From assembly GCA_013286045.1 (NCBI GenBank), contig JABDGM010000007.1, forward strand, positions 1 to 64,000: DNA of 64,000 nt. Reading direction: 5' to 3'. The position numbers and the translations under genes are program-made. This DNA is from Planctomycetota bacterium (lineage in GTDB: Bacteria > Planctomycetota > Planctomycetia > Pirellulales > Lacipirellulaceae). The notes beneath the pieces were generated by a model. That model was not told the DNA's origin. It worked only from the letters and a program-made list of their open reading frames with translations, and made no database searches. The stretch's first letter is position 1; each line of letters starts with the position of its first letter. Shown here piece after piece: positions 1 to 64,000 of this stretch.

Positions 1-2
1 AA

Positions 3-1187
3 TACACAGTCAACGGCGCGTTCACGGCGGCGATGATGCTGCGGGCTTGGGAAGATTTTGAAGAGCAATTGAAGCCGCTCAAGTTCGATATTCCGGAATC
101 GACCAACGCCACACCTGATTATCTCGACGAGGTGCGTTGGGAATTAGAGTGGCTGCTGAAAATGCAGGCCGAGGACGGCCGCGTTTATCACAAGGTATCG
201 GCTCTCAACTTCTGCGGGTTCATTTTGCCCGATCGGGAGACCGCGAAGCGATATGTTAGTCCCTGGGGGTCGGCAGCGACCGCAGAGTTCGCAGCGATCA
301 TGGCGCAAGCGGCGCGCGTCTATCGACCGTTTGACTCCGCGTTCAGCGGGCGATGCCTGGCAGCCGCCCGGAAAAGTTATGACTTCTTGCTCTCTCACCC
401 CGAAGATCATCATCCCGATTTGAGCGCGTTTTCGACGGGAGCTTACGTTTTTGCCGATACTGGAGACCGCTTGTGGATGGCGGCGGAGTTGTGGGAAACC
501 ACAGGAGAAGCCAAGTATCATCAAGACCTTGAGCGACGAATCGAGTCGTATCGCCACGACGGCAAAAGCACGTCGAGACTCGTCGACGGCAATTGGGATT
601 GGAACAACGTCCGCAATCTTGGGTTCTTTACGTATCTGTTATCGAAACGCGGCGACCGGAATACGAAGCTTGTCGACGAGCTTCGCGGGGACGCTGTGCG
701 AGTCGCCGACGATATTGTGGATTCAACAAAGCGAGATCCTTACGGACGCACGCTCGGCTCGACATACTTTTGGGGCTGCAACGGAACCGAACTGAGGCTC
801 GCGATGAACTTGCACGTAGCGCAAGTGCTGACCGGCGAAAAAAAGTATGAGGCGGCAATCCTCGACGGCATCAACCACGTTTTCGGGCGCAATATTCACG
901 GCCGCTCGTACGTAACAGGAGTTGGCAACCGTCCACCGATGTTTCCGCACGACCGCCGTAGCGGCGGCGATGGCATTTCGGCCCCGTGGCCTGGCTACTT
1001 GATTGGCGGCCCCTGGCCAAATGCCGGCGATTGGCGCGATGAGCGGGACGACTACAAAACCAACGAGATCGCCATCAATTGGAACGGGGCGTTGATCTAC
1101 GCGCTATCTCCGTTTGTCGAGCCTCAAGAGTTCGACGCTTCGATTCGCGCCGCCAAAGGTACTGCCACGAAAGATGCCGGGCGATAG
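3..1187 (+). CDS. Glycoside hydrolase family 9 (endoglucanase-type), 5'-truncated by window edge
   Basis: The reading frame is open from the window edge, so the first ATG at 33 is internal (upstream codons read YTVNGAFTAA) and the N-terminus is missing. The visible part is the (alpha/alpha)6-barrel of a GH9 inverting glycosidase, which cleaves beta-1,4-glucans. Landmarks are the SPWGSAATAEFAA helix, the late GVGNRPPMFPHDR segment (the family's G.NPP...HHR-like block) and NEIAINWNGALIYAL near the C-terminus, whose Glu matches the GH9 general acid. The catalytic Asp pair lies in the missing N-terminal part. Its stop abuts the ATG of a sodium:solute symporter, suggesting one transcript for hydrolysis and uptake. 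Family is confident; exact substrate is not. Confidence 0.88.
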   Translation, partial: YTVNGAFTAAMMLRAWEDFEEQLKPLKFDIPESTNATPDYLDEVRWELEWLLKMQAEDGRVYHKVSALNFCGFILPDRETAKRYVSPWGSAATAEFAAIMAQAARVYRPFDSAFSGRCLAAARKSYDFLLSHPEDHHPDLSAFSTGAYVFADTGDRLWMAAELWETTGEAKYHQDLERRIESYRHDGKSTSRLVDGNWDWNNVRNLGFFTYLLSKRGDRNTKLVDELRGDAVRVADDIVDSTKRDPYGRTLGSTYFWGCNGTELRLAMNLHVAQVLTGEKKYEAAILDGINHVFGRNIHGRSYVTGVGNRPPMFPHDRRSGGDGISAPWPGYLIGGPWPNAGDWRDERDDYKTNEIAINWNGALIYALSPFVEPQEFDASIRAAKGTATKDAGR

Positions 1188-2975
1188 ATGGCGCTGCATC
1201 CCCTCGATATCGCGATCATCGCCATCTATTTAGTCGGCATGATCGTTGTCGGCTTCGTCGTGGAGCGCCGTGCTCGGGGGGGGATTGCCAAGTACTTCCT
1301 CGGTGGCCACGAATTGCCGTGGTGGATTTTGAGTATGTCGAATGCTGCGTCGATGTTCGACGTTTCCGGCACGATGTGGTTGGTTTCTTTGCTCTATCTC
1401 TACGGGCTGAAGAGCGTTTTTATCCCTTGGCTGTGGCCGGTGTTTAACCAGGTGTTTTTGATGGTCTATCTGTCGTCGTGGCTGCGACGCTCCAAGGCGA
1501 TGACCGGAGCGGAGTGGATCACCCTTCGATTCGGCAAGGACAGCGGCGCCGAGGCCTCTCGAATAAGCGTCGTAATTTTCGCGTTGGTGAGCGTGATCGC
1601 GTTCACCGCCTATGCATTTGTCGGCATCGCGAAATTCTCCGAGGGGTTCTTGCCGAGCGCATTATCTCCAAATACTTACGCCTTGATCATCGTCGGAATT
1701 ACCACGCTGTACACAGTGATCGGCGGACTCTACAGCGTAGTGTTTACTGATCTCATCCAATTCGCAATTAAGTTCGTCTGCTGTTTGGTTCTCGGCGGGC
1801 TCGCCATGTGGAAGGTTTCGCCCGCAATGCTGCAGGCGGTGGTGCCGGCAGGGTGGACCGATATCTCTTTCAGCTGGGTGCTGAACGTCAACTGGTCCGA
1901 TCTGTTGCCGGCCGCCCAGGCGCGCATTGAATCTGATGGGTACACTATGTTCGGCGCGTTTTTCATGATGGTGCTCGCCAAGGGCGTGTTAGTAAGCGCC
2001 GCCGGTCCGGCGCCGAACTACGATATGCAGCGAATCCTGGCAACCAAGAACCCGCGCGAGGCTGCCATGATGAGCGGGATGGTGACCGTGGTGCTGTTTG
2101 TTCCGCGGTATTTCATGATCGCTGGAATCACGGTCCTCGCCTTAGCGTTTATGCGCAGCGACGTTACTCAGAACGCCAAATTCGATTTCGAGCAGGTGCT
2201 GCCGATCGTCATTCGGGATTTTCTACCGGTAGGCTTGGCGGGGCTGATGATCTCCGGTTTGCTGGCCGCGTTCATGTCGAATTTCTCAGGAACGATCAAT
2301 GCGGCCGCCGCGTATCTTGTGAACGATGTCTACAAGCGCTACATGCGGCCCGAGGCAAGCGATCGCGAATATATTTGGGCGAGCTACGCTGCGTCCGTTT
2401 TAGTGGTCATCGTCGGTTGCGCCGCCGGCTATTTCACCCCCTCGGTGCACAAGGCGACAGATTGGATTGTATCCGCGCTGTGGAGCGGCTATGCGGCCCC
2501 CAACATTTTGAAGTGGCACTGGTGGCGCTTTAACGGCTGGGGTTATTTCTATGGCATGATCGCCGGCATCGTCGGAGCGCTCGTTCTATTGGCTTTTCCC
2601 ACGGTAAAGCCGCTCGAAGCGTTTCCATTTCTGATGCTTGTTTCAGCGATCGGCGCCGTCGCTGGCAGTCTCCTTTCGAAGCCAGAGGATTCGCGCGTCT
2701 TGGTCGATTTCTACGCGCGCACGCGCCCCTGGGGATGGTGGGGGCCTGTTCGCGACATCGCGATAGAGCGCGACCCGGCTTTCCAGCCGAACCGCGACTT
2801 CGGCTTCGATATGTTCAACGTGGTGGTCGGCATCGTATGGCAGACTTCGTTCGTCGCACTGCCGATTTATGCCGTGATCCACTATTGGTATGAAGCGGCA
2901 ATATGTCTTGCGATCATTACCGTTACGTCGCTCATGCTCAAACGCACGTGGTATGACCGCCTTGCCCTCTCTTGA
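1188..2975 (+). CDS. Sodium:solute symporter (SSS/SSF family)
   Basis: This 595-aa inner-membrane protein has about 13-14 hydrophobic helices. It begins LDIAIIAIYLVGMIVVGFVV and carries the SSF-type early segment KYFLGGHELPWW, in which a glycine-rich FLGG turn precedes TM2. The family couples inward sodium flux to uptake of sugars, amino acids or other small solutes. The ATG follows the stop of the GH9 gene with no gap, so the two are translationally linked. By context I infer an oligosaccharide or monosaccharide substrate, but nothing in the sequence fixes this. Length is typical for the larger SSF members. Confidence 0.88.
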   Translation: MALHPLDIAIIAIYLVGMIVVGFVVERRARGGIAKYFLGGHELPWWILSMSNAASMFDVSGTMWLVSLLYLYGLKSVFIPWLWPVFNQVFLMVYLSSWLRRSKAMTGAEWITLRFGKDSGAEASRISVVIFALVSVIAFTAYAFVGIAKFSEGFLPSALSPNTYALIIVGITTLYTVIGGLYSVVFTDLIQFAIKFVCCLVLGGLAMWKVSPAMLQAVVPAGWTDISFSWVLNVNWSDLLPAAQARIESDGYTMFGAFFMMVLAKGVLVSAAGPAPNYDMQRILATKNPREAAMMSGMVTVVLFVPRYFMIAGITVLALAFMRSDVTQNAKFDFEQVLPIVIRDFLPVGLAGLMISGLLAAFMSNFSGTINAAAAYLVNDVYKRYMRPEASDREYIWASYAASVLVVIVGCAAGYFTPSVHKATDWIVSALWSGYAAPNILKWHWWRFNGWGYFYGMIAGIVGALVLLAFPTVKPLEAFPFLMLVSAIGAVAGSLLSKPEDSRVLVDFYARTRPWGWWGPVRDIAIERDPAFQPNRDFGFDMFNVVVGIVWQTSFVALPIYAVIHYWYEAAICLAIITVTSLMLKRTWYDRLALS

Positions 2976-3115
2976 GCACGCGGTTCCTCAGGTACTATAG
3001 AAGTAGATTGCGTCCACATCGCATACTAGACTTAAGTTGAGTGCAAGACGGTTCACATCCTTATTCTGACCACAGAACTTCGGGCTGGGCGGCTTCCTGT
3101 CATCCGGAAAGTCTC

Positions 3116-3700
3116 ATGAAAGATGCCGAAGTCATCTCAGCTAAACCGCCCGAGATTCAAGCGGATTTGGAGCGGTTTCGCAACTACCTCCGCTTCATGG
3201 CGGACGTGAAGCTCGACCGGCGGCTGCGGCGGCGGATCGACGCCTCGGATATCGTGCAAGAAACGCTGCTTCGGGCGTACGTTGCGTGGGATACCTTTCG
3301 CGGCGACGCATCGGCCCAGCGTGTAGCGTGGCTGCAGCAGATTCTGATGCGGACTATTCTCCATGCGTTGCGCGACGCGCGCTGCGCTAAACGCGACATA
3401 GCTCGCGAGCAACATCTCGATCAAATCCTCGACCAGTCGTCGCACAATATCGAGCAATGGTTGGCGGCGGATGAGCAGTCGCCGAGTCAAGCTGTTGAGC
3501 GCGCCGAGGAGTTATTGCAAGTTGCCGATGCCGTGTACCAATTGCCGGAAGCAGAACGCGAGGCTGTTATCGGGTTTTATTGGCAACGGGAGTCGTTGGC
3601 GGACATCAGTACGGAGCTAGGGCGCAGCGTGCCAGCCGTAGCAGGTTTGGTCCACCGAGGACTACGTCGCCTACGGGGAAACCTGGCTGCGGTAGATTGA
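3116..3700 (+). CDS. ECF-like RNA polymerase sigma factor (planctomycete type)
   Basis: I chose the ATG at 3116 (194 aa) over an upstream GTG at 3041 because GGAAAG sits just upstream and the protein then starts right before the sigma domain. Region sigma-2 is visible around RRRIDASDIVQETLLRAYVA, the core-binding and -10 recognition helix set. Region sigma-4 is the helix-turn-helix around LPEAEREAVIGFYWQ and LADISTELGRSVPAVAGLV. It would direct RNA polymerase to a small regulon. The kinase starts 51 bp downstream in the same direction. This sigma/Ser-Thr-kinase pairing is a recurring planctomycete arrangement in which the kinase is thought to control the sigma factor; the functional link is inferred from that context. 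Confidence 0.9.
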   Translation: MKDAEVISAKPPEIQADLERFRNYLRFMADVKLDRRLRRRIDASDIVQETLLRAYVAWDTFRGDASAQRVAWLQQILMRTILHALRDARCAKRDIAREQHLDQILDQSSHNIEQWLAADEQSPSQAVERAEELLQVADAVYQLPEAEREAVIGFYWQRESLADISTELGRSVPAVAGLVHRGLRRLRGNLAAVD

Positions 3701-3751
3701 TATTTACTTCCTTTTGCTAGGCGGTTTCGTTCGTTTGCTGAAAGACCTGAT

Positions 3752-5500
3752 ATGGATCAGTCGAACGATCCGCCGCGCGCTGAGACCGAGCGGCGTTTCG
3801 AGAATGCAATCGCTGGTTATCTCGACGACGTGTCCGCAGGAACTCCCGATCCTGGAAAGTTGCTCGCGGCGCATCCAGATTTGGCCGACGACCTTCGAGA
3901 TTTCCTCCAGGATCACCAGCGTCTCATGCGGATCGCTGATCTCTTGCAGGTCGGCGTTAGTGCAGATGAGCAGGCGGAAAACTCGACTCCTCACGATTCA
4001 ATCCGCGATGAAACGGCGCGTTTGGAAAATATCGCGTTAGGTGCACCGGTTCCGCTGCAAAACAGCGACCAATCTTCGTCACCTAGTCTCGGGCGATTTG
4101 GCGACTACGACTTGCTTCATGAGATTGCGCGTGGGGGCATGGGCGTTGTCTACAAGGCTCATCAGGTGAGTCTGAATCGAACCGTGGCGATCAAAATGAT
4201 TTTGCGCGGCACGCTCGCCGGTGGCGAGGATATCGAACGCTTCACGCTGGAAGCCAAAGCCGTTGCCAAGCTCAGTCATCCGCAAATTGTCGTGATTCAC
4301 GATGTAGGCCAGTGCGACGATCAATATTTCTACTCGATGGAATATGTCGAAGGCAGAAGCCTGGCCGAAATGATTCGCAGCGGGCCGGTTAACAGTCGCA
4401 AAGCGGCAGAGTATGTCGAACAAGTCGCGAGGGCGATTGAGTTCGCTCATCAAAACAACATCGTGCACCGCGACATTAAACCTTCGAACGTATTGGTAGA
4501 TGCCAGCGGCCGTGCGCGGGTCACTGATTTCGGTCTGGCAAAGCACGTCGATCGCGGTGAAGAGCTGACACTTACCGGGCAAATTATCGGCACCCCAGCC
4601 TACATGGCACCGGAGCAAATCACCAATCGCCGCGGCGAAATCGGTCCGGCGTGCGACGTGTATGGCATGGGGGCGCTCCTCTACGAATTGCTGACAGGGC
4701 GAACTCCGTTCAAGGGACGCGATCAATTTAACACCTTGCTGCAAGTATTGGATTGCGAACCGCAGTCACCGCGCGAGGTGAATCACGATGTGCCACGTGA
4801 GTTGGCGGCAATTTGTTTGAAGTGTTTGGAGAAGGATCCGCGGCGTCGCTACACCTCGGCCGCGGATCTCGCCGACGATTTGAATCGTTTTCTATCGGGT
4901 GATCCAATCAGTGTTCATGGTCACAAGATCGTCGATCGGGTTGTGAGGACTTTGGGCCGCAGTCAATACGACCGGGAGTTCCACACATGGTCGCGAATCT
5001 TTTTGTATGTCGGCGGCATCTCGCTTGCCACTCACATTCTTGTTTTCTTGAATCACAAGTTGCAGCCGCCACATCCGCTTGGGCAGCTGATTGTGGTTCG
5101 AATCGGCGAATTGATTGCGATGGGGGCCGTGCTATGGTGGTTGCGAAGCGAGTGGTATCCACCGCGCGGCGCCCCTACGAGGCAGTTGTTGTCGCTGTGG
5201 CTCGGCTACTTGGCCGGTTCGACGACTTTGATACTAGTCACTTATCTGCAAACGCCAGCGGGCCAGTCGTTCGACGATTTCCTCGCCTATCCGCCGATGG
5301 CGGTGCTCGCCAGTTTGCTGTTCATGATGCTCGGCAGCAGCTACTGGGGTTATTGCTACGTGATAGGTTCGATATTCCTCGCAATCGCAATATTGACGAG
5401 CCTTTGGCTAGCGGCGGCACCGCTTATTTTTGGGGCCGCATGGGCCACCAGCTTGCTGATTTTGAGCGTCCGGCTCGGTTGTTTGGCCGAGAATCAGTAG
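3752..5500 (+). CDS. Serine/threonine protein kinase with C-terminal membrane segments
   Basis: A 582-aa Hanks-type kinase. An N-terminal segment (about 1-115) resembles the helical pre-kinase region of planctomycete kinases. The kinase domain follows: glycine loop ARGGMG at 126-131, catalytic lysine K148 in VAIK, HRDIKPSN with H239-R240-D241 and N246, DFG at 259-261, and GTPAYMAPEQ in the activation segment. All catalytic residues are present, so it should be active. After about residue 400 there are roughly six hydrophobic helices, anchoring it in the membrane. It follows the sigma factor gene by 51 bp on the same strand and is a likely partner of it. Confidence 0.92.
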   Translation: MDQSNDPPRAETERRFENAIAGYLDDVSAGTPDPGKLLAAHPDLADDLRDFLQDHQRLMRIADLLQVGVSADEQAENSTPHDSIRDETARLENIALGAPVPLQNSDQSSSPSLGRFGDYDLLHEIARGGMGVVYKAHQVSLNRTVAIKMILRGTLAGGEDIERFTLEAKAVAKLSHPQIVVIHDVGQCDDQYFYSMEYVEGRSLAEMIRSGPVNSRKAAEYVEQVARAIEFAHQNNIVHRDIKPSNVLVDASGRARVTDFGLAKHVDRGEELTLTGQIIGTPAYMAPEQITNRRGEIGPACDVYGMGALLYELLTGRTPFKGRDQFNTLLQVLDCEPQSPREVNHDVPRELAAICLKCLEKDPRRRYTSAADLADDLNRFLSGDPISVHGHKIVDRVVRTLGRSQYDREFHTWSRIFLYVGGISLATHILVFLNHKLQPPHPLGQLIVVRIGELIAMGAVLWWLRSEWYPPRGAPTRQLLSLWLGYLAGSTTLILVTYLQTPAGQSFDDFLAYPPMAVLASLLFMMLGSSYWGYCYVIGSIFLAIAILTSLWLAAAPLIFGAAWATSLLILSVRLGCLAENQ

Positions 5501-5657
5501 ATTGTTGATTCTTTTCGTAATTGGCGCGCAAAACCGCGATCGCATTCGGCTCACTATATCTTATGGCCCTTGCTTGGCTGCCCATCGAACCAACGGCGGC
5601 CAATTGCCGAGCTGCATACGCTTATGCGCCGCACAAGGGCTTTGCGGGAGAACTTCG

Positions 5658-8375
5658 ATGCCAATTACCGTGCGATGCCGTTCTTGTGGCCGACTTTTAA
5701 AGGCGATGGCCGACTCGACAGGTCACCTTGGCGACTGCCCATACTGCGGCCGGCCGCTGGATGCGGCGGCCGCTGCTTCAGCTGCGGACCATTCGACTCC
5801 TGGCGAAGCATCGGAGTCTGTCCTCGATAATCCTGCGACCGAAGTCGGCGCAGATGATTTTCCGAATCTCGAAGAAACGGCCTCGCCACATGTTTCGGAC
5901 TCTTTCGAGCCCACAGCGCAGAAGAACGAGACGTGGCGACGGATGTTCGAGGCATTGATCGATCCGCGAAGTATCCAATGGATGTTAATGATCGGCGGCA
6001 GTCTGTGCGTCCTGGGGCTGGTGGTCTGGCTGACCAGCCTCGGAGTGTTCAAGAATCCGCACGTACTCGCGGCCGCTCTGGGAATCGGCACGCTTGCGAT
6101 TGTCGGCTCCGGATGGTTCGTCACGCTTCGCACGCGCTTTCGCGTCGCGGGCCAGGCGCTTACGTTTCTCGGCTGCGTCGTAGCGCCGCTGAATTTGTGG
6201 TTCTACAACGCCCAAAACCTGGTGACAGTCGACGGCCACTTGTGGGTGGGAGGCGTCGTGTGTTGCGTGCTTTACGCTGCGACCGTCATGATACTTCGCG
6301 ATCCTGTGTTCATGTATGCCTTCGAAGCTGGTGTAACGTTGACTACCCTGCTCCTCTTGGGCGACCTGGGCAAGATCACCGACATCACATGGCTCAGCCT
6401 GTTTTTTATGGCGCTAGGACTCATCTCCATTCATAGCGAACGCATGTTCTCGCCCGCCGAGGACAGCGACTTCCCGCGCCGGCGATTTGGACTGCCACTT
6501 TTCTGGTCGGGGCATGCACAAATCGCGGCTTCGCTGCTCACCCTGTTAGCGTCGCAGCTTCTCGGCTGGATGGAGGAACCGGTACGCACTTTATTTGGAA
6601 CCGAATGGGTCGGCGGCCTACTGACGACGAACTATTTGTTGGCGACGGGCGTGTGGTTGGCAGGCATGTATGCCTATGTGTACTCCGATGTGGTAGTGCG
6701 CAAGATCGGCGTCTACCTGGCGTTGGCCGGTGTTTGCCTCGTGATGGCTCAAACCACCCTGCTGTTAGGATTCGACGTTCGTGCGGAGTGGATTCTCGCG
6801 GCTATGGCGATTACCTCCGTGGCGATCAACGTTGGTCGCCAACAACTGCCGGGCCTTTACCTGCGTATGGATCGCTTCATCCCGCCGGTAGGTTTGGCGT
6901 TGAGTGCGGCTCCTGCGATCTGGGGAGTGGTACTGCATGCACGTGCAACTACTGCGGCTGCCCAGGAACTTGGGTGGACCTACTCGATTGGCTGGCAATT
7001 CGTTGCGGTCATGCTGGTGGTCGCCGCGGCAAACTGCGTGAATGCGTTCCTATCCCGACGCACCGACTCCAAGTCGTCGTCCGCCTACTATTTTGTCGGA
7101 GCTGCCTCGTTGCTCGTTGCCGCCTCCGCATGGTTGCGCTTCATCGGAGTGACGCAGTGGCTTGAACAAGCGCCCTGGATGATGCTGATTCCCGTCAGCT
7201 ATCTCATCGTCTCGCGGATGTTGCGAGGTCGCACTGAGGAAAATCCGCTGTACTGGGTTGCTCAAATTGCCGTCACCGTGATCCTGGTGCACGTCTTTGG
7301 CGCGATGGTGCAAGAACCGCATGGCATTCTGCCGGCGTCCGGAAGTCATGCGAGTTTCATCGCGGGAATTCTTCTGTTCGAAGCGGCTGCGTTCTACTTG
7401 CTGGCAGGACTATTTTTCCGCACCGCGATCAACATCTACCTGGCCGCCGCGACTGCTTGTGTCGCGCTGTGGCAGTTCCTTGGCTACTTTGGTGTCGACG
7501 AGCAGTATTATACGCTGCTGTACGCGACTCTCGGCCTCGTGAGCCTGGGAGTAAGTCGAGCGTTCGGCCTGAAGCAGCTTGCCAACGGTTTACAGAACGA
7601 CGACTTAACAACGTCTCCCAGTCCCGGCCTCGTGCTGTTTCAATGCGGCAGTGGAATTCTGACGCTCGCTTGCTTGGCAGCTCTCATGCAGGGCCTTGCC
7701 GGGCTCGCGCGCCGGGGCAGCGATTGGTGGGACCTGCTGTCGATTTCTCTCACTGCTGTAATCGCGTTGCTTGCGGCGGCCATCGTACCGGCCGTTCAGT
7801 GGCGTCGAATCTATACGAGTGCCGCCTGTGCGTTGGGTGCCGTTGCCATGTTGCGATTCAATCTGCTGATTCATTTGAACGGCTGGCAGAAACTGGAAGT
7901 CTTCTGCGTGGCGATTGGGGCGTGCATGCTCGTCGCGAGCCATTTCGGTTTGTTTCGCGAAGAAACCGGCGCTCGCAATGAAAACGTCGGGCTTGGCCTG
8001 GCGCTCGGGACGATCCTCGTCATCTTGCCGCTAACGATTGCCGTCTTTTACCACCGTTGGATAGGTAGCCAACCATCGATCTACGATGAAATGGCGCTGC
8101 TAACGCTTGGCATTCCAATGTTGGTCACCGGCCTCGGCTGGAAGATTAAATCCACAACGCTGTGGAGCGGGTCGGCCCTGTCGCTCTACTTCATCGTGCT
8201 CATCGTGTCCCTGATTCATCATCCTCAGGTTGCGATCGGTGTATACATGGCCGTCGGTGGCGCCGTGGTGTTCGCGATCGGAATCATATTGAGTATCTAT
8301 CGAGACAAGCTGAAGGACATTCCCGACCACATTGCCAATCGGAAGGGCGTGTTCGAAATCCTAAACTGGCGATAG
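5658..8375 (+). CDS. Large polytopic membrane protein with N-terminal zinc ribbon
   Basis: A 905-aa protein. The frame is open from 5502, but ATG 5658 has GGGAG upstream and starts directly at a zinc ribbon: C7-x2-C10 and C27-x2-C30. An acidic, low-complexity linker follows to about residue 110. The rest is more than twenty hydrophobic helices, with only short loops and no recognisable transport or enzyme motif. The architecture (one ribbon plus a long run of TM helices) resembles poorly characterised DUF2157/DUF2339-like membrane proteins, but I do not recognise a specific family. It lies downstream of the kinase on the same strand with a 157-bp gap, so it may be independently transcribed. 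Confidence 0.7.
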   Translation: MPITVRCRSCGRLLKAMADSTGHLGDCPYCGRPLDAAAAASAADHSTPGEASESVLDNPATEVGADDFPNLEETASPHVSDSFEPTAQKNETWRRMFEALIDPRSIQWMLMIGGSLCVLGLVVWLTSLGVFKNPHVLAAALGIGTLAIVGSGWFVTLRTRFRVAGQALTFLGCVVAPLNLWFYNAQNLVTVDGHLWVGGVVCCVLYAATVMILRDPVFMYAFEAGVTLTTLLLLGDLGKITDITWLSLFFMALGLISIHSERMFSPAEDSDFPRRRFGLPLFWSGHAQIAASLLTLLASQLLGWMEEPVRTLFGTEWVGGLLTTNYLLATGVWLAGMYAYVYSDVVVRKIGVYLALAGVCLVMAQTTLLLGFDVRAEWILAAMAITSVAINVGRQQLPGLYLRMDRFIPPVGLALSAAPAIWGVVLHARATTAAAQELGWTYSIGWQFVAVMLVVAAANCVNAFLSRRTDSKSSSAYYFVGAASLLVAASAWLRFIGVTQWLEQAPWMMLIPVSYLIVSRMLRGRTEENPLYWVAQIAVTVILVHVFGAMVQEPHGILPASGSHASFIAGILLFEAAAFYLLAGLFFRTAINIYLAAATACVALWQFLGYFGVDEQYYTLLYATLGLVSLGVSRAFGLKQLANGLQNDDLTTSPSPGLVLFQCGSGILTLACLAALMQGLAGLARRGSDWWDLLSISLTAVIALLAAAIVPAVQWRRIYTSAACALGAVAMLRFNLLIHLNGWQKLEVFCVAIGACMLVASHFGLFREETGARNENVGLGLALGTILVILPLTIAVFYHRWIGSQPSIYDEMALLTLGIPMLVTGLGWKIKSTTLWSGSALSLYFIVLIVSLIHHPQVAIGVYMAVGGAVVFAIGIILSIYRDKLKDIPDHIANRKGVFEILNWR

Positions 8376-8428
8376 AAGCACGCACGCGATTAGGCGATCA
8401 AAGTTACAGCTCAGACTTTTTGACTACG

Positions 8429-9316
8429 TCAGCTATCGAGCACCTTCGATTTCGCCGACCGAACGATTTCACCTTGAAGCAAAGCGGGTGCTTCGTCGAC
8501 GTTATTCAACCCCGTCACGAAGCTCAGATCATGCATTGTTTTTTCGGTCTCAAGCATGCTGTTGGCAACTTGATCGACCTGGCCGGAGATGAAGTCCGGT
8601 TCCTGACGATTGACGGCCACTTCGCTCAGCGACTGGATCTTGTTCTCCAGCCGATCGATTTCGAGTTTGACCATGTCGTAATTGTCTTGGGCTCGCTGCA
8701 GGTTGCTTAATCGATCGCGGCTCGTTTGCAGGTTATCTTCCAATGCCTTCCGCACGCGATCATTTTGATTGTCCGCAGCGGCTGGTCCCAACTTCTTCAA
8801 TCGATCGTCGAAACGCGAAATGTCCGCTTTGATCTGTTCCTGACTTGTTTGCTTAAGAAAGCGATACAGCGCAAATTGCGTGAATAACAATCGCAAATGC
8901 ATCCATAACAATCGATCCAACCCGGCAATTTGAAAGTGCTCCAATGGTGCCGAGCTGTCGCCGTGACTCGTTTGTTTGAGCTCCTCGGCGATTTGTTGCA
9001 GGTTCTGGCAACGCGCTTTGAGCGCCAGGAATCGGTCGAGAAGTTCTTTCGGCAGCGACTGCGTAATGCGCTGCAGCGTTTCTTGAGTTGAAACCGTCGT
9101 TGCCGCGCGAGCCAGCTTGGCCTGCTGGGCATCGACATACGCTTGAAATTTCGGATGCGCGCCGATGAGGCCCAAGTAGGTGATTTCGACGGCCGCCGCC
9201 ACGGCCAACAGCGCATCGGGAATCGGCGTGAGGAGCGCGAAGACACTTGCCGCTCCGAACCACAAGAGGTTCCAGCGGTTCAAGAACGCCGTTTTCAGAT
9301 AGTTGCCGAATTTCAC
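8429..9316 (-). CDS. Membrane-anchored coiled-coil protein, last gene of the PspA/ABC unit
   Basis: A 295-aa protein of unknown family. Residues about 15-52 form one or two hydrophobic helices (NLLWFGAASVFALLTPIPDA and a following stretch). The remainder is highly charged and helical with coiled-coil character (heptad-like LKARCQNLQQIAEELKQ, DRLKKLGPAAADNQNDRV, EIDRLENKIQSLSEVA). It starts 14 bp after the ABC ATPase stop and is the promoter-distal gene of the seven-gene unit. The coiled coil could bind the PspA-like coiled coil or the cytoplasmic face of the ABC transporter; that is inference only. Confidence 0.72.
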   Translation of the reverse strand: MKFGNYLKTAFLNRWNLLWFGAASVFALLTPIPDALLAVAAAVEITYLGLIGAHPKFQAYVDAQQAKLARAATTVSTQETLQRITQSLPKELLDRFLALKARCQNLQQIAEELKQTSHGDSSAPLEHFQIAGLDRLLWMHLRLLFTQFALYRFLKQTSQEQIKADISRFDDRLKKLGPAAADNQNDRVRKALEDNLQTSRDRLSNLQRAQDNYDMVKLEIDRLENKIQSLSEVAVNRQEPDFISGQVDQVANSMLETEKTMHDLSFVTGLNNVDEAPALLQGEIVRSAKSKVLDS

Positions 9317-9330
9317 CGATCGCTCCGCAG

Positions 9331-10245
9331 CTACTTCGATTCAGCGTTGGCCTGCGCTTCAAGCTGAGCGATCAGGTCGCGAATATAGTATACCGTCTCC
9401 TGAAAGCGCGGGACGCGGGCCATCTCTAACGCCGGGCGGTCGGCCGGTTCGATTTCAAGCTCCTTCATCACGCGGCCAGGACCGGTGGACATGATGTACA
9501 CACGGTCGCCCAAGAATACCGCTTCTTCGATGGAATGAGTGACGAAGAAGACGGTGGCCTCGACAGCACGCCACAGCTGGATTAACAAATCTTGCATGTT
9601 CATGCGCGTTTGCGGATCGAGCGCGCCGAACGGCTCGTCCATGAGAATGATGCGCGGCTGCAGAATGAGCGTGCGGGCGATCGCAACCCGCTGCCGCATT
9701 CCACCCGAAAGCTCGTGCGGGTACTTCTCCGCGTCCGTCGCCACGTTGAGCCCCACTTGGCCGATCCAGTGGCAAGCAAGCTCGTTTCGCTCGCGCCGAT
9801 CGACCCCCTGACACTCCAACCCGAAGGCGATGTTTCCCAAGACCGAGCGGTGATCAAAGGATGTGTAATCTTGAAACACCATTCCGCGATCAGCAGCTGG
9901 GCCCGCGACCGGTTTGCCAAAGACCAGCACGTTTCCCCTGGTAGCCGGATGCTGTGGCTCGAGCCCTGCAATGAGCCGCAAGATCGTGCTCTTCCCACAG
10001 CCGCTAGGGCCGAGAATGCAAACGAACTCGCCCTTGTCAGGTATATCGGCAACGACAAAGTTCACATCGCGAATAGCCGTAAACTCATTCGCCAAACCGG
10101 CGTTGTATGTTTTCGTGACGTGCTGAAATTCAACGACGTGCGGGCGATCTTGCGCGCCGGCTTGCTGCACTCGGTCCAGAACGCGACCCATACCGACGTC
10201 TTGTGCGGCGGTCGCGGCAGCGGATTGGATGATTTGAGTTGCCAT
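9331..10245 (-). CDS. ABC transporter ATP-binding protein (nitrate/sulfonate/taurine type)
   Basis: A 304-aa ATPase of the SsuB/TauB/NrtD class. Walker A is GPSGCGKST at about residues 79-87. The ABC signature is LSGGMRQRVAIAR, Walker B is IILMDEPFGALD, and the switch histidine is in FFVTHS. It has an N-terminal extension of about 35 residues before the ABC fold. It lies 35 bp after the permease gene and 14 bp before the coiled-coil gene. It should energise the permease encoded at 10281-11345. Class assignment is strong; substrate is unknown. Confidence 0.92.
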   Translation of the reverse strand: MATQIIQSAAATAAQDVGMGRVLDRVQQAGAQDRPHVVEFQHVTKTYNAGLANEFTAIRDVNFVVADIPDKGEFVCILGPSGCGKSTILRLIAGLEPQHPATRGNVLVFGKPVAGPAADRGMVFQDYTSFDHRSVLGNIAFGLECQGVDRRERNELACHWIGQVGLNVATDAEKYPHELSGGMRQRVAIARTLILQPRIILMDEPFGALDPQTRMNMQDLLIQLWRAVEATVFFVTHSIEEAVFLGDRVYIMSTGPGRVMKELEIEPADRPALEMARVPRFQETVYYIRDLIAQLEAQANAESK

Positions 10246-10280
10246 TAAACTCGGATAGAGAGTGCCAGCGGATATCGGAG

Positions 10281-11345
10281 CTAATCAAGGCCTTTCTTAG
10301 TCGGCATCCCAGTTTGGCGACCCCGAAGCGAGGCGAGCTGACTGGCCTGGAGTGGCACCGGCTTAACAATCAGGTGCTTTAGGTTTTCGCAAATATGCAT
10401 CAATCCGCGCCATGCACTGTGCAGAACACCACCGCCGCCATATTGATGCGGGAAAAGGCTCCTTTGGATCAAATAAAGCAGCCGATCGATCGTGAGAGCT
10501 ACGGCGGGAATGACAATCAGTAGCAGGTAAATGGGTTCTTGGTGGCCGCGACGTTGCGCAACATTGATGATGTGGCCGATGCCGCCTGCACTGTGCGCTT
10601 CAGTAACTAACTCGGTCAGCATGATATAGCCGAAAGCCAGTCCGAACAGCAGTCGCACCGAATTGAACAGCCGAGGCATCGCCAAGGGCACCAGCACCTT
10701 GAGGATGATTTGCAAGCGCGAAGCGCCAAGCGTGAAAGCCGTATCGATGTAACGGCCGCTGACGTCGGCGATTGCGGTGGCGGTGTCCATCATGATGAAC
10801 GCGACGACAGCGATAAAAATGAACATGACTTTTTGGAATTCGCCGACTCCGAAGAGACTGAACGACAACGGAATCAGCGCGGCAATTGGAATGTTGCGTC
10901 CAAAGACATTGATTGGCGCAAAAAATGAATTGACCCAGGGAAAGCAGCCGCACAATACGCCGAGTGGAATGGCGACGGCCGCCGCCAGCATAAAGCCGAG
11001 TACCACGCGCCGCAGGGTAACAAGCAAATTTCTCGTGAGCGCATCGTCGAACCAAAGATCGTGCATTTGCTCCGTGCTAAACGTTTCGACGGGGCTGGGA
11101 AGCGAGCGATAGCCAAGCATCCGCTCTTCGTTTGAACCGCGCGTGAGAAACCACCATACGAGCAAGACGAGCGTGAGGCACGCGGCGCCAAGCAGCATGC
11201 TAGCCCACTGCGGAATTGGTCTGCGAAAAGCAAAAAGGCTGCCGCCACGCGGAGTTTCACCGTCTGAAGTTGCGTGTACGACTGTGTCCGCCGGCACCGA
11301 CGGATTCGACTGTGCCGGCGGTATGCTCGCTGAAGCGTCGCTCAT
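10281..11345 (-). CDS. ABC transporter permease (BPD_transp_1 family)
   Basis: A 354-aa inner-membrane protein with an N-terminal cytoplasmic tail of about 40 residues, one TM helix near 50-68, a long hydrophilic segment, then the permease core of five to six helices. The cytoplasmic coupling loop is visible at TLGASRLQIILKVLVPLAMP, matching the EAA-type loop that docks on the ATPase. The class is that of nitrate/sulfonate/taurine permeases. The gene is 8 bp downstream of the substrate-binding/OmpA fusion and 35 bp upstream of the ATPase, so the three form a complete importer. The hydrophilic insert between TM1 and the core is longer than usual. Confidence 0.9.
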   Translation of the reverse strand: MSDASASIPPAQSNPSVPADTVVHATSDGETPRGGSLFAFRRPIPQWASMLLGAACLTLVLLVWWFLTRGSNEERMLGYRSLPSPVETFSTEQMHDLWFDDALTRNLLVTLRRVVLGFMLAAAVAIPLGVLCGCFPWVNSFFAPINVFGRNIPIAALIPLSFSLFGVGEFQKVMFIFIAVVAFIMMDTATAIADVSGRYIDTAFTLGASRLQIILKVLVPLAMPRLFNSVRLLFGLAFGYIMLTELVTEAHSAGGIGHIINVAQRRGHQEPIYLLLIVIPAVALTIDRLLYLIQRSLFPHQYGGGGVLHSAWRGLMHICENLKHLIVKPVPLQASQLASLRGRQTGMPTKKGLD

Positions 11346-11353
11346 GCCACTCT

Positions 11354-13090
11354 CTATTGTTTTTCAGCCGAGTAGACTTTGATTTCGACGCGCCGGTTCT
11401 TGGCTTGATTGTCCGGGTCGTCCGGGTCGGCCGGCACATCCCAGCCCAGCCCAGCGGCGGCAAAGCGATTCGGATCCATCTTGAACTTGTTCACAAGGCC
11501 CTCCTTAACCGCATTCGCGCGATTGAGACTCAGCTCTTTGACAATGGAATCCGGAATTTGCCCGCGGCGCGAGCTATCGGTGTGACCTTCGACGATGATT
11601 CGCGCCGCTCCGAACTGACCGGCGAGCTTCGCGACTTCCTCCAGCACGTTATCCACGTTGGGATCGTAGAGCACTTCAACGACCTGGCCGTTTTGCTCTT
11701 TGTTGATCATTTTGTGGAGTTCCCAACTGTTCGGGAAGAATTGAATGACGATGGTATTCGTGAGGATTTCATCCGACTCGGCGTGGATTTGCGAAACAGC
11801 CTTCGGCGCCAAATGGACCTCGTACTCATCCTTTTGGGATCGATATTTCGGATCCTTACCGAGTGCCTCGATCACGGAGAAGTCCATCACCTTATCGAAC
11901 GGTACAGGCTGGTGCGAAATCGCGCCGACACGACGGTACAGATAATACGACTGCGCCCAAACGCGCTCGAAGTTGGTCGGGTTGTTCTGGTTGAGGAAGA
12001 ACTGAAAATTCTCCGCCCAATTCGTATTATGAGCATCGCCGAACATTTTGATCGTGTCGCTGGCAGGCATGTTGTAGCCGTCGGCCATCAGCTTCGCGCA
12101 GTGCGCCTTCTGGTCATCTTTTTTGAGCTCTTCCATGGCGTCAAAAATGCCGCGTGCAATGGCTTCGATTTTGTCAGCGTTATCTTTGGCAAAGTCGGCG
12201 CGGGCAAACCACACATCGGCGATGAGTTTGTTCGCCGTCTGTGTGTTCACCAGCATGCGGTTACCCTTCACGCCGGCGAGATTGTAAATATCTGGTGACC
12301 ACGTGACGGCCGCCGCCGCATCTTTCTGGGCGTTGAACGCCGCCGCCGCTTGGAATGCGTCTTCCGTGAACACCATATTCACTTCGCTTGGTTGCACACC
12401 GCCGGATACGAGCATATTCAGCAGGAAGTAATGTGACGGGGAATTCTGCGCGAGCAGCACCTTCTTGCCGCGCAAGTCAGACACGGTTTTGATATTTTCC
12501 CGCGCGACGATGCCGTCGCCGCCGTTCGACCAGTCGATTTGCTGAAAGATGCGCGGCATGACACGGCTATCGCGAGGCTGCCCGGTCTTGTCGACAAAAC
12601 CCTCCATGAACAGCGGCACCATATCGAGCGTGGCCCAACCGATGTGCACCTCGCCCGCCGCATAAGCGTCGCGCATCGCGACAGGATTATCGATCAGCAC
12701 GAGCTCGACTTTGAACTCATCGCCCTTCGCGGTCTTCCAAACCTTGCCGGGCTTGAAACCGTCGTTGGCGAGAATGATCGGCCCCCAGCCGGCCCAAACA
12801 TTGAGCGCGAACCGCACGGTTTTGTCTTGCAGCGGCTTGTACGCCGACGTTCCCTTCACATCCGGCAACCGTTCCGCCGGCTTGAATGAGTACTCTTTGA
12901 CAGTCGTGACCGTGTTCGAATCTTTCGCTTCCGCGTTTTGGCCGATCGCGTTGGGGTCGATCGCGCCCGTGCCTTCATGGTTCGCGGCCTTCGGCGCGAA
13001 GATGTCGCTGCGAAATGCGGCGAACGCAAGCAAGCCGCCGACGACCACGAACAACGCCAAGTAGAAGGGTGCTTTGGGTTGACCGCTCAT
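11354..13090 (-). CDS. Membrane-anchored ABC substrate-binding protein fused to OmpA-like peptidoglycan-binding domain
   Basis: A 578-aa two-domain protein. Residues 8-26 (FYLALFVVVGGLLAFAA) form an uncleaved N-terminal anchor. Residues of about 85-420 form a periplasmic NMT1/nitrate-type binding-protein fold (VWAGWGPIILANDGF, AGEVHIGWATLDMVPLF, DLRGKKVLLAQNSPSHYFLL). The last roughly 115 residues are an OmpA C-terminal-like domain: EGHTDSS, LSLNRANAVKEGL and KNRRVEIKV match the conserved Asp/Arg peptidoglycan-binding signature. The fusion would tether the substrate receptor between inner membrane and cell wall. It is the first gene of the ABC part of the unit, 121 bp after the 99-aa gene. 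Domain calls are strong; the ligand is unknown. Confidence 0.85.
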   Translation of the reverse strand: MSGQPKAPFYLALFVVVGGLLAFAAFRSDIFAPKAANHEGTGAIDPNAIGQNAEAKDSNTVTTVKEYSFKPAERLPDVKGTSAYKPLQDKTVRFALNVWAGWGPIILANDGFKPGKVWKTAKGDEFKVELVLIDNPVAMRDAYAAGEVHIGWATLDMVPLFMEGFVDKTGQPRDSRVMPRIFQQIDWSNGGDGIVARENIKTVSDLRGKKVLLAQNSPSHYFLLNMLVSGGVQPSEVNMVFTEDAFQAAAAFNAQKDAAAAVTWSPDIYNLAGVKGNRMLVNTQTANKLIADVWFARADFAKDNADKIEAIARGIFDAMEELKKDDQKAHCAKLMADGYNMPASDTIKMFGDAHNTNWAENFQFFLNQNNPTNFERVWAQSYYLYRRVGAISHQPVPFDKVMDFSVIEALGKDPKYRSQKDEYEVHLAPKAVSQIHAESDEILTNTIVIQFFPNSWELHKMINKEQNGQVVEVLYDPNVDNVLEEVAKLAGQFGAARIIVEGHTDSSRRGQIPDSIVKELSLNRANAVKEGLVNKFKMDPNRFAAAGLGWDVPADPDDPDNQAKNRRVEIKVYSAEKQ

Positions 13091-13211
13091 GTTTTATGCC
13101 TGGGTTTGAGGTCCGAAAGGAATGATTTGTTTGGCGTCCCCTGCCCTGCACATCCAAAGTTCCTGCAGGCTGTTTTTCATGAGGGGCACGCATTTGAGTT
13201 CCGAGGCTTGA

Positions 13212-13511
13212 TCATCCGCGAAACTTTGACATCGGTCGCGCGCTTTGCATCATGTTGAGCGACTGCATCATATCGTAAGCAGTGATTTCCGCGAGCAATT
13301 GCGTTACGCGTTCGTGCAACTGCGCGTCGAGTTGTGGCTCGATCTCTTTCATCAGTTTTACGACGCGCTGCTCCTGTGTTTTGACTTCATCGTCCGTCAC
13401 TTTGCCATCGGCCATGGTGTGGATGAATGACTTGAGCCGCTGGGCTTGATCTGCAATCAACGACGCGTTCGAGGTCTCGTCAAACCAGGTTGATTTAGTA
13501 TTCGCGGCCAT
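13212..13511 (-). CDS. Small helical cytoplasmic protein between AAA ATPase and ABC genes
   Basis: A 99-aa acidic, predominantly helical protein without signal or TM segment. Its DGKVTDDEV stretch resembles the acidic turn of TerB-like or EF-hand helices, but the match is too short to name a family. It lies 49 bp after the AAA+ gene and 121 bp before the substrate-binding/OmpA fusion, in the same orientation, so it is an integral member of the unit. The consistent spacing and codon use support a real gene; the function is unknown. Confidence 0.68.
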   Translation of the reverse strand: MAANTKSTWFDETSNASLIADQAQRLKSFIHTMADGKVTDDEVKTQEQRVVKLMKEIEPQLDAQLHERVTQLLAEITAYDMMQSLNMMQSARPMSKFRG

Positions 13512-13560
13512 CTACCGTTCCTTTTGCTTTTTACAAAGATTCACGACCGAATAATTTGTT

Positions 13561-15360
13561 TTAACTATCGCCTTCCAGAAGTTGCCGAATGGCGACCATT
13601 CTTTCTTGCAACGCCGAACGTCCGCCGGATTGCGAGATCTTCTCCTGCCACTCGGCAGTCAAAAAACTGCGTTGCGTGCATTCGAGCACTGCAGCCAATT
13701 CCTGCAGCTCCTTCTCCAGCCCTTGGGCAGACGGAATGAATTCGGTGAGCGACTGTTCCAAATCGGCGCGCGACACGGCGTCGCGCTTGTCCGCAAGTGC
13801 TGTCCGACGGCCGCCGATGACAACACTCTCAAGATCGGCGCCGGAAAGTCGGCGCGATGGGTCGACAGTCGGGATCGCATCGTCCGTCAATTGCACCTTG
13901 TTCTTTTTCGCCATCATCCGCAGCATTTGCGAAATGTCGTTCGTGTTCGTCGGATAGAACAGCGGGATGTGAACCTCGGCGCGCCCTTGCCGCTTCAAAT
14001 CGATTGGCAGCAGGTCCGGGCGGCTCGTGAGCAGCATCCAAATAATCTGTCCGCGGAACCGCGTGTCGCCCATCTGGCTCGCGATCATCGAAAACACGCG
14101 GGCTGAAGTACCCGAGTCTCCAGAAGCTTGCCGGTTGCCCAGTGAGGCGTCCGCTTCGTCCACGATCACAACAACCGGCCCTAAGGATCGCAACACGCCG
14201 AGCACGAGTTCGAGATTACCTTCGGTTTCGCCGACGTATTTCGAACGAAAATTCCGCAGCACGACGCATGGGATGCCGATCGAACCCGCATAACACTCCG
14301 CAAGGAAGGTTTTGCCTGTGCCGACAGGGCCGCAAATGAGGTACCCCATGGGAGCTGAATCAAGCCGGCCCTCGCTGATCCAGCCGGCGTCCTGCTGCAA
14401 ACGCTCCTTTGCCGCATCAAGACCCACGACCAGTTCCAGCGTGTGCTTAGGCTCGATGATCTCGACCAGCCCCTGACACTGGCGTTCGATCATCGACTTC
14501 TTCAGTTGGCGGAATGACCCGCCATCGAGTCGCGTTTTATCCCGCGCCGCTTGCGATAGCACCACATTAAGATTCGTAAGCGTGAGCCCATTCGAAATCT
14601 GAGCCAGTTGCGAAGTTGTAAAATCGGCGACGCGCGCGACGTCGCCGCCGGCCGCAATCGGCAAATACTGCTCTCGCTCGATCGCGTTCGGCAGCGGAAT
14701 TTCGATCGTCGCCACATGCGGGCTCTGCAGCAACCGCTCGTTCAGCTCGATGAGCTTATCAACGATAAGTACGAAGGCCGTATTCACCCGCTTGATCAGC
14801 GGGTTCTGCGCCCACGCCAAAAACCGCACCAAGCGCGACGCTCGGCCTTGCGCCAAGCTATCCAGATCGCTGGTCGGTATCAAAAACTGCGCATAGTCAA
14901 AAATCGCGGCCACACTTTTGCGATTGGTGGGCTCTTCAAGCAGATTTCGTTCGATGAACGCATCGAGTCCCAAGAGTACCTTATCCGGATCGCGAGGCCA
15001 CGTGACTGGCTCGCCCCAGCGGCTCACCAGAAACTGCGACATCGCACGCAGCCGTTCCGGATTATCGCCGGCGAGCGCTCGCAGCCCGCGGCTTAAATCG
15101 TACCCGAGCACGACATCCCAACGCCCGAACACTTGGCTAACGAGAAAATCGACCAGCCCGCAGTAGCAGTTCTCATCGCCATCAGGCAAGTGCACCAAGT
15201 CATGCACATTGCCATGCAGCACGAACACGCACGTGGTGCCGGAGAAGTAGAGATTGGCGAGCTTCTCGGCCCAATCCGGATACCAGTCGGGCAACGGGCC
15301 TAGCGGCTGCGCTAGCGCTGCCGGTTTGGCTTCGCTAATAGGTGTGCTCGAGGGAGCCAT
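13561..15360 (-). CDS. AAA+ ATPase (Ycf46/FtsH-like AAA domain) partnered with PspA
   Basis: A 599-aa protein from ATG 15360; a TTG at 15375 is the alternative. The first ~300 residues (VFVLHGNVHDLVHL, then FVLIVDKLIELNERL) look like a degenerate AAA-like module as in Ycf46-type proteins. The C-terminal AAA domain has Walker A GPVGTGKT (344-351), Walker B VVVIVDEAD (about 396-404) and SRPDLLPIDLKRQGRAEVHI, covering sensor-1 and arginine-finger positions. No protease or membrane domain is present. It sits 86 bp downstream of the PspA-like gene. AAA+ proteins partnered with PspA (e.g. PspF, or Vps4 acting on ESCRT-III) regulate or remodel PspA-type polymers; here that role is inferred from context. 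Confidence 0.82.
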   Translation of the reverse strand: MAPSSTPISEAKPAALAQPLGPLPDWYPDWAEKLANLYFSGTTCVFVLHGNVHDLVHLPDGDENCYCGLVDFLVSQVFGRWDVVLGYDLSRGLRALAGDNPERLRAMSQFLVSRWGEPVTWPRDPDKVLLGLDAFIERNLLEEPTNRKSVAAIFDYAQFLIPTSDLDSLAQGRASRLVRFLAWAQNPLIKRVNTAFVLIVDKLIELNERLLQSPHVATIEIPLPNAIEREQYLPIAAGGDVARVADFTTSQLAQISNGLTLTNLNVVLSQAARDKTRLDGGSFRQLKKSMIERQCQGLVEIIEPKHTLELVVGLDAAKERLQQDAGWISEGRLDSAPMGYLICGPVGTGKTFLAECYAGSIGIPCVVLRNFRSKYVGETEGNLELVLGVLRSLGPVVVIVDEADASLGNRQASGDSGTSARVFSMIASQMGDTRFRGQIIWMLLTSRPDLLPIDLKRQGRAEVHIPLFYPTNTNDISQMLRMMAKKNKVQLTDDAIPTVDPSRRLSGADLESVVIGGRRTALADKRDAVSRADLEQSLTEFIPSAQGLEKELQELAAVLECTQRSFLTAEWQEKISQSGGRSALQERMVAIRQLLEGDS

Positions 15361-15446
15361 GGAGCCACGTGGCAAAGGTGGTGATCGGAAAATGCGATCG
15401 GTTCAAAAGTGTGTAGGCGACGACGATCCGCTGTTCGACGCTTCGC

Positions 15447-16199
15447 CTAGCTTTCTGCAACTTTCGTCTTCGCAGCCGGCCCGAGATCTTTGGCCGCTTC
15501 GGTCACTTTCTGCGTTTCGGGAGCGACCATCCCCATTTGTACTTCGAAGTCGCGCAGCGCCTGGTCGGCCAGTACTTTCTCCATCGATTGCTCGTGCTCG
15601 ATATCCGCGAGACCTTCCGTCGACAAATCAGCGGCGACGCGCGCCTTCGCACGATTCAGGCCGATCTTATCTTGAATCACGTCTTCGATCTGACCGAAAT
15701 CGGTCGTTACGTTGAAATCGAAACTCGTCGCGAGCTTTGCCATCTCGGCTTCGGCTCGGCTCATTTTCAGCTCGGCATCGTATTTGGTAATCTTCTGCTT
15801 GACGTCCCCGAGCTTCTGTGTGGCGTGCTTGATCTTGGTGACGTTGTTGTTGTAAGCCGTTTCATGCATCTTGAGCTGACCTTCGTTTTCGCTCAGCTGC
15901 TGCTTGGCCTTCTGCAGATCTAACGCAAACTTGGCCGCGTATTCGCGATCGCCCGCTTGCAGGTAGCTTTTGATTTTGGCCTCCAGCATCGAAATCTGCT
16001 GCTGGTTGCCAGAAACCTGCCTGCTCACGCGCTCGACCAGCCCGCGATATTGCTCCAATCCCTCACGGCCCGTTTTCAACTGCTCGACCGCGCTGTCGTA
16101 TTCGTACTGCATTTGCGCGATGGGATCGGCAGTCCAAAAGAAATTGGCGATCTTGTTCACTTGCGCTCGAAAAGCGCGCCAAAACTTGCCCACGATCAT
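15447..16199 (-). CDS. PspA/IM30 (Vipp1-like) membrane-stress protein
   Basis: A 250-aa protein starting at ATG 16199 with AAGGA nine bases upstream; the frame is open further upstream but that part is not PspA-like. The N-terminal amphipathic helix (MIVGKFWRAFRAQVNKIANF) is followed by a long antiparallel coiled coil typical of PspA/IM30, an ESCRT-III-type family that polymerises on stressed inner membranes. It lacks a Vipp1 C-terminal extension. It is the first gene of the unit, so its promoter probably lies in the 264-bp gap upstream. Family confidence is high from the helix pattern and N-terminus; the gene is not part of a classic pspABC operon. Confidence 0.85.
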   Translation of the reverse strand: MIVGKFWRAFRAQVNKIANFFWTADPIAQMQYEYDSAVEQLKTGREGLEQYRGLVERVSRQVSGNQQQISMLEAKIKSYLQAGDREYAAKFALDLQKAKQQLSENEGQLKMHETAYNNNVTKIKHATQKLGDVKQKITKYDAELKMSRAEAEMAKLATSFDFNVTTDFGQIEDVIQDKIGLNRAKARVAADLSTEGLADIEHEQSMEKVLADQALRDFEVQMGMVAPETQKVTEAAKDLGPAAKTKVAES

Positions 16200-16463
16200 G
16201 GCACGATCCTTATGGTGAAATGAGCCGCTAGAACATCGCGACGTGGATGAATCTAGAGAGTGCCGTTGCCCCAAAACCCCCGCCAAATGGGGAGCTTTGG
16301 TATACCTTGCCGCGCCGCGCATTGTCAAATCGCGGCAGTGTCTTAAGGTGTCGTTACCGTTAAGGTGTATTCGCTCGCGGGTAGTGAATCTTGGGCAGTG
16401 CGTATCTGATCGAGCGCACTTACTTTACGTCGATTTGGAGAAGAATTCTCGGCCGCAGCTAAC

Positions 16464-17027
16464 TCAAAATGCGTATCGGACTTCTACCTGCTTGTGCTCG
16501 ATCGGAGGAATTGCAAGCGGCTCGACAATCGGCTGATTGTGCGCAATGCATTCATGCCAAGGCGGAATAATGTCGGTCTCGTAGTAGCGTTCAACATACC
16601 GCCAATCCGAACCTACGAAATCGCTGTACCACTGATCGAGGTCACTTATGCCCACCTCGCGCATCAACTGCATGCCGAACCGTGCTGCTTGATATTCGTA
16701 GTCGTGCAGCACACGCATGAAGGCCTGTTTATCGCTCGTGTCTTTCAAGGCCGCGAGTTGAGTTTCGAGCGATGGCGCCGTCCATTGAACGCTATGACCG
16801 AAAAGATGCAGCAGAATAAAGCACTGCATCTCGAAATCCACGTCTGGGTCGATCGAGATCTTGAGCCCGTCGAAAATGCCCGTGCGTGGCGGCTCAAGAT
16901 CGCGATACTCAATCGCGAAGCCGTACTTTACGATCGCCGAGCTGGCCCGAAGCCAAAGATTTACCAAAGAACCGGGCGTTGCCCGTCGCTGCCCGACCAG
17001 CTCATGCCCCGCCAATTGTGACGCCAT
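16464..17027 (-). CDS. Hypothetical protein with degenerate ImmA/IrrE-like zincin motif
   Basis: A 187-aa soluble protein with GAAGG upstream of ATG 17027. Residues 74-78 read HLFGH inside a hydrophobic helix (FILLHLFGHSVQW). About 35 residues later comes DYEYQAARFGMQLM. That spacing and pattern resemble ImmA/IrrE-type metallopeptidases (HExxH, then ExEA..FA), but the catalytic Glu of HExxH is Leu here, so it is probably not an active protease. It lies just outside the left tRNA-derived repeat, 264 bp upstream of the PspA gene and on the same strand, and could be a regulator of that unit; this is speculative. Confidence 0.62.
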   Translation of the reverse strand: MASQLAGHELVGQRRATPGSLVNLWLRASSAIVKYGFAIEYRDLEPPRTGIFDGLKISIDPDVDFEMQCFILLHLFGHSVQWTAPSLETQLAALKDTSDKQAFMRVLHDYEYQAARFGMQLMREVGISDLDQWYSDFVGSDWRYVERYYETDIIPPWHECIAHNQPIVEPLAIPPIEHKQVEVRYAF

Positions 17028-17086
17028 CTCAAACCTTCACGCGCCTACACCCAAAACGTTGGCGAGCCAAAATTGGCGAAATTCGA

Positions 17087-17130
17087 AGCGCGCTCGGCAT
17101 GATTCGAACCTGCAACCCCTGGTTCCGAAG
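17087..17130 (-). repeat. Left tRNA-derived direct repeat (3' half of tRNA, attL/attR-like)
   Basis: Read on the minus strand it contains an anticodon loop CTTCGGA (anticodon UCG, Arg), then a T-arm GCAGG-TTCGAAT-CATGC and an acceptor 3' strand CGAGCGC. One T-stem base is mutated (A for C) compared with the right copy. No tRNA 5' half follows, so this is not a functional tRNA. Confidence 0.75.
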
Positions 17131-17494
17131 GTCAACGCTCGAATTGCCATCTTACCCTGCGCAACGTCTTACTAATAAGTACTTTGCAATGAGAATCGAA
17201 GCCCAAGGACTCGCTCATCGATGTCCATATTTTACTGAGTTTTACAGAAAATGAAACCAGTTCTCTGACGTAACTCTGCCAATTGCGGTTGCAGCTCAGC
17301 AGCGAACATCGTGCGTCGAAAGTCTGCATCGAAACCACCAACTATTGCCAATTGTTGCTTTACTTGGGCTGAGTGTCGCCACAAAATCTCGTCACGGTTG
17401 CTGCGGGCGAGGGCGAGTATAGCTTTGGGAAAGACGATCGGCGATCCTGCGTGATATAGCAGCAGAGCTTCCGAAGTCTAATAAGGAAAAGGAT

Positions 17495-17851
17495 GTGTTT
17501 TCGGCTGCGGAACGCAGTTTGTCGAAAGCGCAGCTTGATTTTCCATTCACACTTACCTACTTATTCGTTGGCGACGGGACCGAAGCAGCGATCGCTTCTC
17601 ATTCGGGTATCGAAAGGGGAACTTCCTATTCGCCACATGTGATCGAAATTGCGCACCCAGGCGCAACTTGGCCGCTCACTGAGCTAATTGAGCAGGCGGT
17701 CCCGTTGTCGTTGAGAACTGTGAGCGAAGTGATTTTGCGACTGGAAGGAAGTGCAATCAACGACGACGGCACTGTCACGCCAGCAAATCCTCGATTCGTA
17801 CCGGCAGCTCGCGCACACGTACGCCCGTTGCATGGTGAACCGCCGCTGTAA
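17495..17851 (+). pseudogene. Remnant of a GAF-domain sensor kinase
   Basis: The 118-codon frame reads VFSAAERSLSKAQLDFPFTLTYL.., then IASHSGIERG and HPGATWPLTEL. This matches the GAF segment of bacterial hybrid sensor kinases (AAERAL..NP.D.PF...YL). There is no kinase, HAMP or start context, and in-frame stops lie immediately upstream. The match ends near 17710 and the last codons run antisense into the aldehyde oxidoreductase gene. I read it as a truncated fragment carried in or left at the island edge. Confidence 0.42.
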
Positions 17852-20033
17852 TAGCCGCCGCAATGCCTGCCAGCCCAATTTCGCCAATCCCGCGGGCACC
17901 CACTTCGTTGAGCTCTTTGTCGGGGTAGTCCAAGAAGTGCACATCGATCTGCGGTGCGTCGGCATTTACGGTTACTATATAGTCAGCCAGGCTGGCATTG
18001 ATCGGCGCACCGTTTTGCGGATCGTACGCAGTTTGCTCGAACAGCGCCATTCCGAGTCCCATCACCACGGCACCTTCGATTTGATTGCGGCCCGCGAGCG
18101 GATTGATGATACGCCCTGCATCAATAACGGTTACGACGCGGCTCACGCGTAGCCGGGCGATTTCGGGTTGCCATGTGACCTCCACAAAATGGCAACCATA
18201 GGAGTGCATCGAGAATTTGGGCTTCGGATCGCCAAACGTCGCTTCCCCTTTTCCATTACCGGTGACGAGACGCACGTTGGCGCGCTTCAACAAATCCGCG
18301 AATGGCACTCCCGCCGCTGAGTCTTTTTCTTTCAGAAAAACTTTACCATCACGAAGCGTAAGCTCATCGGACTTACGCTTTTCGAACGGCGACCCCGGCG
18401 TTTTGGTGGCGATGCCCATTAACGCGGCGATTGCGTGGTCGGCCGCCGAAAAGACGGCCGGTACGACCGATCCTGTCGCCATCGAACCACCAGAGAGCGG
18501 ACCCGCGGGCAGCAACGTATCGCCCAGCACGGCCTCGACTTTGTCGAGCGGCACACCGGTCTTCTCTGCGGCGAGCTGGGCAAGAATTGTGTACGTTCCC
18601 GTGCCAATATCCTGTGTGGCGCAGGCGACGCGGACGGTGCCGTCGTCGCGCAACTGCACATTGGCCTCGGCGGGAAAGCGTGCCGCAATCCATGCGCAGC
18701 TGGCCATACCCCAACCCAGCGTCAAGCCGTCGCGTTTCATCGAGCCGGTTTCGGGCTTTCGCCTCGACCAGCCGAACTTTTCCGTGCCAAGTTCCAAGCA
18801 CTCCAACAAGTGTCGCGACGAAAAAGGCACGCCCAGTGATTCATCAATCTTCGGTTCGTTGAGGACGCGAAACTTGACCGGATCGAGCTTCAGCAAATCG
18901 GCCATTTCGTTCATGGCTGCTTCCGTCGCATACATGCCCGGCACGGCGCCTGGCCCGCGCATGTCGGCCGTGGCCCCGATGTTTCGCTTCGCGCGGCCAA
19001 ACTCCACGTGCAGATTGGGAACACTGTAATGGAACGCCGTAGTCTCGCCGCAATCTTCATGGTGAATGTCGAGCATCGACGTGGTGTACACATAGTCGTG
19101 CTGCAGAGAGACGAGCTTGCCGTCATCTGTAGCCCCGAGCCGTACACGCTGTTGGGTGCGCGGACGATGGCCGACAGTCTGAAACATCATTTTGCGGCTT
19201 ACGACAAGCTTGACTGGCTTGCCAAGCTTGCGCGCCGCTGCCGCGGCGAGCGGGCAGTGAGTCCATGGAAACAGCTTGCTGCCGAAGCCCGAGCCGACAA
19301 ACTTCGTGATGACGCGGACATTCTCCTTCGGCAGACCGAACATTTGCGCGAGGACGGTCTGGAGATTGACGACTCCCTGTGACGACTCATACAGCGTCAA
19401 CGTTGTTCCGTCCCAAATTGCTGTGGTCGAATGCAACTCAAGAGGGTTCTGTGTCTCGGCGGGCGTCACATAAGTTTCGTCAAGCTTTACAGGCGCCTTC
19501 TGAAACGCCTCGTCCGCATCACCACGCTCGCTCTGCACTCTCTTTAGCGTAGCGAACGTCGTGGCGACGGTTTGCGGTTCGTCGTCCGCTTTAAGATGCG
19601 TGTCGACGTTCGGTTTCTCTTTTGAATACTCGACGCGCACCGCATCAGCCGCAGCTTTGGCTGTCTCAAACGTACTAGCCACGGCGAGCGCCACATATTG
19701 GCCGTAATAGCGGATCACGTCGTCTTCAAACGGCGGGCGGCGCTCATCCGTGATGCCCTCGAAACCTTCGCCCAGAACTGCCCGCGAAATTTTGCCAATA
19801 TTCTCGCGGTGGAAGATCGCGCTCACTCCAGGCATCTTCTCAGCCCGTGCCGTGTCGAGCTTGATGATGCGGCCATTTGCAATCGTCGCCTCGACCGGCA
19901 CTGCGTACAGCAAACCTGGGAAATGAAAGTCCGACGTGTATTTGGCCTTCCCCGTAACTTTCAGTGGGCCATCGACGCGCGGCGTGCGCTTGCCAATCGG
20001 CGAGTTCGTCGAGCTCTCTTGAATGGCTGCCAT
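17775..20033 (-). CDS. paoC: Aldehyde/xanthine oxidoreductase molybdenum-binding subunit (PaoC/YagR type)
   Basis: A 752-aa protein; ATG 20033 with GAGGAAC upstream is preferred over the adjacent TTG. It has the Ald_Xan_dh_C domain at the N-terminus (RVDGPLKVTGKAKYTSDFH) and the molybdopterin-cytosine-dinucleotide binding domain (VVNLQTVLAQMFGLPKENVRV, FVGSGFGSKL). The near-C-terminal GARGIGEIG holds the catalytic Glu. It oxidises aldehydes to carboxylic acids. Length is normal for PaoC. It is the third gene after the FeS and FAD subunits, with 10 bp between paoB and paoC. No chaperone paoD/xdhC is visible in the window. Confidence 0.9.
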   Translation of the reverse strand: MAAIQESSTNSPIGKRTPRVDGPLKVTGKAKYTSDFHFPGLLYAVPVEATIANGRIIKLDTARAEKMPGVSAIFHRENIGKISRAVLGEGFEGITDERRPPFEDDVIRYYGQYVALAVASTFETAKAAADAVRVEYSKEKPNVDTHLKADDEPQTVATTFATLKRVQSERGDADEAFQKAPVKLDETYVTPAETQNPLELHSTTAIWDGTTLTLYESSQGVVNLQTVLAQMFGLPKENVRVITKFVGSGFGSKLFPWTHCPLAAAAARKLGKPVKLVVSRKMMFQTVGHRPRTQQRVRLGATDDGKLVSLQHDYVYTTSMLDIHHEDCGETTAFHYSVPNLHVEFGRAKRNIGATADMRGPGAVPGMYATEAAMNEMADLLKLDPVKFRVLNEPKIDESLGVPFSSRHLLECLELGTEKFGWSRRKPETGSMKRDGLTLGWGMASCAWIAARFPAEANVQLRDDGTVRVACATQDIGTGTYTILAQLAAEKTGVPLDKVEAVLGDTLLPAGPLSGGSMATGSVVPAVFSAADHAIAALMGIATKTPGSPFEKRKSDELTLRDGKVFLKEKDSAAGVPFADLLKRANVRLVTGNGKGEATFGDPKPKFSMHSYGCHFVEVTWQPEIARLRVSRVVTVIDAGRIINPLAGRNQIEGAVVMGLGMALFEQTAYDPQNGAPINASLADYIVTVNADAPQIDVHFLDYPDKELNEVGARGIGEIGLAGIAAAITAAVHHATGVRVRELPVRIEDLLA

Positions 20034-20043
20034 CAACAGTTCC

Positions 20044-21045
20044 TCAACTTTTTGCGGCCGTTTCCAGCGCGTGAGTCAAACAACGCCTGGCCAACTCGAC
20101 CTTGAATCCGTTTTCGCTCCGAGGTTTTGCGTCGCGCATAGCCGCCTCGGCCGCTTTGCGAAAGTTGGACGCATTGGCAGGTTGGCCGACGAGCGCGGAC
20201 TCGGCCTCGGGCGACCGCCATGGCTTCGTACCAACGCCGCCCAGCGCGATTCGCGCACTCGTCACACTACCGTTAGCGATTTCGAGAACGACCGCAGCCG
20301 AAGCCAGCGCGAATTCGTACGAAGCTCTGTCGCGGAGCTTCAAATACAATTGCTTGCTTCCCACTTTCGGCGATGGCAATTCGACATGCGTAATGAGGTC
20401 CCCAGGTTCCAGCACTGTCTCGCGGTGCGGCGTAGCGCCGGGTAGGAGATGAAAATCGGCGATCGGTATGGCACGCGAGCCGTTTGGTCCTTGAATGTGG
20501 ATCGTCGCCTCGAGCGCCGCCATCGCGACACACATATCGGATGGGTTCGTGGCGATACACTGTTCGCTCGTCCCCAGCACCGCGAGCATTCGATTGTGGC
20601 CCGTGATCGCGGGACAACCGCTACCCGGCTCGCGCTTGTTGCAGGGCATTGCCGGGTCACGAAAGTAAACACACCGCGTGCGCTGTAGCAAATTCCCCGC
20701 CGTCGTTGCCATATTGCGAAGTTGCGCTGATGCACCCTGCAAAATCGCTTGCGATAGAACTGAATAATCACGCTTAACAGTTGCGTCGTTGGCAAGATCG
20801 GCATTGCGAACCGTCGCGCCAATTTTAAGCCCACCGCCGCGCGTCGGTTCAATTTTGTCGAGCGCCAACCGGTTAATGTCAATCAATTGCCCCGGCGTTT
20901 CTACACTCAGCTTCATGAGGTCGACCAACGTCGTGCCGCCGGCAATAAAGCGAATGTTCGCGCCCTGCTGCGCGGTTTTCTCTTTGGCGGCAATCGTGAC
21001 TGCGCCGGCTGCATCATCGGCCCGAGTAAACTCAAACGATTTCAT
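20044..21045 (-). CDS. paoB: Aldehyde oxidoreductase FAD-binding subunit (PaoB/YagS type)
   Basis: A 333-aa subunit starting at ATG 21045 with GGAG upstream. The FAD-binding PCMH fold shows RFIAGGTTLVDLMK and TTAGNLLQRTRC. Cysteines in RCVYFRDPAMPCNKREPGSG, CPA and EQCIA match the extra [4Fe-4S] insertion known from PaoB. It relays electrons from the 2Fe-2S subunit to FAD. It sits between the FeS subunit (20 bp) and the Mo subunit (10 bp), in one operon. Confidence 0.9.
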   Translation of the reverse strand: MKSFEFTRADDAAGAVTIAAKEKTAQQGANIRFIAGGTTLVDLMKLSVETPGQLIDINRLALDKIEPTRGGGLKIGATVRNADLANDATVKRDYSVLSQAILQGASAQLRNMATTAGNLLQRTRCVYFRDPAMPCNKREPGSGCPAITGHNRMLAVLGTSEQCIATNPSDMCVAMAALEATIHIQGPNGSRAIPIADFHLLPGATPHRETVLEPGDLITHVELPSPKVGSKQLYLKLRDRASYEFALASAAVVLEIANGSVTSARIALGGVGTKPWRSPEAESALVGQPANASNFRKAAEAAMRDAKPRSENGFKVELARRCLTHALETAAKS

Positions 21046-21065
21046 CGTGATAACTCCTTCGCCGA

Positions 21066-21704
21066 CTAGCCGTTTTTGCGAACTTGCTGAACGGCCGACA
21101 CAATGTTGGCGTACGCGCCGCAGCGACAGATGTTGCCGCTCATGAGTTCCTTGACTGACGCGTCGTCGGGCCCGCAAGGCTCTTTGAGCAGCGCGACCGC
21201 CGACATGATTTGGCCCGAGGTGCAATAGCCGCACTGATAGCCGTCGCAGCTCACGAACGCCGCTTGCATCGGGTGTAGTGCATCAGGCGTCCCCAGACCT
21301 TCGATCGTAGTGATCTCCCTGCCGTCGTGCAGAAGGGCCAGGCTCAAGCAAGAATTCACGCGGCGACCGTTCACATGCACGGTGCAGGCGCCACATTGGC
21401 CATGGTCGCAACCTTTTTTCGTGCCGGTCAAAGCGACCGTTTCGCGAAGGCAATCCAAGAGAGTCGTCCGCGGATCGATGCGTAGCGCATGCGCTTCGCC
21501 ATTGATCCTAAGCGTGATCGGAACGGCGCCAGCAATTTCAAACCTGTCGGCCGGCTCGACCGCAGCGCCGCTTAACTCGGCAACCTCTACAGCGTGGGCC
21601 ATTACAGTCTGGCCCAGCACCGCCACGGCCGCGGAGCCACTGGTCGCCTTGAGGAACGACCGACGCGTCGGAATCGAAGGGCTCGTTACTGGATCGTCTG
21701 CCAT
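21066..21704 (-). CDS. paoA: Aldehyde oxidoreductase 2Fe-2S subunit with Tat signal (PaoA/YagT type)
   Basis: A 212-aa protein. The N-terminus carries a twin-arginine signal (PTRRSFLKATSG), followed by a plant-type ferredoxin domain with CDHGQCGACTVH and C in NSCLSL. The second cluster is in the [2Fe-2S]-binding domain (CGYCTSGQ and CRCGAY). It is the first gene of the paoABC-type operon, which would encode a periplasmic, aldehyde-detoxifying molybdoenzyme. All eight cluster cysteines are present. Confidence 0.92.
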   Translation of the reverse strand: MADDPVTSPSIPTRRSFLKATSGSAAVAVLGQTVMAHAVEVAELSGAAVEPADRFEIAGAVPITLRINGEAHALRIDPRTTLLDCLRETVALTGTKKGCDHGQCGACTVHVNGRRVNSCLSLALLHDGREITTIEGLGTPDALHPMQAAFVSCDGYQCGYCTSGQIMSAVALLKEPCGPDDASVKELMSGNICRCGAYANIVSAVQQVRKNG

Positions 21705-21973
21705 AAAGCCTCCGTAAGACCTGATCCGCCTGCCGGCACGAATTATATCAGATATCGAATCGGTGGTGATGCCTCAACATTCGCAGTAAAGTTGCGACGG
21801 TTTGACGGTGCCGTGTTCCGCACTTGACGGCGTCGCTGCAGGAGAGGAGCAAGGACATTTCTGCCCGCATAGGCGGCGATCTGCACGTGCCGATACCATA
21901 GTCGCGAAGGGTCCGCCCCAAGCCGGCACAAATTTACACGCAGCCGAGGTACAACATTCTGAATTGCCGTAAA

Positions 21974-22297
21974 CTATTCGTAGCGTCCACGTTTGTACTG
22001 TCGAATGAGCTTCTCGGCCTGGTCCTCCGACAAACGATGATCTTGATGGAAGACGAGTTTCACCGTCGGCTTCACGAACTCCGTTACGTCGCCAGAGGTG
22101 ATAGTGAGCCCTACTTCTTCGAGTCCTTTCAAAGTTGCTCTTAGGCGTCCTGGCGTCGTTTTGAATTCGTCGGCAAAGTCCTCGACCGTACAGCAGTCTT
22201 CATTTTGGAGGGCAATTGAGTTCGTAAGTCGCATTACGATGTCTTGGGCGCGCCCCTTCAGCGCTTCGAATTTTAATTTTGGCTTTTTCTTTGCCAT
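21974..22297 (-). CDS. Small lysine-rich, possible winged-helix protein
   Basis: A 107-aa protein from ATG 22297; an upstream in-frame start would add an unconserved-looking leader. It starts with a basic MAKKKPKLKF stretch, then CTVEDFADEFKTTPGRLRATLKGLEEVGL, which has the length and pattern of a winged helix-turn-helix. The C-terminus (RLSEDQAEKLIRQYKRGRYE) is charged. No family is recognised. It is divergent from the broken glyoxalase gene, with 35 bp between starts. Confidence 0.55.
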   Translation of the reverse strand: MAKKKPKLKFEALKGRAQDIVMRLTNSIALQNEDCCTVEDFADEFKTTPGRLRATLKGLEEVGLTITSGDVTEFVKPTVKLVFHQDHRLSEDQAEKLIRQYKRGRYE

Positions 22298-22332
22298 GTC
22301 AGACGAATCCAGCAAAGCCTCACTGCAATTGA

Positions 22333-22689
22333 GTGGAAAATACACATAGAATTCTCCGAAGGAAACGGATGCGACAGCGGGAAGACGAATATGAATGTAA
22401 AGGTACTGTCCCGATTAACCCACAGACGCGAATTGGACATATTCACCTGAAAGTAGCCGATCTCGAACGAGCACTCGCGTTTTTGAACGCTGGCGTTTCT
22501 CTTGATGGAGCTTCGGACCATGGCGTTGCCGAAGCGTTGTATCTTCGCGACCCGGATGGTAGCAGCCTTGAACTCTATCGTGACCGGCCGCCAAAAGACT
22601 GGCCGCGAAACGCCGACGGACAACTCGCCATGATCAACCAGCCGCTCGATCTCGATGACTTGCTGAAGGAGGCTCCCTCCGCAATCTAA
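22333..22689 (+). pseudogene. Glyoxalase/VOC-family protein with large internal deletion
   Basis: The frame opens with the VOC start block RIGHIHLKVADLERALAF and jumps directly to the end block SLDGASDHGVAEALYLRDPDG, NSLELYRDRPP-like and QLAMINQPLDLDDLL. In intact homologues of this type about 70-80 residues, including metal ligands, separate these two blocks, so an in-frame internal deletion has occurred. The product (118 codons) cannot fold as a VOC dimer half. It illustrates the decay of the island. Confidence 0.72.
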
Positions 22690-22954
22690 TTTTTTTAGCA
22701 ACAGCTGGACTTCGGCGACGATGCGAATGATCGCAAACCGGCCAGCCAGGGCTTTCATTTTGTCTCCTAGCTATGCACACCTCTCAACTATTTTCGGCCA
22801 GAGATTTGCTGCGAGTGGCTACACCCCGACGAAAATCTTTCATGGGGGGCGAGTCGCGAGCAATGTGCATGTCGTCATCAGACCAATTCCGTTGGTCAAA
22901 CAATTGTGCGGAGGTCCGTGCAAGATAGGCTCTCGCAACTAAAAGAGAAATTCA

Positions 22955-24013
22955 ATGGCTCGCTCCACTACCACAACGACCGTCTGGGCGGCGGTCACAG
23001 GTAACTTACTTGTTGCGATCACGAAGATTGTGGCTGCTACATTCTCTGGCTCGTCGGCCATGGTGTCGGAGGCCTTTCACAGTTTCGTCGATACGGGCAA
23101 CGAAGCATTATTGCTGTACGGAATGCGACGATCGCGGCGGCGTCCCGACGCCGAGCACCCCTTTGGATATGGACGCGAGCTCTATTTTTGGAGCTTTATT
23201 GTTGCGCTCCTACTTTTCGGCCTGGGATGTGTCGCGTCGGTGGTCGAAGGCATTAACCACATTCGACAGCCCCATCCAGTCGAGCATCCACTTGTTGTCT
23301 ACATTGTCCTGTCTCTCACCTTACTATTCGAAGGCAGCTCGTGGCTGATCGCGTTGAGAGGGTTTCAGCCGTCGGTCGACAATGATGGCTACTTCGCGGC
23401 AATCAGGAAAAGCAAGGATCCGCCTCAGTTCGTCGTTCTTCTTGAAGATACCGCGGCCCTCATCGGTATTGCTATTGCCTTTGTTGGGACTTGGGCCTCA
23501 GTCCATTGGCACGAGCCAAGGATTGACGGAATTGCCTCAATCGCGATAGGGCTATTGCTCGGGGCAGTTGCCGGATTGCTCGCACATGAGAGCAAAGGCT
23601 TGCTGATTGGTGAGCGCGCGGACCTGAAACTCCAGGAGAAGGTCTTTGCAATTGCCCGAGCAACCGCAGGGGTCGTCTGCCCAAATGGCCTTCTCTCAGT
23701 TCAGCTCGCACCGGACCAAGTGGTTGTTGGGCTGAGCGTGAAGTTCGAGGAACAGCTGACCGCGCCCGAAATCGAGAAAATCGTAGTGGAGATGGAGAAA
23801 AAGATCCGGCAGGCTTACCCTCAGGTCTTTGTGCTGTACGTTAAACCCCAGTCTCCTGATGCATTCGCCGCGGCAATGAGCCGAATTGGCGGGGAATCAT
23901 TCAGAGGATTTAATGCTCGAACAACAGTACCGCGTTTGGAAGTTGGCGGCACGGTCAAAGAACAAGGTGTGGACGGGGATACTCCGGAATTAATTGCGCG
24001 GAAGGGAACGTGA
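22955..24013 (+). CDS. Cation diffusion facilitator (CDF) transporter
   Basis: A 352-aa inner-membrane protein with about six TM helices and a C-terminal cytoplasmic domain (from about residue 215). The diagnostic metal site is visible in TM2 as SEAFHSFVDTGNEALL (HxxxD). The TM5 region has VLLEDTAALIGIAIAF, with the second acidic site in a E-D context. CDF proteins export Zn2+, Fe2+, Mn2+ or Co2+ in exchange for protons; HxxxD rather than DxxxD in TM2 is common in Zn transporters, but the metal is not certain. RBS AAGAGAAA lies upstream. Confidence 0.88.
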   Translation: MARSTTTTTVWAAVTGNLLVAITKIVAATFSGSSAMVSEAFHSFVDTGNEALLLYGMRRSRRRPDAEHPFGYGRELYFWSFIVALLLFGLGCVASVVEGINHIRQPHPVEHPLVVYIVLSLTLLFEGSSWLIALRGFQPSVDNDGYFAAIRKSKDPPQFVVLLEDTAALIGIAIAFVGTWASVHWHEPRIDGIASIAIGLLLGAVAGLLAHESKGLLIGERADLKLQEKVFAIARATAGVVCPNGLLSVQLAPDQVVVGLSVKFEEQLTAPEIEKIVVEMEKKIRQAYPQVFVLYVKPQSPDAFAAAMSRIGGESFRGFNARTTVPRLEVGGTVKEQGVDGDTPELIARKGT

Positions 24014-24043
24014 AAGAGCGCAACTCAAACAGAATCACTTTGA

Positions 24044-24211
<168 letters not shown>

Positions 24212-24366
24212 GGTGTCGGCAACTAAAGCGTTTTGTGAGAACGATGGCAGTTGGCCGTTCAGTCCCCGGGCTGCCCCATCAACCCAACGTTTTTTGCACT
24301 ACCACTGCCGCCATCCGGTTTCGTAACTAATGATCTTTTTTTTACGACGGTCTGCGGCGAAACGGC

Positions 24367-26964
24367 TCAACCCGTCGCGTTCGGGGCATGCGTGCGATTC
24401 CCAGCTGCGTGCAGCGTATGTTGGAATGCCCTCAAATACGGCGCGGTGCGGCTTTTCACGTTAACCGCCAATTCCGCCGGAGTTCCTACGGCAACGATCT
24501 TCCCACCTTCGTCGCCAGCACCAGGCCCTACATCTATTACCCAATCACTCCTAGCGATCACGCTCATGTCATGTTCTACGACGATGACCGTGTTGCCTGC
24601 ATCGACCAGCCCGTCCAGTTGATCAACCAATCGCTCGACGTCGGCCGGGTGCAAGCCTGTCGTCGGTTCGTCGAGAATGTACAACGAGTTCCCTCGCTGC
24701 GTCCGCTGTAACTCGGTGGCCAACTTGATCCGCTGTGCTTCGCCCCCTGAAAGCTCCGTCGCTGGCTGGCCGAGCCGAAGATAACCGAGCCCGACCTGCT
24801 GCAGCATATCGAGCGATCGATGCAACGGCGGCTCATCCGCGAAGAACTCCCAAGCCGCATCCACTGTCATTCCGAGCACATCGGCGATCGATTTCCCTCG
24901 ATATTTTATCTCAAGCGTCTTCGCGTTGTAGCGAGATCCATGGCACGTCGAGCACGGTGCGTAGACGCTCGCCAGGAACAACAGTTCGACACTCACAAAA
25001 CCTTCACCTTCACAAGTCTCACACCTACCCTTGGCAACATTGAACGAGAATCGGCCTGCGTCGTACCGCCGCGCACGAGCCCCTTTAGTCGCCGCGAACA
25101 ACTTCCGCACGTGATCAAACAGCCCTGTATAAGTCGCCAGGTTCGACCGCGGCGTGCGTCCTATCGGCTTTTGATCCACGCGTACCAGTCGCTTGACTTG
25201 TTCAATCCCGCATACGATTTGTCCCTTCGTCGTAACAACCGGGTCCTCGTTGAGCGGGTCCGCCTCCTCTTCCTCTGCCGTCACTTCATTTCCCAGATGC
25301 TCGGCGACAAGTTCTACGAGCGCCTGACTGACAAGGCTCGACTTACCCGAGCCAGAAACCCCAGTCACAGTTGTCAACAACCCAATTGGGAAGGCGGCAT
25401 CGAGACTGTGCAAGTTGTTGCGCGACACGCCGGCCAACTTGATCCAGTCCTTGGGCTTACGTGGGGTATGCGCCACTGGAGTTCGTCCGTCGAACACAAA
25501 GCGGGCAGTCAGGGAATTGGCAATGTTCAATAGCCCTTCCGGCGGACCGCTGTAAAGCACTACGCCGCCATGCTCGCCAGCTGCGGGCCCGATATCTACG
25601 ATCCAATCTGCATGACGAACGACATCAGGATCGTGCTCGACGACGAACAACGAGTTGCCGGCCGATTTCAATCGGTCTAGCGCTCTTAGCAGGGCCTTGG
25701 TATCGGCGGGATGCAGCCCGGCCGATGGTTCATCGAGAACATACGCTACACCAAACAAGTTTGACCGAACCTGCGTTGCCAGGCGTAGGCGTTGCAATTC
25801 GCCGGGCGAGAGTGTGGGTGTGGCCCGTTCCAATGTGAGATAACCCAAACCGAGCTCTAGCAAAACTTCTAGCCGTGCTTCAAGGTCCTGCGTAATTCGC
25901 TCGGTAACGAGTGCCTTCTCCGGATGCTCCCTCCCCAGCGTTTTGAGTGGCGACCCATTGCTATCAGTATACGGCCGCATCACCTCCGCCAACCGCTTGA
26001 GCGACAAACGAGACATCTCCGCAATGTCCATCCCCCCAAACTTTACCGACAAGGCGTCAGGTCGAAGCCGCTTGCCGTGACAAGCCGGGCATTCAGTACC
26101 CAGCATGTACTTCGACACTCGCTTCTTCATCAATGGGCTTTGCGTCGTTGCAAACGTATGTAGCACATAGCGCTTAGCGCTCGTGAAGGTTCCCTGGTAA
26201 CTTGGCTCCTCCTTCTTCTTAATTGCCCGTCGTACCTCATCCGATTCATACCCCGCATAGACCGGCACGACCGGCTGCTCCTCGGTAAACAGAAGCCAGT
26301 TGCGATCTTTCTTAGATAGCTCGCGCCAGGGACGATCAATATCGAAACCTAGCGTCACGACGATGTCCCGCAGGTTCTGCCCGTGCCAAGCAGGTGGCCA
26401 GGCCGCGATCGCGCGCTCACGAATACTCAACGAATCGTCCGGCACCATCGACCGCTCGGTAACTTCATACACGCGGCCCAATCCGTGACACTCGGGACAA
26501 GCGCCTTCCGGAGTGTTCGGCGAAAACGCTTCCGCGTGAAGCATCGACAGCTTGTTCGGGTATTCGCCGGCCCGCGAATAAAGCATGCGAAGCAAGTTAG
26601 ACAAGGTTGTTACGCTGCCGACGTAGGACCGCGTGGATGGCGAACCTCGCTGTTGCTGTAGCGCCACCGCAGGGGGCAAGCCGTCAATCTCGTCTACCTG
26701 CGGAACGCCCATCTGATGAAACAGCCGGCGCGCATAAGGTGCGACTGACTCCAGATATCGCCGCTGTGCCTCTGCATACAGTGTGCTGAACGCGAGCGAC
26801 GATTTACCTGACCCAGACACACCCGTGAACACGACCAGTGCGTCGCGCGGTATTTCGACGTTTATGTTCTTAAGATTATGCTCGCGAGCACCCCGCACTC
26901 TAACGAACCCTTTAAATCCGTTCGTCAAACCTCCAGCATTCACATTAGTTCGCGTCCGTTGCAT
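24367..26964 (-). CDS. UvrA-like excinuclease/ABC ATPase (UvrA2-type paralogue)
   Basis: An 865-aa double ABC ATPase. First Walker [10 protein letters not shown] at 48-56, second [12 protein letters not shown] near the middle. Signatures are [14 protein letters not shown] and [15 protein letters not shown], with Walker [12 protein letters not shown] and [11 protein letters not shown]. Zinc-binding pairs are [24 protein letters not shown] and CSTCHGSR. It is shorter than canonical UvrA (about 940 aa) and lacks an obvious full UvrB-binding insertion. That points to a UvrA2-class protein linked to DNA-damage or drug tolerance rather than the housekeeping gene. It lies inside the island. Confidence 0.88.
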
Positions 26965-27124
26965 GCGTCTTTACGTCTGTGTTAGACGAATTCCCGTTAA
27001 CTTACGTCAAAATGCGCCATCACATCGGTAACGAGTGCGGCGAAGCATAACGCAATTGGCATACCACTTGCCGAACCTTCTGGGGCCAGCACTCCTGGGC
27101 TGAGGTCGTAGTTCAGACCTCAGT

Positions 27125-28120
27125 TCAACTGTGAGTTATCGACATGACGTTTGCCAGCAGGTTGTACGAGCGAAGTCGCGCCGCGTGCTCGTAGATTGCC
27201 GAAACAACCATCAATTCGTCAACACCTGTCGACCTCACAAATGCCTGTAATCCTACCTGGACAGTTGTCACGGAACCGACAAACGCATACTTAAGCATGC
27301 TGGAAGCTTGCACGGCTTCCTCTGGGCTCCAGTAAGTGTCAATGTCATCGATCGGCGGTCGAAGACGGCCAGGTTTACTCCGGACTAGGTTCGTGAACTG
27401 TTGTTGGGCTGATGTGAATAGTCGACGTGCCTCTCGATCGCTTTCCGCCGCGATGACATTGACACCGGCCATGACATACGGTTGCTCCAGCTGTTTCGAA
27501 GGACGAAACTCGCTGCGATAGATTTCGATCGCCTGCAGCAACGCCGCGGGGGCGAAATGAGAGGCGAACGCGTATGGAAGCCCCAATAGTGCAGCAAGCC
27601 TAGCGCCAAAAAGGCTTGATCCCAAAATCCAGAGCGGCACGTTCAGGCCTGCCCCTGGCACTGCCTGTACTGCCTGATTCTCAGCGGCTGGTTCGAAGAA
27701 AGCTTGCAGTTCCAAAACATCATCTGGAAACCTGTCCGCGCTCATTGGGTTCCGCCGGAGCGCGTGAAGAGTGCGTTGGTCGGTACCTGGTGCACGTCCC
27801 AATCCAAGATCGATCCGCCCCGGATACAGAGACTCCAGCGTTCCGAACTGCTCCGCGATTATGAGCGGCGCATGATTCGGAAGCATAATTCCGCCTGCGC
27901 CAACTCGAATGGTTTTTGTCCCACCAGCCACATAACCGATAGCCACCGCCGTGGCAGCGCTTGCGATACCGATCATGTTATGGTGCTCGGCCAACCAGAA
28001 TCGCTCAAATCCCCAGCGTTCCGCATGTTGAGCAAGATCAAGGCTATTGCGAAGCGCATCGCCCGGCGTCGAGCCTTCTGGAATAAAAGCTAAATCAAGA
28101 ATGGAGTACCGCGGCGTCAT
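27125..28120 (-). CDS. LLM-class (luciferase-like) flavin-dependent oxidoreductase
   Basis: A 331-aa bacterial-luciferase-like monooxygenase. The start [20 protein letters not shown], the [14 protein letters not shown] block, [20 protein letters not shown] and [17 protein letters not shown] are hallmarks of the YhbW-type LLM subgroup. It would use FMNH2 (or F420) supplied by a separate reductase; the substrate is unknown. No dedicated partner reductase is adjacent. The gene looks intact and full length. Confidence 0.9.
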
Positions 28121-28982
28121 CTAGCACACTGATCCGAAGTCGATTGGCGGGAACCACTCCTAGATTGTACGCGTTGCCGCTCACTTAACCGTCTGCGTAC
28201 GCATTTTCAAGTCGCGAAAACTCCGTGGAACCGTCGACGATGGTGCCACCTCATTCGGGTCAATTGACTACTGACGTCAGGCTGGCCGGGCGCGGAATCA
28301 GTGTTTTATTCATAGCCGCCTTGCGTACTTGCGGCTTTGCTGTCTGAAGGTGCACTTTGTACGGAATTCGTTTCGTTTGAGCGCTTGCCCCACGCGGGAT
28401 TTCCAATTCGAGCGCTTCAAAACCAAAACACGTACTTGCCACAGCCCAAACGAAAAAGGCAGCCTGATTTAAACACCTGAAGAAGTACGAAGAGCAGGAT
28501 CGTAGCGCGCCCCACGTAGCAACCAGCAATACGTCTCACCGAGTCGTTGTTTAGGACACTTGGCCTTTTCAAGTTCCAACTAAGAAGATGGTGAGCTGTT
28601 CAGCCGAAATGTCTCAACAACTCGTCACGATACCGTCACGGCGAGACACAACAAGACTCGACCGTTTTTAGACCGCCGGGCGGTTAGTGTCATCTACTCC
28701 TGAGTTGGTCGGCACACGACAAGCGTTCCGAGACTGAGGCGTGATTGGTCCTTCGCGCTGAAATGCACCATCAACGGAAGAATGTTGGAACACTCTAATC
28801 AAGCTAAGGCCAATATATTGAGTACGTCAGACGACTTACGACCTAACGGGGGCGTCTGTCTACGTAGCCGGGGCTGGGCAGGTGGGCCGGTGCGCTGCAG
28901 CGAGCGCCATGAGCGACGCGAGCGCTGAGCAGGCGGTTAGTCATCTAGGCCGAACTAAACCGGAGAGGACTGAGATCGCGTC
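28121..28982. other. Intergenic 860 bp, no supportable gene
   Basis: A minus-strand frame at 28260-28529 (89 codons) shows no family resemblance, poor start context and an unusual Cys/Phe-rich composition, so it is not called. Short GC-rich inverted repeats occur near 28672-28690 (GACCGCCGGGCGGTTAG). Nothing else is recognised. The stretch precedes a broken alcohol dehydrogenase and is probably decayed island DNA. Confidence 0.4.
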
Positions 28983-29267
28983 ATGAAAGCTTACGAATTG
29001 CAAGGTAACTTCGGCGGTCGCATCAGTTTGATCGGTATCCTGTACGGGGGTGAACCTGTCGATCCGCTTCCGGTAACTCATGAACGGCGTGTGCGTTCAA
29101 GGCAAATGCGTCGGCAGCCGCGCGATGTTGGAGACCATGAACAGCGCCTTGGTTCTTCACAAACTCCGACCAATCGTGGACAAGGTGTTTTCGCTTGCAC
29201 AACTCCCGAAGCTCTGCGCCCAATGGAAAGCGGTTCGCACTTTGGCAAGATCGTCCTACGTCATTGA
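28983..29267 (+). pseudogene. Zn-type NAD(P)-dependent alcohol dehydrogenase, internally deleted and frameshifted
   Basis: The first codons MKAYELQ are an ADH start. They are fused directly to GGRISLIGILYGGEP from the end of the Rossmann domain, so about 230 residues are missing. The frame then breaks near 29085: the +1-shifted frame reads CVGSRAMLETMNSALVLHKL and RPIVDKVFSLAQLP. A second shift near 29205 restores EALRPMESGSHFGKIVLRH and the stop. Together these rebuild an ADH C-terminus. Two frameshifts plus a deletion make it a clear pseudogene. Confidence 0.8.
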
Positions 29268-29349
29268 ACGAGTCCAGTGTTCCGCCGAACTCTTCATTGT
29301 AAGGAGCTCGGATGTTGATGCCGACATATTTGCTTCTCTTTTCGCTAAC

Positions 29350-29511
29350 TCAAATGCGCCCCATGAGGAGCAGCACAACCAGCACAATTACAATCAGTCC
29401 CACGCCACCGCTCGGACCGTAGCCCCAATTTCGGCTATGACCCCAGGTGGGCAGCGCCCCGAGCAGCAAAAGTATCAAGAGCACAATCAGAATCGTAGAA
29501 ATAGAAATCAT
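29350..29511 (-). CDS. DUF3309-family small membrane protein
   Basis: A 53-aa protein with GGAGCTGAA directly upstream of ATG 29511. It has two hydrophobic helices separated by LPTWGHSRNWGYGPSGG, the typical signature of DUF3309 proteins. These are about 50 aa, have an N-terminal ILIVLLILLLLGALP helix, and are widespread in soil bacteria alongside YciE-type stress genes. Function is unknown. It completely matches the family's usual length. Confidence 0.85.
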   Translation of the reverse strand: MISISTILIVLLILLLLGALPTWGHSRNWGYGPSGGVGLIVIVLVVLLLMGRI

Positions 29512-29599
29512 TTCAGCTCCTCGTCAAAGAAAGTGTCGAACCCAAAACGTAGTCTTCAGTGTCGTAGATTGGAAACTACGTTTTCTGTTCATTACAAAT

Positions 29600-29854
29600 T
29601 CATTCCGGTTTCACGTTTTTGTTTGCCTGACCGTCTGCTTTGGCGTCGCGAACCCCACCGGTCAGCTGCTTGGCCCTAGCCGATACTATCTTGGCATCCT
29701 GTTTCATTTTGTCCGGATCGGCGTCAAGGGTGATGCTAACCTTGTTGCTCCCCATGTCAGGGACTGAACGCGAGAACGCGAACCACCCTCGGTAAAAGCC
29801 GAGACCCAAAACTAGGATCGTCATCGCGACCAGGACCGCACTTAACCTCTTCAT
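29600..29854 (-). CDS. Small membrane-anchored or secreted hypothetical protein
   Basis: An 84-aa protein. Residues 5-22 (SAVLVAMTILVLGLGFYR) form a signal anchor. The rest is a hydrophilic tail rich in Lys and Asp (ITLDADPDKMKQDAKIVS). No family recognised, though a short anchored protein with KVSITLD-type strand resembles small planctomycete proteins seen next to stress genes. It shares orientation with the DUF3309 gene, 88 bp downstream. Confidence 0.6.
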   Translation of the reverse strand: MKRLSAVLVAMTILVLGLGFYRGWFAFSRSVPDMGSNKVSITLDADPDKMKQDAKIVSARAKQLTGGVRDAKADGQANKNVKPE

Positions 29855-30056
29855 GCTTAACTCTTTTTCGATGTCGTATTCGTGTCGGAAAACACAACTT
29901 CAAGCAACTGCGGATGACCTCGCGACAATCATGTTGCTCATCCATGGCGGTCGTACCAGATTGCGCGAGGTCATCCATGCTGCGGTGGCTCCGCCTCTTC
30001 ATTTCGATTCGATCCGCACTACGGATCGCGTTTAACTAAACAAACTCTGAGCAATG

Positions 30057-30473
30057 CTATATGGGTAAGTGCGAATCACCTGGAAGGGATTGGGATAGGA
30101 CGTTGCCGTCCATTAAGAACACTTGCACTGTGGTGCCCGTCGTGAACATGTGGGTAACGCTTCCGCTGCCTGGATCGACTTCGGCGGCTGCTTCGCGGAC
30201 TCTCCGACCCGTGATCCTTTCAATTTCTTGACGTAGCGAGGCGACCGAATTTCGAAATAACTGTTGGTGATACTCGCGCAAATTTGCGGCGCCCTCCGCG
30301 CTTTTGGCGAGCGTCTGCTCCGCCGGCGACAACACTTCGTGAAGCGTAAACACAAGGGTGTCTTCGCCGACTGCGACGGTCACATTCGAGGGTGCGCGGC
30401 CCGTCTGCTTGGTCTGAAAATCTCTTGCCGCGTCGGCCAGTTGTTGAGCTATGGTTAGTTCGATCTTGTCCAT
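30057..30473 (-). CDS. DUF2294-domain protein (copy 1)
   Basis: A 138-aa soluble protein. The DUF2294 pattern is visible as QLADAARDFQTKQTGRAPSN, then DTLVFTLHEVLSPAEQTLAK and ITGRRVREAAAEVDPGSGS. The family is common in Firmicutes and stress islands and its function is not established. It is transcribed divergently from a second DUF2294 gene at 30860, with a strong hairpin between them. The two share about the same length and block order but are not near-identical. Confidence 0.85.
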   Translation of the reverse strand: MDKIELTIAQQLADAARDFQTKQTGRAPSNVTVAVGEDTLVFTLHEVLSPAEQTLAKSAEGAANLREYHQQLFRNSVASLRQEIERITGRRVREAAAEVDPGSGSVTHMFTTGTTVQVFLMDGNVLSQSLPGDSHLPI

Positions 30474-30523
30474 TTGGTTCGCTCAAAGGTAATCCGCTGC
30501 AATGCCGTGGCAAGAAACGAAAA

Positions 30524-30570
30524 AAGCCGATGCGGCGAAACACCCCGGGGGTATTCCACCGCATCGGCTT
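30524..30570. terminator. Long GC-rich hairpin between divergent DUF2294 genes
   Basis: Perfect 12-bp inverted repeat (AAGCCGATGCGG / CCGCATCGGCTT) with a 23-nt loop containing CCCCGGGGG. A run of A follows on the left, so on the minus strand the hairpin ends in U residues, as in an intrinsic terminator. No gene reads into it, so it could be an attenuator in the leader of the 30473 gene or a leftover terminator. Confidence 0.6.
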
Positions 30571-30859
30571 ACTCATTAACGAGCCACCCGACCCAGCCGG
30601 GCTGCTCTTTAGATAGTCATCCGAGAACTTCTCGTAATCTCACACTGCAGCCGGCGGAAGTTCAACAACGACTGCATCTACCTCTAGTTCAACTATACGG
30701 TTCAGATTGTGGGTTACCAGCCCCATTCAGCGACCGTTTTGCATGGGTTAAGATACGGATGAGGCAGTTACGCAGCATTCACAGACAATTTTTCGCGCCG
30801 ATCGGCCATTCGTTGGTTTTAGATTTTGTTCGAATTGCGCCACGTTATTGAGATGCTCT

Positions 30860-31234
30860 ATGAAGACACGGGGAGAAATCGAAGCCGCTATATGCAAAGG
30901 GATTAGCCGCTTTGAGCAGGACTATATGGGTCGCGGACCCAAAGACATACATGCCTACCTTATCGATGATCTCCTGGTTGTCCGCTTAATAGGCGTTTTA
31001 ACGGTGGCGGAGCAGCAATTGGTCGCCTCGCTCCCTGCTGAAAAGGGAAGGGATCTACTGAAGCAGGTTCGAGTTCATCTCATCGAAACAGCGCGCCCGA
31101 TTATGGAGGCCATGGTCACCGATGTCACCGGCGTAAAGGTCGTCAGTCTGCACCACGACATTAGCACGACTACAGGTGAAGAGGTCGTATTATTTTCGCT
31201 AGCCGAGAACCCAGACGTTCGGGAAACTCGGTAG
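30860..31234 (+). CDS. DUF2294-domain protein (copy 2)
   Basis: A 124-aa protein from ATG 30860 (an upstream TTG at 30848 is less likely). Blocks parallel copy 1: EIEAAICKGISRFEQDYMGR GPKD, then DDLLVVRLIGVLTVAEQQLV, then VTGVKVVSLHHDISTTTGEE. It is divergent from copy 1. The pair looks like an ancient duplication or a co-acquired pair, since blocks align but residues differ widely. Confidence 0.85.
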   Translation: MKTRGEIEAAICKGISRFEQDYMGRGPKDIHAYLIDDLLVVRLIGVLTVAEQQLVASLPAEKGRDLLKQVRVHLIETARPIMEAMVTDVTGVKVVSLHHDISTTTGEEVVLFSLAENPDVRETR

Positions 31235-31670
31235 GATGCCAAAGCGATAGCAGCTGAGTGGGACGGGTGGGTGAAATGTCAGAAGTGCCGCGTTCATCGC
31301 CGGTAGCATCAAAGACTACAGATGGTTTCGGCGGCTGGCTGGTGTTTCTGAAGGCGCCGCCGCCCATAGAAAGTCCCATCAACTTATTGACGCGTGGGAT
31401 GCACCGACAACCCACCGATCTAGAAGCGTTCGTGCGGTCGGCGTTACGGCAAGTTCTGTTGGTCCTGATGGATGCACCGACATCAAGTGTCCCAAAACTC
31501 ATCATCGCGGCGATCTCTGGTACATATATATAGTGTCGGAAACTCATACGATACCTCGGAATGAGATCTCGGGCCGTTCGGCTCCAGGCACTCGGGACTT
31601 CAACCGGAGACTATATGGACCCCCTTAACCGATTCGCCTCTGTCTGTATACTTTAGAAATCAACGAAAAC
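31235..31670. other. Intergenic 435 bp, no supportable gene
   Basis: A 91-codon plus-strand frame (31258-31533) has no RBS and no family resemblance, and is not called. Nothing else recognised. Confidence 0.35.
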
Positions 31671-31702
31671 GCGGAGTTGACTCAAGAGGCAACTCCGCGT
31701 CC
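31671..31702 (-). terminator. Intrinsic terminator of the DUF4142 gene
   Basis: Inverted repeat ACGCGGAGTTG / CAACTCCGCGT with a 10-nt loop lies 20 bp past the stop of the minus-strand DUF4142 gene. It is followed on that strand by TTTTCG. Confidence 0.75.
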
Positions 31703-31722
31703 TAACCCGCCGTCACAATGCG

Positions 31723-32403
31723 TCAGCGTGAGCTGTCGTCGCGAGATCTACTCGCTTGGCGCGCGTCGGACTTTTCCATGAGGTCCTTCGCTTGCTTAAG
31801 GTGCTTTTCGACGACTGGCTTGGCTTCTTTAACCATGCTTTGGAGGTCGCCCGTGGTTTCGTCGCTCAGGACTTCCACTGCGGCGAGCATCTGCATGTGA
31901 CCGCCGATTTGGGAACCAACGTAAGCCGCATCAAATTCGTGGCCCGTTTTACCTTCGAGTTCCTTGCGCATTGACTCGGCACAACGTTCGTTGATCTTGC
32001 GATCAATTTGCGAGCGACGGTCGTTAGTCTCGTGCGAACCGACGAATTGTTGCAACTTTTCGACCATCTTGGTGTGGTCTTTCACCATTTGTTCGGCGAA
32101 CTGCTTCACTTGGTCGTTCTTGGCGTGATCAACAGCCATCTTTGACAGTTCGACTTCGGCCTTGTTGTGGTCGAGCAGGCAAGCGGCAATCGCGTAATTC
32201 AGTTGCTCGCCTTGTTGGCCGTTCGCTGATTGCTCGCCAGGCTGCCCGTTTCGCTCAGGATTCGATTGATTCTGATTATTGGGCTGCCCAGGTTGAAAGG
32301 CGCCTCGGTCGGTTCCCGGGTTCGATTGTTGGGCGAAGGCGGCAGCTGACAGGAGGCAGGATAGGCCTGCGGCATAGAATCCGGTTCTCAATAACATTCT
32401 CAT
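31723..32403 (-). CDS. Secreted DUF4142 (ferritin-like helical) protein
   Basis: A 226-aa protein from ATG 32403. A signal peptide (LLRTGFYAAGLSCLLSAAAFA) is followed by a Gln/Asn/Gly-rich linker (QQSNPGTDRGAFQPGQPNNQ). The DUF4142 domain follows: YAIAACLLDHNKAEVELSKM, KNDQVKQFAEQMVKDHTKM and GHEFDAAYVGSQIGGHMQML. DUF4142 is a periplasmic four-helix bundle of unknown role, common in stress and biofilm settings. A terminator lies just past the stop, so it is probably monocistronic. Confidence 0.88.
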   Translation of the reverse strand: MRMLLRTGFYAAGLSCLLSAAAFAQQSNPGTDRGAFQPGQPNNQNQSNPERNGQPGEQSANGQQGEQLNYAIAACLLDHNKAEVELSKMAVDHAKNDQVKQFAEQMVKDHTKMVEKLQQFVGSHETNDRRSQIDRKINERCAESMRKELEGKTGHEFDAAYVGSQIGGHMQMLAAVEVLSDETTGDLQSMVKEAKPVVEKHLKQAKDLMEKSDARQASRSRDDSSR

Positions 32404-32733
32404 ACTTATCAACTCTCAATCCTCAAAGCGTTCAAACAGCTAGCAACAACACATCGCGAGCAATTCGCAACGTACGTTGCAAACGTGATACCGTCGCGCC
32501 GCGGGCCAGTGCGACAAACCAGGAAGGTGTTGCGGCGAGCAAGACACGCTCTGACTTTGACTCCCGCCCGCTAGCGGAAAAGTGCCTTTGCAGTCGATTC
32601 GAAGTAATTTCGAAATCTTGCAGTTTGTTTGTCGGGGATCTACAGAGCGCCGATTGATGGTGTTGCGACGCACATGGTGACGCTGCACGCTTCAGCGGTC
32701 GCGGCATTTGTGGCGAGTTATCATTGCGCGCGA

Positions 32734-32876
32734 CATCGTTGGTCTCCAACGCCGCCGGCGACCGTCCAAAGTCCAATTCGTACCAACCGACAGCGCAAGC
32801 TATGCGTCCTGCCGGATTAAGACTGATTGGCACCAACCAGGTCGCAGTGGGCGAGCCTGCCTTTAGAATAGTTGGC
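32734..32876 (-). repeat. Orphan copy of the integrase leader element
   Basis: On the minus strand this 143-bp block shares ordered boxes with the leader at 48616-48761: GCCAACTAT, GGCAGGAC, GCTG(T/C)CGGTTGGTACG, and finally GGCGGCGTTGGAGAC(C/T)AACG directly before ATG. Here the ATG (32736) opens only a 14-codon frame, so no integrase follows. It is either the remnant of a deleted integrase gene or a mobile or RNA element in its own right. Confidence 0.6.
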
Positions 32877-32961
32877 AACAAAGTCAGGTGGGCTGTCGGT
32901 TCCGACGCTCAGATCGCTCTCGGACACGCCCACCTGTGTCACTTTGAAACCCGCCGCTTCG

Positions 32962-33762
32962 CTATTTCCGCCTTGCACGTGCTTTCGCCTTCTTCGTTAA
33001 AGAAATCCATGTCGGGGCATGATCGCTGCTTTTCTCCCATCCCCGGACGTCGCGTTCCACGCCTCCTTTGCTCAGGAGTCTAGCCGCGTGCGCATTCAGC
33101 AAAAAATGGTCGATCCGTATTCCTGCATTACGAGCGAAAGCATTTCGAAAGTAATCCCAGAACGTGTAGATCGTTTCGTCCGGGTGCAGAGTTCGGATAG
33201 CATCCGTCCAACCCTGCGAAAGAAGCTTTTGATAAGCGGCTCGCGACTCAGGGAAGAATAACGCATCGTCGACCCAGCGCTCTGGCTTATATGCGTCCAG
33301 ATCAGTGGGAATAACGTTGTAGTCGCCGGCAAGTACAACAGGCTCGTCGCGAGCGAGCAGCGATTTCGCATACTTGTTAAGTCGCTTAAACCAAGCCAGC
33401 TTGTAGTCGAACTTCGGTCCCGGTGCGGGATTGCCATTCGGAAGATACAAGCAGCCAATTAATGTGCCGTCGATAACGGCTTCGATGTAGCGGCTATGTG
33501 TATCGTCGGGATCTCCCGGTAAACCTCTCCGCGTCTCTTCCGGTTCACGGCCGCGGGCCAGAATCGCAACACCATTCCAACTCTTCTGGCCATGCCAGAT
33601 CGCTCCATAACCGGCTTTCTCAATCGCCGCAGCAGGGAACTTTTCATCTGGGGCTTTCAGTTCTTGCAAACAAACTACATCGGGTTCTGATTCGCCCAAC
33701 CAACGAAGCAATACGGGCAGCCGTCCGTTGACACCGTTGACATTGTAAGTAGCGAGCTTCAT
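32962..33762 (-). CDS. xthA: Exodeoxyribonuclease III (AP endonuclease)
   Basis: A 266-aa protein starting at ATG 33762 with GGGGAAAG upstream; the longer frame has no homology. All exonuclease III motifs are present: LATYNVNGVNGRLP, VCLQELKAPD (metal Glu), LPNGNPAPGPKFDYKLAW, GDYNVIPTDLD (catalytic Asp and Asn), and SSDHAPTW (Asp-His). It cleaves abasic sites and trims 3' blocked ends in base-excision repair. A basic KKAKARARRK tail is added. It follows the SGNH gene by 37 bp. Confidence 0.93.
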   Translation of the reverse strand: MKLATYNVNGVNGRLPVLLRWLGESEPDVVCLQELKAPDEKFPAAAIEKAGYGAIWHGQKSWNGVAILARGREPEETRRGLPGDPDDTHSRYIEAVIDGTLIGCLYLPNGNPAPGPKFDYKLAWFKRLNKYAKSLLARDEPVVLAGDYNVIPTDLDAYKPERWVDDALFFPESRAAYQKLLSQGWTDAIRTLHPDETIYTFWDYFRNAFARNAGIRIDHFLLNAHAARLLSKGGVERDVRGWEKSSDHAPTWISLTKKAKARARRK

Positions 33763-33799
33763 TTTCTTTCCCCACAACGGCGCTCTGACTGCGATAACT

Positions 33800-34444
33800 T
33801 CACTTTCGCGGTTTACATAGCTTCCAAGCAGCCGCTTGCAAGATCTCCCGGTCAGATTCGCTGAGTCGATCGCCTCCGGCAACAATTCGGACGGGATTCA
33901 TTTTCAGCAATACGGTCATGAAAATGCACGCGGCAAAGTACGAGCCAGCGAGCGACGGATGGCTCTGATCGCGATCATAGAGTAATGGTTCGTCGTGCTT
34001 AGAGATAAACTTCTGCCAAGCAGATCCGACGGGTATTACAAGCGCACCGACTTCCTTACCGATTACGTTGTAGGCGTCAGTGATTGCCTTCTGTGATTCG
34101 GGTGCGAATTGCCTTGCCCAAGTCATGTAAAGGACAATCTTGGCCTTCGCCTGCTCGGCTGCCTCAGCGAAGAGCCGCACGTTCTCTGCCATCCGCGAAG
34201 CATTCTTTATTGGTAAAGTGCTTTGTTCTTGCAGTACGACATAGTCATACTTACCGACACCGATTGCTTCACTTGCTTGTCCCGCGTTCCAGTGCGTTCG
34301 CAACGAAGCGCCGCCCGCGCTGATCAGCTTGTGCCGAACACTTATGTCGCGTTCGGCAGCCACTGCGGCAAGCATTCCCGGCAGATCGTTGCGCTGCGTA
34401 AAGCTATTGCCAATGAAGAGTATGTCGAGGGGTGTCTTCTGCAT
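33800..34444 (-). CDS. SGNH/GDSL-type hydrolase
   Basis: A 214-aa protein. Catalytic blocks are ILFIGNSFTQRNDLPGML (Ser nucleophile block, with S in GNSFT), LISAGGASLRTHWNAG, and YDRDQSHPSLAGSYFAAC (Asp-x2-His block). It lacks a signal peptide, so it acts in the cytoplasm unless exported otherwise. SGNH hydrolases deacylate diverse esters; substrate unknown. It lies upstream of xthA on the same strand, 37 bp apart, and may be co-transcribed. Confidence 0.82.
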   Translation of the reverse strand: MQKTPLDILFIGNSFTQRNDLPGMLAAVAAERDISVRHKLISAGGASLRTHWNAGQASEAIGVGKYDYVVLQEQSTLPIKNASRMAENVRLFAEAAEQAKAKIVLYMTWARQFAPESQKAITDAYNVIGKEVGALVIPVGSAWQKFISKHDEPLLYDRDQSHPSLAGSYFAACIFMTVLLKMNPVRIVAGGDRLSESDREILQAAAWKLCKPRK

Positions 34445-34781
34445 AAAAAGGGCCCGGTCACAATCGAGTATTTAATCATGATGCCGCAATCGGACCCTAG
34501 AGGGTAGAGAGGCATTATTCGCTCTGCTCACCCGCAGGCAACCGCGACAATCGCGACGCCGACCTGTTATGAGTCTCCGGCACTATCGCCCTCGAAACGC
34601 TGACGCATCCAGCTCGTGCTCACGCTGGAGAACTTTTCGAAAACCGTAGACGCGAGCACTTTTTACCATGGCCGAGTCGTAAGTGCGCCCAAAGACGGTA
34701 TGAAACTTGCCCCTAAGCTTAGTGTGTCGCGGTATTACATGCGGCGAATTGGCCGCTCACCCACTACTCAATGAGGAAATC
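34445..34781. other. Intergenic region between divergent genes
   Basis: Separates the start of the minus-strand SGNH gene from the plus-strand DUF2171 gene. No small gene or strong inverted repeat recognised. Both promoters should lie here. Confidence 0.4.
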
Positions 34782-35147
34782 ATGGCGAGCACCACTGAAG
34801 ATAAATTTGCTGCTGCGGGGAAATCCGTTGCAAATGGCGTTGAACGGGCCGTGGAATTCGTAAAGGACAAAACTGGGGTAGGCACCCCGCCGGCGAACCG
34901 CGGCGTTGCCGGTATCAAAGACGGGATGGACGTGATCGCATCGTGCGGAAAGAAAGTTGGGGTGGTTGATCGCGTTGAAGGCAACGCGATCAAACTTACC
35001 CGTAAAGATAGCCCTGACGACCAGCACCACTTTGTTCCTACGGGCTGGATCGGGCGGGTCGACAGCCACATCCACCTTACTAAGAACTCCCAAGAGACGG
35101 AGCAGAATTGGAAGTCAGACGCAACTTCCTGTAACTGCGCTGGATAA
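34782..35147 (+). CDS. DUF2171-domain protein
   Basis: A 121-aa soluble protein from ATG 34782, with GAGGAA upstream. The DUF2171 core is GIKDGMDVIASCGKKVGVVDRVEGNAIKL followed by HHFVPTGWIGRVDSHIHLTK, a PRC-barrel-like beta fold. It has a helical N-terminal extension and a Cys-rich end (TSCNCAG). DUF2171 proteins recur in soil bacteria with YciE, DUF3309 and DUF4142 genes, all present nearby. A strong terminator follows. Confidence 0.85.
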   Translation: MASTTEDKFAAAGKSVANGVERAVEFVKDKTGVGTPPANRGVAGIKDGMDVIASCGKKVGVVDRVEGNAIKLTRKDSPDDQHHFVPTGWIGRVDSHIHLTKNSQETEQNWKSDATSCNCAG

Positions 35148-35170
35148 TGTCTGGGCGAACCTTCTCGCGT

Positions 35171-35208
35171 AAACGCAGCCCGAGCCGTTAGGTCGGGGCT
35201 GCGTTTTT
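35171..35208 (+). terminator. Rho-independent terminator of the DUF2171 gene
   Basis: AAACGCAGCCCGA pairs with TCGGGGCTGCGTTT (one bulged G) around a 9-nt loop. It is followed by a T run, 24 bp after the stop codon. Confidence 0.88.
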
Positions 35209-35433
35209 TATTCGAGCGGAAGGGACGGGGCGGGTGCCGGGCCACAATTCAGCGTCCAAAGGCTATGTATTATTCCACTGAGACTAGTCTGCCGACGTAA
35301 ATAGTTAAGCGTCTTCACGGCAAATCCGCCGGAAGATTACCCAAAATCCGTTTTGAGACGGTTGCCTCAATTGGCTTAACCATACCAAAGCAACTCTCGC
35401 GCAAGTTCACCGTGCTTTTAAAATCAGCGCGGC

Positions 35434-36570
35434 CTATTTGTTCGATGGAGGAGGTGCTTTCACAGGTTTTGGCTTTCTAACCGGCTTCCGCTTGATGGAC
35501 TGAGAGGCGTGTGGACGCCGTTTTTTAGTTAAGGGCTCGATTTCGACGGTGCGATGTTTTGTATATGACGTTCGAAGGGCGTCTATGATCCGCACGTCCA
35601 GATATCCCTCGTGCCCAGAAGGTTCTGGTTTTTTATTATTTAATACGCAGTCGGAAAAATAAACCAATTCGGCAGCGACTTGGTCTCGATGCTCGAAGGT
35701 CGTTGTCTTTGCTTTCTCATTGCGAGAAATCGTCTGTTCAATATCTTCGTTCCACGTATAGGCAGGGTCCATCTTTAGAACGCCTTCGGTTCCGATAACG
35801 CGATACTCGGATACTTTCTCTTCTCCGAAGCCGCACAGAAATGTTGCCAGCCTGTTTCGCGGGAATCGCAATGTCGCGCTTACACCTTCGGGGACTTCTT
35901 TAAACCTGCGATCCTTGCCTCGAATCGCGAATGCGGTGACCTCAGTTGGCTCGGATTGGAACAGATATCGAGCCGCATTCAGACAATAGATACCAATGTC
36001 CTCAAGTGGCCCGCCACCAAGAGAAAGGTCCGTCCGAATATTGTCGGCATCCACTTGCATCGTGTGAACCGACGTAAACAGCCGCGCGTCTCCAATCTTG
36101 CCTGACTGAATTGCTGTGATTGCGGCCAAATTTCCTTCTTCGAAATGCAGGCGATACGCAGTCATTAAATGCACTTTCGCCTCGCGACAGGCTTCAACCA
36201 TTGCTTCCGCATCTTCAACTGAATAAGCCAACGGTTTTTCGCATAGAACGTGTACGCCAGCTCGTGCAGCCGCCTCTGTGTATTTGCGATGCTCAGAATT
36301 GGGCACAGCGATGTACACCGCATCGATGTCGCCAGTCGCTAAGAGGCCTTCATACTGCTCGTAGTCGTAGGTCGGAGCGCTGTATTTTCGGCCGAGCTTT
36401 TTTGCCTTCTCCGGATCACCGGTGATAAGGGCGGCAAGTTCAGCTTTGTCTGTGGCATTCGCAAACGCCGGCAAGATCGCTGTCTGGGCAAAATTTCCGA
36501 GGCCCACGACTGCGAATCGTACGGTCTGGCGTTTAGAAGTCGACGTGAAAAGTTTGGTCAAGAGATTCAT
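35434..36570 (-). CDS. Gfo/Idh/MocA-family NAD(P)-dependent oxidoreductase
   Basis: A 378-aa protein. The Rossmann start VRFAVVGLGNFAQTAILPAF, the AVYIAVPNSEHRKYTEAAAR block and EKPLAYSVEDAEAMV (the conserved EKP) define the family. The C-terminal domain GGGPLEDIGIYCLNAARYLF completes it. A 40-residue basic Lys/Pro tail (RRPHASQSIKRKPVRKPKPV) is unusual. The family oxidises or reduces sugars and cyclitols. It follows the Zn-alcohol dehydrogenase by 33 bp in an apparent operon. Confidence 0.9.
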   Translation of the reverse strand: MNLLTKLFTSTSKRQTVRFAVVGLGNFAQTAILPAFANATDKAELAALITGDPEKAKKLGRKYSAPTYDYEQYEGLLATGDIDAVYIAVPNSEHRKYTEAAARAGVHVLCEKPLAYSVEDAEAMVEACREAKVHLMTAYRLHFEEGNLAAITAIQSGKIGDARLFTSVHTMQVDADNIRTDLSLGGGPLEDIGIYCLNAARYLFQSEPTEVTAFAIRGKDRRFKEVPEGVSATLRFPRNRLATFLCGFGEEKVSEYRVIGTEGVLKMDPAYTWNEDIEQTISRNEKAKTTTFEHRDQVAAELVYFSDCVLNNKKPEPSGHEGYLDVRIIDALRTSYTKHRTVEIEPLTKKRRPHASQSIKRKPVRKPKPVKAPPPSNK

Positions 36571-36603
36571 TGGAGGTCCTGCTTCAAACTCGTCATTCCT
36601 GTT

Positions 36604-37776
36604 TTACGGTTTCAATACAACCTTAATGCACCCGTCTTCTTTATCCCGAAACTTTTCGTACGCCTTCGGCGCATCAGCCAACCGAACTCGATGTGTGATC
36701 ACGAACGATGGATCGATCTCGCCAGATTCAATCTTTTTCAAGAGCGGCTTCATGTACCGCTGCATATGTGTCTGCCCACTCTTCATGGTCAGGCCTTTAT
36801 TCATGAAAGCCCCCATCGGGATTGCATCTGACGTCCCCGCGTAGGCACCCGGGACCGAGACAGTCCCACCTTTGCGACAGCACATGATTGCCTGAGCTAG
36901 GCTATACGTGTGATCCGCGTTTAGATGCACGGATGATTTAACTTTCTCCACCGCGTCCTTGAGCGCACTTGTGCCGTGCGATTCGCAACCTACCGCATCA
37001 ATACAACGGTCAGGGCCTCGACCCTTGGTCATTTCCTGGAGCTGTTCGTAAACGTCCTGCTTCTCAAAATTGATCGTCTCGGCCTTGCCGTGTTTCGCCG
37101 CCATTTCGAGGCGCTCAGGAACGCAGTCGATGGCTATAACCCTGCCGGCACCAAGTAACCATGCACTTTGGATTGCAAACTGCGCGACTGGTCCACAGCC
37201 CCAAACCGCGACCGTGTCGCCTTTTTCAATGTCGCAGTTCTCCGCCGCCATATATCCGGTGGGGAAAATATCGGAGAGGAAGAGAACCTGTTCATCTGCC
37301 AGGTCAGATTCAATCTTCAGCGGTCCGACGTCTGCAAATGGGACACGCAAATACTCTGCTTGCCCGCCGGGAAACCCGCCCAGCATATGCGAGAATCCGA
37401 ACAATCCGGAGGGCGAATGGCCCATTGCTTTGCGGGCCATCTCGGCGTTGGGATTCGATGTGTCGCAGCACGAATAAAGCTGTTTCTTGCAGAAGTAACA
37501 ATCGCCACACGCGATCGTAAACGGTACCACAACCCGGTCGCCGCTTTTCAAGTTCTTCACGGCGGGACCGACTTCCACCACTTCGCCCATTGGTTCGTGG
37601 CCTAATATGTCGCCACTTTCCATCGTAGGCATGAAGCCGTTAAAGAGGTGGAGATCAGAACCGCAAATACCGCTGGACGTGATTTTGATAATCGCGTCTC
37701 GGGGTTGTTCAATCTTCGGATCAGGGACGCTATCTACTCGTACGTCACTTTTCCCGTGCCAACATAGAGCTTTCAT
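36604..37776 (-). CDS. Zinc-dependent alcohol dehydrogenase (formaldehyde-dehydrogenase-like)
   Basis: A 390-aa protein; ATG 37776 is preferred over the upstream TTG. Catalytic zinc ligands are in [14 protein letters not shown] and [12 protein letters not shown]. The structural zinc loop is [20 protein letters not shown], and the cofactor fold is [20 protein letters not shown]. The FAEKLYGHEP-like layout and about 390 aa fit the glutathione-independent formaldehyde dehydrogenase/threonine-dehydrogenase-like subgroup. It is the first gene of a two-gene operon with the Gfo/Idh/MocA oxidoreductase. Confidence 0.9.
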
Positions 37777-38048
37777 CGAGAGTCCGTTTCGGGCCAAAAG
37801 ACCCGTTGAATGAAGTGAAAAATCGGAGAGACGGAAGTAGCTTCAAATCGTGTCCTCGGCTCTACGAGCGTTCCCTCCGGCCGCGGAAGGTACGGCAACG
37901 CGGCCTTCGCTGGCTTACGACAGTCTACGACTCACTGACGCACCTGATACTTCGCTGTTGGCCACCGCCCGTCTCTCCGGTCCTGGTTAAATGAGGAAGG
38001 CAACTAATGCAAACCTTATACCTCGCGAGCAGAGCGGGTTCGGAATGC

Positions 38049-39332
38049 TTATTGAAACCAAGTCCAGACAAGAACGATGGCGGCTATCGCCATTAACACC
38101 GTCGTCGCCCAGCCCAGGATATTCAGTAGGCGACTGTTCGTATGATCGCCCATGATCTTGCGATCGTTCGAGACGAGCATGATTCCAACCAACAGCGGCG
38201 CAGAAAGAAATCCGTTGATCACAGCAGTAACAAAAAGTGCCTTCATCGGATTCACACCAAGATAGTCGATCGCGAGTGCGACAAGAGTGCAGGCGGCCAT
38301 CACCAAGTAGAATTCTTTGGCTTGGCCGGGCTTTTCATCGAGTCCGCATTTCCAGCCGAAGGCTTCGGCTACGCTGAACGCAGCCGATGTGGTGAGAATC
38401 GGAACGGCCAAGACACCCGTTCCAATCAGCGCTACAGCCATCAGCACGTACGCGGCGTTACCAGCAACAGGCTTCAAAGCTTCAGCCGCCTGTGTTGCGG
38501 ATTCGATTTCTTTCGTGCCGGATTGGTGCAGTGTCGCGGCCCCGGCCAAGATAATGAAATACATCACAACATTCGATAACAGCATTCCGGCATTCACATC
38601 CCACACTGCATGCCGGAGCTCTTTTGCTGATGGATTGCCGGGTTCAGCGCCTTCCTCAGCCTTCTTTTCTTCAACCTCGTGGTTCGATTGCCAGAAGAAT
38701 AGGTAGGGCGAGATTGTCGTTCCGAGAATTGCCACGAGCGTGGAAAGGAATTCGCTGTCTAACTTAAGCGTGGGCACGAATGTGCCGTGAATGACTTCAT
38801 TCCAGTCGGGCTTAGCCAAGACTGCTGCCGCAATGTACGCGAACAGCGACAGCGTCAGCCAACGAAATACCTTTTCGATTGTTTTATATGTGCCCCACAC
38901 TTGAACAACGAGAATAATGAGGGCAATCGGCAGAATGAGGATTATGATCGGAACAGGAACCAACATATTGATTCCCGCAGCTATGGCCTGTAGATCGGCT
39001 GCTGCATTGATCGTATTGGCAATTAGCAGGGATATGATTGCCAAATAGACGAACTTCTTTGGAAAGCTTTTCCGCATCACGGCTGCGAGACCGCAACCGT
39101 AGACCAAGCCGATTCTGGCACAGATCAGCTGAACGCCCGCCATCAGCGGAAAGGTAATCAACGCCGTCCACAGGGTAGAATAGCCGAAAGCAGCGCCAGC
39201 AATTGAGTAGGTGACTATCCCGGAAGGATCATCGTCTGACGCGCCAGTAATCAAGCCGGGACCAAGTGACTTAACGATTTCCTTGAATGACGAGGATTCA
39301 TTTTTTTCTTCCGACTCAGAACCACTCGTCAT
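38049..39332 (-). CDS. Nramp-related divalent metal or Mg transporter
   Basis: A 427-aa protein with about 11 TM helices. TM1 reads LGPGLITGASDDDPSGIVTY. Canonical Nramp proteins have DPGN here, so the metal-binding Asn is replaced by Gly in a DPSG form. The TM6 block reads LGTTISPYLFFWQSNHEVEE, not the canonical MPHN. This pattern fits the divergent Nramp-related branch rather than a canonical Mn/Fe Nramp, so the substrate is uncertain. The gene starts 3 bp after the cupin gene. Confidence 0.85.
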   Translation of the reverse strand: MTSGSESEEKNESSSFKEIVKSLGPGLITGASDDDPSGIVTYSIAGAAFGYSTLWTALITFPLMAGVQLICARIGLVYGCGLAAVMRKSFPKKFVYLAIISLLIANTINAAADLQAIAAGINMLVPVPIIILILPIALIILVVQVWGTYKTIEKVFRWLTLSLFAYIAAAVLAKPDWNEVIHGTFVPTLKLDSEFLSTLVAILGTTISPYLFFWQSNHEVEEKKAEEGAEPGNPSAKELRHAVWDVNAGMLLSNVVMYFIILAGAATLHQSGTKEIESATQAAEALKPVAGNAAYVLMAVALIGTGVLAVPILTTSAAFSVAEAFGWKCGLDEKPGQAKEFYLVMAACTLVALAIDYLGVNPMKALFVTAVINGFLSAPLLVGIMLVSNDRKIMGDHTNSRLLNILGWATTVLMAIAAIVLVWTWFQ

Positions 39333-39335
39333 AGA

Positions 39336-39695
39336 TCACTTTTTGGCGCTAGGCTTAACGGCGCCGTCCTCGGAGTAGGCTGGGGGCACATAGAAATTAA
39401 TCGTTCGCAAGCGCTGGCGACCTGTGTTTCGGATCTGGTGAAGTTCGCCTTTTTCTATCGTCAGTAGCGAACCACGTTTCAACGTCACCGCAGTTTGAGT
39501 GCCACCCGAACGGATAATAGCCGTTCCAGTGCCGGCGAGCACGAACAACCCTTGCTCAGATCGGGGATGCTCATTGCTAATTTCATCGTCGCTGGTTGCT
39601 TTTGGTGCGAGCGTCATCATTGCTGCTTGTGCTGCGCGAGTGCTCGCAATCACATCAAATTCCCCGCGATATTTCGATGTTGGGTTGTGCTTCAT
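39336..39695 (-). CDS. Cupin-domain protein
   Basis: A 119-aa single-domain cupin from ATG 39695. Blocks are SNEHPRSEQGLFVLAGTGTA (the first His/Glu-containing cupin motif) and TLKRGSLLTIEKGELHQIRN (the second motif with His). It probably binds a metal and a small ligand. It lies 3 bp upstream of the Nramp-related gene, so it is translationally coupled and may sense or handle the transported metal; that is inference. Confidence 0.82.
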   Translation of the reverse strand: MKHNPTSKYRGEFDVIASTRAAQAAMMTLAPKATSDDEISNEHPRSEQGLFVLAGTGTAIIRSGGTQTAVTLKRGSLLTIEKGELHQIRNTGRQRLRTINFYVPPAYSEDGAVKPSAKK

Positions 39696-40135
39696 AGTAT
39701 TTACGGCCTCACCAGTTTTATCCGCTCGCCAACTAGCCAACTTCGGCTGTCGCTTTGACTTGCGGGAGGCTTTCCCCGCTGTGATTATGCCGATTTCGCC
39801 GTGGTAATTCTCTCTGCTTAAAATCCAGGTTCAATCACAACAGGCTGCTTGGCAAACGGTGTACCCTGCCTCCCAACCCAGTGAGTCGGAAGCGCATAGG
39901 GCAAGCCATTAAAGCTAGATATGGAGTGACGGAAGTAATTTGAATCGCTCGCGACCAGCTTGGCTGGGCCCGTTCCAAGCCTGGTCGGACAATTGTTCTG
40001 GCCGAGCAGCACCTAACTTATTAGCCTCGAACCTGGCGAAGCTCTAAACCGGTTGTTGGCTCTACCAGTTTGTCGGTACGACGTTTGCAATTGCGTCGCC
40101 CATTTAACGAAGTCACTTACTAGTAGGAGCCAGCG
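39696..40135. other. Intergenic 440 bp between divergent genes
   Basis: A minus-strand 64-codon frame at 39818-40012 has no recognisable family and no clear RBS; not called. The 3' end holds the promoter region and RBS (TAGGAG) of the YciE-type gene. Confidence 0.35.
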
Positions 40136-40705
40136 ATGGAACTGTCATCTCTCGAAGATCTCTTTATTGACGAATTAAAGGACCTTTACAGTGCTGAGAC
40201 CCAGCTGACGAAGGCTTTGCCAAAGATGGCCAAGGCGGCGACTTCAAAAGAGCTCAAGGCCGGTTTTGAGAAGCATCTCAAACAAACCGAAGGGCACGTC
40301 GAGCGATTAGAGCAGATCTTCGAAGAGTTGGAGGCCTCGCCACAAGGGAAAAAGTGCAAGGCGATGGAGGGCCTGATCAAGGAAGGGAAAGAAGTCATCG
40401 AAGAAGACGCGGAGCCGGAAGTAAAAGATGCAGCGCTGATCGCTGCGGCACAACGCGTTGAACACTATGAAATTGCCGGTTATGGCTGTGTCCGTACTTA
40501 CGCGAAGTTGCTTGGCCACGACTCCGCCATGAAATTGCTCCAGCAAACATTAGACGAAGAGGGCGATACGGACAAAACGCTGACCAAATTGGCCGAAGCC
40601 ATCAACGTCGAGGCAGAAGAGCCTGAGGATCAACAAGAACCACCCGCTAAGGCAACGAAAAAGAAGAAAGTGAAAAAGACTAAACGCAAAGTCGCACGCG
40701 TATAG
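40136..40705 (+). CDS. yciE: YciE/DUF892 ferritin-like protein
   Basis: A 189-aa protein with TAGGAGCC before ATG 40136. The DUF892 signature is LEDLFIDELKDLYSAETQLTK, then AAQRVEHYEIAGYGCVRTYA with metal-site Glu/His, and LDEEGDTDKTLTKLAE. A lysine-rich C-terminal tail (KKKKVKKTKRKV) is added and could bind nucleic acid or the membrane. YciE/YciF-type proteins form helical bundles linked to stress responses. Confidence 0.92.
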   Translation: MELSSLEDLFIDELKDLYSAETQLTKALPKMAKAATSKELKAGFEKHLKQTEGHVERLEQIFEELEASPQGKKCKAMEGLIKEGKEVIEEDAEPEVKDAALIAAAQRVEHYEIAGYGCVRTYAKLLGHDSAMKLLQQTLDEEGDTDKTLTKLAEAINVEAEEPEDQQEPPAKATKKKKVKKTKRKVARV

Positions 40706-40904
40706 TTTTCGAGCGCGTGAACATCGGACAATAACCGGCGAGGGGATAAAAATCGCAGCCAAGCCGTACTGGTCGAGATAATCAGGTTACGACGATAGGC
40801 CCAGCACTCATTTTTCCCTTCGCCGTTTTTTATTTCGCCTTGGGGCGTCTTCAATTGTTCGAAAAGAATATTGCAAGGAGGTGCATAGTTAATAGGTGAC
40901 TTGA

Positions 40905-41278
40905 TATGGAACTACTGAATTACCACCGCAAGCGAGATTTTGGCATCACGAGCGAACCTAAAGGTGGCAAAGCTAAACCCCATCGTTCGCTCGTCCTTCT
41001 CTCGATCCGGGGACGAAGCGCTTAGCAATGCACGTCGAGGATCATCCATTAGAATATGGAGATTTCGAACGCATCATACCCGAAGGCGAGTACGCGGGGG
41101 AACGGTGCTCCTTTGGGATAAAGGATCGTGGAAGCCAGTCGATGATGCCCGTAAGGGATATCGGGATGGGCGTCTCAAGTTCGACTGTTCTGTGAGAAGC
41201 TCAATGGACGTTGGATGCTCGTTCGAAGTGTTGAAATCTCTAGAAGGATTTCAGGAGCGATTGCAGAAGGAAAACTAG
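40905..41278 (+). pseudogene. LigD 3'-phosphoesterase domain remnant
   Basis: ATG 40905 opens LNYHRKRDFGITSEPKGGKA KP, the start of LigD-type phosphoesterase domains. After PHR the sequence leaps, in another frame, to LDPGTKRLAMHVEDHPLEYG and DFERIIPEGEY, skipping the central domain. It then shifts again to GGTVLLWDKGSWKPV and RKGYRDGRLKF. One internal deletion and at least two frame changes make it a clear pseudogene. LigD acts in bacterial non-homologous end joining. No ku gene is present. Confidence 0.85.
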
Positions 41279-41427
41279 GTTGCCTGGCGGTCCTGTTACG
41301 GTCGCGTACGATTCTGCGCGGTAACCGGTCGTTGGCTCTTCCAATCCGGCTCCACAAGGCCAGAGCCGCCTTTCGACGTCTTGTCGCGCCCATGTCGAAT
41401 CCTCCTTTGTTAGCGAGTTAGCGTTAC

Positions 41428-42032
41428 TCAGGACACCCCCTCCTTGAGCAGTGGCGCGCGATGATGTTGGCAGCCTCGGAGTACGTCTCCGGTATTCAAC
41501 TTGGCGGCGAAGGCGCGAACAGCTGAGTCAGAAACTACGTCTGATGGTACTTCATTGATCAGGATTTCGCGGCGGCCGGGCGACTCGAGCTCGGCAAGCG
41601 GATTGGAGTCGATGTAGCCCTGGCGCTGAGCCCACTTGATACTCCGTTTGACGGCGCGGAGGCAATTCCGCTGCGTTGTCGTGGCGATATCCTGGCCGTC
41701 GACCCATTCCTGCACATGGTACGGACGCAGCTCATCGATGGTGAGCTCTGGATAGCGTCGGCAAAAGCTCTGCAGCCGCCACCAATACCACTGATAGGTG
41801 CCCGCGGATCGATGCAGCTGCACCCACTCGAGAAACCGGTCGCAGAGAACCACCAGGAGCTGCGCCCTGAAGGTCCGCGCCGCCGGCGCCGACGACTTCG
41901 GGGCAGCCGTTAGATCACGGTAGAGCGCGAACGCGACGTCGCGGTCCGGCCCGAGATTAATCTGACGCCCATCGATCCGGACGTACCAGAGCTGACGGGA
42001 TTTACGAAAAACGGTTTTGGATAATGAGGCAT
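41428..42032 (-). pseudogene. Tyrosine recombinase (integrase), frameshifted and missing the catalytic domain
   Basis: The true start is ATG 42032, preceded by GGAGGG, reading MPHYPKPFF. A missing T in the T run (A run at 42007-42011 on the plus strand) breaks the frame. The next frame continues RKSRQLWYVRIDGRQINLGP, which together rebuild a planctomycete integrase N-terminus. The core-binding SAM-like domain follows (FLEWVQLHRSAGTYQWYWW, RPYHVQEWVD, NCLRAVKRSIKWAQRQGYID). After SPGRREIL the sequence degenerates and stops with no R..HxxR..Y catalytic domain. It lies 130 bp inside the right tRNA repeat, where an island integrase is expected. Confidence 0.82.
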
Positions 42033-42161
42033 GGCGAACCCTCCGGCTTGAGGAACAGAACACACCGGAGCGGGCCGAAGGGCTCGCGCCCCCGCAGGGA
42101 AGCGGGGGTTTATTTCTCTGACAAAGTTCTCTGACAGGCATCTACCCGTCGTCGTAAGTCT

Positions 42162-42205
42162 AGCGCGCTCGGCAGGATTCGAACCTGCAACCCCTGGTTC
42201 CGAAG
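42162..42205 (-). repeat. Right tRNA-derived direct repeat (3' half of tRNA)
   Basis: Minus-strand anticodon loop CTTCGGA, anticodon stem ACCAG, T-arm GCAGG-TTCGAAT-CCTGC with perfect pairing, and acceptor CGAGCGC. It matches the left copy at 43 of 44 positions. The sequence to the right does not supply the tRNA 5' half (expected ACCAG on the plus strand is absent). Confidence 0.78.
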
Positions 42206-42687
42206 ACGCGGTTAGTAGCTGTGGTAGTGGAGTCTCAACCTCAAATCATACTATAGTTTATGACTCGTATCTCAATTTGCAAGGACACGCAAACTGATGC
42301 GAAGAAATGCGGAATTAAGCAGTGTTACGGAACGGTTTTCCGTATGTGTCAGTATCGCATGACAGGGGAGCCGCAACCTTGGCAGGCCAGCCTATCGAAA
42401 CGTAGTTGTCATGACGCGATGCGCGGGACGTGTATCACGAGACATGTGGCATGTTGTTAGTGGCAGATGGTCGAAGATTTACAGCTGTAGACAATCCGTT
42501 AAACTACGCGGATCGCTGCCGGCGGACGTACAATGGTTAGTTCGCATGAGGGGATGTATCGAGCCATTGTCTAATCGCTGGCCAGCGGTAGCTTCCGGAC
42601 GTTGCAACTCGGCGGCAGCAAGGACGGTTCGTCATGAGCGCGATGCGCAGTGCAATGCGATCATTCCGATAAGTGGTCGGTAATGAC
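42206..42687. other. Intergenic 480 bp right of the tRNA repeat
   Basis: No supportable gene; two short plus-strand frames have no RBS or family resemblance. It separates the island end from the surface-protein gene. Confidence 0.4.
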
Positions 42688-45600
42688 CTATGCCGGCTGA
42701 CGTAAATCTTTTGGACTTCGGAGCGAAGCCCACCGCAGCTGAGCACTGATATAAGCGAGCGCTAGCATCAGCAGCGCCAGGGTTGGCGGTTCAGGCAAGG
42801 GGGTATAGACACTCGCGCCCGCCCCGTTTGATGCGGTTCGACCGAAGTTCGCTCGCCAAACTTGGTAGTCAGCGTCGTTCACAATGCCGTCGCCGTTGCC
42901 GTCCGCGCCAAAGTAAGGAAGTACGGTGGTGTTGAGCGTATCGCGCCATGCGACGTAATCATTGGTGTTCACAAGCCCGTCACCGTTGTAGTCGCCCTGG
43001 ACACCACTAATGGACTGCATGCTAAGAATGATATCGTTGCCACCGGCGCCCGCTGCGTAGTTGATGCCGAGCGTATAAATTAGCCCCTCGTAGGCTGTTC
43101 TCAGGGTCGAGCCGTTGGCGAAGGTACCAACGATGGGGTCGGTGCCGTCGTTTGTCAGAATGAGATAGGTAGCGCCAAAGCTTGGTTGATATCCGAACAC
43201 CACACTCAGGACTCCGTCGTTATGCCCGTTCGCGCCCAGCAGGTCGACAACGCCGGTAACCGCGACCGTGTCGCGAGTTGTGAGGGTAGCGAGGTCAATT
43301 TCCAACTTGCCGGAATCCATGGTGTACCCGCCAGTGATGTTTGTTGTTCCCACGGTATTTCCCGGTGCCAGCGTGCCACCGGATTGGACGAATGTTGCTC
43401 CCAGGTTGATCGTACCGACTCCCTCGAGCCGGCCATCGGTAAAATTGACGCCAGCCGTTCCCGAGCCTTTCGACAGTGTTCCGCCATGCAAACGGAGCGT
43501 GCCACCAGCTAGGTTGACCGTTCCTTTGCTGCCGCTCGCGTTGCCGAGTGTCACGTTTCCGTTAATATCTGCAATTCCGCCATTCACTACGCTAAGCGTT
43601 CCAGTTCCTGAGTTGCCGATGGTCAGATTTTGAGCAATCGACCACTTCGATCCTGGGCCGTCGATAGTTGCAGTACCAACAGCGCTGGATGACGCCCCCA
43701 TGATGGCGGCGGGCGACGTAACGCTGCCCCCCGCACTAACGTTCAAGTTTCCGGTTCCACCGTTGCCCACGAACATTCCGAAGGAGTCTTTCCACTGACT
43801 ACCGACGCCGCTGACGAGTACATTGCCAACAGAACCGTTCAACGATCCGATGTTGCCATTCGTGTCGCTGGCAGTTGCGCCGCCGGTGACTTCGATATTT
43901 CCGGTGCCGGACGCGCCGACGATGAAATCTTGGTAAGTGGTCCAACTGGTACCCGGACCCGTTAGGTGCACCGTGCCATTGGAGCCAGCGAAGTGGCCAA
44001 CATCGGTCGACGTGGAAATGACGGCCAGGCCTCCGGCGATCGTGAGCGACCCGACACCGTCGTAGCCTGCACCGAGCATCGCGAGTGAATCGCTGGTGAA
44101 ATGAAACGTGACATCGTGATCGGTCTGGCCGGATACTTTAAACGGTTGCCACGTTCCGCCAGCCTTTGACAATACGACGTCGCCGTCGGTGACCAAACCG
44201 TTGGCGTAGATGTCGCCGGTTCCTTGCAGCTCGTCGGCGCCAGCGTAGAACGTACCCGTCGTCAAAACTCCGTGGTCGAAAATGATGCGGCCCGTTCCGT
44301 ACAAATTTTTCCCGACTGACGTGCTTATCACTGAGGAAACGTGCGCGCCGTTCAAGATACTAAGGCTGCTGCTGAAAGCGAGTGTCAGGCTATCGGTCAT
44401 GGTCCATGTGGAATCTGGACCATCGACGGTCACGTTACCGATGCCTCCGGAGCTATAACCAAGCGAGCCAGCGCGAGAGCTGACATGCGCTCCATTCGTA
44501 ATTTGTAAGCCGCCCACGTATCCCGAAGCGCTGTTGCCGATCTGGAGATCACCCGTGGAGGTCCAAGCCGAGCCTGTCCCGTCCACGATCACCGTCCCAC
44601 TCGATTCGAAGCCAACAACGCCGCTAGTGCTCGTGACAACAGCGCCGTTAGTGATTGACATGCTGCTTGGGGTGCCCTCGCCAATTCGCAACTCACCGCT
44701 GTTGTTCCAGGTTGACCCAACGCCATCGACTGTGACCGATGCTCCATTGCCAACCAAAACCTTTCCGACCGAAGCACCAGGCGATGTGACGTGCGCGCCG
44801 TTCAATATTTGCAACGAACCCTGGGTAATGTAGAAGGAGAAAGTGTTGTTCCAAGTCGAACCGGCGCCGCTTACGATCACCGTGCCCGGGTGACTACTCG
44901 ATCCGTAGGCACTGCCAACTTGCCCTCGCACGTCGGTCACGTGCGCGCCGCCAGTGATGCTGAGAGAGCCTTGCCCCGAATAGCCGACATCCAGCTCGTT
45001 TGTAATATTCCAGCTCGTGCCGGCGCCATCGACCGTGCCGATTCCGTTGCCCATCTGCTCGTATCCGAGATAGCCATACGTTGAGGTCATGGCGCGGCCG
45101 CCGGCGATCGTAAGCGATCCGGCCGCGTCGTAACCAGCGCCGAGCACGCCGGTGCCATCTACATTCAAATTGATCGTGATGTTTTGGCCAGTGTCGCCGT
45201 TAACGACGAACTGGCGCTGCAGACCGTTCGCCTGGTCGAAGACGAAGTCACCATTGGTGACGAGACCATGAGCGCCAAACGTTGCAACCCCGCCGATCTC
45301 CTCGAGGTGCCCAATCACGTCGGTCGTCGAGAAGGTTGAATTCGTGAGAGTGACGTCGTATCCATTGCTATTTGCCGGCAGCGTGAGGCCTCCGACCGTG
45401 GCTTGCGAGTCGGTAATCGTTAGCGGCGAATTCGAGTCAGGAGCGATAGAGACACCACGTTGAACATTTAGCTGAGCGCCATTTGTAATGGCGGCACTGC
45501 TGCCGCCTACTCCGACCAAGAGTGTCGAGATACTCCAGCTAGAGCCGGGACCGTCGACCGTCGCGGTTGATTGTCGACCGATTGCTACGCCAAGACCGCT

Positions 45601-46251
45601 CGCACTTCCGCCGTTTGTTATCGCGAGCGATCCACTGCCGGACCCGCCGATCTCCAAGTCAGTACTACTCGTCCACTTCGACCCGGCGCCATCGATTGTC
45701 ACTGCACCGATCCCACCTTGGGTGCCGATGCCAGAAGAATTCGAGCCCGTGTTTTTGAGTTGTCCGCCATTAGTAATTTTAAGCGTGCCATTACCTTGAT
45801 AACCCACTTGTAGAAAGTTGGTCATCGTTAGGAGGGAACCGGCGCCATCGATGCTTACGCTACCCGATGATCCGGGTTGAGACCCGACGTACGGAATGTT
45901 GGCGGTGACGACGCCGCCCGAAGTGATGTTGAGCGTTCCGGTTCCCTGTTTGCCAACGAAGATAAGGCCGCCACCGGTCGTCCAAGTAGAGCCAGCGCCG
46001 TCGATCGTAGCCGTGCCGTTTGAACCGGGGAGGTAGCCGATGTAACCGAGGCCCGCCACAACATCACTGCCTGCATTGGCCAGCATCGTGCCTGTGCCGG
46101 ATTGGCCAATGTACAACGTGCTGCTGAGCGTGGTCGTCGCTGGATCTGGCGTGACGTTGCCGGTCGTCGTGATGGAGGCGAAGGCTTTGTACGGGAATAC
46201 AAGACAAAGGGCAAGCGCGCAGAAGCAGCAGTAGAGCCGGCTCACCTGCAT
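42688..46251 (-). CDS. Giant T5SS/PEP-CTERM-repeat surface protein with dockerin-like repeat and PEP-CTERM tail
   Basis: A 1187-aa protein from ATG 46251, giving signal peptide VSRLYCCFCALALCLVF; a GTG at 46284 is the alternative. The body is a beta-helix of many T5SS/PEP-CTERM-associated repeats (about 25-45 aa, pattern G.L.I.NGG.V....G.IG...GS.G.VTVDGAGS.W). It contains a large internal duplication: GLVTNGDFVFDQANGLQR.. and GLVTDGDVVLSKAGGTWQ.. open two parallel halves. Near the C-terminus are two calcium-loop repeats (DYNGDGLVNTNDYVAWRD, DGNGDGIVNDADYQVWRA). The end is PLPEPPTLALLMLALAYI with a basic tail, an exosortase-type sorting signal. It is expected on the cell surface. Confidence 0.9.
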   Translation of the reverse strand: MQVSRLYCCFCALALCLVFPYKAFASITTTGNVTPDPATTTLSSTLYIGQSGTGTMLANAGSDVVAGLGYIGYLPGSNGTATIDGAGSTWTTGGGLIFVGKQGTGTLNITSGGVVTANIPYVGSQPGSSGSVSIDGAGSLLTMTNFLQVGYQGNGTLKITNGGQLKNTGSNSSGIGTQGGIGAVTIDGAGSKWTSSTDLEIGGSGSGSLAITNGGSASGLGVAIGRQSTATVDGPGSSWSISTLLVGVGGSSAAITNGAQLNVQRGVSIAPDSNSPLTITDSQATVGGLTLPANSNGYDVTLTNSTFSTTDVIGHLEEIGGVATFGAHGLVTNGDFVFDQANGLQRQFVVNGDTGQNITINLNVDGTGVLGAGYDAAGSLTIAGGRAMTSTYGYLGYEQMGNGIGTVDGAGTSWNITNELDVGYSGQGSLSITGGAHVTDVRGQVGSAYGSSSHPGTVIVSGAGSTWNNTFSFYITQGSLQILNGAHVTSPGASVGKVLVGNGASVTVDGVGSTWNNSGELRIGEGTPSSMSITNGAVVTSTSGVVGFESSGTVIVDGTGSAWTSTGDLQIGNSASGYVGGLQITNGAHVSSRAGSLGYSSGGIGNVTVDGPDSTWTMTDSLTLAFSSSLSILNGAHVSSVISTSVGKNLYGTGRIIFDHGVLTTGTFYAGADELQGTGDIYANGLVTDGDVVLSKAGGTWQPFKVSGQTDHDVTFHFTSDSLAMLGAGYDGVGSLTIAGGLAVISTSTDVGHFAGSNGTVHLTGPGTSWTTYQDFIVGASGTGNIEVTGGATASDTNGNIGSLNGSVGNVLVSGVGSQWKDSFGMFVGNGGTGNLNVSAGGSVTSPAAIMGASSSAVGTATIDGPGSKWSIAQNLTIGNSGTGTLSVVNGGIADINGNVTLGNASGSKGTVNLAGGTLRLHGGTLSKGSGTAGVNFTDGRLEGVGTINLGATFVQSGGTLAPGNTVGTTNITGGYTMDSGKLEIDLATLTTRDTVAVTGVVDLLGANGHNDGVLSVVFGYQPSFGATYLILTNDGTDPIVGTFANGSTLRTAYEGLIYTLGINYAAGAGGNDIILSMQSISGVQGDYNGDGLVNTNDYVAWRDTLNTTVLPYFGADGNGDGIVNDADYQVWRANFGRTASNGAGASVYTPLPEPPTLALLMLALAYISAQLRWASLRSPKDLRQPA

Positions 46252-46609
46252 ACGATGTCCGTTTGGGAAGTTTGTGTTCAGCACCTACTAAGTGCCCAGT
46301 ATAACACGGGAAGCGGAGAAATCGCGTCGAGTCTGGCAAATAGAGTCAGTGGAATTGCAGCTAATTTGCACATTAGTGACGCACTTTGAAGCCGTCCCCC
46401 GCTTCGCTTCTAGCTGCGTAAGGTGGGCGTGTCCTTTAGCTCCAAAATTCGGCTTCAACGTCAGGTAGTACTGAGCTCGCACGGTGCCTAAACCGTCGAT
46501 ATCGGTCGTACAGGTCGTACTGCTGCGCTTTTAGTAAGAAATTAATGCTAGGTTTGAGATGGCTTGGACATGGTCCGAATTCCGGTGAACTGAAGCCCGA
46601 GATTACGCA
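46252..46609. other. Intergenic 358 bp between divergent genes
   Basis: No supportable gene. It separates the divergently transcribed surface-protein gene and the secreted protein gene at 46610. Confidence 0.4.
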
Positions 46610-47137
46610 ATGTCCGCTCGACGTATACTCGCCTCTTTTGCGTTGCTGTTTTTCGCCGCCGGCGCAACCTCGGCCCATCCGCTGCAGAGCAAAGATAGCA
46701 AGTTAGAAGTCGTTTTGCCGGACGGCTGGGAAGCGGCGACACTGCCAAACCCTTCCGCCAAGCTTCAGGCAAAATGCCTTGAGAAGGCTGCTTTTTGCAT
46801 TGTGATCTCGGAATCGAAAGAAGACTTCGGTCATAATTCCCTAGAGGAATATGCCAAGATGATTTTGGAGCTCGAAGAGCATCGGTCGAAATTGGAAAAT
46901 CGATCGGTCAGCGGCCCAAAACTGATCAAGCTAAACGGCGTTGACGCAATCCAGTACGAGATCCGTGGCACAACCAAGAATCTTAAGCTGCACTTTCTGA
47001 AAACCTTTATCGAATCTCCGACACGGTGGAACGACGTTATGTGTTGGACGACGCCGTCACATTGGGAAGAGTTGCAGGATGACTTCCAGCAAATAAACGA
47101 AACGTTCAAGGTCAACGACAAGGGAATGGGCAAGTAA
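46610..47137 (+). CDS. Secreted hypothetical protein
   Basis: A 175-aa protein with signal peptide RILASFALLFFAAGATSAHP and a mature domain opening LEVVLPDGWEAATLPNPSAK. It contains three or four Cys, including KCLEKAAFCIV and a lone C in VMCWTTP. The pattern (LPDGW..., FKVND at the end) resembles small periplasmic planctomycete proteins, but no family is recognised. It precedes the TPR gene by 17 bp on the same strand and may be co-transcribed. Confidence 0.7.
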   Translation: MSARRILASFALLFFAAGATSAHPLQSKDSKLEVVLPDGWEAATLPNPSAKLQAKCLEKAAFCIVISESKEDFGHNSLEEYAKMILELEEHRSKLENRSVSGPKLIKLNGVDAIQYEIRGTTKNLKLHFLKTFIESPTRWNDVMCWTTPSHWEELQDDFQQINETFKVNDKGMGK

Positions 47138-47154
47138 ATTGTGCCCGATTTGCG

Positions 47155-48303
47155 ATGCTGTTCATCGGCGAAAAGAAAGCAGTTGCCCGGCGAAGTTTTG
47201 GTAAACAGCCGCTGCTAACACTTATACTGCTTCTGGCCGCGTGGGGGGGAAGCGCGCGCTATGAGCAATGCTCCGCGGCGGCAACGAGCACATCGACCTC
47301 AGCAAGCGGCACGGGTGCGTCTGCCTCGCACAATTCCGATATTGAAAAGCGGGTGCTTGATTTTCTTGCGGCTGGAAAACAGGCAGACGCCGAAATGCTG
47401 CTGCAGCACGAAATAGCTCAAGTGCCGGTAATACAGCAGGCGATCGGATTTCTAAACAATGGCGAGCCAACCCGCGGTTTGTCACTTGCCAAAGCGAACA
47501 GTGCCAAGTTCCAAGAAGCACAGCGCATACTCTTTTTGTACGGTGCCTGTTTGCGGAGTCGATTCGACGTGTATCAGGCTCGGCACGTGTTTCTAGTGAC
47601 TTATGACCGCAATACCCCTACCGGAATATGCGCTCTGTTTGTACTGCACCTTGATTCACTTGACCGTGATCCGGCCAAACATGCGGAAGCCTTGGCGGTG
47701 CTTAAAGATCTAAACACGCTGGTCGAGCAAAATCCGGATGACGTCGTGATACGATGGATGCTGGCCGTCGAGTGCCGCACTTGGAAGCAAAATGCGGTTG
47801 GCGTAGAGAATTTCAAGCGTATCCTTGAGAGCTGGCAGCCTGGGCCAGTGCTCGTCCATCAGACATATGCCAATCTCCTTGACGACCTCGGAAGGTCTGA
47901 CGAGGCGCTCATCGAAAGAAAAAAGGCCGTGGAGATGGAGCCGTCGGGCTGGAGCTACGATGGTCTTGCAAATACGCTCGCGAACTTAAAGCGCTATCCA
48001 GAGTCAAATGAAGCGCACGCAACTGCCGTAAAATTAAATCCAGTAAATTCTTCCCACTTGGCGAACTGGGCATCACATTTGAACGATCAAGGGAAGTTCC
48101 CTGAGGCAATCAATAAAGCCAAACAAGCAATTGAACTCGATAAGAAAAACACGAGGGCTTGGTGTACGTGGGGAAAGGTCCTTGAGGCGCTAGGAAATCG
48201 TGAAGACGCATTAGAAAAGTACAAGAGCGGTCTGGCGATTAATCCAAGTGACGCTTGGTTTCAAAAGAAGGTTGCCGAATTAGAATACGACAAATCGAAA
48301 TAG
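47155..48303 (+). CDS. Exported tetratricopeptide (TPR) repeat protein
   Basis: A 382-aa protein. The N-terminus has a basic start, then LLTLILLLAAWGGSARYEQC, a signal or lipobox-like segment, and a Ser/Thr/Ala-rich linker. Residues from about 190 onward form TPR hairpins, clearest as TYANLLDDLGRSDEALIERK, then GWSYDGLANTLANLKRYPES, HLANWASHLNDQGKFPEAIN and TRAWCTWGKVLEALGNREDA. At least four repeats are visible. TPRs scaffold protein-protein contacts. The partner is unknown; the neighbour at 46610 is a candidate. Confidence 0.82.
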   Translation: MLFIGEKKAVARRSFGKQPLLTLILLLAAWGGSARYEQCSAAATSTSTSASGTGASASHNSDIEKRVLDFLAAGKQADAEMLLQHEIAQVPVIQQAIGFLNNGEPTRGLSLAKANSAKFQEAQRILFLYGACLRSRFDVYQARHVFLVTYDRNTPTGICALFVLHLDSLDRDPAKHAEALAVLKDLNTLVEQNPDDVVIRWMLAVECRTWKQNAVGVENFKRILESWQPGPVLVHQTYANLLDDLGRSDEALIERKKAVEMEPSGWSYDGLANTLANLKRYPESNEAHATAVKLNPVNSSHLANWASHLNDQGKFPEAINKAKQAIELDKKNTRAWCTWGKVLEALGNREDALEKYKSGLAINPSDAWFQKKVAELEYDKSK

Positions 48304-48615
48304 TCGCGTATGGGCCACGCTACGCTTGGCACGAAAGAAAGGGTTTGCAGAGATCGAAACTGATCTTTCGCAATAGTTACGGAGGCAAAGGACTCAGTCA
48401 TTTCCATGCACTTGGAGACAACTGTACGAAGGCCGCCTGCGAACCACACGGCGCAACGGACCGTTCGGGCTAAACGCCCTTCGACTCATTGATATGTGCG
48501 GGTACCCGTCCAGCCATTCAGTGAACTCTTCTATGGGGTAATGTCGTGTTGCGTAATGAGGGCGTGTCCGAGGGCGTCCTGAGCGTCGGCGACCTAGAAA
48601 GCACAGAGGTTAGTC

Positions 48616-48758
48616 GCCAACTATCCTGGAGGCAGACATGCCAGCCGCGGGCTGGCATGTCCTTCAACTCTTCCCAATTTGGCAGGACACACAGACTCCG
48701 CTGCCGGTTGGTACGGATCGAACAATGGAACAGTCGACGGCGGCGTTGGAGACTAACG
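48616..48758 (+). promoter_or_regulatory. Conserved leader with perfect hairpin upstream of the integrase gene
   Basis: Runs up to the ATG at 48759. It contains a perfect 12-bp stem (GACATGCCAGCC / GGCTGGCATGTC, 48635-48661, GCG loop). It also holds boxes shared with the orphan copy at 32734-32876 (GGCAGGAC, CGGTTGGTACG, GGCGTTGGAGAC). GGAG lies 12 bases before ATG. It could be a structured leader RNA, an attachment site or a control element of planctomycete integrases. Confidence 0.6.
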
Positions 48759-49565
48759 ATGCCGACGACACTCGAATCTCTCGTAACCAAGTACCGCCGC
48801 TCGGGCAGCCCAGCACAACGAACGCGCGAAGAATACGCCACAACGCTTCGCAAGTGGTCACGTTGGGGCGGAGCCATTCCATTGGAGCAGTTTAGCAGGA
48901 AAGAGATCCGGGAGTTCCTAGACTGGGTCCACGAAGATGCCACAGCTCGACATGCTCGGAATCCAGGCCGCACTTCGAATAAAGTGCGATCACATCTGCG
49001 CGCTGTGTTGTCGTGGGCTTGGGAGCAAGACCTGGTCGATGCTCTTCCGCGATTTCCACAGATGAAACCGCAACGCGATGTTGCAGGGAGGAACTATCTA
49101 ACAAAGCCCGAACTCAACGCCCTCTACTTCGCGACCCATCAGTTGAAACGTCCGCGCGGTTGGAACCAAACGTTTTCGATCGGTGGTTACTGGCGCGCCG
49201 CCCTCGTTGTATTCTTCAATTATGGCGTTGATACCGGGACAGCATGGAAGACACTACCATTTCACGAGCCAATCCTCTGGCGGCACATCTCATGGGATCG
49301 ACGATCACCTGATCGTGAAATCAAAGAGCTCTGTCCCTGGGGCTGGCTCTTCTATCGACGTGTGAAAACCGACAAAACGTACTGGCGGCCGATGAACCGC
49401 ACAGTTCGATTGCACCTCAAGAGCATTATGCCCGCCAATCCGGATCTCGATGCTCCAGTGTACTTCGGCGGTGGGACTCGACCCAACAACCGATTCCGAT
49501 TGTTGTGTAATCTTGCCGGGATACCCCCGAAGAGCAGCGTTGAATCTGGCGAGCAGGTGCAGTAA
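48759..49565 (+). pseudogene. Planctomycete tyrosine recombinase, C-terminally truncated
   Basis: From ATG 48759, 268 codons. The core-binding domain is clear (TLESLVTKYRRSGSPAQRTR, SNKVRSHLRAVLSWAWEQDL). It continues into the catalytic domain as KRPRGWNQTFSIGGYWRAAL and YGVDTGTAWKTLPFHEPILW. The frame stops shortly after IPPKSSVESGEQVQ, before the usual WELKDLRKTC.., HxxR and Tyr segments. So the conserved His/Arg and catalytic Tyr are missing. The truncation point coincides with the junction to a minus-strand gene start, indicating a rearrangement. It is probably inactive. Confidence 0.78.
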
Positions 49566-49598
49566 CTTGGTGCGACGATTGGCACGTTTGGAGTCCAT
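49551..49598 (-). pseudogene. 5' stub of a small gene cut by the integrase junction
   Basis: On the minus strand the motif GTGCGCGGTAGAAT (49605-49618) is followed by GAAGGG and ATG 49598, which opens MDSKRANRRTKLLHLL. This start context equals that of intact small genes further right. Past about 49550 the frame runs antisense into the integrase coding sequence, so the gene body has been lost. Confidence 0.5.
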
Positions 49599-49604
49599 CC
49601 CTTC

Positions 49605-49618
49605 ATTCTACCGCGCAC
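49605..49618 (-). promoter_or_regulatory. GTGCGCGGTAGAAT element, site 1
   Basis: Seven nearly identical minus-strand copies occur in 49.6-59.5 kb; TAGAAT resembles a -10 box. This one precedes the truncated gene start at 49598 by 6 bases. Confidence 0.5.
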
Positions 49619-49622
49619 GTGG

Positions 49623-50066
49623 TTAACGTGCCGTCCACACGATCAGCTCCAGCCCAACGGCAACGAGCGTCGTGGCGATTAGGAGTGTGCGGAGTCCAAA
49701 GTGGAATGGAACGAAGGGCAGGACTGCTACCGTAGTAATCCCAACCGTTAGTACCCAGAACGGCGCGGCGAGATATACGATTCCGTTTCGCATTTTCAAT
49801 CCAGGGCGAATACCTGAGCCGCCCGCGTCCGTAGATTGTAGGAACCATCCTTTAGGTCCCATTCCTGGAGTGGGTGAAGTTGATAGCGGCGCATATATCA
49901 GAGCACTCGTAACACTGTCGGACTGAATTCCTAGCATCCACCCGCTTGCGTCAACGCGATGAAGCAGATCATTGGAAGCGTAGCTGCGCACCCACAACGC
50001 AACCAGCAACACGCAAGCGATTCCCCACACCACCGACCACGCAATTCGCAGCTTGCGGTATTTCAC
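49623..50066 (-). CDS. KHRKLRIAWSV/FSLRTLL-family membrane protein, copy 1
   Basis: A 147-aa member of the array family. It begins with GTG (50066) where the other copies have ATG, giving VKYRKLRIAWSVVWGIACVL. One TM helix is followed by a variable outer segment (SNDLLHRVDASGWML.., P/G/S-rich), then TM2 and the constant end FGLRTLLIATTLVAVGLELI. I preferred GTG to the upstream ATG 50132 because it keeps the family start and leaves room after the preceding gene. The family is found in many planctomycetes and has no known function. Confidence 0.72.
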   Translation of the reverse strand: MKYRKLRIAWSVVWGIACVLLVALWVRSYASNDLLHRVDASGWMLGIQSDSVTSALIYAPLSTSPTPGMGPKGWFLQSTDAGGSGIRPGLKMRNGIVYLAAPFWVLTVGITTVAVLPFVPFHFGLRTLLIATTLVAVGLELIVWTAR

Positions 50067-50098
50067 GGCGGCTGTTAATGCGCTGATGGAGAATAATC

Positions 50099-50293
50099 CT
50101 AGTTCCGCCAAAGCCACGTTGTAGACCAGCAAGTAAGGGCTACGAACGCCGTGAGCGCCATCATCATCGACAGGCTGAATCGGCCGCGCTTATCAAGTAG
50201 CACGAGAATCATGATTCCAATACCTAACGGCCCGGCGTTTACGCCGATGGCGGCGGCAAGCCCTAATACGAAACTGAATACGGCGCTGGACAT
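50099..50293 (-). CDS. Small two-helix membrane protein with RFSL segment
   Basis: A 64-aa protein. TM1 is SAVFSFVLGLAAAIGVNAG, followed by a short basic turn DKRGRFSLSMMMALTAFVAL, echoing the RFSLRTLL end of the array family. It starts 4 bp after the stop of the 50-aa gene, so the two are probably coupled. Unknown function. Confidence 0.6.
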   Translation of the reverse strand: MSSAVFSFVLGLAAAIGVNAGPLGIGIMILVLLDKRGRFSLSMMMALTAFVALTCWSTTWLWRN

Positions 50294-50297
50294 CCCC

Positions 50298-50450
50298 TCA
50301 TCCTAGTACCATGCCGATCGCGGCGACGCCCAGCGCTACAACTACGCCCCGAAGCCTTCTGTTGTTGCTGCTTTCTATAAGCTGCATTTGCGAGCGCTGG
50401 TTGTCCCGAATCTCGGTGAGCAACGGAACTATGGCTTCCTCGTTATTCAT
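50298..50450 (-). CDS. Tiny coiled-coil/TM protein (50 aa)
   Basis: From ATG 50450, the product starts NNEEAIVPLLTEIRDNQRSQ. This acidic helix is of a type common in short planctomycete proteins. A C-terminal TM helix follows (LRGVVVALGVAAIGMVLG). The stop is 4 bp before the next ATG. The consistent amphipathic helix plus TM and tight spacing support a real gene despite its size. Confidence 0.62.
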   Translation of the reverse strand: MNNEEAIVPLLTEIRDNQRSQMQLIESSNNRRLRGVVVALGVAAIGMVLG

Positions 50451-50471
50451 GGCACCAACCTACCGGGCGGG

Positions 50472-50717
50472 TTATTGAGTCTTAGTTTCCGCTTTCTCTG
50501 CGTAGCGTTTAAGTGTGCTGCGAAATGAATGTATTGCGGCAGGGAGGGCTGTCGCGAGGGCCACAAGAACAACTGGCGGGGCACTCGCCGTGAATATACC
50601 CAATGAGATCGCGATGGGCTTTTGGAGCTGCGGCACAAATAATGTCACGACAAACCCTATGAGGATTACCCCCACAAAAACGAACATCGCTCCGATGCTG
50701 GCTGTTATGTATCGCAT
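50472..50717 (-). CDS. Small two-TM membrane protein
   Basis: An 81-aa protein: TM1 ASIGAMFVFVGVILIGFVVT, TM2 SLGIFTASAPPVVLVALATA, then a short basic cytoplasmic tail (FRSTLKRYAEKAETKTQ). No family recognised. It has a GTGCGCGGTAGAAT-type element about 35 bases upstream and is followed by two further small genes in the same direction. Confidence 0.62.
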   Translation of the reverse strand: MRYITASIGAMFVFVGVILIGFVVTLFVPQLQKPIAISLGIFTASAPPVVLVALATALPAAIHSFRSTLKRYAEKAETKTQ

Positions 50718-50751
50718 CTAGCTCTCTCAACGCTTAATCGGAAGAACAGCA

Positions 50752-50764
50752 ATTCTACCGCGCG
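50752..50764 (-). promoter_or_regulatory. GTGCGCGGTAGAAT-type element, site 2
   Basis: Variant GCGCGCGGTAGAAT on the minus strand, about 35 bases before ATG 50717. Confidence 0.45.
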
Positions 50765-50820
50765 CCAAAAAGCCCGCCACCGGGACGCCACACGGTCGAA
50801 AGTGCCGATATGAAGGCCGC

Positions 50821-51298
50821 CTAGTGTATCGCCCACACGAATCGCCCCAACACGAGGGCAGCGAGTGTCATTGCGAGCAGAAGAGCACGGAGACTGAAGC
50901 GACTCGACCACCAAGGAAGCCACACAATCGTCGCGACTGTGGCATTTATTAAAAGCGCCAACCAAAGTGAAAGCTCTACGACGATTCCTGCTGGGCTCGA
51001 TGCGACCGCCAGCCCATTCGGAATAAGAACTCTTATATGGTTATTCTGCCACATCAGAAGATTGCGCGTCGCTCTCGGCATCTGATAGAAATAGACGTTC
51101 CAGTTTGCAAGATAATCGCTATACCCCGCACTTAACCTCATTCGCCCGGCTGCGTTGGAGATAGAGATATTCCTTCCGCCAATATTTCCCCTCAGTTCGA
51201 CTTGCCACCAATGACTTAGCACCCACAACGCTACCAGCAGCACCGCCGCGATCCCCCCACGTCACCGACCACGCGATTCGCAGCTTGCGGTGTTTCAT
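50821..51298 (-). pseudogene. Array-family membrane protein, frameshifted copy 2
   Basis: The conserved start (ATG 51298, KHRKLRIAWSVTWG) is in one frame and the rest (VALWVLSHWWQ... FSLRALLLAMTLAALVLG) in another. Removing one base from the run of six C (51253-51258, G on the coding strand) restores TWGIAAVLLVALWVLS. The copy also has the most diverged C-terminal DNA box. The frameshift sits in a homopolymer, so phase variation or sequencing error are alternatives to decay. Confidence 0.72.
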
Positions 51299-51332
51299 CG
51301 GTCCGAGTGACGCGCTAACGACGAACCGTTCG

Positions 51333-51740
51333 TTATCGGATTGCACCTGAGCGTGCCGGAGTAAAATCTCCGACGTTCGACGGCGGAGTCTTTGATGGGG
51401 GTGTAACTCGCTGTGTGCCGAATGACTCTATTCCTTCTACTAACGTAGCGCCATCCTTTAATGAGATGGAAAATCTTCTCGCTCGCGTAGTACTCTTATC
51501 TCCCTTCTCACTTTGTGTGGTAAACTCGACTGGCGAATTCTTCTCGCCATCTAGGACTATAATTTCGCGAGTTTGGTTGAGCGACACGCCCGACGCCCTA
51601 CCTGAAAACGAGGAAGATTCAACAAGCACACGACTGGCACTCGCGGAAATCGTGATTGCATGCTGGTCGGTTTCGATCCCTGTTGCTGACGCTGCGCAAA
51701 CAACTGCAAAATAGACGGTTGTCATCAGAATTCGGAACAT
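51333..51740 (-). CDS. Small secreted hypothetical protein
   Basis: A 135-aa protein with signal peptide FRILMTTVYFAVVCAASATG. The mature part is hydrophilic and Ser/Thr-rich (ITISASASRVLVESSSFSGR, LNQTREIIVLDGEKNSPVEF). No family recognised. It is the only clearly exported soluble protein inside the array and lies upstream of the frameshifted copy 2. Confidence 0.6.
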   Translation of the reverse strand: MFRILMTTVYFAVVCAASATGIETDQHAITISASASRVLVESSSFSGRASGVSLNQTREIIVLDGEKNSPVEFTTQSEKGDKSTTRARRFSISLKDGATLVEGIESFGTQRVTPPSKTPPSNVGDFTPARSGAIR

Positions 51741-51788
51741 GCTAAACCTCCTGCGTTAACCGGAGTCGAGACCGACACTCACAGCATT

Positions 51789-52682
51789 TTAGCTAAGCCA
51801 CACGATCAGCCCCAGCCCAACGGCAACAAGCGTCGTGGCGATTAGGAGAGTGCGTAGGCTGTAATGCACTAGACCAGCGAACGACGGAAACGCGCCGCAT
51901 ACAACTACGCACAGCGTAACGATCCAAATTGGAACATAGAGTTCAGTCACGCCGGTGGTGAGGCGCGCATAGTAGGGAGTCAGCTGCGAATAGGATGCGT
52001 GGCTTGGCCCCAAGTGTTCGAAAGCGCAGTAGCGAACTTTTGAGATTGCCCCAAAGTTAGGATCTGCAATGACACCGAGAAAGCCAAAGTCTGAGCCAAA
52101 GTAAAATTTCGCTTGGGTATTCTTGAGATTCTGCATGCCGCACACTCGATCGGCAACGTAGTAACTGCGCACCGAGAGTGCAATCAGAAGGACGCAAGCG
52201 ACTCCGCAGCCGGCCTGCCAGGCAAACCGCCAACCGGAGCGAATTCGGACATTCTTCAATTGACGCAATGCGGCGCGGAGGGTGGCAAGCAGCGCGCGGG
52301 CGTTGCGGCGCAACGGGATGTGTGGCGCTGCCGCGAAGAACGCCGACAGGAGTACAAAGTACACGTGCGGTCCAACGATACCTAGGCGACCGGCCAAGCG
52401 ATAGAACTGGAAGAACGGCGGAGTGATCGGGAGCTGAGTCTCCTCAAATCGAGCCAGCCGGTCGGCTGTCGACTCGTGCACTAGCTGCCAATGGAACGTA
52501 GCGAAACCTGCCGGCGGCACATTGAACCCGAGGCGACCACGCCACGATTCAACGATGGTGTCCCCGGTGTTTGTGGTCAGCGCATCATGCTGCCAAAAAC
52601 TGCGACTGAGGAGAAGCAGGATCGCGAAACCGATAACTCCCCATACAACCGACCACGCGATTCGCAGCTTGCGGTGTTTCAT
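51789..52682 (-). CDS. Array-family protein, double-length fused copy 3
   Basis: From ATG 52682 (KHRKLRIAWSVVWGVIGFAI), 297 aa. It contains two family units in tandem. The first unit has its own variable part and middle TM (VGPHVYFVLLSAFFAAAPHI) and ends in a degenerate LATLRAALRQLKN. A second start-like block then appears (SGWRFAWQAGCGVACVLLIA, SVRSYY). The second unit ends in the canonical YSLRTLLIATTLVAVGLGLI. The codon upstream of the true ATG in the longer frame has no homology. It looks like fusion of two neighbours by loss of the internal stop/start. Confidence 0.75.
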   Translation of the reverse strand: MKHRKLRIAWSVVWGVIGFAILLLLSRSFWQHDALTTNTGDTIVESWRGRLGFNVPPAGFATFHWQLVHESTADRLARFEETQLPITPPFFQFYRLAGRLGIVGPHVYFVLLSAFFAAAPHIPLRRNARALLATLRAALRQLKNVRIRSGWRFAWQAGCGVACVLLIALSVRSYYVADRVCGMQNLKNTQAKFYFGSDFGFLGVIADPNFGAISKVRYCAFEHLGPSHASYSQLTPYYARLTTGVTELYVPIWIVTLCVVVCGAFPSFAGLVHYSLRTLLIATTLVAVGLGLIVWLS

Positions 52683-52704
52683 CGTGTTAGTGCGCTGATG
52701 GGAA

Positions 52705-52908
52705 TTAATTTCTTGGAGGGTAGCCACGAAAACTTCGCCACAGAAAGGCCGCAGACAACGCGTAGCACGACAAGCCAGCAGCAGCCCCGAAATATTGGGC
52801 GAGCGGCCATTCGTGTAGCTGGACCGCAACTTCAATTATGGTCATGCCGGCTAAAAAGCAGAGCAGGACAAGCGGCTGCGGCGGAATCTTAAAACGGAAT
52901 AAGAGCAT
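52705..52908 (-). CDS. Small two-TM membrane protein
   Basis: A 67-aa protein with two hydrophobic helices (PLVLLCFLAGMTIIEVAVQL, YFGAAAGLSCYALSAAFLWR). The ATG follows the GTGCGCGGTAGGAT element by 6 bases. Family unknown. Confidence 0.6.
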   Translation of the reverse strand: MLLFRFKIPPQPLVLLCFLAGMTIIEVAVQLHEWPLAQYFGAAAGLSCYALSAAFLWRSFRGYPPRN

Positions 52909-52914
52909 CCCCTC

Positions 52915-52928
52915 ATCCTACCGCGCAC
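52915..52928 (-). promoter_or_regulatory. GTGCGCGGTAGGAT element, site 3
   Basis: The 3' end is 6 bases before ATG 52908, consistent with a -10 box and a leaderless mRNA. Confidence 0.5.
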
Positions 52929-52936
52929 CGGGCAGC

Positions 52937-53119
52937 CTATCGGCTGAAGAATAACAGGCCGATCAAGCCTATGACAATGTAAATAACGGCACGGGCAACA
53001 TCTAGCCACGCCAACTTCTCCAGCCACGCCGACGACTTCTCCCTCTCTTCGGGACTGAACAGACCCTTACGTTCCGTTTGTGGAATCGGCGGTATGTAGT
53101 CGCGGCGCTTGTCGCTCAT
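52937..53119 (-). CDS. Small single-TM protein, MxDKR-start type
   Basis: A 60-aa protein from ATG 53119: MSDKRRDYIPPIPQTERKGL, then a helix KLAWLDVARAVIYIVIGLIG. The start resembles MGDKRSER at 53453 and MDDKRSER at 59773, which suggests a second small-protein family in this region. The promoter-like element lies 7 bases upstream. Confidence 0.65.
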   Translation of the reverse strand: MSDKRRDYIPPIPQTERKGLFSPEEREKSSAWLEKLAWLDVARAVIYIVIGLIGLLFFSR

Positions 53120-53126
53120 GGCTTCG

Positions 53127-53140
53127 ATTCTACCGCGCAC
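53127..53140 (-). promoter_or_regulatory. GTGCGCGGTAGAAT element, site 4
   Basis: Ends 7 bases before ATG 53119; preceded on the minus strand by a GC-rich inverted repeat (CCGCCCTCGTGGCGG type). Confidence 0.5.
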
Positions 53141-53168
53141 AACAAAGACCGCCACGAGGGCGGGTGAG

Positions 53169-53453
53169 TTAGCGGGTCGGGAGAAAGAATTTAGAACTCA
53201 GGATTACCAACCCCAGTCCAGCCGCAAACAGCGTGATGGAAGTTAGAGCCATACGGATGCCAAATCTACGTTTTTGCAGTAACCAAGCTGATATTAATGC
53301 GACTGCGCTAAAAGTTGTAAAAATACTCTGGGGCCACAAATCGCCGTTTGGTTCAGCCGCCATTCCGATCAGAGCCCCAGCAAGTAACCAAGTCGTATAG
53401 CCTAGCGGCAATACGAGTCCGCCGCCCTCTCGCTCACTTCGCTTATCGCCCAT
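53169..53453 (-). CDS. Small membrane protein, MxDKRSER-start, FGIR-type end
   Basis: A 94-aa protein with about three TM helices. It starts MGDKRSEREGGGLVLPL and ends RRFGIRMALTSITLFAAGLG, structurally like the constant end of the array family. It overlaps the 29-aa gene's stop region by position (3 bp gap). Unknown function. Confidence 0.62.
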   Translation of the reverse strand: MGDKRSEREGGGLVLPLGYTTWLLAGALIGMAAEPNGDLWPQSIFTTFSAVALISAWLLQKRRFGIRMALTSITLFAAGLGLVILSSKFFLPTR

Positions 53454-53456
53454 ACT

Positions 53457-53546
53457 TCAGCCGCCCTGACGTCTCTCAATCTCATCCAAGCGCTGTTCAA
53501 CAGCAGCCTGCAAATCCACAATCGTTTCGCGTAGCTCTTCCGCCAT
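53457..53546 (-). CDS. Tiny helical protein (29 aa)
   Basis: From ATG 53546: MAEELRETIVDLQAAVEQRL, ending in a basic tail. An amphipathic helix, with 3 bp to the next gene. It may instead be the frame-shifted end of the overlapping 53652 gene, since together they would form one long helix. Confidence 0.42.
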   Translation of the reverse strand: MAEELRETIVDLQAAVEQRLDEIERRQGG

Positions 53547-53652
53547 CGCGTATCGGTCCTTGCAGATCGGCTAGTATATCGTCAGCTTGTGTTAGAAGCC
53601 GATCGAGCTTCGCCGACATTGATAAGAGCTTGGGTCGGAATTCAGTGGTCAT
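53497..53652 (-). CDS. Small helical protein overlapping its neighbours
   Basis: From ATG 53652: TEFRPKLLSMSAKLDRLLTQ, then ADDILADLQG. The start overlaps the stop of the 54037 gene by an ATGA-type junction, which suggests translational coupling. Reading past RDGGRAT is less convincing. A one-base shift would join it to the 53546 frame and form a longer coiled coil. Confidence 0.4.
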   Translation of the reverse strand: MTTEFRPKLLSMSAKLDRLLTQADDILADLQGPIRDGGRATRNDCGFAGCC

Positions 53653-54037
53653 CGCTAAATACAAGCGGATGCTGCCGAACTTTAACGTACCCATCGCCTT
53701 CCGGTTTCACCCCTACCAACGTTGCGAAGAAATCTTGCGTGCAAATTTCCTGATAGCGTTGCGGGGTAATATGTCCGCACATACTGACAGAAAACCTCAC
53801 GCGGCATCTAACAAAATCTGACCAACTTCGCTCAGCGATGTTTTGTTCAAGACGTGCGGTGTCATCGCCCATCCCGTTAAAATACTTATCACCAAACGAA
53901 TGAACGTTTGAAGAATTCAGAGTCCGAAAGAACGACCGAGCAATCGCAAGCGGTTTGTAATAGAAAATGTAGAGCAACATCGCAATAATTGCAGTGCTTA
54001 CCAGCAATCGGCGTAGCGAAAATCTGACGATTCGCAC
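53642..54037 (-). CDS. Membrane-anchored small protein, RFSLRRLL start
   Basis: A 131-aa protein that begins VRFSLRRLLVSTAIIAMLL, the helix motif that ends the array family, here at the N-terminus. It continues as an extracytoplasmic domain of about 100 aa with Cys in CRVRFSVSMCG and EICTQDFF. The arrangement is inverted relative to the array proteins. Function unknown. Confidence 0.62.
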   Translation of the reverse strand: MRIVRFSLRRLLVSTAIIAMLLYIFYYKPLAIARSFFRTLNSSNVHSFGDKYFNGMGDDTARLEQNIAERSWSDFVRCRVRFSVSMCGHITPQRYQEICTQDFFATLVGVKPEGDGYVKVRQHPLVFSDDH

Positions 54038-54045
54038 GAAGTCAC

Positions 54046-54140
54046 TTACCGTCGCGGTAACTTAGAGATAAACTCGCGTATCTCAATATACATAACCGGC
54101 TGACCGCGAACCGGATCAATGCAGGTATGCGCAATCCCGA
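54046..54140 (-). pseudogene. Duplicated C-terminal tail of the 54519 gene
   Basis: Reads GIAHTCIDPVRGQPVMYIEI and REFISKLPRR, which matches the end of the 54519-54881 protein (CIDPVPGQPVMYIGIREFIT). No start precedes it. It lies directly after the 54147 gene's stop, so a copy of the tail was duplicated or the gene was partly deleted. Confidence 0.7.
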
Positions 54141-54146
54141 CACGGT

Positions 54147-54512
54147 TCAGCCCCAGTAATTCAAATTGCCGAACGAACCAAAGAAGCGGGTGGCTCCAAA
54201 TCCGACAAGAACACTTTTCAATTCTTCTGACGGCGCACCGTAAACATCGAATTGCCGCCTACTGACCATGCTAGTGAATCTAGGCGCAAACCTTTCCACG
54301 AAGTTCTGCAAATGTGTCAGCGCAGAGTGTGAGTCAGCATATCGTTCGTAGACATGCACGGTTTGGCCATCGTGGCTGACGAACCGCTGGTAACTCAGAA
54401 CGCCGCGTTCGGTTTTGGTGGATTCGACCATTTCGACCGTGAGCGACAGAAAATCAACTAACTGACCTTCGTTGACCGCAAGTTCTACTCGCCACGAGAC
54501 CTCGGTGCTCAT
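54147..54512 (-). CDS. Antibiotic-biosynthesis-monooxygenase-like (ABM) protein
   Basis: A 121-aa single-domain protein. The ABM/dimeric alpha-beta-barrel pattern is WRVELAVNEGQLVDFLSLTV, then GVLSYQRFVSHDGQTVHVYE, RYADSHSALTHLQNF and RFAPRFTS. Such proteins are small cofactor-independent oxygenases or stress proteins. The gene is 6 bp after the 54519 gene, hence probably in one transcript. Confidence 0.72.
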   Translation of the reverse strand: MSTEVSWRVELAVNEGQLVDFLSLTVEMVESTKTERGVLSYQRFVSHDGQTVHVYERYADSHSALTHLQNFVERFAPRFTSMVSRRQFDVYGAPSEELKSVLVGFGATRFFGSFGNLNYWG

Positions 54513-54518
54513 TGTCTT

Positions 54519-54881
54519 CTACCCTCGCGGCAACTCAGTAATAAACTCGCGTATCCCAATATACATGACCGGCTGACCCGGAACCGGATCAATGCAGATA
54601 TGCCGGATTCCGGCTTTTGCTAAATCTGATTCCCCACTCTTCAGCCGATCAATCAGGCTGTCATAATCCGACACCGTATCCACGGCGACTTGAACATTCT
54701 TTGGCGGCCCGTGGTGCTGGGTATCCATCACCAGATGGAAGGCTCTGACCGCTTCGATCGACGTGAACAGGCAAAGGCACTCGTGGTTGCTCACGGTATT
54801 GCATTGCAGCGATTGACCATCATTACCGTAGAGAAAGTAGCACGGGTAGGTCATTCGGAATTCTTGATCGTCTTCTGGCAT
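54519..54881 (-). CDS. Hypothetical protein with PVMYIGIREF tail
   Basis: A 120-aa soluble protein, not recognised. It starts MPEDDQEFRMTYPCYFLYGN and ends CIDPVPGQPVMYIGIREF plus ITELPRG. The end occurs as orphan fragments at 54046-54140 and 60215-60262. The body has a Cys-rich stretch (LQCNTVSNHECLCLFTSIE). Confidence 0.6.
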   Translation of the reverse strand: MPEDDQEFRMTYPCYFLYGNDGQSLQCNTVSNHECLCLFTSIEAVRAFHLVMDTQHHGPPKNVQVAVDTVSDYDSLIDRLKSGESDLAKAGIRHICIDPVPGQPVMYIGIREFITELPRG

Positions 54882-54978
54882 AATTGCCGTCGCATAAGGC
54901 GTGGTTGGGAAGACATCTCCGAGCGATTAGAATTAAACAGTCGTCAAGGGGTCTTAGTACACGCCTGGGGAACTATCA

Positions 54979-55149
54979 ATGGTCGTTCTTCCGCTCATTT
55001 TCTTTCTCATTCATGTGATTGTATTCGCCATGTTAGGCGGCTGGGTTGCCGGGCAGAAGAACAGGGACAGGACGGAAGGACGTTTGCTTCGTGGGATTCT
55101 TGGAATAATTGGCGTCATTATCGAAGCTCTGTTGCCAAGCAAGGCGTGA
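54979..55149 (+). CDS. Small membrane protein on the opposite strand (56 aa)
   Basis: ATG 54979 with GGGGA nearby. TM helix VVLPLIFFLIHVIVFAMLGG is followed by a basic WVAGQKNRDRTEGRLLRG and a second hydrophobic ILGIIGVIIEALL. It is one of only two genes in the array running on the plus strand. The 5' context and topology make it credible. Confidence 0.58.
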   Translation: MVVLPLIFFLIHVIVFAMLGGWVAGQKNRDRTEGRLLRGILGIIGVIIEALLPSKA

Positions 55150-55291
55150 TTTCTGAGCAGCGGCCTTACAAACCCAGCCCCAAATCCGGCGCGTACCCGA
55201 CCAGTGCCGGCCCGTCCGGTCGGTGATGTAGGATCGAACATGATCTCGGTAAGCAAACGCCAGCGATGGCCTCCCAGCTAACGGACCACGT

Positions 55292-55678
55292 ATGGACGAT
55301 CAAAGAACTGATCGAGAACGCAGCGGCATAACAAAAATGGCCGCTGCTGCCTGTCTTTTCATTGCGATACTACTCTCAATAGCAACTGTAGTCAGACCGG
55401 CACCGGTCAATTTTGCTATGGCTGGTCTTTTCTGGATATTTTGGGCAGCCCTATTCTATCGCGGGTCAGCCGTCCGTCCGTCGCGGTCACCGTCCTACCA
55501 ACTAGGTTGCTTGATAGCGGTTATCGGGGGCTTTGCTTTCGGGGGCGCTACTTTGTTTGCATTCGCCCATTCTATGGACCCGATTGGACCAAAGGCCGAT
55601 TGGTTCCCGCTAGTGTGTTTCGGAGGGCTAACGGCAATGATTATCGGGCTGATTTGCGTCCTATTCGCGCCGAGATAG
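55292..55678 (+). CDS. Four-TM membrane protein
   Basis: A 128-aa protein. The N-terminus MDDQRTDRERSGITKMA is polar and similar to the MxDKRSER start of the minus-strand small proteins. About four hydrophobic helices follow (AAAACLFIAILLSIATVV, MAGLFWIFWAALFYRG, LGCLIAVIGGFAFGGATLFA, LVCFGGLTAMIIGLICVLFA). No family recognised. Confidence 0.65.
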   Translation: MDDQRTDRERSGITKMAAAACLFIAILLSIATVVRPAPVNFAMAGLFWIFWAALFYRGSAVRPSRSPSYQLGCLIAVIGGFAFGGATLFAFAHSMDPIGPKADWFPLVCFGGLTAMIIGLICVLFAPR

Positions 55679-55772
55679 GAGCGGAGAAACTAGTTTTCCC
55701 ACACACTAACTTATCAATACCCGTCCGCTCACTCCGCGTAATCGGATCGGACATGATCCCGCGAAGTACATT

Positions 55773-56231
55773 TCACCGCAGCCACACAATCAGCCCCAGC
55801 ATCACGGCAACGAGCGTCGTAGCGATTAGGAGCGTGCGAAGGGAGAATCGAGAGGATGGCCAGGGTATCCAGAAAAACGTAGCGATGATTGAGACGAACG
55901 GAAGCAAGTATCCGTAGGGCAAGTAGGTCAGGAAAGTTCCCGCGCTTAGCTCAAGGTTTATACCACGAGATGAAAGCCATTGCGGCATCCTTTCCACCAG
56001 AAGCCCAGTTCGCGAACTGAAGCCGTGAGTTGTTGTGTTGAAGTAATAGTCGGGCCTGTAATACAACAGTGAGAGCACTCCGTTTGATGATTGGAGCCTA
56101 AAATGAACGCTTCCGTCTCGTTCAAAAAGGATGCCTTCTCGTCCGTAGCTTCGCACCCACAGCACGATCAACAACACTGCGACCAGCCCCCAGGCCACTG
56201 ACCACGCGATTCGCAGCTTGCGGTGTTTCAT
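55773..56231 (-). CDS. Array-family membrane protein, copy 4
   Basis: A 152-aa protein. Constant start (ATG 56231, KHRKLRIAWSVAWGLVAVLL), variable outer part (REGILFERDGSVHFRLQSSN, SGLLYYRPDY-like), TM2, and constant end FSLRTLLIATTLVAVMLGLI. It begins a run of five copies with spacings of 3, 4, 9 and 0 bp. The 32-bp start box and the roughly 55-bp end box are almost identical at DNA level to the other copies. Confidence 0.85.
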   Translation of the reverse strand: MKHRKLRIAWSVAWGLVAVLLIVLWVRSYGREGILFERDGSVHFRLQSSNGVLSLLYYRPDYYFNTTTHGFSSRTGLLVERMPQWLSSRGINLELSAGTFLTYLPYGYLLPFVSIIATFFWIPWPSSRFSLRTLLIATTLVAVMLGLIVWLR

Positions 56232-56234
56232 AAA

Positions 56235-56702
56235 TCACCTAGCGAACCACGCGATCAGCCCCAGCCCAACGGCGAAGAGCGTCGTTGCGATTAGGAGTGT
56301 GCCGAGAGAGAAGTGCAGGCGCAGTTGGCCAATCCACGGGCAGAGGGCAAATAGGCCAAGAGCGAAAACGATTGGCCAAGCCGGAAGAGTTACTCCTCTC
56401 AAGTTGTCGTTCCAAGCCCACAACCAACGCGGTACATTCCCTAAACCGCGATTTTCATACGTGTGATATGACCACCCAAATGATTCACCAGGTCCGGCCC
56501 CCGAACGGCGCGTGTATTGAAAATCTTCTTGAGTTAAGCCTAGGCTTCCTACGTCAATTGCGAATACACTCCATCCCCAATTCCTACTTAGATAAGTTAA
56601 TTGGGTGGCCGTCGAATAGCTTCGCATCCACAACACGACTGATACCGCCGCCACGATCCCCCACGCCACCGACCACGCGATTCGCAGCTTGCGGTGTTTC
56701 AT
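56235..56702 (-). CDS. Array-family membrane protein, copy 5
   Basis: A 155-aa protein. Start KHRKLRIAWSVAWGIVAAVS, a variable part including TATQLTYLSRNWGWSVFAID and a G/P/S-rich RRSGAGPGESFGW, then a TM helix and constant end FSLGTLLIATTLFAVGLGLI. It stops 3 bp from copy 4's start. The variable part has no detectable similarity to copy 4. Confidence 0.85.
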   Translation of the reverse strand: MKHRKLRIAWSVAWGIVAAVSVVLWMRSYSTATQLTYLSRNWGWSVFAIDVGSLGLTQEDFQYTRRSGAGPGESFGWSYHTYENRGLGNVPRWLWAWNDNLRGVTLPAWPIVFALGLFALCPWIGQLRLHFSLGTLLIATTLFAVGLGLIAWFAR

Positions 56703-56706
56703 GGTC

Positions 56707-57174
56707 CTACCTCGCGAGCCACACGATCAGCCCCAGCCCAACGGCGATGAGCATTGTCGCGATTAAGAGAGTGCGGAGGCCGAAACGTTGCGGTACAAAC
56801 CGCGTTGCGCCGGCAAGGGCGACAGCGAAGAGCGAAACCGACCAGTATGGAATATCAACGCGCCAGCGGGATGAGCCTCGCGCGAAATAAAATCCCAAAG
56901 TCTCATCGGCATACTGTTTCTGGTATCCGGCCGGAGCCGGCCCCGGTCTTCTGATAACTATGACGGAGTCGGAACTTGCGGGCATTCTCGGCGCAATGGC
57001 AACCACAACGTGCCCGGAGTCAGAACTAAACTCGGTTCTCAGTTGTACCTGTGGCCGTCCGGGCCAATAGCCGCGGTCCCAAATGCGATAGCTCCGCACC
57101 CACAGCACAACCAGCAGCGCAGCCACGACTCCCCACACCATCGACCACGCGATTCGCAGCTTGCGGTGTTTCAT
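56707..57174 (-). CDS. Array-family membrane protein, copy 6
   Basis: A 155-aa protein. Start KHRKLRIAWSMVWGVVAALL, variable part (IWDRGYWPGRPQVQLRTEFS, then RMPASSDSVIVIRRPGPAPA), then TM2, and end FGLRTLLIATMLIAVGLGLI. Gap to copy 5 is 4 bp. Confidence 0.85.
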   Translation of the reverse strand: MKHRKLRIAWSMVWGVVAALLVVLWVRSYRIWDRGYWPGRPQVQLRTEFSSDSGHVVVAIAPRMPASSDSVIVIRRPGPAPAGYQKQYADETLGFYFARGSSRWRVDIPYWSVSLFAVALAGATRFVPQRFGLRTLLIATMLIAVGLGLIVWLAR

Positions 57175-57183
57175 TTCGCTTTC

Positions 57184-57627
57184 CTACTTCAGCCACACGG
57201 TCAGCCCCAGTCCAACGGCAACGAGCGTCGTGGCGATTAGGAGCGTGCGGAGAGAGAAACGGTTGCATGAAGCAATCCAGGGAATCGTCGCTATTACGGC
57301 AAAAATACCCGTTGGACACCATGTGGGAATTTTAATTTCGGTCGCATCCCATCTGAACCAAGTGAACCAATGCGTCGGACTAGTTGAAAAGAACGTCTGA
57401 TTTATCCGTACCAATCCTGCATTTCGAGACCACCAGTAAAGATCAGTGTTCTGGAAAATGTTTATATAAATGCTACCTCCCGCCGACGTAACGACGAAGT
57501 CGTTAGTGCTGCGCTTGTAGCCGATGATTTCTTGGTACCAATAACTCCGCACCCACAACGCGATCATCGCTACTGCGGCGACTCCCGACGCCACTGACCA
57601 CGCGATTCGCAGCTTGCGGTGTTTCAT
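57184..57627 (-). CDS. Array-family membrane protein, copy 7
   Basis: A 147-aa protein. Start KHRKLRIAWSVASGVAAVAM, variable part (KRSTNDFVVTSAGGSIYINI, then LYWWSRNAGLVRINQTFFST), TM2 TGIFAVIATIPWIASC, end FSLRTLLIATTLVAVGLGLT. Gap to copy 6 is 9 bp. Confidence 0.85.
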   Translation of the reverse strand: MKHRKLRIAWSVASGVAAVAMIALWVRSYWYQEIIGYKRSTNDFVVTSAGGSIYINIFQNTDLYWWSRNAGLVRINQTFFSTSPTHWFTWFRWDATEIKIPTWCPTGIFAVIATIPWIASCNRFSLRTLLIATTLVAVGLGLTVWLK

Positions 57628-58098
57628 CTATTTATTCGCAAGCCACACAATCAGCCCCAGCCCGATGGCAACTAGCGTGGTGGCGACTAGGAGAGTGCGA
57701 AGGGTGAAGCGATTGGACCAGCGTACCGGAGGGGCAGCGGAAAACGCCGTCGCCGCAAAAATCAAAAACCAGTCAGGGATGAGAACTGCTGCGCCGCCTG
57801 CATCGTTAATGTATGCGAATCGACCCCAGTTTCCAATAAAATACTTCGCGTGCGGTGTACGCGATGGCAGCCTCATTAGCTCCGTTTCCTCGGTCTCCCA
57901 TTCCGAACCACCACTGTACGTTTTGTCGATTCCGACGCAAATTTCGCCAGGCGCGGAAGCGATTATCGCCGAAGGTGGGCTTGAAATCGGAATGAATACA
58001 ATATCGCTGATCCGAGAACTCCGCACCCACAACCCAACCAACAACGCCACGATCCCCCACGCCAGCGACCACGCGATTCGCAGTTTGCGGTGTTTCAT
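57628..58098 (-). CDS. Array-family membrane protein, copy 8
   Basis: A 156-aa protein from ATG 58098 (the longer frame from 58161 is not family-like). Start KHRKLRIAWSLAWGIVALLV, variable part (RISDIVFIPISSPPSAIIAS, ETEELMRLPSRTPHAKYF), TM2, end FTLRTLLVATTLVAIGLGLI. It abuts copy 7 with no gap. The start box has one base change. Confidence 0.85.
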   Translation of the reverse strand: MKHRKLRIAWSLAWGIVALLVGLWVRSSRISDIVFIPISSPPSAIIASAPGEICVGIDKTYSGGSEWETEETELMRLPSRTPHAKYFIGNWGRFAYINDAGGAAVLIPDWFLIFAATAFSAAPPVRWSNRFTLRTLLVATTLVAIGLGLIVWLANK

Positions 58099-58105
58099 GG
58101 GGCGG

Positions 58106-58351
58106 CTAATGCGCTGACGGGGGATTGTCTGGCTGCGGCTTAGCCATCCATCGTCCGCCATCTATCTTTTGCACTGAATCAGTAAGGTATTCCGACAATA
58201 CTTTGTTGACGCTACCCAGGTTGTTAGCGTGAGTGACGCCGCGTCTAGTTGCTTCTCTAGCGATGTCCTTGGCTCGCAGGGGTCCGCAATCTTGAAGGAT
58301 TGCCAATATCTCCGGGGCTAAAACACGGAGTGAGTCGTACTCGATAGCCAT
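58106..58351 (-). CDS. Possible winged-helix DNA-binding protein
   Basis: An 81-aa soluble protein. The pattern LAPEILAILQDCGPLRAKDI AREATRRGV.. then NNLGSVNKVLSEYLTDSVQ and KIDGGRWMA has the length and strand-helix layout of a winged helix-turn-helix (HTH helices then a GRW wing). The only cytoplasmic regulator candidate in the array. A promoter-like element lies 6 bases upstream of ATG. Family not certain. Confidence 0.58.
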   Translation of the reverse strand: MAIEYDSLRVLAPEILAILQDCGPLRAKDIAREATRRGVTHANNLGSVNKVLSEYLTDSVQKIDGGRWMAKPQPDNPPSAH

Positions 58352-58357
58352 TCGCTC

Positions 58358-58370
58358 ATCCTACCTCGCA
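58358..58370 (-). promoter_or_regulatory. TGCGAGGTAGGAT element, site 5
   Basis: Variant copy ending 6 bases before ATG 58351; follows a hairpin and U tract on the minus strand. Confidence 0.5.
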
Positions 58371-58395
58371 AAAAACAGCCCGCCACAAGGGCGGG
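58371..58395 (-). terminator. GC hairpin with U tract before site 5
   Basis: CCCGCC-ACAAG-GGCGGG stem next to seven A on the plus strand. On the minus strand it reads as hairpin plus T run, placed directly before the next promoter-like element. Confidence 0.6.
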
Positions 58396-58543
58396 TCTCC
58401 AGACCCGCAAATGCGAGTGCGCAAACTAGAATACAAACAATTAGGTTTCACGTCGCCCGGCTTGCGCTGCTGCCCGCTCAATCGGTTCGTTGATCGTCCC
58501 CGCGCGGATCGTGGCAGCGGACGGTCGAAGTATCGAGCGGCAT

Positions 58544-59008
58544 TCATCGCAGCCACACGATCAGCCCCAGCCCAACGGCAACGAGCGTGGTTGCGATCAG
58601 GAGCGTGCGAAGAGAGAATCTCCAACGCAGTTGGCGAAGCCAAGGGGCGGCAGACATTGTTGCGGCCAGAAGAATAAAGAACCAATGAGGTGCGGCGACA
58701 ATGAAGTATTGCGACTGACTCAAACAATGAAAATCAAGCCACTTACTCTTCGCTGGGTAAATGAAAGTGGGAAACTTGTCGCCAGAATAGCTGACAATGT
58801 CCAGCGGGAATTGGTTGTCACGATGTAAGTACCAGTCGTACCACTCGACTCGGCCCCACAGTGAATAAAGCTCAAACCCTCGGTCGATACTTGTTCGACC
58901 TTGTAACTCATCCCTGCTTGAATAACTCCGCACCCACAGCCCAATAAGCAACACCGCCACGATTCCCCACGCCACCGACCACGCGATTCGCAGCTTGTGG
59001 TGTTTCAT
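58544..59008 (-). CDS. Array-family membrane protein, copy 9
   Basis: A 154-aa protein from ATG 59008 (KHHKLRIAWSVAWGIVAVLL). Variable outer part (SRDELQGRTSIDRGFELYSL, WLDFHCLSQSQYFIVAAP), TM2 WFFILLAATMSAAPWL and end FSLRTLLIATTLVAVGLGLI. The start box has one change (CGC to CAC). It overlaps the stop of the small TM gene before it by an ATGA junction. Confidence 0.85.
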   Translation of the reverse strand: MKHHKLRIAWSVAWGIVAVLLIGLWVRSYSSRDELQGRTSIDRGFELYSLWGRVEWYDWYLHRDNQFPLDIVSYSGDKFPTFIYPAKSKWLDFHCLSQSQYFIVAAPHWFFILLAATMSAAPWLRQLRWRFSLRTLLIATTLVAVGLGLIVWLR

Positions 59009-59122
59009 TTGCACCAGCGCTCTAATAGCCATCCCAAATCCGGCGGCTTTGGCGGATCATAGAAAAGCAACAGTGCGATTACGGCGAATATCACTATGTG
59101 AGTAAGGGTTGATAATTCTCAT
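59005..59122 (-). pseudogene. Small TM protein frameshifted after its start
   Basis: ATG 59122, 7 bases after a GTGCGCGGTAGGCT-type element, opens only 21 codons. In the next frame the same region reads STLTHIVIFAVIALLLFYDP and PKPPDLGWLLERWCK and ends at a stop overlapping the start of copy 9. A one-base change near ATG would yield a 40-aa TM protein. The overlap with copy 9 supports the original gene. Confidence 0.5.
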
Positions 59123-59130
59123 GCCCACTA

Positions 59131-59143
59131 GCCTACCGCGCAC
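59131..59143 (-). promoter_or_regulatory. GTGCGCGGTAGGC element, site 6
   Basis: Divergent in the last bases; ends about 8 bases before the start codon at 59122. Confidence 0.4.
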
Positions 59144-59156
59144 AATGCCCGGGAAC

Positions 59157-59438
59157 TCAGCGAGCCAATAAATAGGCTAATAAAGGTAGATAGCCCACGA
59201 GCCATAGCCAGCCGACGACTTCGACCATAAATGCTGGCGTCTCGCTGGTAAATCTCGTGTTAGCACGACCGATGCGGTCGTGCACGAAATCAGGAAACCA
59301 AATGAAACACTGCGGCAGCAACAACATGAGGCATACTATTGCTATACCCTCGGTATCCCAGCCTCCCAGAACAATTGAAGTCGCCAAGTAAACTAGCGCA
59401 ATGGCAAGTGCAAAGACCTTACTGGGTGTGATTTCCAT
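59157..59438 (-). CDS. Three-TM small membrane protein
   Basis: A 93-aa protein: TM1 VFALAIALVYLATSIVLGGW, TM2 GIAIVCLMLLLPQCFIWFPD, then a polar loop and TM3 VEVVGWLWLVGYLPLLAYLL. No family recognised. A promoter-like element lies about 36 bases upstream. Topology differs from the array family. Confidence 0.62.
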   Translation of the reverse strand: MEITPSKVFALAIALVYLATSIVLGGWDTEGIAIVCLMLLLPQCFIWFPDFVHDRIGRANTRFTSETPAFMVEVVGWLWLVGYLPLLAYLLAR

Positions 59439-59474
59439 TGTCGGCGATTTATCGGAGATGCTTGGGCAACCCCA

Positions 59475-59488
59475 ATTCTACCGCGCAC
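59475..59488 (-). promoter_or_regulatory. GTGCGCGGTAGAAT element, site 7
   Basis: About 36 bases before ATG 59438; immediately follows a hairpin/U-tract. Confidence 0.5.
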
Positions 59489-59773
59489 TAAAAAGCCCGC
59501 CACGAGGGCGGCTAGGCCAGTGTGTGGGAAAAATAAATTGATAGATCGAAGCGCCGAGCGCAAGCGTTCCGAAAACAGCGCTCGCAACTAGCATGTACCA
59601 ATACAGATACGGATTCTTACTGCGATCTGCGTACACTGATTCAAAAACCCAACCGAAGTATATTTTTCCTTCGACAGCGCTATAGCCACCTTTGACAACA
59701 TCAAGACGCCTACGGCTAGGAAAAACAGCGGAAGCAACTTTGTCACACCTCGCTCACTTCGCTTATCGTCCAT
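59478..59773 (-). pseudogene. MxDKRSER-start membrane protein with frameshift
   Basis: ATG 59773 opens MDDKRSERGVTKLLPLFFLA; the frame ends quickly in low-quality sequence. In another frame the continuation reads DVVKGGYSAVEGKIYFGWVF and ESVYADRSKNPYLYWYML, followed by a TM helix VASAVFGTLALGASIYQFIF. The two parts make a sensible two-TM protein ending at TAG 59480-59478. One frameshift near 59690-59710 separates them. Confidence 0.6.
59490..59511 (-). terminator. GC hairpin and U tract before site 7
   Basis: CCGCC-ACGAG-GGCGG short stem adjoining a run of five A on the plus strand; on the minus strand hairpin then GCTTTTT. Confidence 0.5.
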
Positions 59774-59849
59774 ACGCCAACCGCCCTGATGCCTCGCCCC
59801 ATCTCAATATACTCGGTCGGCTGAGCCGTGATGCGGGATTAGTCGCCAC

Positions 59850-60176
59850 GACCACGCGATTCCCAGCTTGCGGTGTTTCATGTCATCGACTTCCACAGCC
59901 ACACTATCGCCCCCAGCCCTACGGCGACGAGCGTCGTGGCGATGAGGAGAGGCAACGTCGTCACGGAATGCGAACTCAAGTAACCTACCAACGAGGGATG
60001 CACGCGACTAGCGAAAGGATAACTCCGATCAGTGTCATAGCTGTTAACAATGTCCGAAGACTGAACCGCCATCGCGCCCAGGAGGCACTGTGATGCGAAC
60101 ACCAAGCGCAACACACGGAATCAAAAAGGCAACGATAAATGCTATTGGACGCATGCGCTGCATTATAACCCGCCAA
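59850..60176 (-). pseudogene. Scattered remnants of array-family copies 10 and 11
   Basis: The 32-bp start box (59850-59881, with one change) is followed not by a gene but, in reverse order, by an end-box fragment reading PLLIATTLVAVGLGAIVWLW. Further right, 60001-60090 reads RWRFSLRTLLTAMTLIGVIL, a second end without a start. The middle parts are gone. These pieces mark the right edge of the array. Confidence 0.72.
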
Positions 60177-60214
60177 TAGTCATTCTGACTGCGTCCATGG
60201 AAGAGAGTGACTGC

Positions 60215-60262
60215 TATAGCGGCAACTCAGAAATAAACTCGCGTATCCCAATATACATACCC
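60215..60262 (-). pseudogene. Second orphan PVMYIGIREF-type tail
   Basis: Reads GMYIGIREFISELPL, the C-terminus of the 54519 protein, with no body. Together with the copy at 54046 it shows repeated duplication of this short tail. Confidence 0.6.
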
Positions 60263-60283
60263 ATGCCTCCGCGTGTGGCAGTC

Positions 60284-63007
60284 TTACGGTCTGTCACTCG
60301 GCGCGCGAGCCTCGATAATCTGTTCTGGAGTGGCGCTCTCGCTGTGCGACGGTTCGACGCCACCGCACAGTAAACCTAAGTCCGAGTCGACAGCATCCCG
60401 CAGCCCGTGATGCCAGCTTTCAAGCAACGCTTCTTTGATCGCTGCATTGCAAGGTTCATTCGGCGTACTTTTGCGCACCATGACAAGTCTTTGAAGAGGA
60501 TCCTGCCAACAGTCAGGGAAACAAGTGATCAATTGTCGGCTCTCATCGTCAGGCATTTTTCCCAACGCTTCTGCCGTGTCCCGACAAAGCGCAGAAAGTC
60601 CACTTTCTTCGCTCGCGACAACACTCACATCTTTTTCGAAAGCAGCATCCGAAAGATCATTGCGTGCCATATTTCCAACTTGAGCGGCAAACCCGCTGCC
60701 GCCGACGCGTGGAAAGGCGGTTTGCAAACCCTTTATAAATAGGTAAGTACCGAGCGGCCCCATCTGCCCGTCGCTTACATTCCGGTCTACCTCACGGGCT
60801 CCGTGTGCCATATTGGCATTCATTGAACTCTCAGAGTTGCTAAACAGATATGTGAATGCCGCCTCGCGGGATAACGTCCAGGGCCAGCTTCCTCGCGGAA
60901 AGGTTTTGTCAGCTGCGAACGGCACAAACTGAATTACATTCGTGACGAATTTTGCGAAGTCGTCCTTCGGCTCAGGAAGCGAGCTGGGTATGGTGAACGA
61001 TATGTCGTTCGGCTCAATCGGTCTTGTCTTGTTAGTTACCGCTGTGGAGAACTTCACATCGCATTTCTGCAGCAACTGGCGGCAGCTAGGAAGCCCGGCT
61101 GCGAACGATGCGAGTTTGTACATCCGGCATAAAGTCAGATCGTTCTGCATTGCTGGTTGCTTAGCGAGTTGATGAAGGAGAAAGTCTGCCCCGGATGAAA
61201 GGACGTGCTCACTATCGCAGTGGTTGGTAATGCCGACGCTTCGCTTATGGATGTCGCTTACGGTGTTTTCGAATGCGCGCTGCTCAAAATGCAAGTCAAA
61301 CTTGGTTGTTGGCATCCCTTGGGTTGTAGTACCGTGCGAACTTATGAATCTGCCGCTCGGCGCGTCGAAATCCATTTGAGTTCCCACACCCGTGATCGTT
61401 AGTACCCCATCATGGATATGAGACTGGTATTCGGGCCGATGGGCCGTATGCACAATCTCCGCCGGGTCCACCTGAACTTTCCACATCCGAGGCTTTTCAC
61501 CGTCCGCGGCGTTCTTGTCTCCAAAGGTCCATCCAAACATCATGCATCCCGCTGGTTCACCATTGTCGTTTGTGCTTCTCCTAATGGTTAGATGAAATTC
61601 CCCTGGTGTCATTAGCCTACTTTGGAATTGTTCGCGCGCTTGCCAGTCAATCGCCGCAAACTCGCCGGATCCAAAGATAAAAGAATGCTCAAGGTGCCAG
61701 GTCGATGTAGATCTCGTCTTAATTTCGAATGCGATTCCATGGTCGATGTTGAACACAGACCGGATGTGTAAAGCGCTGTCAGAGTTTTGAACATTCACGA
61801 AGTCGACTTCAAGCACCGCATCGCCCCAGGAGGCACTCGGAGTCGTTTCATTCAGGGCCTCACTCGTTTTTCGTAGCACCTCATCGACTTCGTCGAGTGG
61901 TTTATCTAATGGCGGCATTGGTGCGAATTCGATAACAGCTATTTTAAGTTTTGCGCCCGCGGGAAGAGTTTCATGTCCATCCTTCTGCAAAGTTGGGAAT
62001 TCCACGGTGATCTTTTCCGACCAATAGCGGCAGGAATGAGTCAGCTTCGCACAAAGCGAGTCGAAGGCTTGTCCATCCGCGCGAGTACCTTCCTTGATTC
62101 CGAGATATTGCAAAAAAAGATCTCGCGAGTCGCGTTTGAGCCCATCGACCTCGATGGCTGTGATTGGGCAAGTAGATAAGTCGCCGCCAATGTCCACCTG
62201 CAAATCGGCAGTGCCAGAACTATCGCTCGACAGAACGACCGTGCGGACTGTGGCAAACGGAAATCCGTGGTCGATTAGGGCTAACCGAATCGCGGCATCT
62301 AGATCTTCGCGAGCTTTCTGCGTATAGCTAAGGCTCTCGCCCTGCTTCCACAAAGTCACAGACTCTTCGAGGGCCGGAAGCTCTTTCTGGCCATAAAATA
62401 CCTGCCACTGCCGAGTACGTTGTCGGGTCGTGAGTGACGTAACAAACCTTTTCTCATCGAGTGACGGTGGAGCTTTTACTATTACTCGGCCTTTGCGAAC
62501 GCGTTTTCCTTCGTCAATGTGTAAGACGACCACATTCTGCTCGTTATCGCGACCCGCTCGCACTTTTGCGTTTGGGCAGCCGGAGTTACGGTATCCGTCC
62601 GTCAACCGGTTTTCCAGCGTTGCGAGGAAATCACTAATGTCGTTCGAGGGCCGGGCGGCCGCTTGATAGATTGAATCGCAAGACAGTGCCGTTCGAAGCT
62701 GTTCTTCCGGAAATAGCGAGACTCCCTCAATCTTAATTCTCTCTGGGTCGCCGAGGTCGTTTGTCGTCAACCTCTTGTCGGTGACTTTTGGATTACCTTG
62801 ATTTGCTTGATCAAGATTTGGCCGCGCTTGGCCATTTGAATCAGCGGCGGGCGCGGCAGCCCGCTTCGAGAGATCAAACGGCTGCAATTCACCAAACGGC
62901 TCTGACGATGAGCTATCGTTCGAGGGTGGCTCAGCCTCTACTGCTCGAATGCCAACCCCTGGCACGATCGCCAATACCATCAACAACAAAATCATTCGAT
63001 ACGGCAT
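60284..63007 (-). CDS. Secreted POTRA-domain protein without an obvious beta-barrel
   Basis: A 907-aa protein from ATG 63007, with signal peptide RMILLLMVLAIVPGVGIRAV; a Ser/Asp/Pro-rich linker follows. Two POTRA-like modules: ERIKIEGVSLFPEEQLRTAL through VVVLHIDEGKRVRKGRVIV, and ITAIEVDGLKRDSRDLFLQY through LKIAVIEFAP. POTRA modules normally precede an outer-membrane barrel (BamA, TamA). Here the last ~500 residues are mixed soluble-looking sequence with many Cys and an acidic/polar pattern, and no repeated amphipathic strands to a terminal aromatic. It might be a partner or adaptor of a BamA-type machine. Confident on the POTRA resemblance, not on role. Confidence 0.62.
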   Translation of the reverse strand: MPYRMILLLMVLAIVPGVGIRAVEAEPPSNDSSSSEPFGELQPFDLSKRAAAPAADSNGQARPNLDQANQGNPKVTDKRLTTNDLGDPERIKIEGVSLFPEEQLRTALSCDSIYQAAARPSNDISDFLATLENRLTDGYRNSGCPNAKVRAGRDNEQNVVVLHIDEGKRVRKGRVIVKAPPSLDEKRFVTSLTTRQRTRQWQVFYGQKELPALEESVTLWKQGESLSYTQKAREDLDAAIRLALIDHGFPFATVRTVVLSSDSSGTADLQVDIGGDLSTCPITAIEVDGLKRDSRDLFLQYLGIKEGTRADGQAFDSLCAKLTHSCRYWSEKITVEFPTLQKDGHETLPAGAKLKIAVIEFAPMPPLDKPLDEVDEVLRKTSEALNETTPSASWGDAVLEVDFVNVQNSDSALHIRSVFNIDHGIAFEIKTRSTSTWHLEHSFIFGSGEFAAIDWQAREQFQSRLMTPGEFHLTIRRSTNDNGEPAGCMMFGWTFGDKNAADGEKPRMWKVQVDPAEIVHTAHRPEYQSHIHDGVLTITGVGTQMDFDAPSGRFISSHGTTTQGMPTTKFDLHFEQRAFENTVSDIHKRSVGITNHCDSEHVLSSGADFLLHQLAKQPAMQNDLTLCRMYKLASFAAGLPSCRQLLQKCDVKFSTAVTNKTRPIEPNDISFTIPSSLPEPKDDFAKFVTNVIQFVPFAADKTFPRGSWPWTLSREAAFTYLFSNSESSMNANMAHGAREVDRNVSDGQMGPLGTYLFIKGLQTAFPRVGGSGFAAQVGNMARNDLSDAAFEKDVSVVASEESGLSALCRDTAEALGKMPDDESRQLITCFPDCWQDPLQRLVMVRKSTPNEPCNAAIKEALLESWHHGLRDAVDSDLGLLCGGVEPSHSESATPEQIIEARAPSDRP

Positions 63008-63250
63008 GGCGCATTCCTTAACACCGCATTCTGTGGGATATCCATCGTCACTCCATTTTAGGCCGGTGCAACCCACCCTCCCAATGCCGGTTTACCGCTG
63101 AAGTCTCAGTACTGGTAAAAGAGCCTCCAGTAGATGCATGCTTTTGCTGCCGCGTATCTTAGCTGGGATTATTCGAGCAGCGAATTTCCCCAGCATTCAG
63201 TGTGTGTTCGATTGGTGTGATTTTGTGATTCATCTGTGTCGAATCCAAAA

Positions 63251-64000
63251 TCAGCGGCGACGACAAATACACGGGCAAAGCGCTATTACGATTGCCAGCA
63301 GGTAGAACGCGGAAGGCTCGGGAACCGTTACCTCCGCGTTGGCAGCTAGGGTCGGGATCGAAGTTCGGCCGAAGTTGCTGCGCCACTGGTTGTAGTCGTT
63401 TTGCGTGTATCGCGTCCCCAACCCGTTTCGCAACACAACGTAGTCGGCCATGTCGACGACGCCGTCGCCATTGAAATCGCCATATAAGATGGATGTCACA
63501 GTAACTAGCGCACTGCTGGACGTAAATTCCGGGATATACGTAAACGGAGTGCCGTCAGCGAGAAACCCGCTCAAAAATTCAGAACCGAAAGCGATGGCAA
63601 TTGGCTGACCAGCCACAAGATTCGCGATCGGTGTTCCATTGAGTTCGAACCCAGTACCAAAGAAATCGACTTCACTTCCGCCTTCAGCTGTCCCCCCAAT
63701 GAAAGCACCTTTGTTGGTTCCAGGTGGATCAGGGTCTGTGCTACTGCCCGAGATTTTGACTACGCTGCCGGACTTTGCATTCAGAATATTCACTAACCCG
63801 CCGGTCATATTTACGATGCTTCCGGCGTTCGCATTCAAAGAATAGATTGCTCCGCCCTGAATATTAACGGTAGTTCCACACAGCGCATTGAAATTACTGC
63901 CGACCGACCCGCCGGTAATCGTCACCTGAGAACCGACGGCTTCTAGATTGTCGCCAATCTTACCGCCGGTCATTGTCAGCGCGCTTCCCCATCCCATCCT
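63251..64000 (-). CDS. Dockerin/PEP-CTERM secreted protein, N-terminus beyond window
   Basis: The frame is open to the right window edge. The visible 248+ residues start with beta-helix-like GG-rich repeats (ALTMTGGKIGDNLEAVGSQV, TVNIQGGAIYSLNANAGSIV). Then come a calcium-binding dockerin-like repeat (YGDFNGDGVVDMADYVVLRN, NDYNQWRSNFGRT) and the PEP-CTERM tail (VPEPSAFYLLAIVIALCPCI, CRRR). The PEP motif, single TM helix and basic end make it an exosortase substrate. It belongs to the same broad class as the 42688 protein, with only one visible dockerin unit. Confidence 0.85.
   Translation of the reverse strand, partial: RMGWGSALTMTGGKIGDNLEAVGSQVTITGGSVGSNFNALCGTTVNIQGGAIYSLNANAGSIVNMTGGLVNILNAKSGSVVKISGSSTDPDPPGTNKGAFIGGTAEGGSEVDFFGTGFELNGTPIANLVAGQPIAIAFGSEFLSGFLADGTPFTYIPEFTSSSALVTVTSILYGDFNGDGVVDMADYVVLRNGLGTRYTQNDYNQWRSNFGRTSIPTLAANAEVTVPEPSAFYLLAIVIALCPCICRRR

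Follow-up and report, generated by a model that had tools for sequence, protein, structure and literature searches.

A Conserved Seven-Gene Locus of PspA, an AAA+ ATPase, and an ABC Importer in Planctomycetes and Acidobacteria, and a PspA Tail Motif Associated with the ATPase

Described Systems Closest to the Locus

Operons in which PspA is encoded with an AAA+ ATPase of two domains, the N-terminal one inactive, and with the ATPase, permease, and binding-protein/OmpA fusion of an ABC system (e.g., the operon of OGG56892.1) were described by Ravi et al. 2024 (PMC11237479), and the authors proposed for them ATP-dependent remodelling coupled to solute transport. The published operons include PspA or Snf7-like proteins with a transmembrane segment. 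The planctomycete DNA analysed here (a stretch of 64,000 nucleotides, hereafter the window) harbors the same combination, including the AAA+ protein with the inactive N-domain and the PBPB–OmpA fusion: the ABC ATPase, permease, and fusion of this class are all present in a predicted operon of seven genes, as judged by their order, strand, and gaps. Since the class was published in 2024, the combination is not a new find. The main-text passages of the paper dealing with motif, tail, and operon mention neither the 99-aa gene 3, a fixed seven-gene order, the 1-2-3 and 4-5-6-7 modules, nor a PspA tail motif; relative to these passages, what is new here is the seven-gene unit with its strict order, its division into modules, gene 3, and the tail motif.

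The PspA–AAA+ pair resembles the ESCRT-III/Vps4 pair, as a polymer protein of the same superfamily, bearing a conserved short C-terminal motif, is encoded together with a classical AAA ATPase; inspection of the alignment revealed in gene 2, as in Vps4, a classical AAA domain that possesses the Walker A/B motifs, an aromatic residue in the pore loop, and arginine fingers. Unlike Vps4, the window AAA+ lacks MIT and possesses an inactive N-terminal AAA domain in its place. With the classical pspFABC system the locus shares the PspA/IM30 protein, but PspB, PspC, and the NtrC-type PspF are absent from the seven genes, and the AAA+ protein is of the same type as the classical AAA unfoldases rather than a transcription activator. 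Similarly to the TauABC/NrtABC importers, the locus encodes an NMT1/TauA-like binding domain, one permease, and one ATPase; in contrast to them, the binding domain is fused to a membrane anchor and an OmpA domain and is encoded with PspA and AAA+. The N-terminal membrane helix and C-terminal OmpA domain of this fusion are reminiscent of the MotB/PomB wall anchors, although a solute-binding domain is inserted between them and an ion-channel partner is lacking. Overall, the operon class offers a concrete candidate ATPase together with a PspA motif which tracks this ATPase across two phyla, and the motif turns the question of bacterial ESCRT-III/AAA+ pairs into a test of peptide binding and polymer disassembly.

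The Seven-Gene Block, Its Distribution, and Its Modules

The open reading frames confirmed exactly what had been predicted of the layout: seven genes, all on the minus strand, occupy positions 16199–8429 of the window, separated (from gene 1 to gene 7) by gaps of 86, 49, 121, 8, 35, and 14 bp. These figures hold exactly if translation of the AAA+ protein starts from the ATG at 15360; an alternative in-frame start, TTG, is located at 15375. The earlier labels PspA, AAA+, binding-protein/OmpA fusion, permease, and ATPase were all matched by Pfam, and genes 3 and 7 gave no match in Pfam or NCBIfam. The promoter and terminator signal was no higher than in shuffles.

Convergent with the operon is a gene on the plus strand (5502–8375) encoding a polytopic membrane protein of 957 aa that matches no Pfam family; the gene adjoins a Ser/Thr kinase gene (3752–5500). 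Upstream of PspA, a minus-strand gene (16464–17027) encodes a 187-aa protein, also with no Pfam match, whose HLFGH motif recalls ImmA/IrrE-type peptidases.

A scan with the alignment of the solute-binding protein (SBP)–OmpA fusion, using one genome per species, yielded 385 relatives, and the neighbourhoods of the best 80 of these 385 loci were retrieved. The complete seven-gene order of the window was found in 50 of these 80 loci, most of the remaining ones being interrupted by contig ends; three acidobacterial loci contain all seven genes in the order 1-4-5-6-7-2-3. Recurrence beyond this genome, set beforehand as the test of the original prediction, was thus borne out. Across the operon loci, the median gaps are 67, 77, 86, 9, −4, and 23 bp; gene 7 and gene 2 (AAA+) overlap by 4–11 bp in the acidobacteria. 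The break in transcription between the AAA+ and the ABC genes, set as the other test of the original prediction, is not suggested by the short gaps separating these two sides or by the acidobacterial overlap. The flanks of the block are variable, and an eighth conserved gene was not found in these loci, extra families being confined to about 10 loci of one subclade.

The grouping of the genes is far above chance: in 294 planctomycete genomes, the SBP–OmpA fusion (26 genomes) and the AAA+ (43 genomes) occur together in 24 (Fisher p = 2e-21), and gene 7 (34 genomes) is accompanied by the AAA+ in 32 (p = 5e-31), though these p values are only descriptive because related genomes are not independent. 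These observations support the block as a single conserved system and no coincidence of one genome.

The system consists of two modules, genes 1-2-3 (module A) and genes 4-5-6-7 (module B). The AAA+ was present in 10 of eleven genomes checked, seven of which had been chosen since their fusion locus had room for the AAA+ yet showed none nearby; the sole miss (L066) was one of these seven. In all six genomes with an AAA+-less fusion locus that were examined further, the separate AAA+ locus is a PspA–AAA+–gene 3 block. In two of these six split genomes (Aquisphaera and L094), genes 4-5-6-7 stay together and a second PspA accompanies them; in another (L131), the ABC side comprises only genes 4-5, and in three Fuerstiella loci gene 4 stands alone, followed by unrelated genes. 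In addition, triads of PspA, gene 7, and AAA+ with ABC genes not nearby were encountered in both phyla (L049, L054, L057, L059, L204, and L205). As the two modules may lie at separate places in a genome, the system need not form a stoichiometric complex.

The PspA Tail Motif and the AAA+ ATPase

Gene 1 (15447–16199, minus strand) encodes a protein of 250 aa assigned to the ESCRT-III superfamily (PspA/IM30) by PF04012, matched over the whole domain with 49.1 bits (cut-off 33.9; E = 7.1e-13); the aligned orthologues are 55–86% identical. A PDB search with the PspA profile of this clade gave no match at E 0.1. Near the C-terminus, residues 237–241 (15477–15491, minus strand) form the motif K-D-L-G-P, with the consensus [K/R]-x-[L/I/M]-G-(P), or in short K-x-[LIM]-G(P). 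In the alignment of 24 orthologues, the entropy at K237, L239, and G240 is 0.25, 0, and 0 bits vs. 2–3 bits at most other tail positions. PspAs of other planctomycete lineages, only 20–30% identical and possessing differing Ala/Pro-rich linkers, end with KDLGP, KEMGP, KTIGP, or KTMG. K-x-[LIM]-G(P) is not known to be an MIM.

The strict motif occurs in seven of eight representatives sharing <50% identity (0.07 expected by shuffling) and in none of the 26 PspAs taken from AAA+-free planctomycete genomes, although this count is post hoc because the motif was noticed after those sequences had been seen. The acidobacterial sequences, fetched after the motif had been noticed, constitute an out-of-sample set: here, the motif was found in 8/10 AAA+-linked PspAs vs. 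1/20 in genomes without the AAA+ (p = 6e-5), and in 4/7 PspAs from genomes with the AAA+ elsewhere. Both AAA+-linked sequences that lack it stop at QKTM, one residue short; a PspA of this system without the motif (L048) represents a true exception. The association of the tail motif with the AAA+, as read from these sequences, thus extends across two phyla.

The first strict form, in which G is followed by [PED] or the chain end, turned out to be too narrow in the close clade, in which G may also be followed by S, T, A, R, Q, K, or L. The core [KR]-x-[LIM]-G is present in 58 of the 60 operon PspAs of the genome collection; it also occurs, partly mid-helix, in 4/26 planctomycete and 6/20 acidobacterial controls. 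Within individual genomes, the motif is absent from the canonical second PspAs of three genomes (G000, G065, and G118), and in Aquisphaera insulae the AAA+-adjacent PspA ends with RQLGP and the ABC-adjacent copy has lost the motif. In one locus (L211), a motif match next to the AAA+ gene exposed an ORF of 240 aa that the profiles had overlooked and that Pfam assigned to PspA (4e-18).

The second, unlinked PspA of the window genome (G000:C22:24710-25309, locus L173), devoid of the tail motif, offers a natural same-cell control. In an acidobacterium, a stand-alone AAA+ gene of this family is preceded by a gene for an ankyrin-repeat protein (L206:7667-8500), the PspA with the motif (EKSLGP) being encoded on another contig.

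Gene 2 (13561–15360, minus strand) encodes the AAA+ ATPase of 599 aa, with a degenerate N-terminal and an intact C-terminal classical AAA domain; the Pfam AAA family (4.7e-20) matches the C-terminal half only. In the inspected alignment, the C-terminal domain displays Walker A and B, conserved arginines in the SRH region, and an aromatic residue at the pore-loop position. The Walker A sequence GPVGTGKT (14308–14331, minus strand) is kept in 18 homologues, and the pore-loop-1-like Tyr-Val in NFRSK-YV-GETEGN (14233–14238, minus strand) aligns with Y, W, or F in the homologues. By profile, the nearest solved relatives of this domain are VAT and p97, so the protein is a classical AAA protein; in profile searches, Vps4 did not stand out as a closer relative than p97, VAT, or PAN. 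The N-terminal domain possesses no Walker A/P-loop and in a PDB profile search resembles, weakly (E = 7e-5), only the D2 lid region of p97, its hhalign comparison with the C-terminal AAA domain being not significant alone. Pfam detected no MIT domain in gene 2, and the families it listed for gene 3 do not include one. Judging from these predicted domains, PspA stands beside a two-domain AAA+ with an inactive N-terminal domain, as in the operons presented in the passages of Ravi et al. 2024 (PMC11237479) considered above.

Gene 3 (13212–13511, minus strand), encoding the 99-aa helical protein, consistently accompanies the AAA+ within this clade: 66 orthologues were recovered in operon loci, and nine residues are invariant across 46 of the orthologues. 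Its AF2 model (pLDDT 83) consists of two long helices, for which profile and fold searches detected no known fold or solved relative. The possibilities that it is an MIT, PspA, or TerB-like protein were dropped, as profile and fold matches supported none of them. Since the motif is also present where gene 3 went undetected, the predicted tail-binding partner is more probably the AAA+ than gene 3.

The Importer, Gene 7, and a Possible Mechanism

Gene 4 (11354–13090, minus strand; 578 aa) encodes a signal-anchor followed by an NMT1/TauA-type solute-binding domain and an OmpA peptidoglycan-binding domain (NMT1 2.5e-11, OmpA 3.4e-11). Among 77 orthologues, the N-terminal hydrophobic helix is present in 96% and a lipobox in none; about half have an AxA-like site, at which the protein may be cleaved. 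The solute-binding domain (residues 93–337; 12080–12814, minus strand) is nearest to TauA/SsuA (TauA 6ssy, 1.6e-12) and a urea-type family, all matches missing their cut-offs (e.g., TIGR03427, 4.2e-23, below the curated cut-off). Its many invariant Trp, Asp, and Ser residues suggest a single conserved ligand, the identity of which is a matter of speculation; the substrate of the importer is not assigned because no NCBIfam equivalog cut-off was reached. The OmpA-type domain (residues 477–566; 11393–11662, minus strand; best PDB match 3td3, 1e-14) is present in 17/17 aligned SBP sequences, with D505 and R524 invariant in all 17. These residues align with the Asp and Arg of AbOmpA (3td3), which we take to be the diaminopimelate-binding D271 and R286. 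The proposal of a receptor tethered to the cell wall is upheld as far as the hydrophobic helix and the OmpA domain with its key residues are concerned; the tether itself is what these features would predict.

Gene 5 (10281–11345, minus strand) encodes an ABC permease of the TauC/NtrB class (BPD_transp_1 1.3e-15; NCBIfam TauC, NtrB, and SaoP below cut-off), and gene 6 (9331–10245, minus strand) an ABC ATPase of the TauB/NtrCD class (ABC_tran 3.8e-26; TauB 1.5e-63, below cut-off) with Walker A, signature, Walker B, and H-loop all in place. The binding protein, permease, and ATPase look like a seemingly ordinary and intact importer of the taurine/NMT1 class.

Gene 7 (8429–9316, minus strand) encodes a protein of 295 aa modelled (AF2 pLDDT 86) with an amphipathic N-terminus, two hydrophobic helices (hydrophobic stretches at about 17–46 and 32–55), and a long helical bundle. 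There was no PDB fold match at E <= 0.001; structural comparison retrieved helical bundles, some of them BAR-like (Z up to 9.1, rmsd about 3–5 A over 110–150 residues), which is within the chance range for helical proteins. Gene 7 would be the counterpart of the Snf7-like protein with a transmembrane segment in the published operons: it possesses hydrophobic helices, but homology to PspA/Snf7 found no support in profile–profile comparison (probability 0.3–6%), and Vipp1 ranked only 46 in Foldseek (E 0.9). Because gene 7 travels with either module, it is the best and most likely candidate for the physical link between importer and coat.

The reading we prefer, to which we assign a probability of about 0.5, is that of an ESCRT-III/Vps4-like PspA/AAA+ pair, recruited via the tail and working with a peptidoglycan-tethered importer of the taurine/NMT1 class; it builds on the observed conservation, co-occurrence, module structure, and motif with its AAA+ association. 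Alternatively, the AAA+ may be mainly an unfoldase or chaperone assembling or disassembling the ABC transporter and gene 7 within the membrane, with PspA as a platform that stabilises this membrane and the PspA tail as a docking site, and without any remodelling. The proximity of the classical AAA domain to the p97/VAT/PAN-type unfoldases and the overlap of the gene 7 and AAA+ genes in Acidobacteria are in line with this possibility, and an assembly-chaperone view for PspA partners was offered by Ravi et al. 2024 (PMC11237479) in the passages considered. However, the PspA–gene 7–AAA+ triads, existing with ABC genes not nearby, imply that the transporter is not the sole client of the AAA+, and we regard this explanation as unlikely, if worth keeping in view.

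It is also conceivable, but improbable in our opinion, that an ordinary importer is co-regulated with a psp-type stress module, envelope stress inducing both with no physical coupling between them: the ABC components are intact and typical of the TauABC/NrtBC class, and the modules lie apart in several genomes, but the universal OmpA domain of the aligned SBPs and the persistence of the seven-gene block amid variable flanks speak against it. Much farther from plausible is a sensor in place of a transporter, i.e., the earlier tension idea, in which the tethered binding protein reads a ligand or the wall–membrane distance and the ABC cycle signals via gene 7 to the PspA coat. The combination of membrane anchor and OmpA domain does recall MotB-like wall anchoring, yet the block contains no conserved regulator or signalling gene, and the ATPase and permease motifs look transport-competent. 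Of the original interpretation, the single conserved system has survived and the analogy of the PspA–AAA+ pair to ESCRT-III/Vps4 has been strengthened by the tail; coupling to tension, which is speculative, and lipid movement found no support.

Returning to the preferred reading of a tail-recruited PspA/AAA+ pair operating with the importer, PspA would polymerise at the cytoplasmic membrane, on its inner face, and the K-x-[LIM]-G tail of PspA would recruit the AAA+; the AAA+, with gene 3 as a putative adaptor, would thread PspA subunits through its pore, so the coat would be turned over or reshaped. The binding domain of gene 4 would hang between the membrane anchor and the peptidoglycan-bound OmpA domain, and the membrane-embedded gene 7 would join the importer to the PspA coat, so that a patch of remodelled membrane would be anchored to the wall where the importer sits. 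Planctomycetes and acidobacteria are phyla with unusual inner membranes. As a tentative extension, which we consider doubtful at present, bacteria might have a dedicated pair of the ESCRT-III/Vps4 type whose degenerate AAA domain, and not MIT, reads the PspA tail, and in these two phyla the machine might be wired via gene 7 to the wall-tethered importer, building a specialised uptake patch. Coupling transport to membrane shape might be of benefit; if the importer link is true, it would represent one of the few instances in which the uptake of a solute and a membrane-remodelling coat are physically coupled.

A more distant AAA+/ABC arrangement was encountered in planctomycetes and acidobacteria (L190, L191, L217, and L218), with no tail-motif PspA seen beside the AAA+/ABC genes; it includes several genes for NMT1-like binding proteins and helical proteins and, in L191, also a VWA-domain protein. 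In another locus (L039:6463-10005), the binding-protein/OmpA fusion occurs twice in tandem within one operon, and a single importer might accordingly take two ligands.
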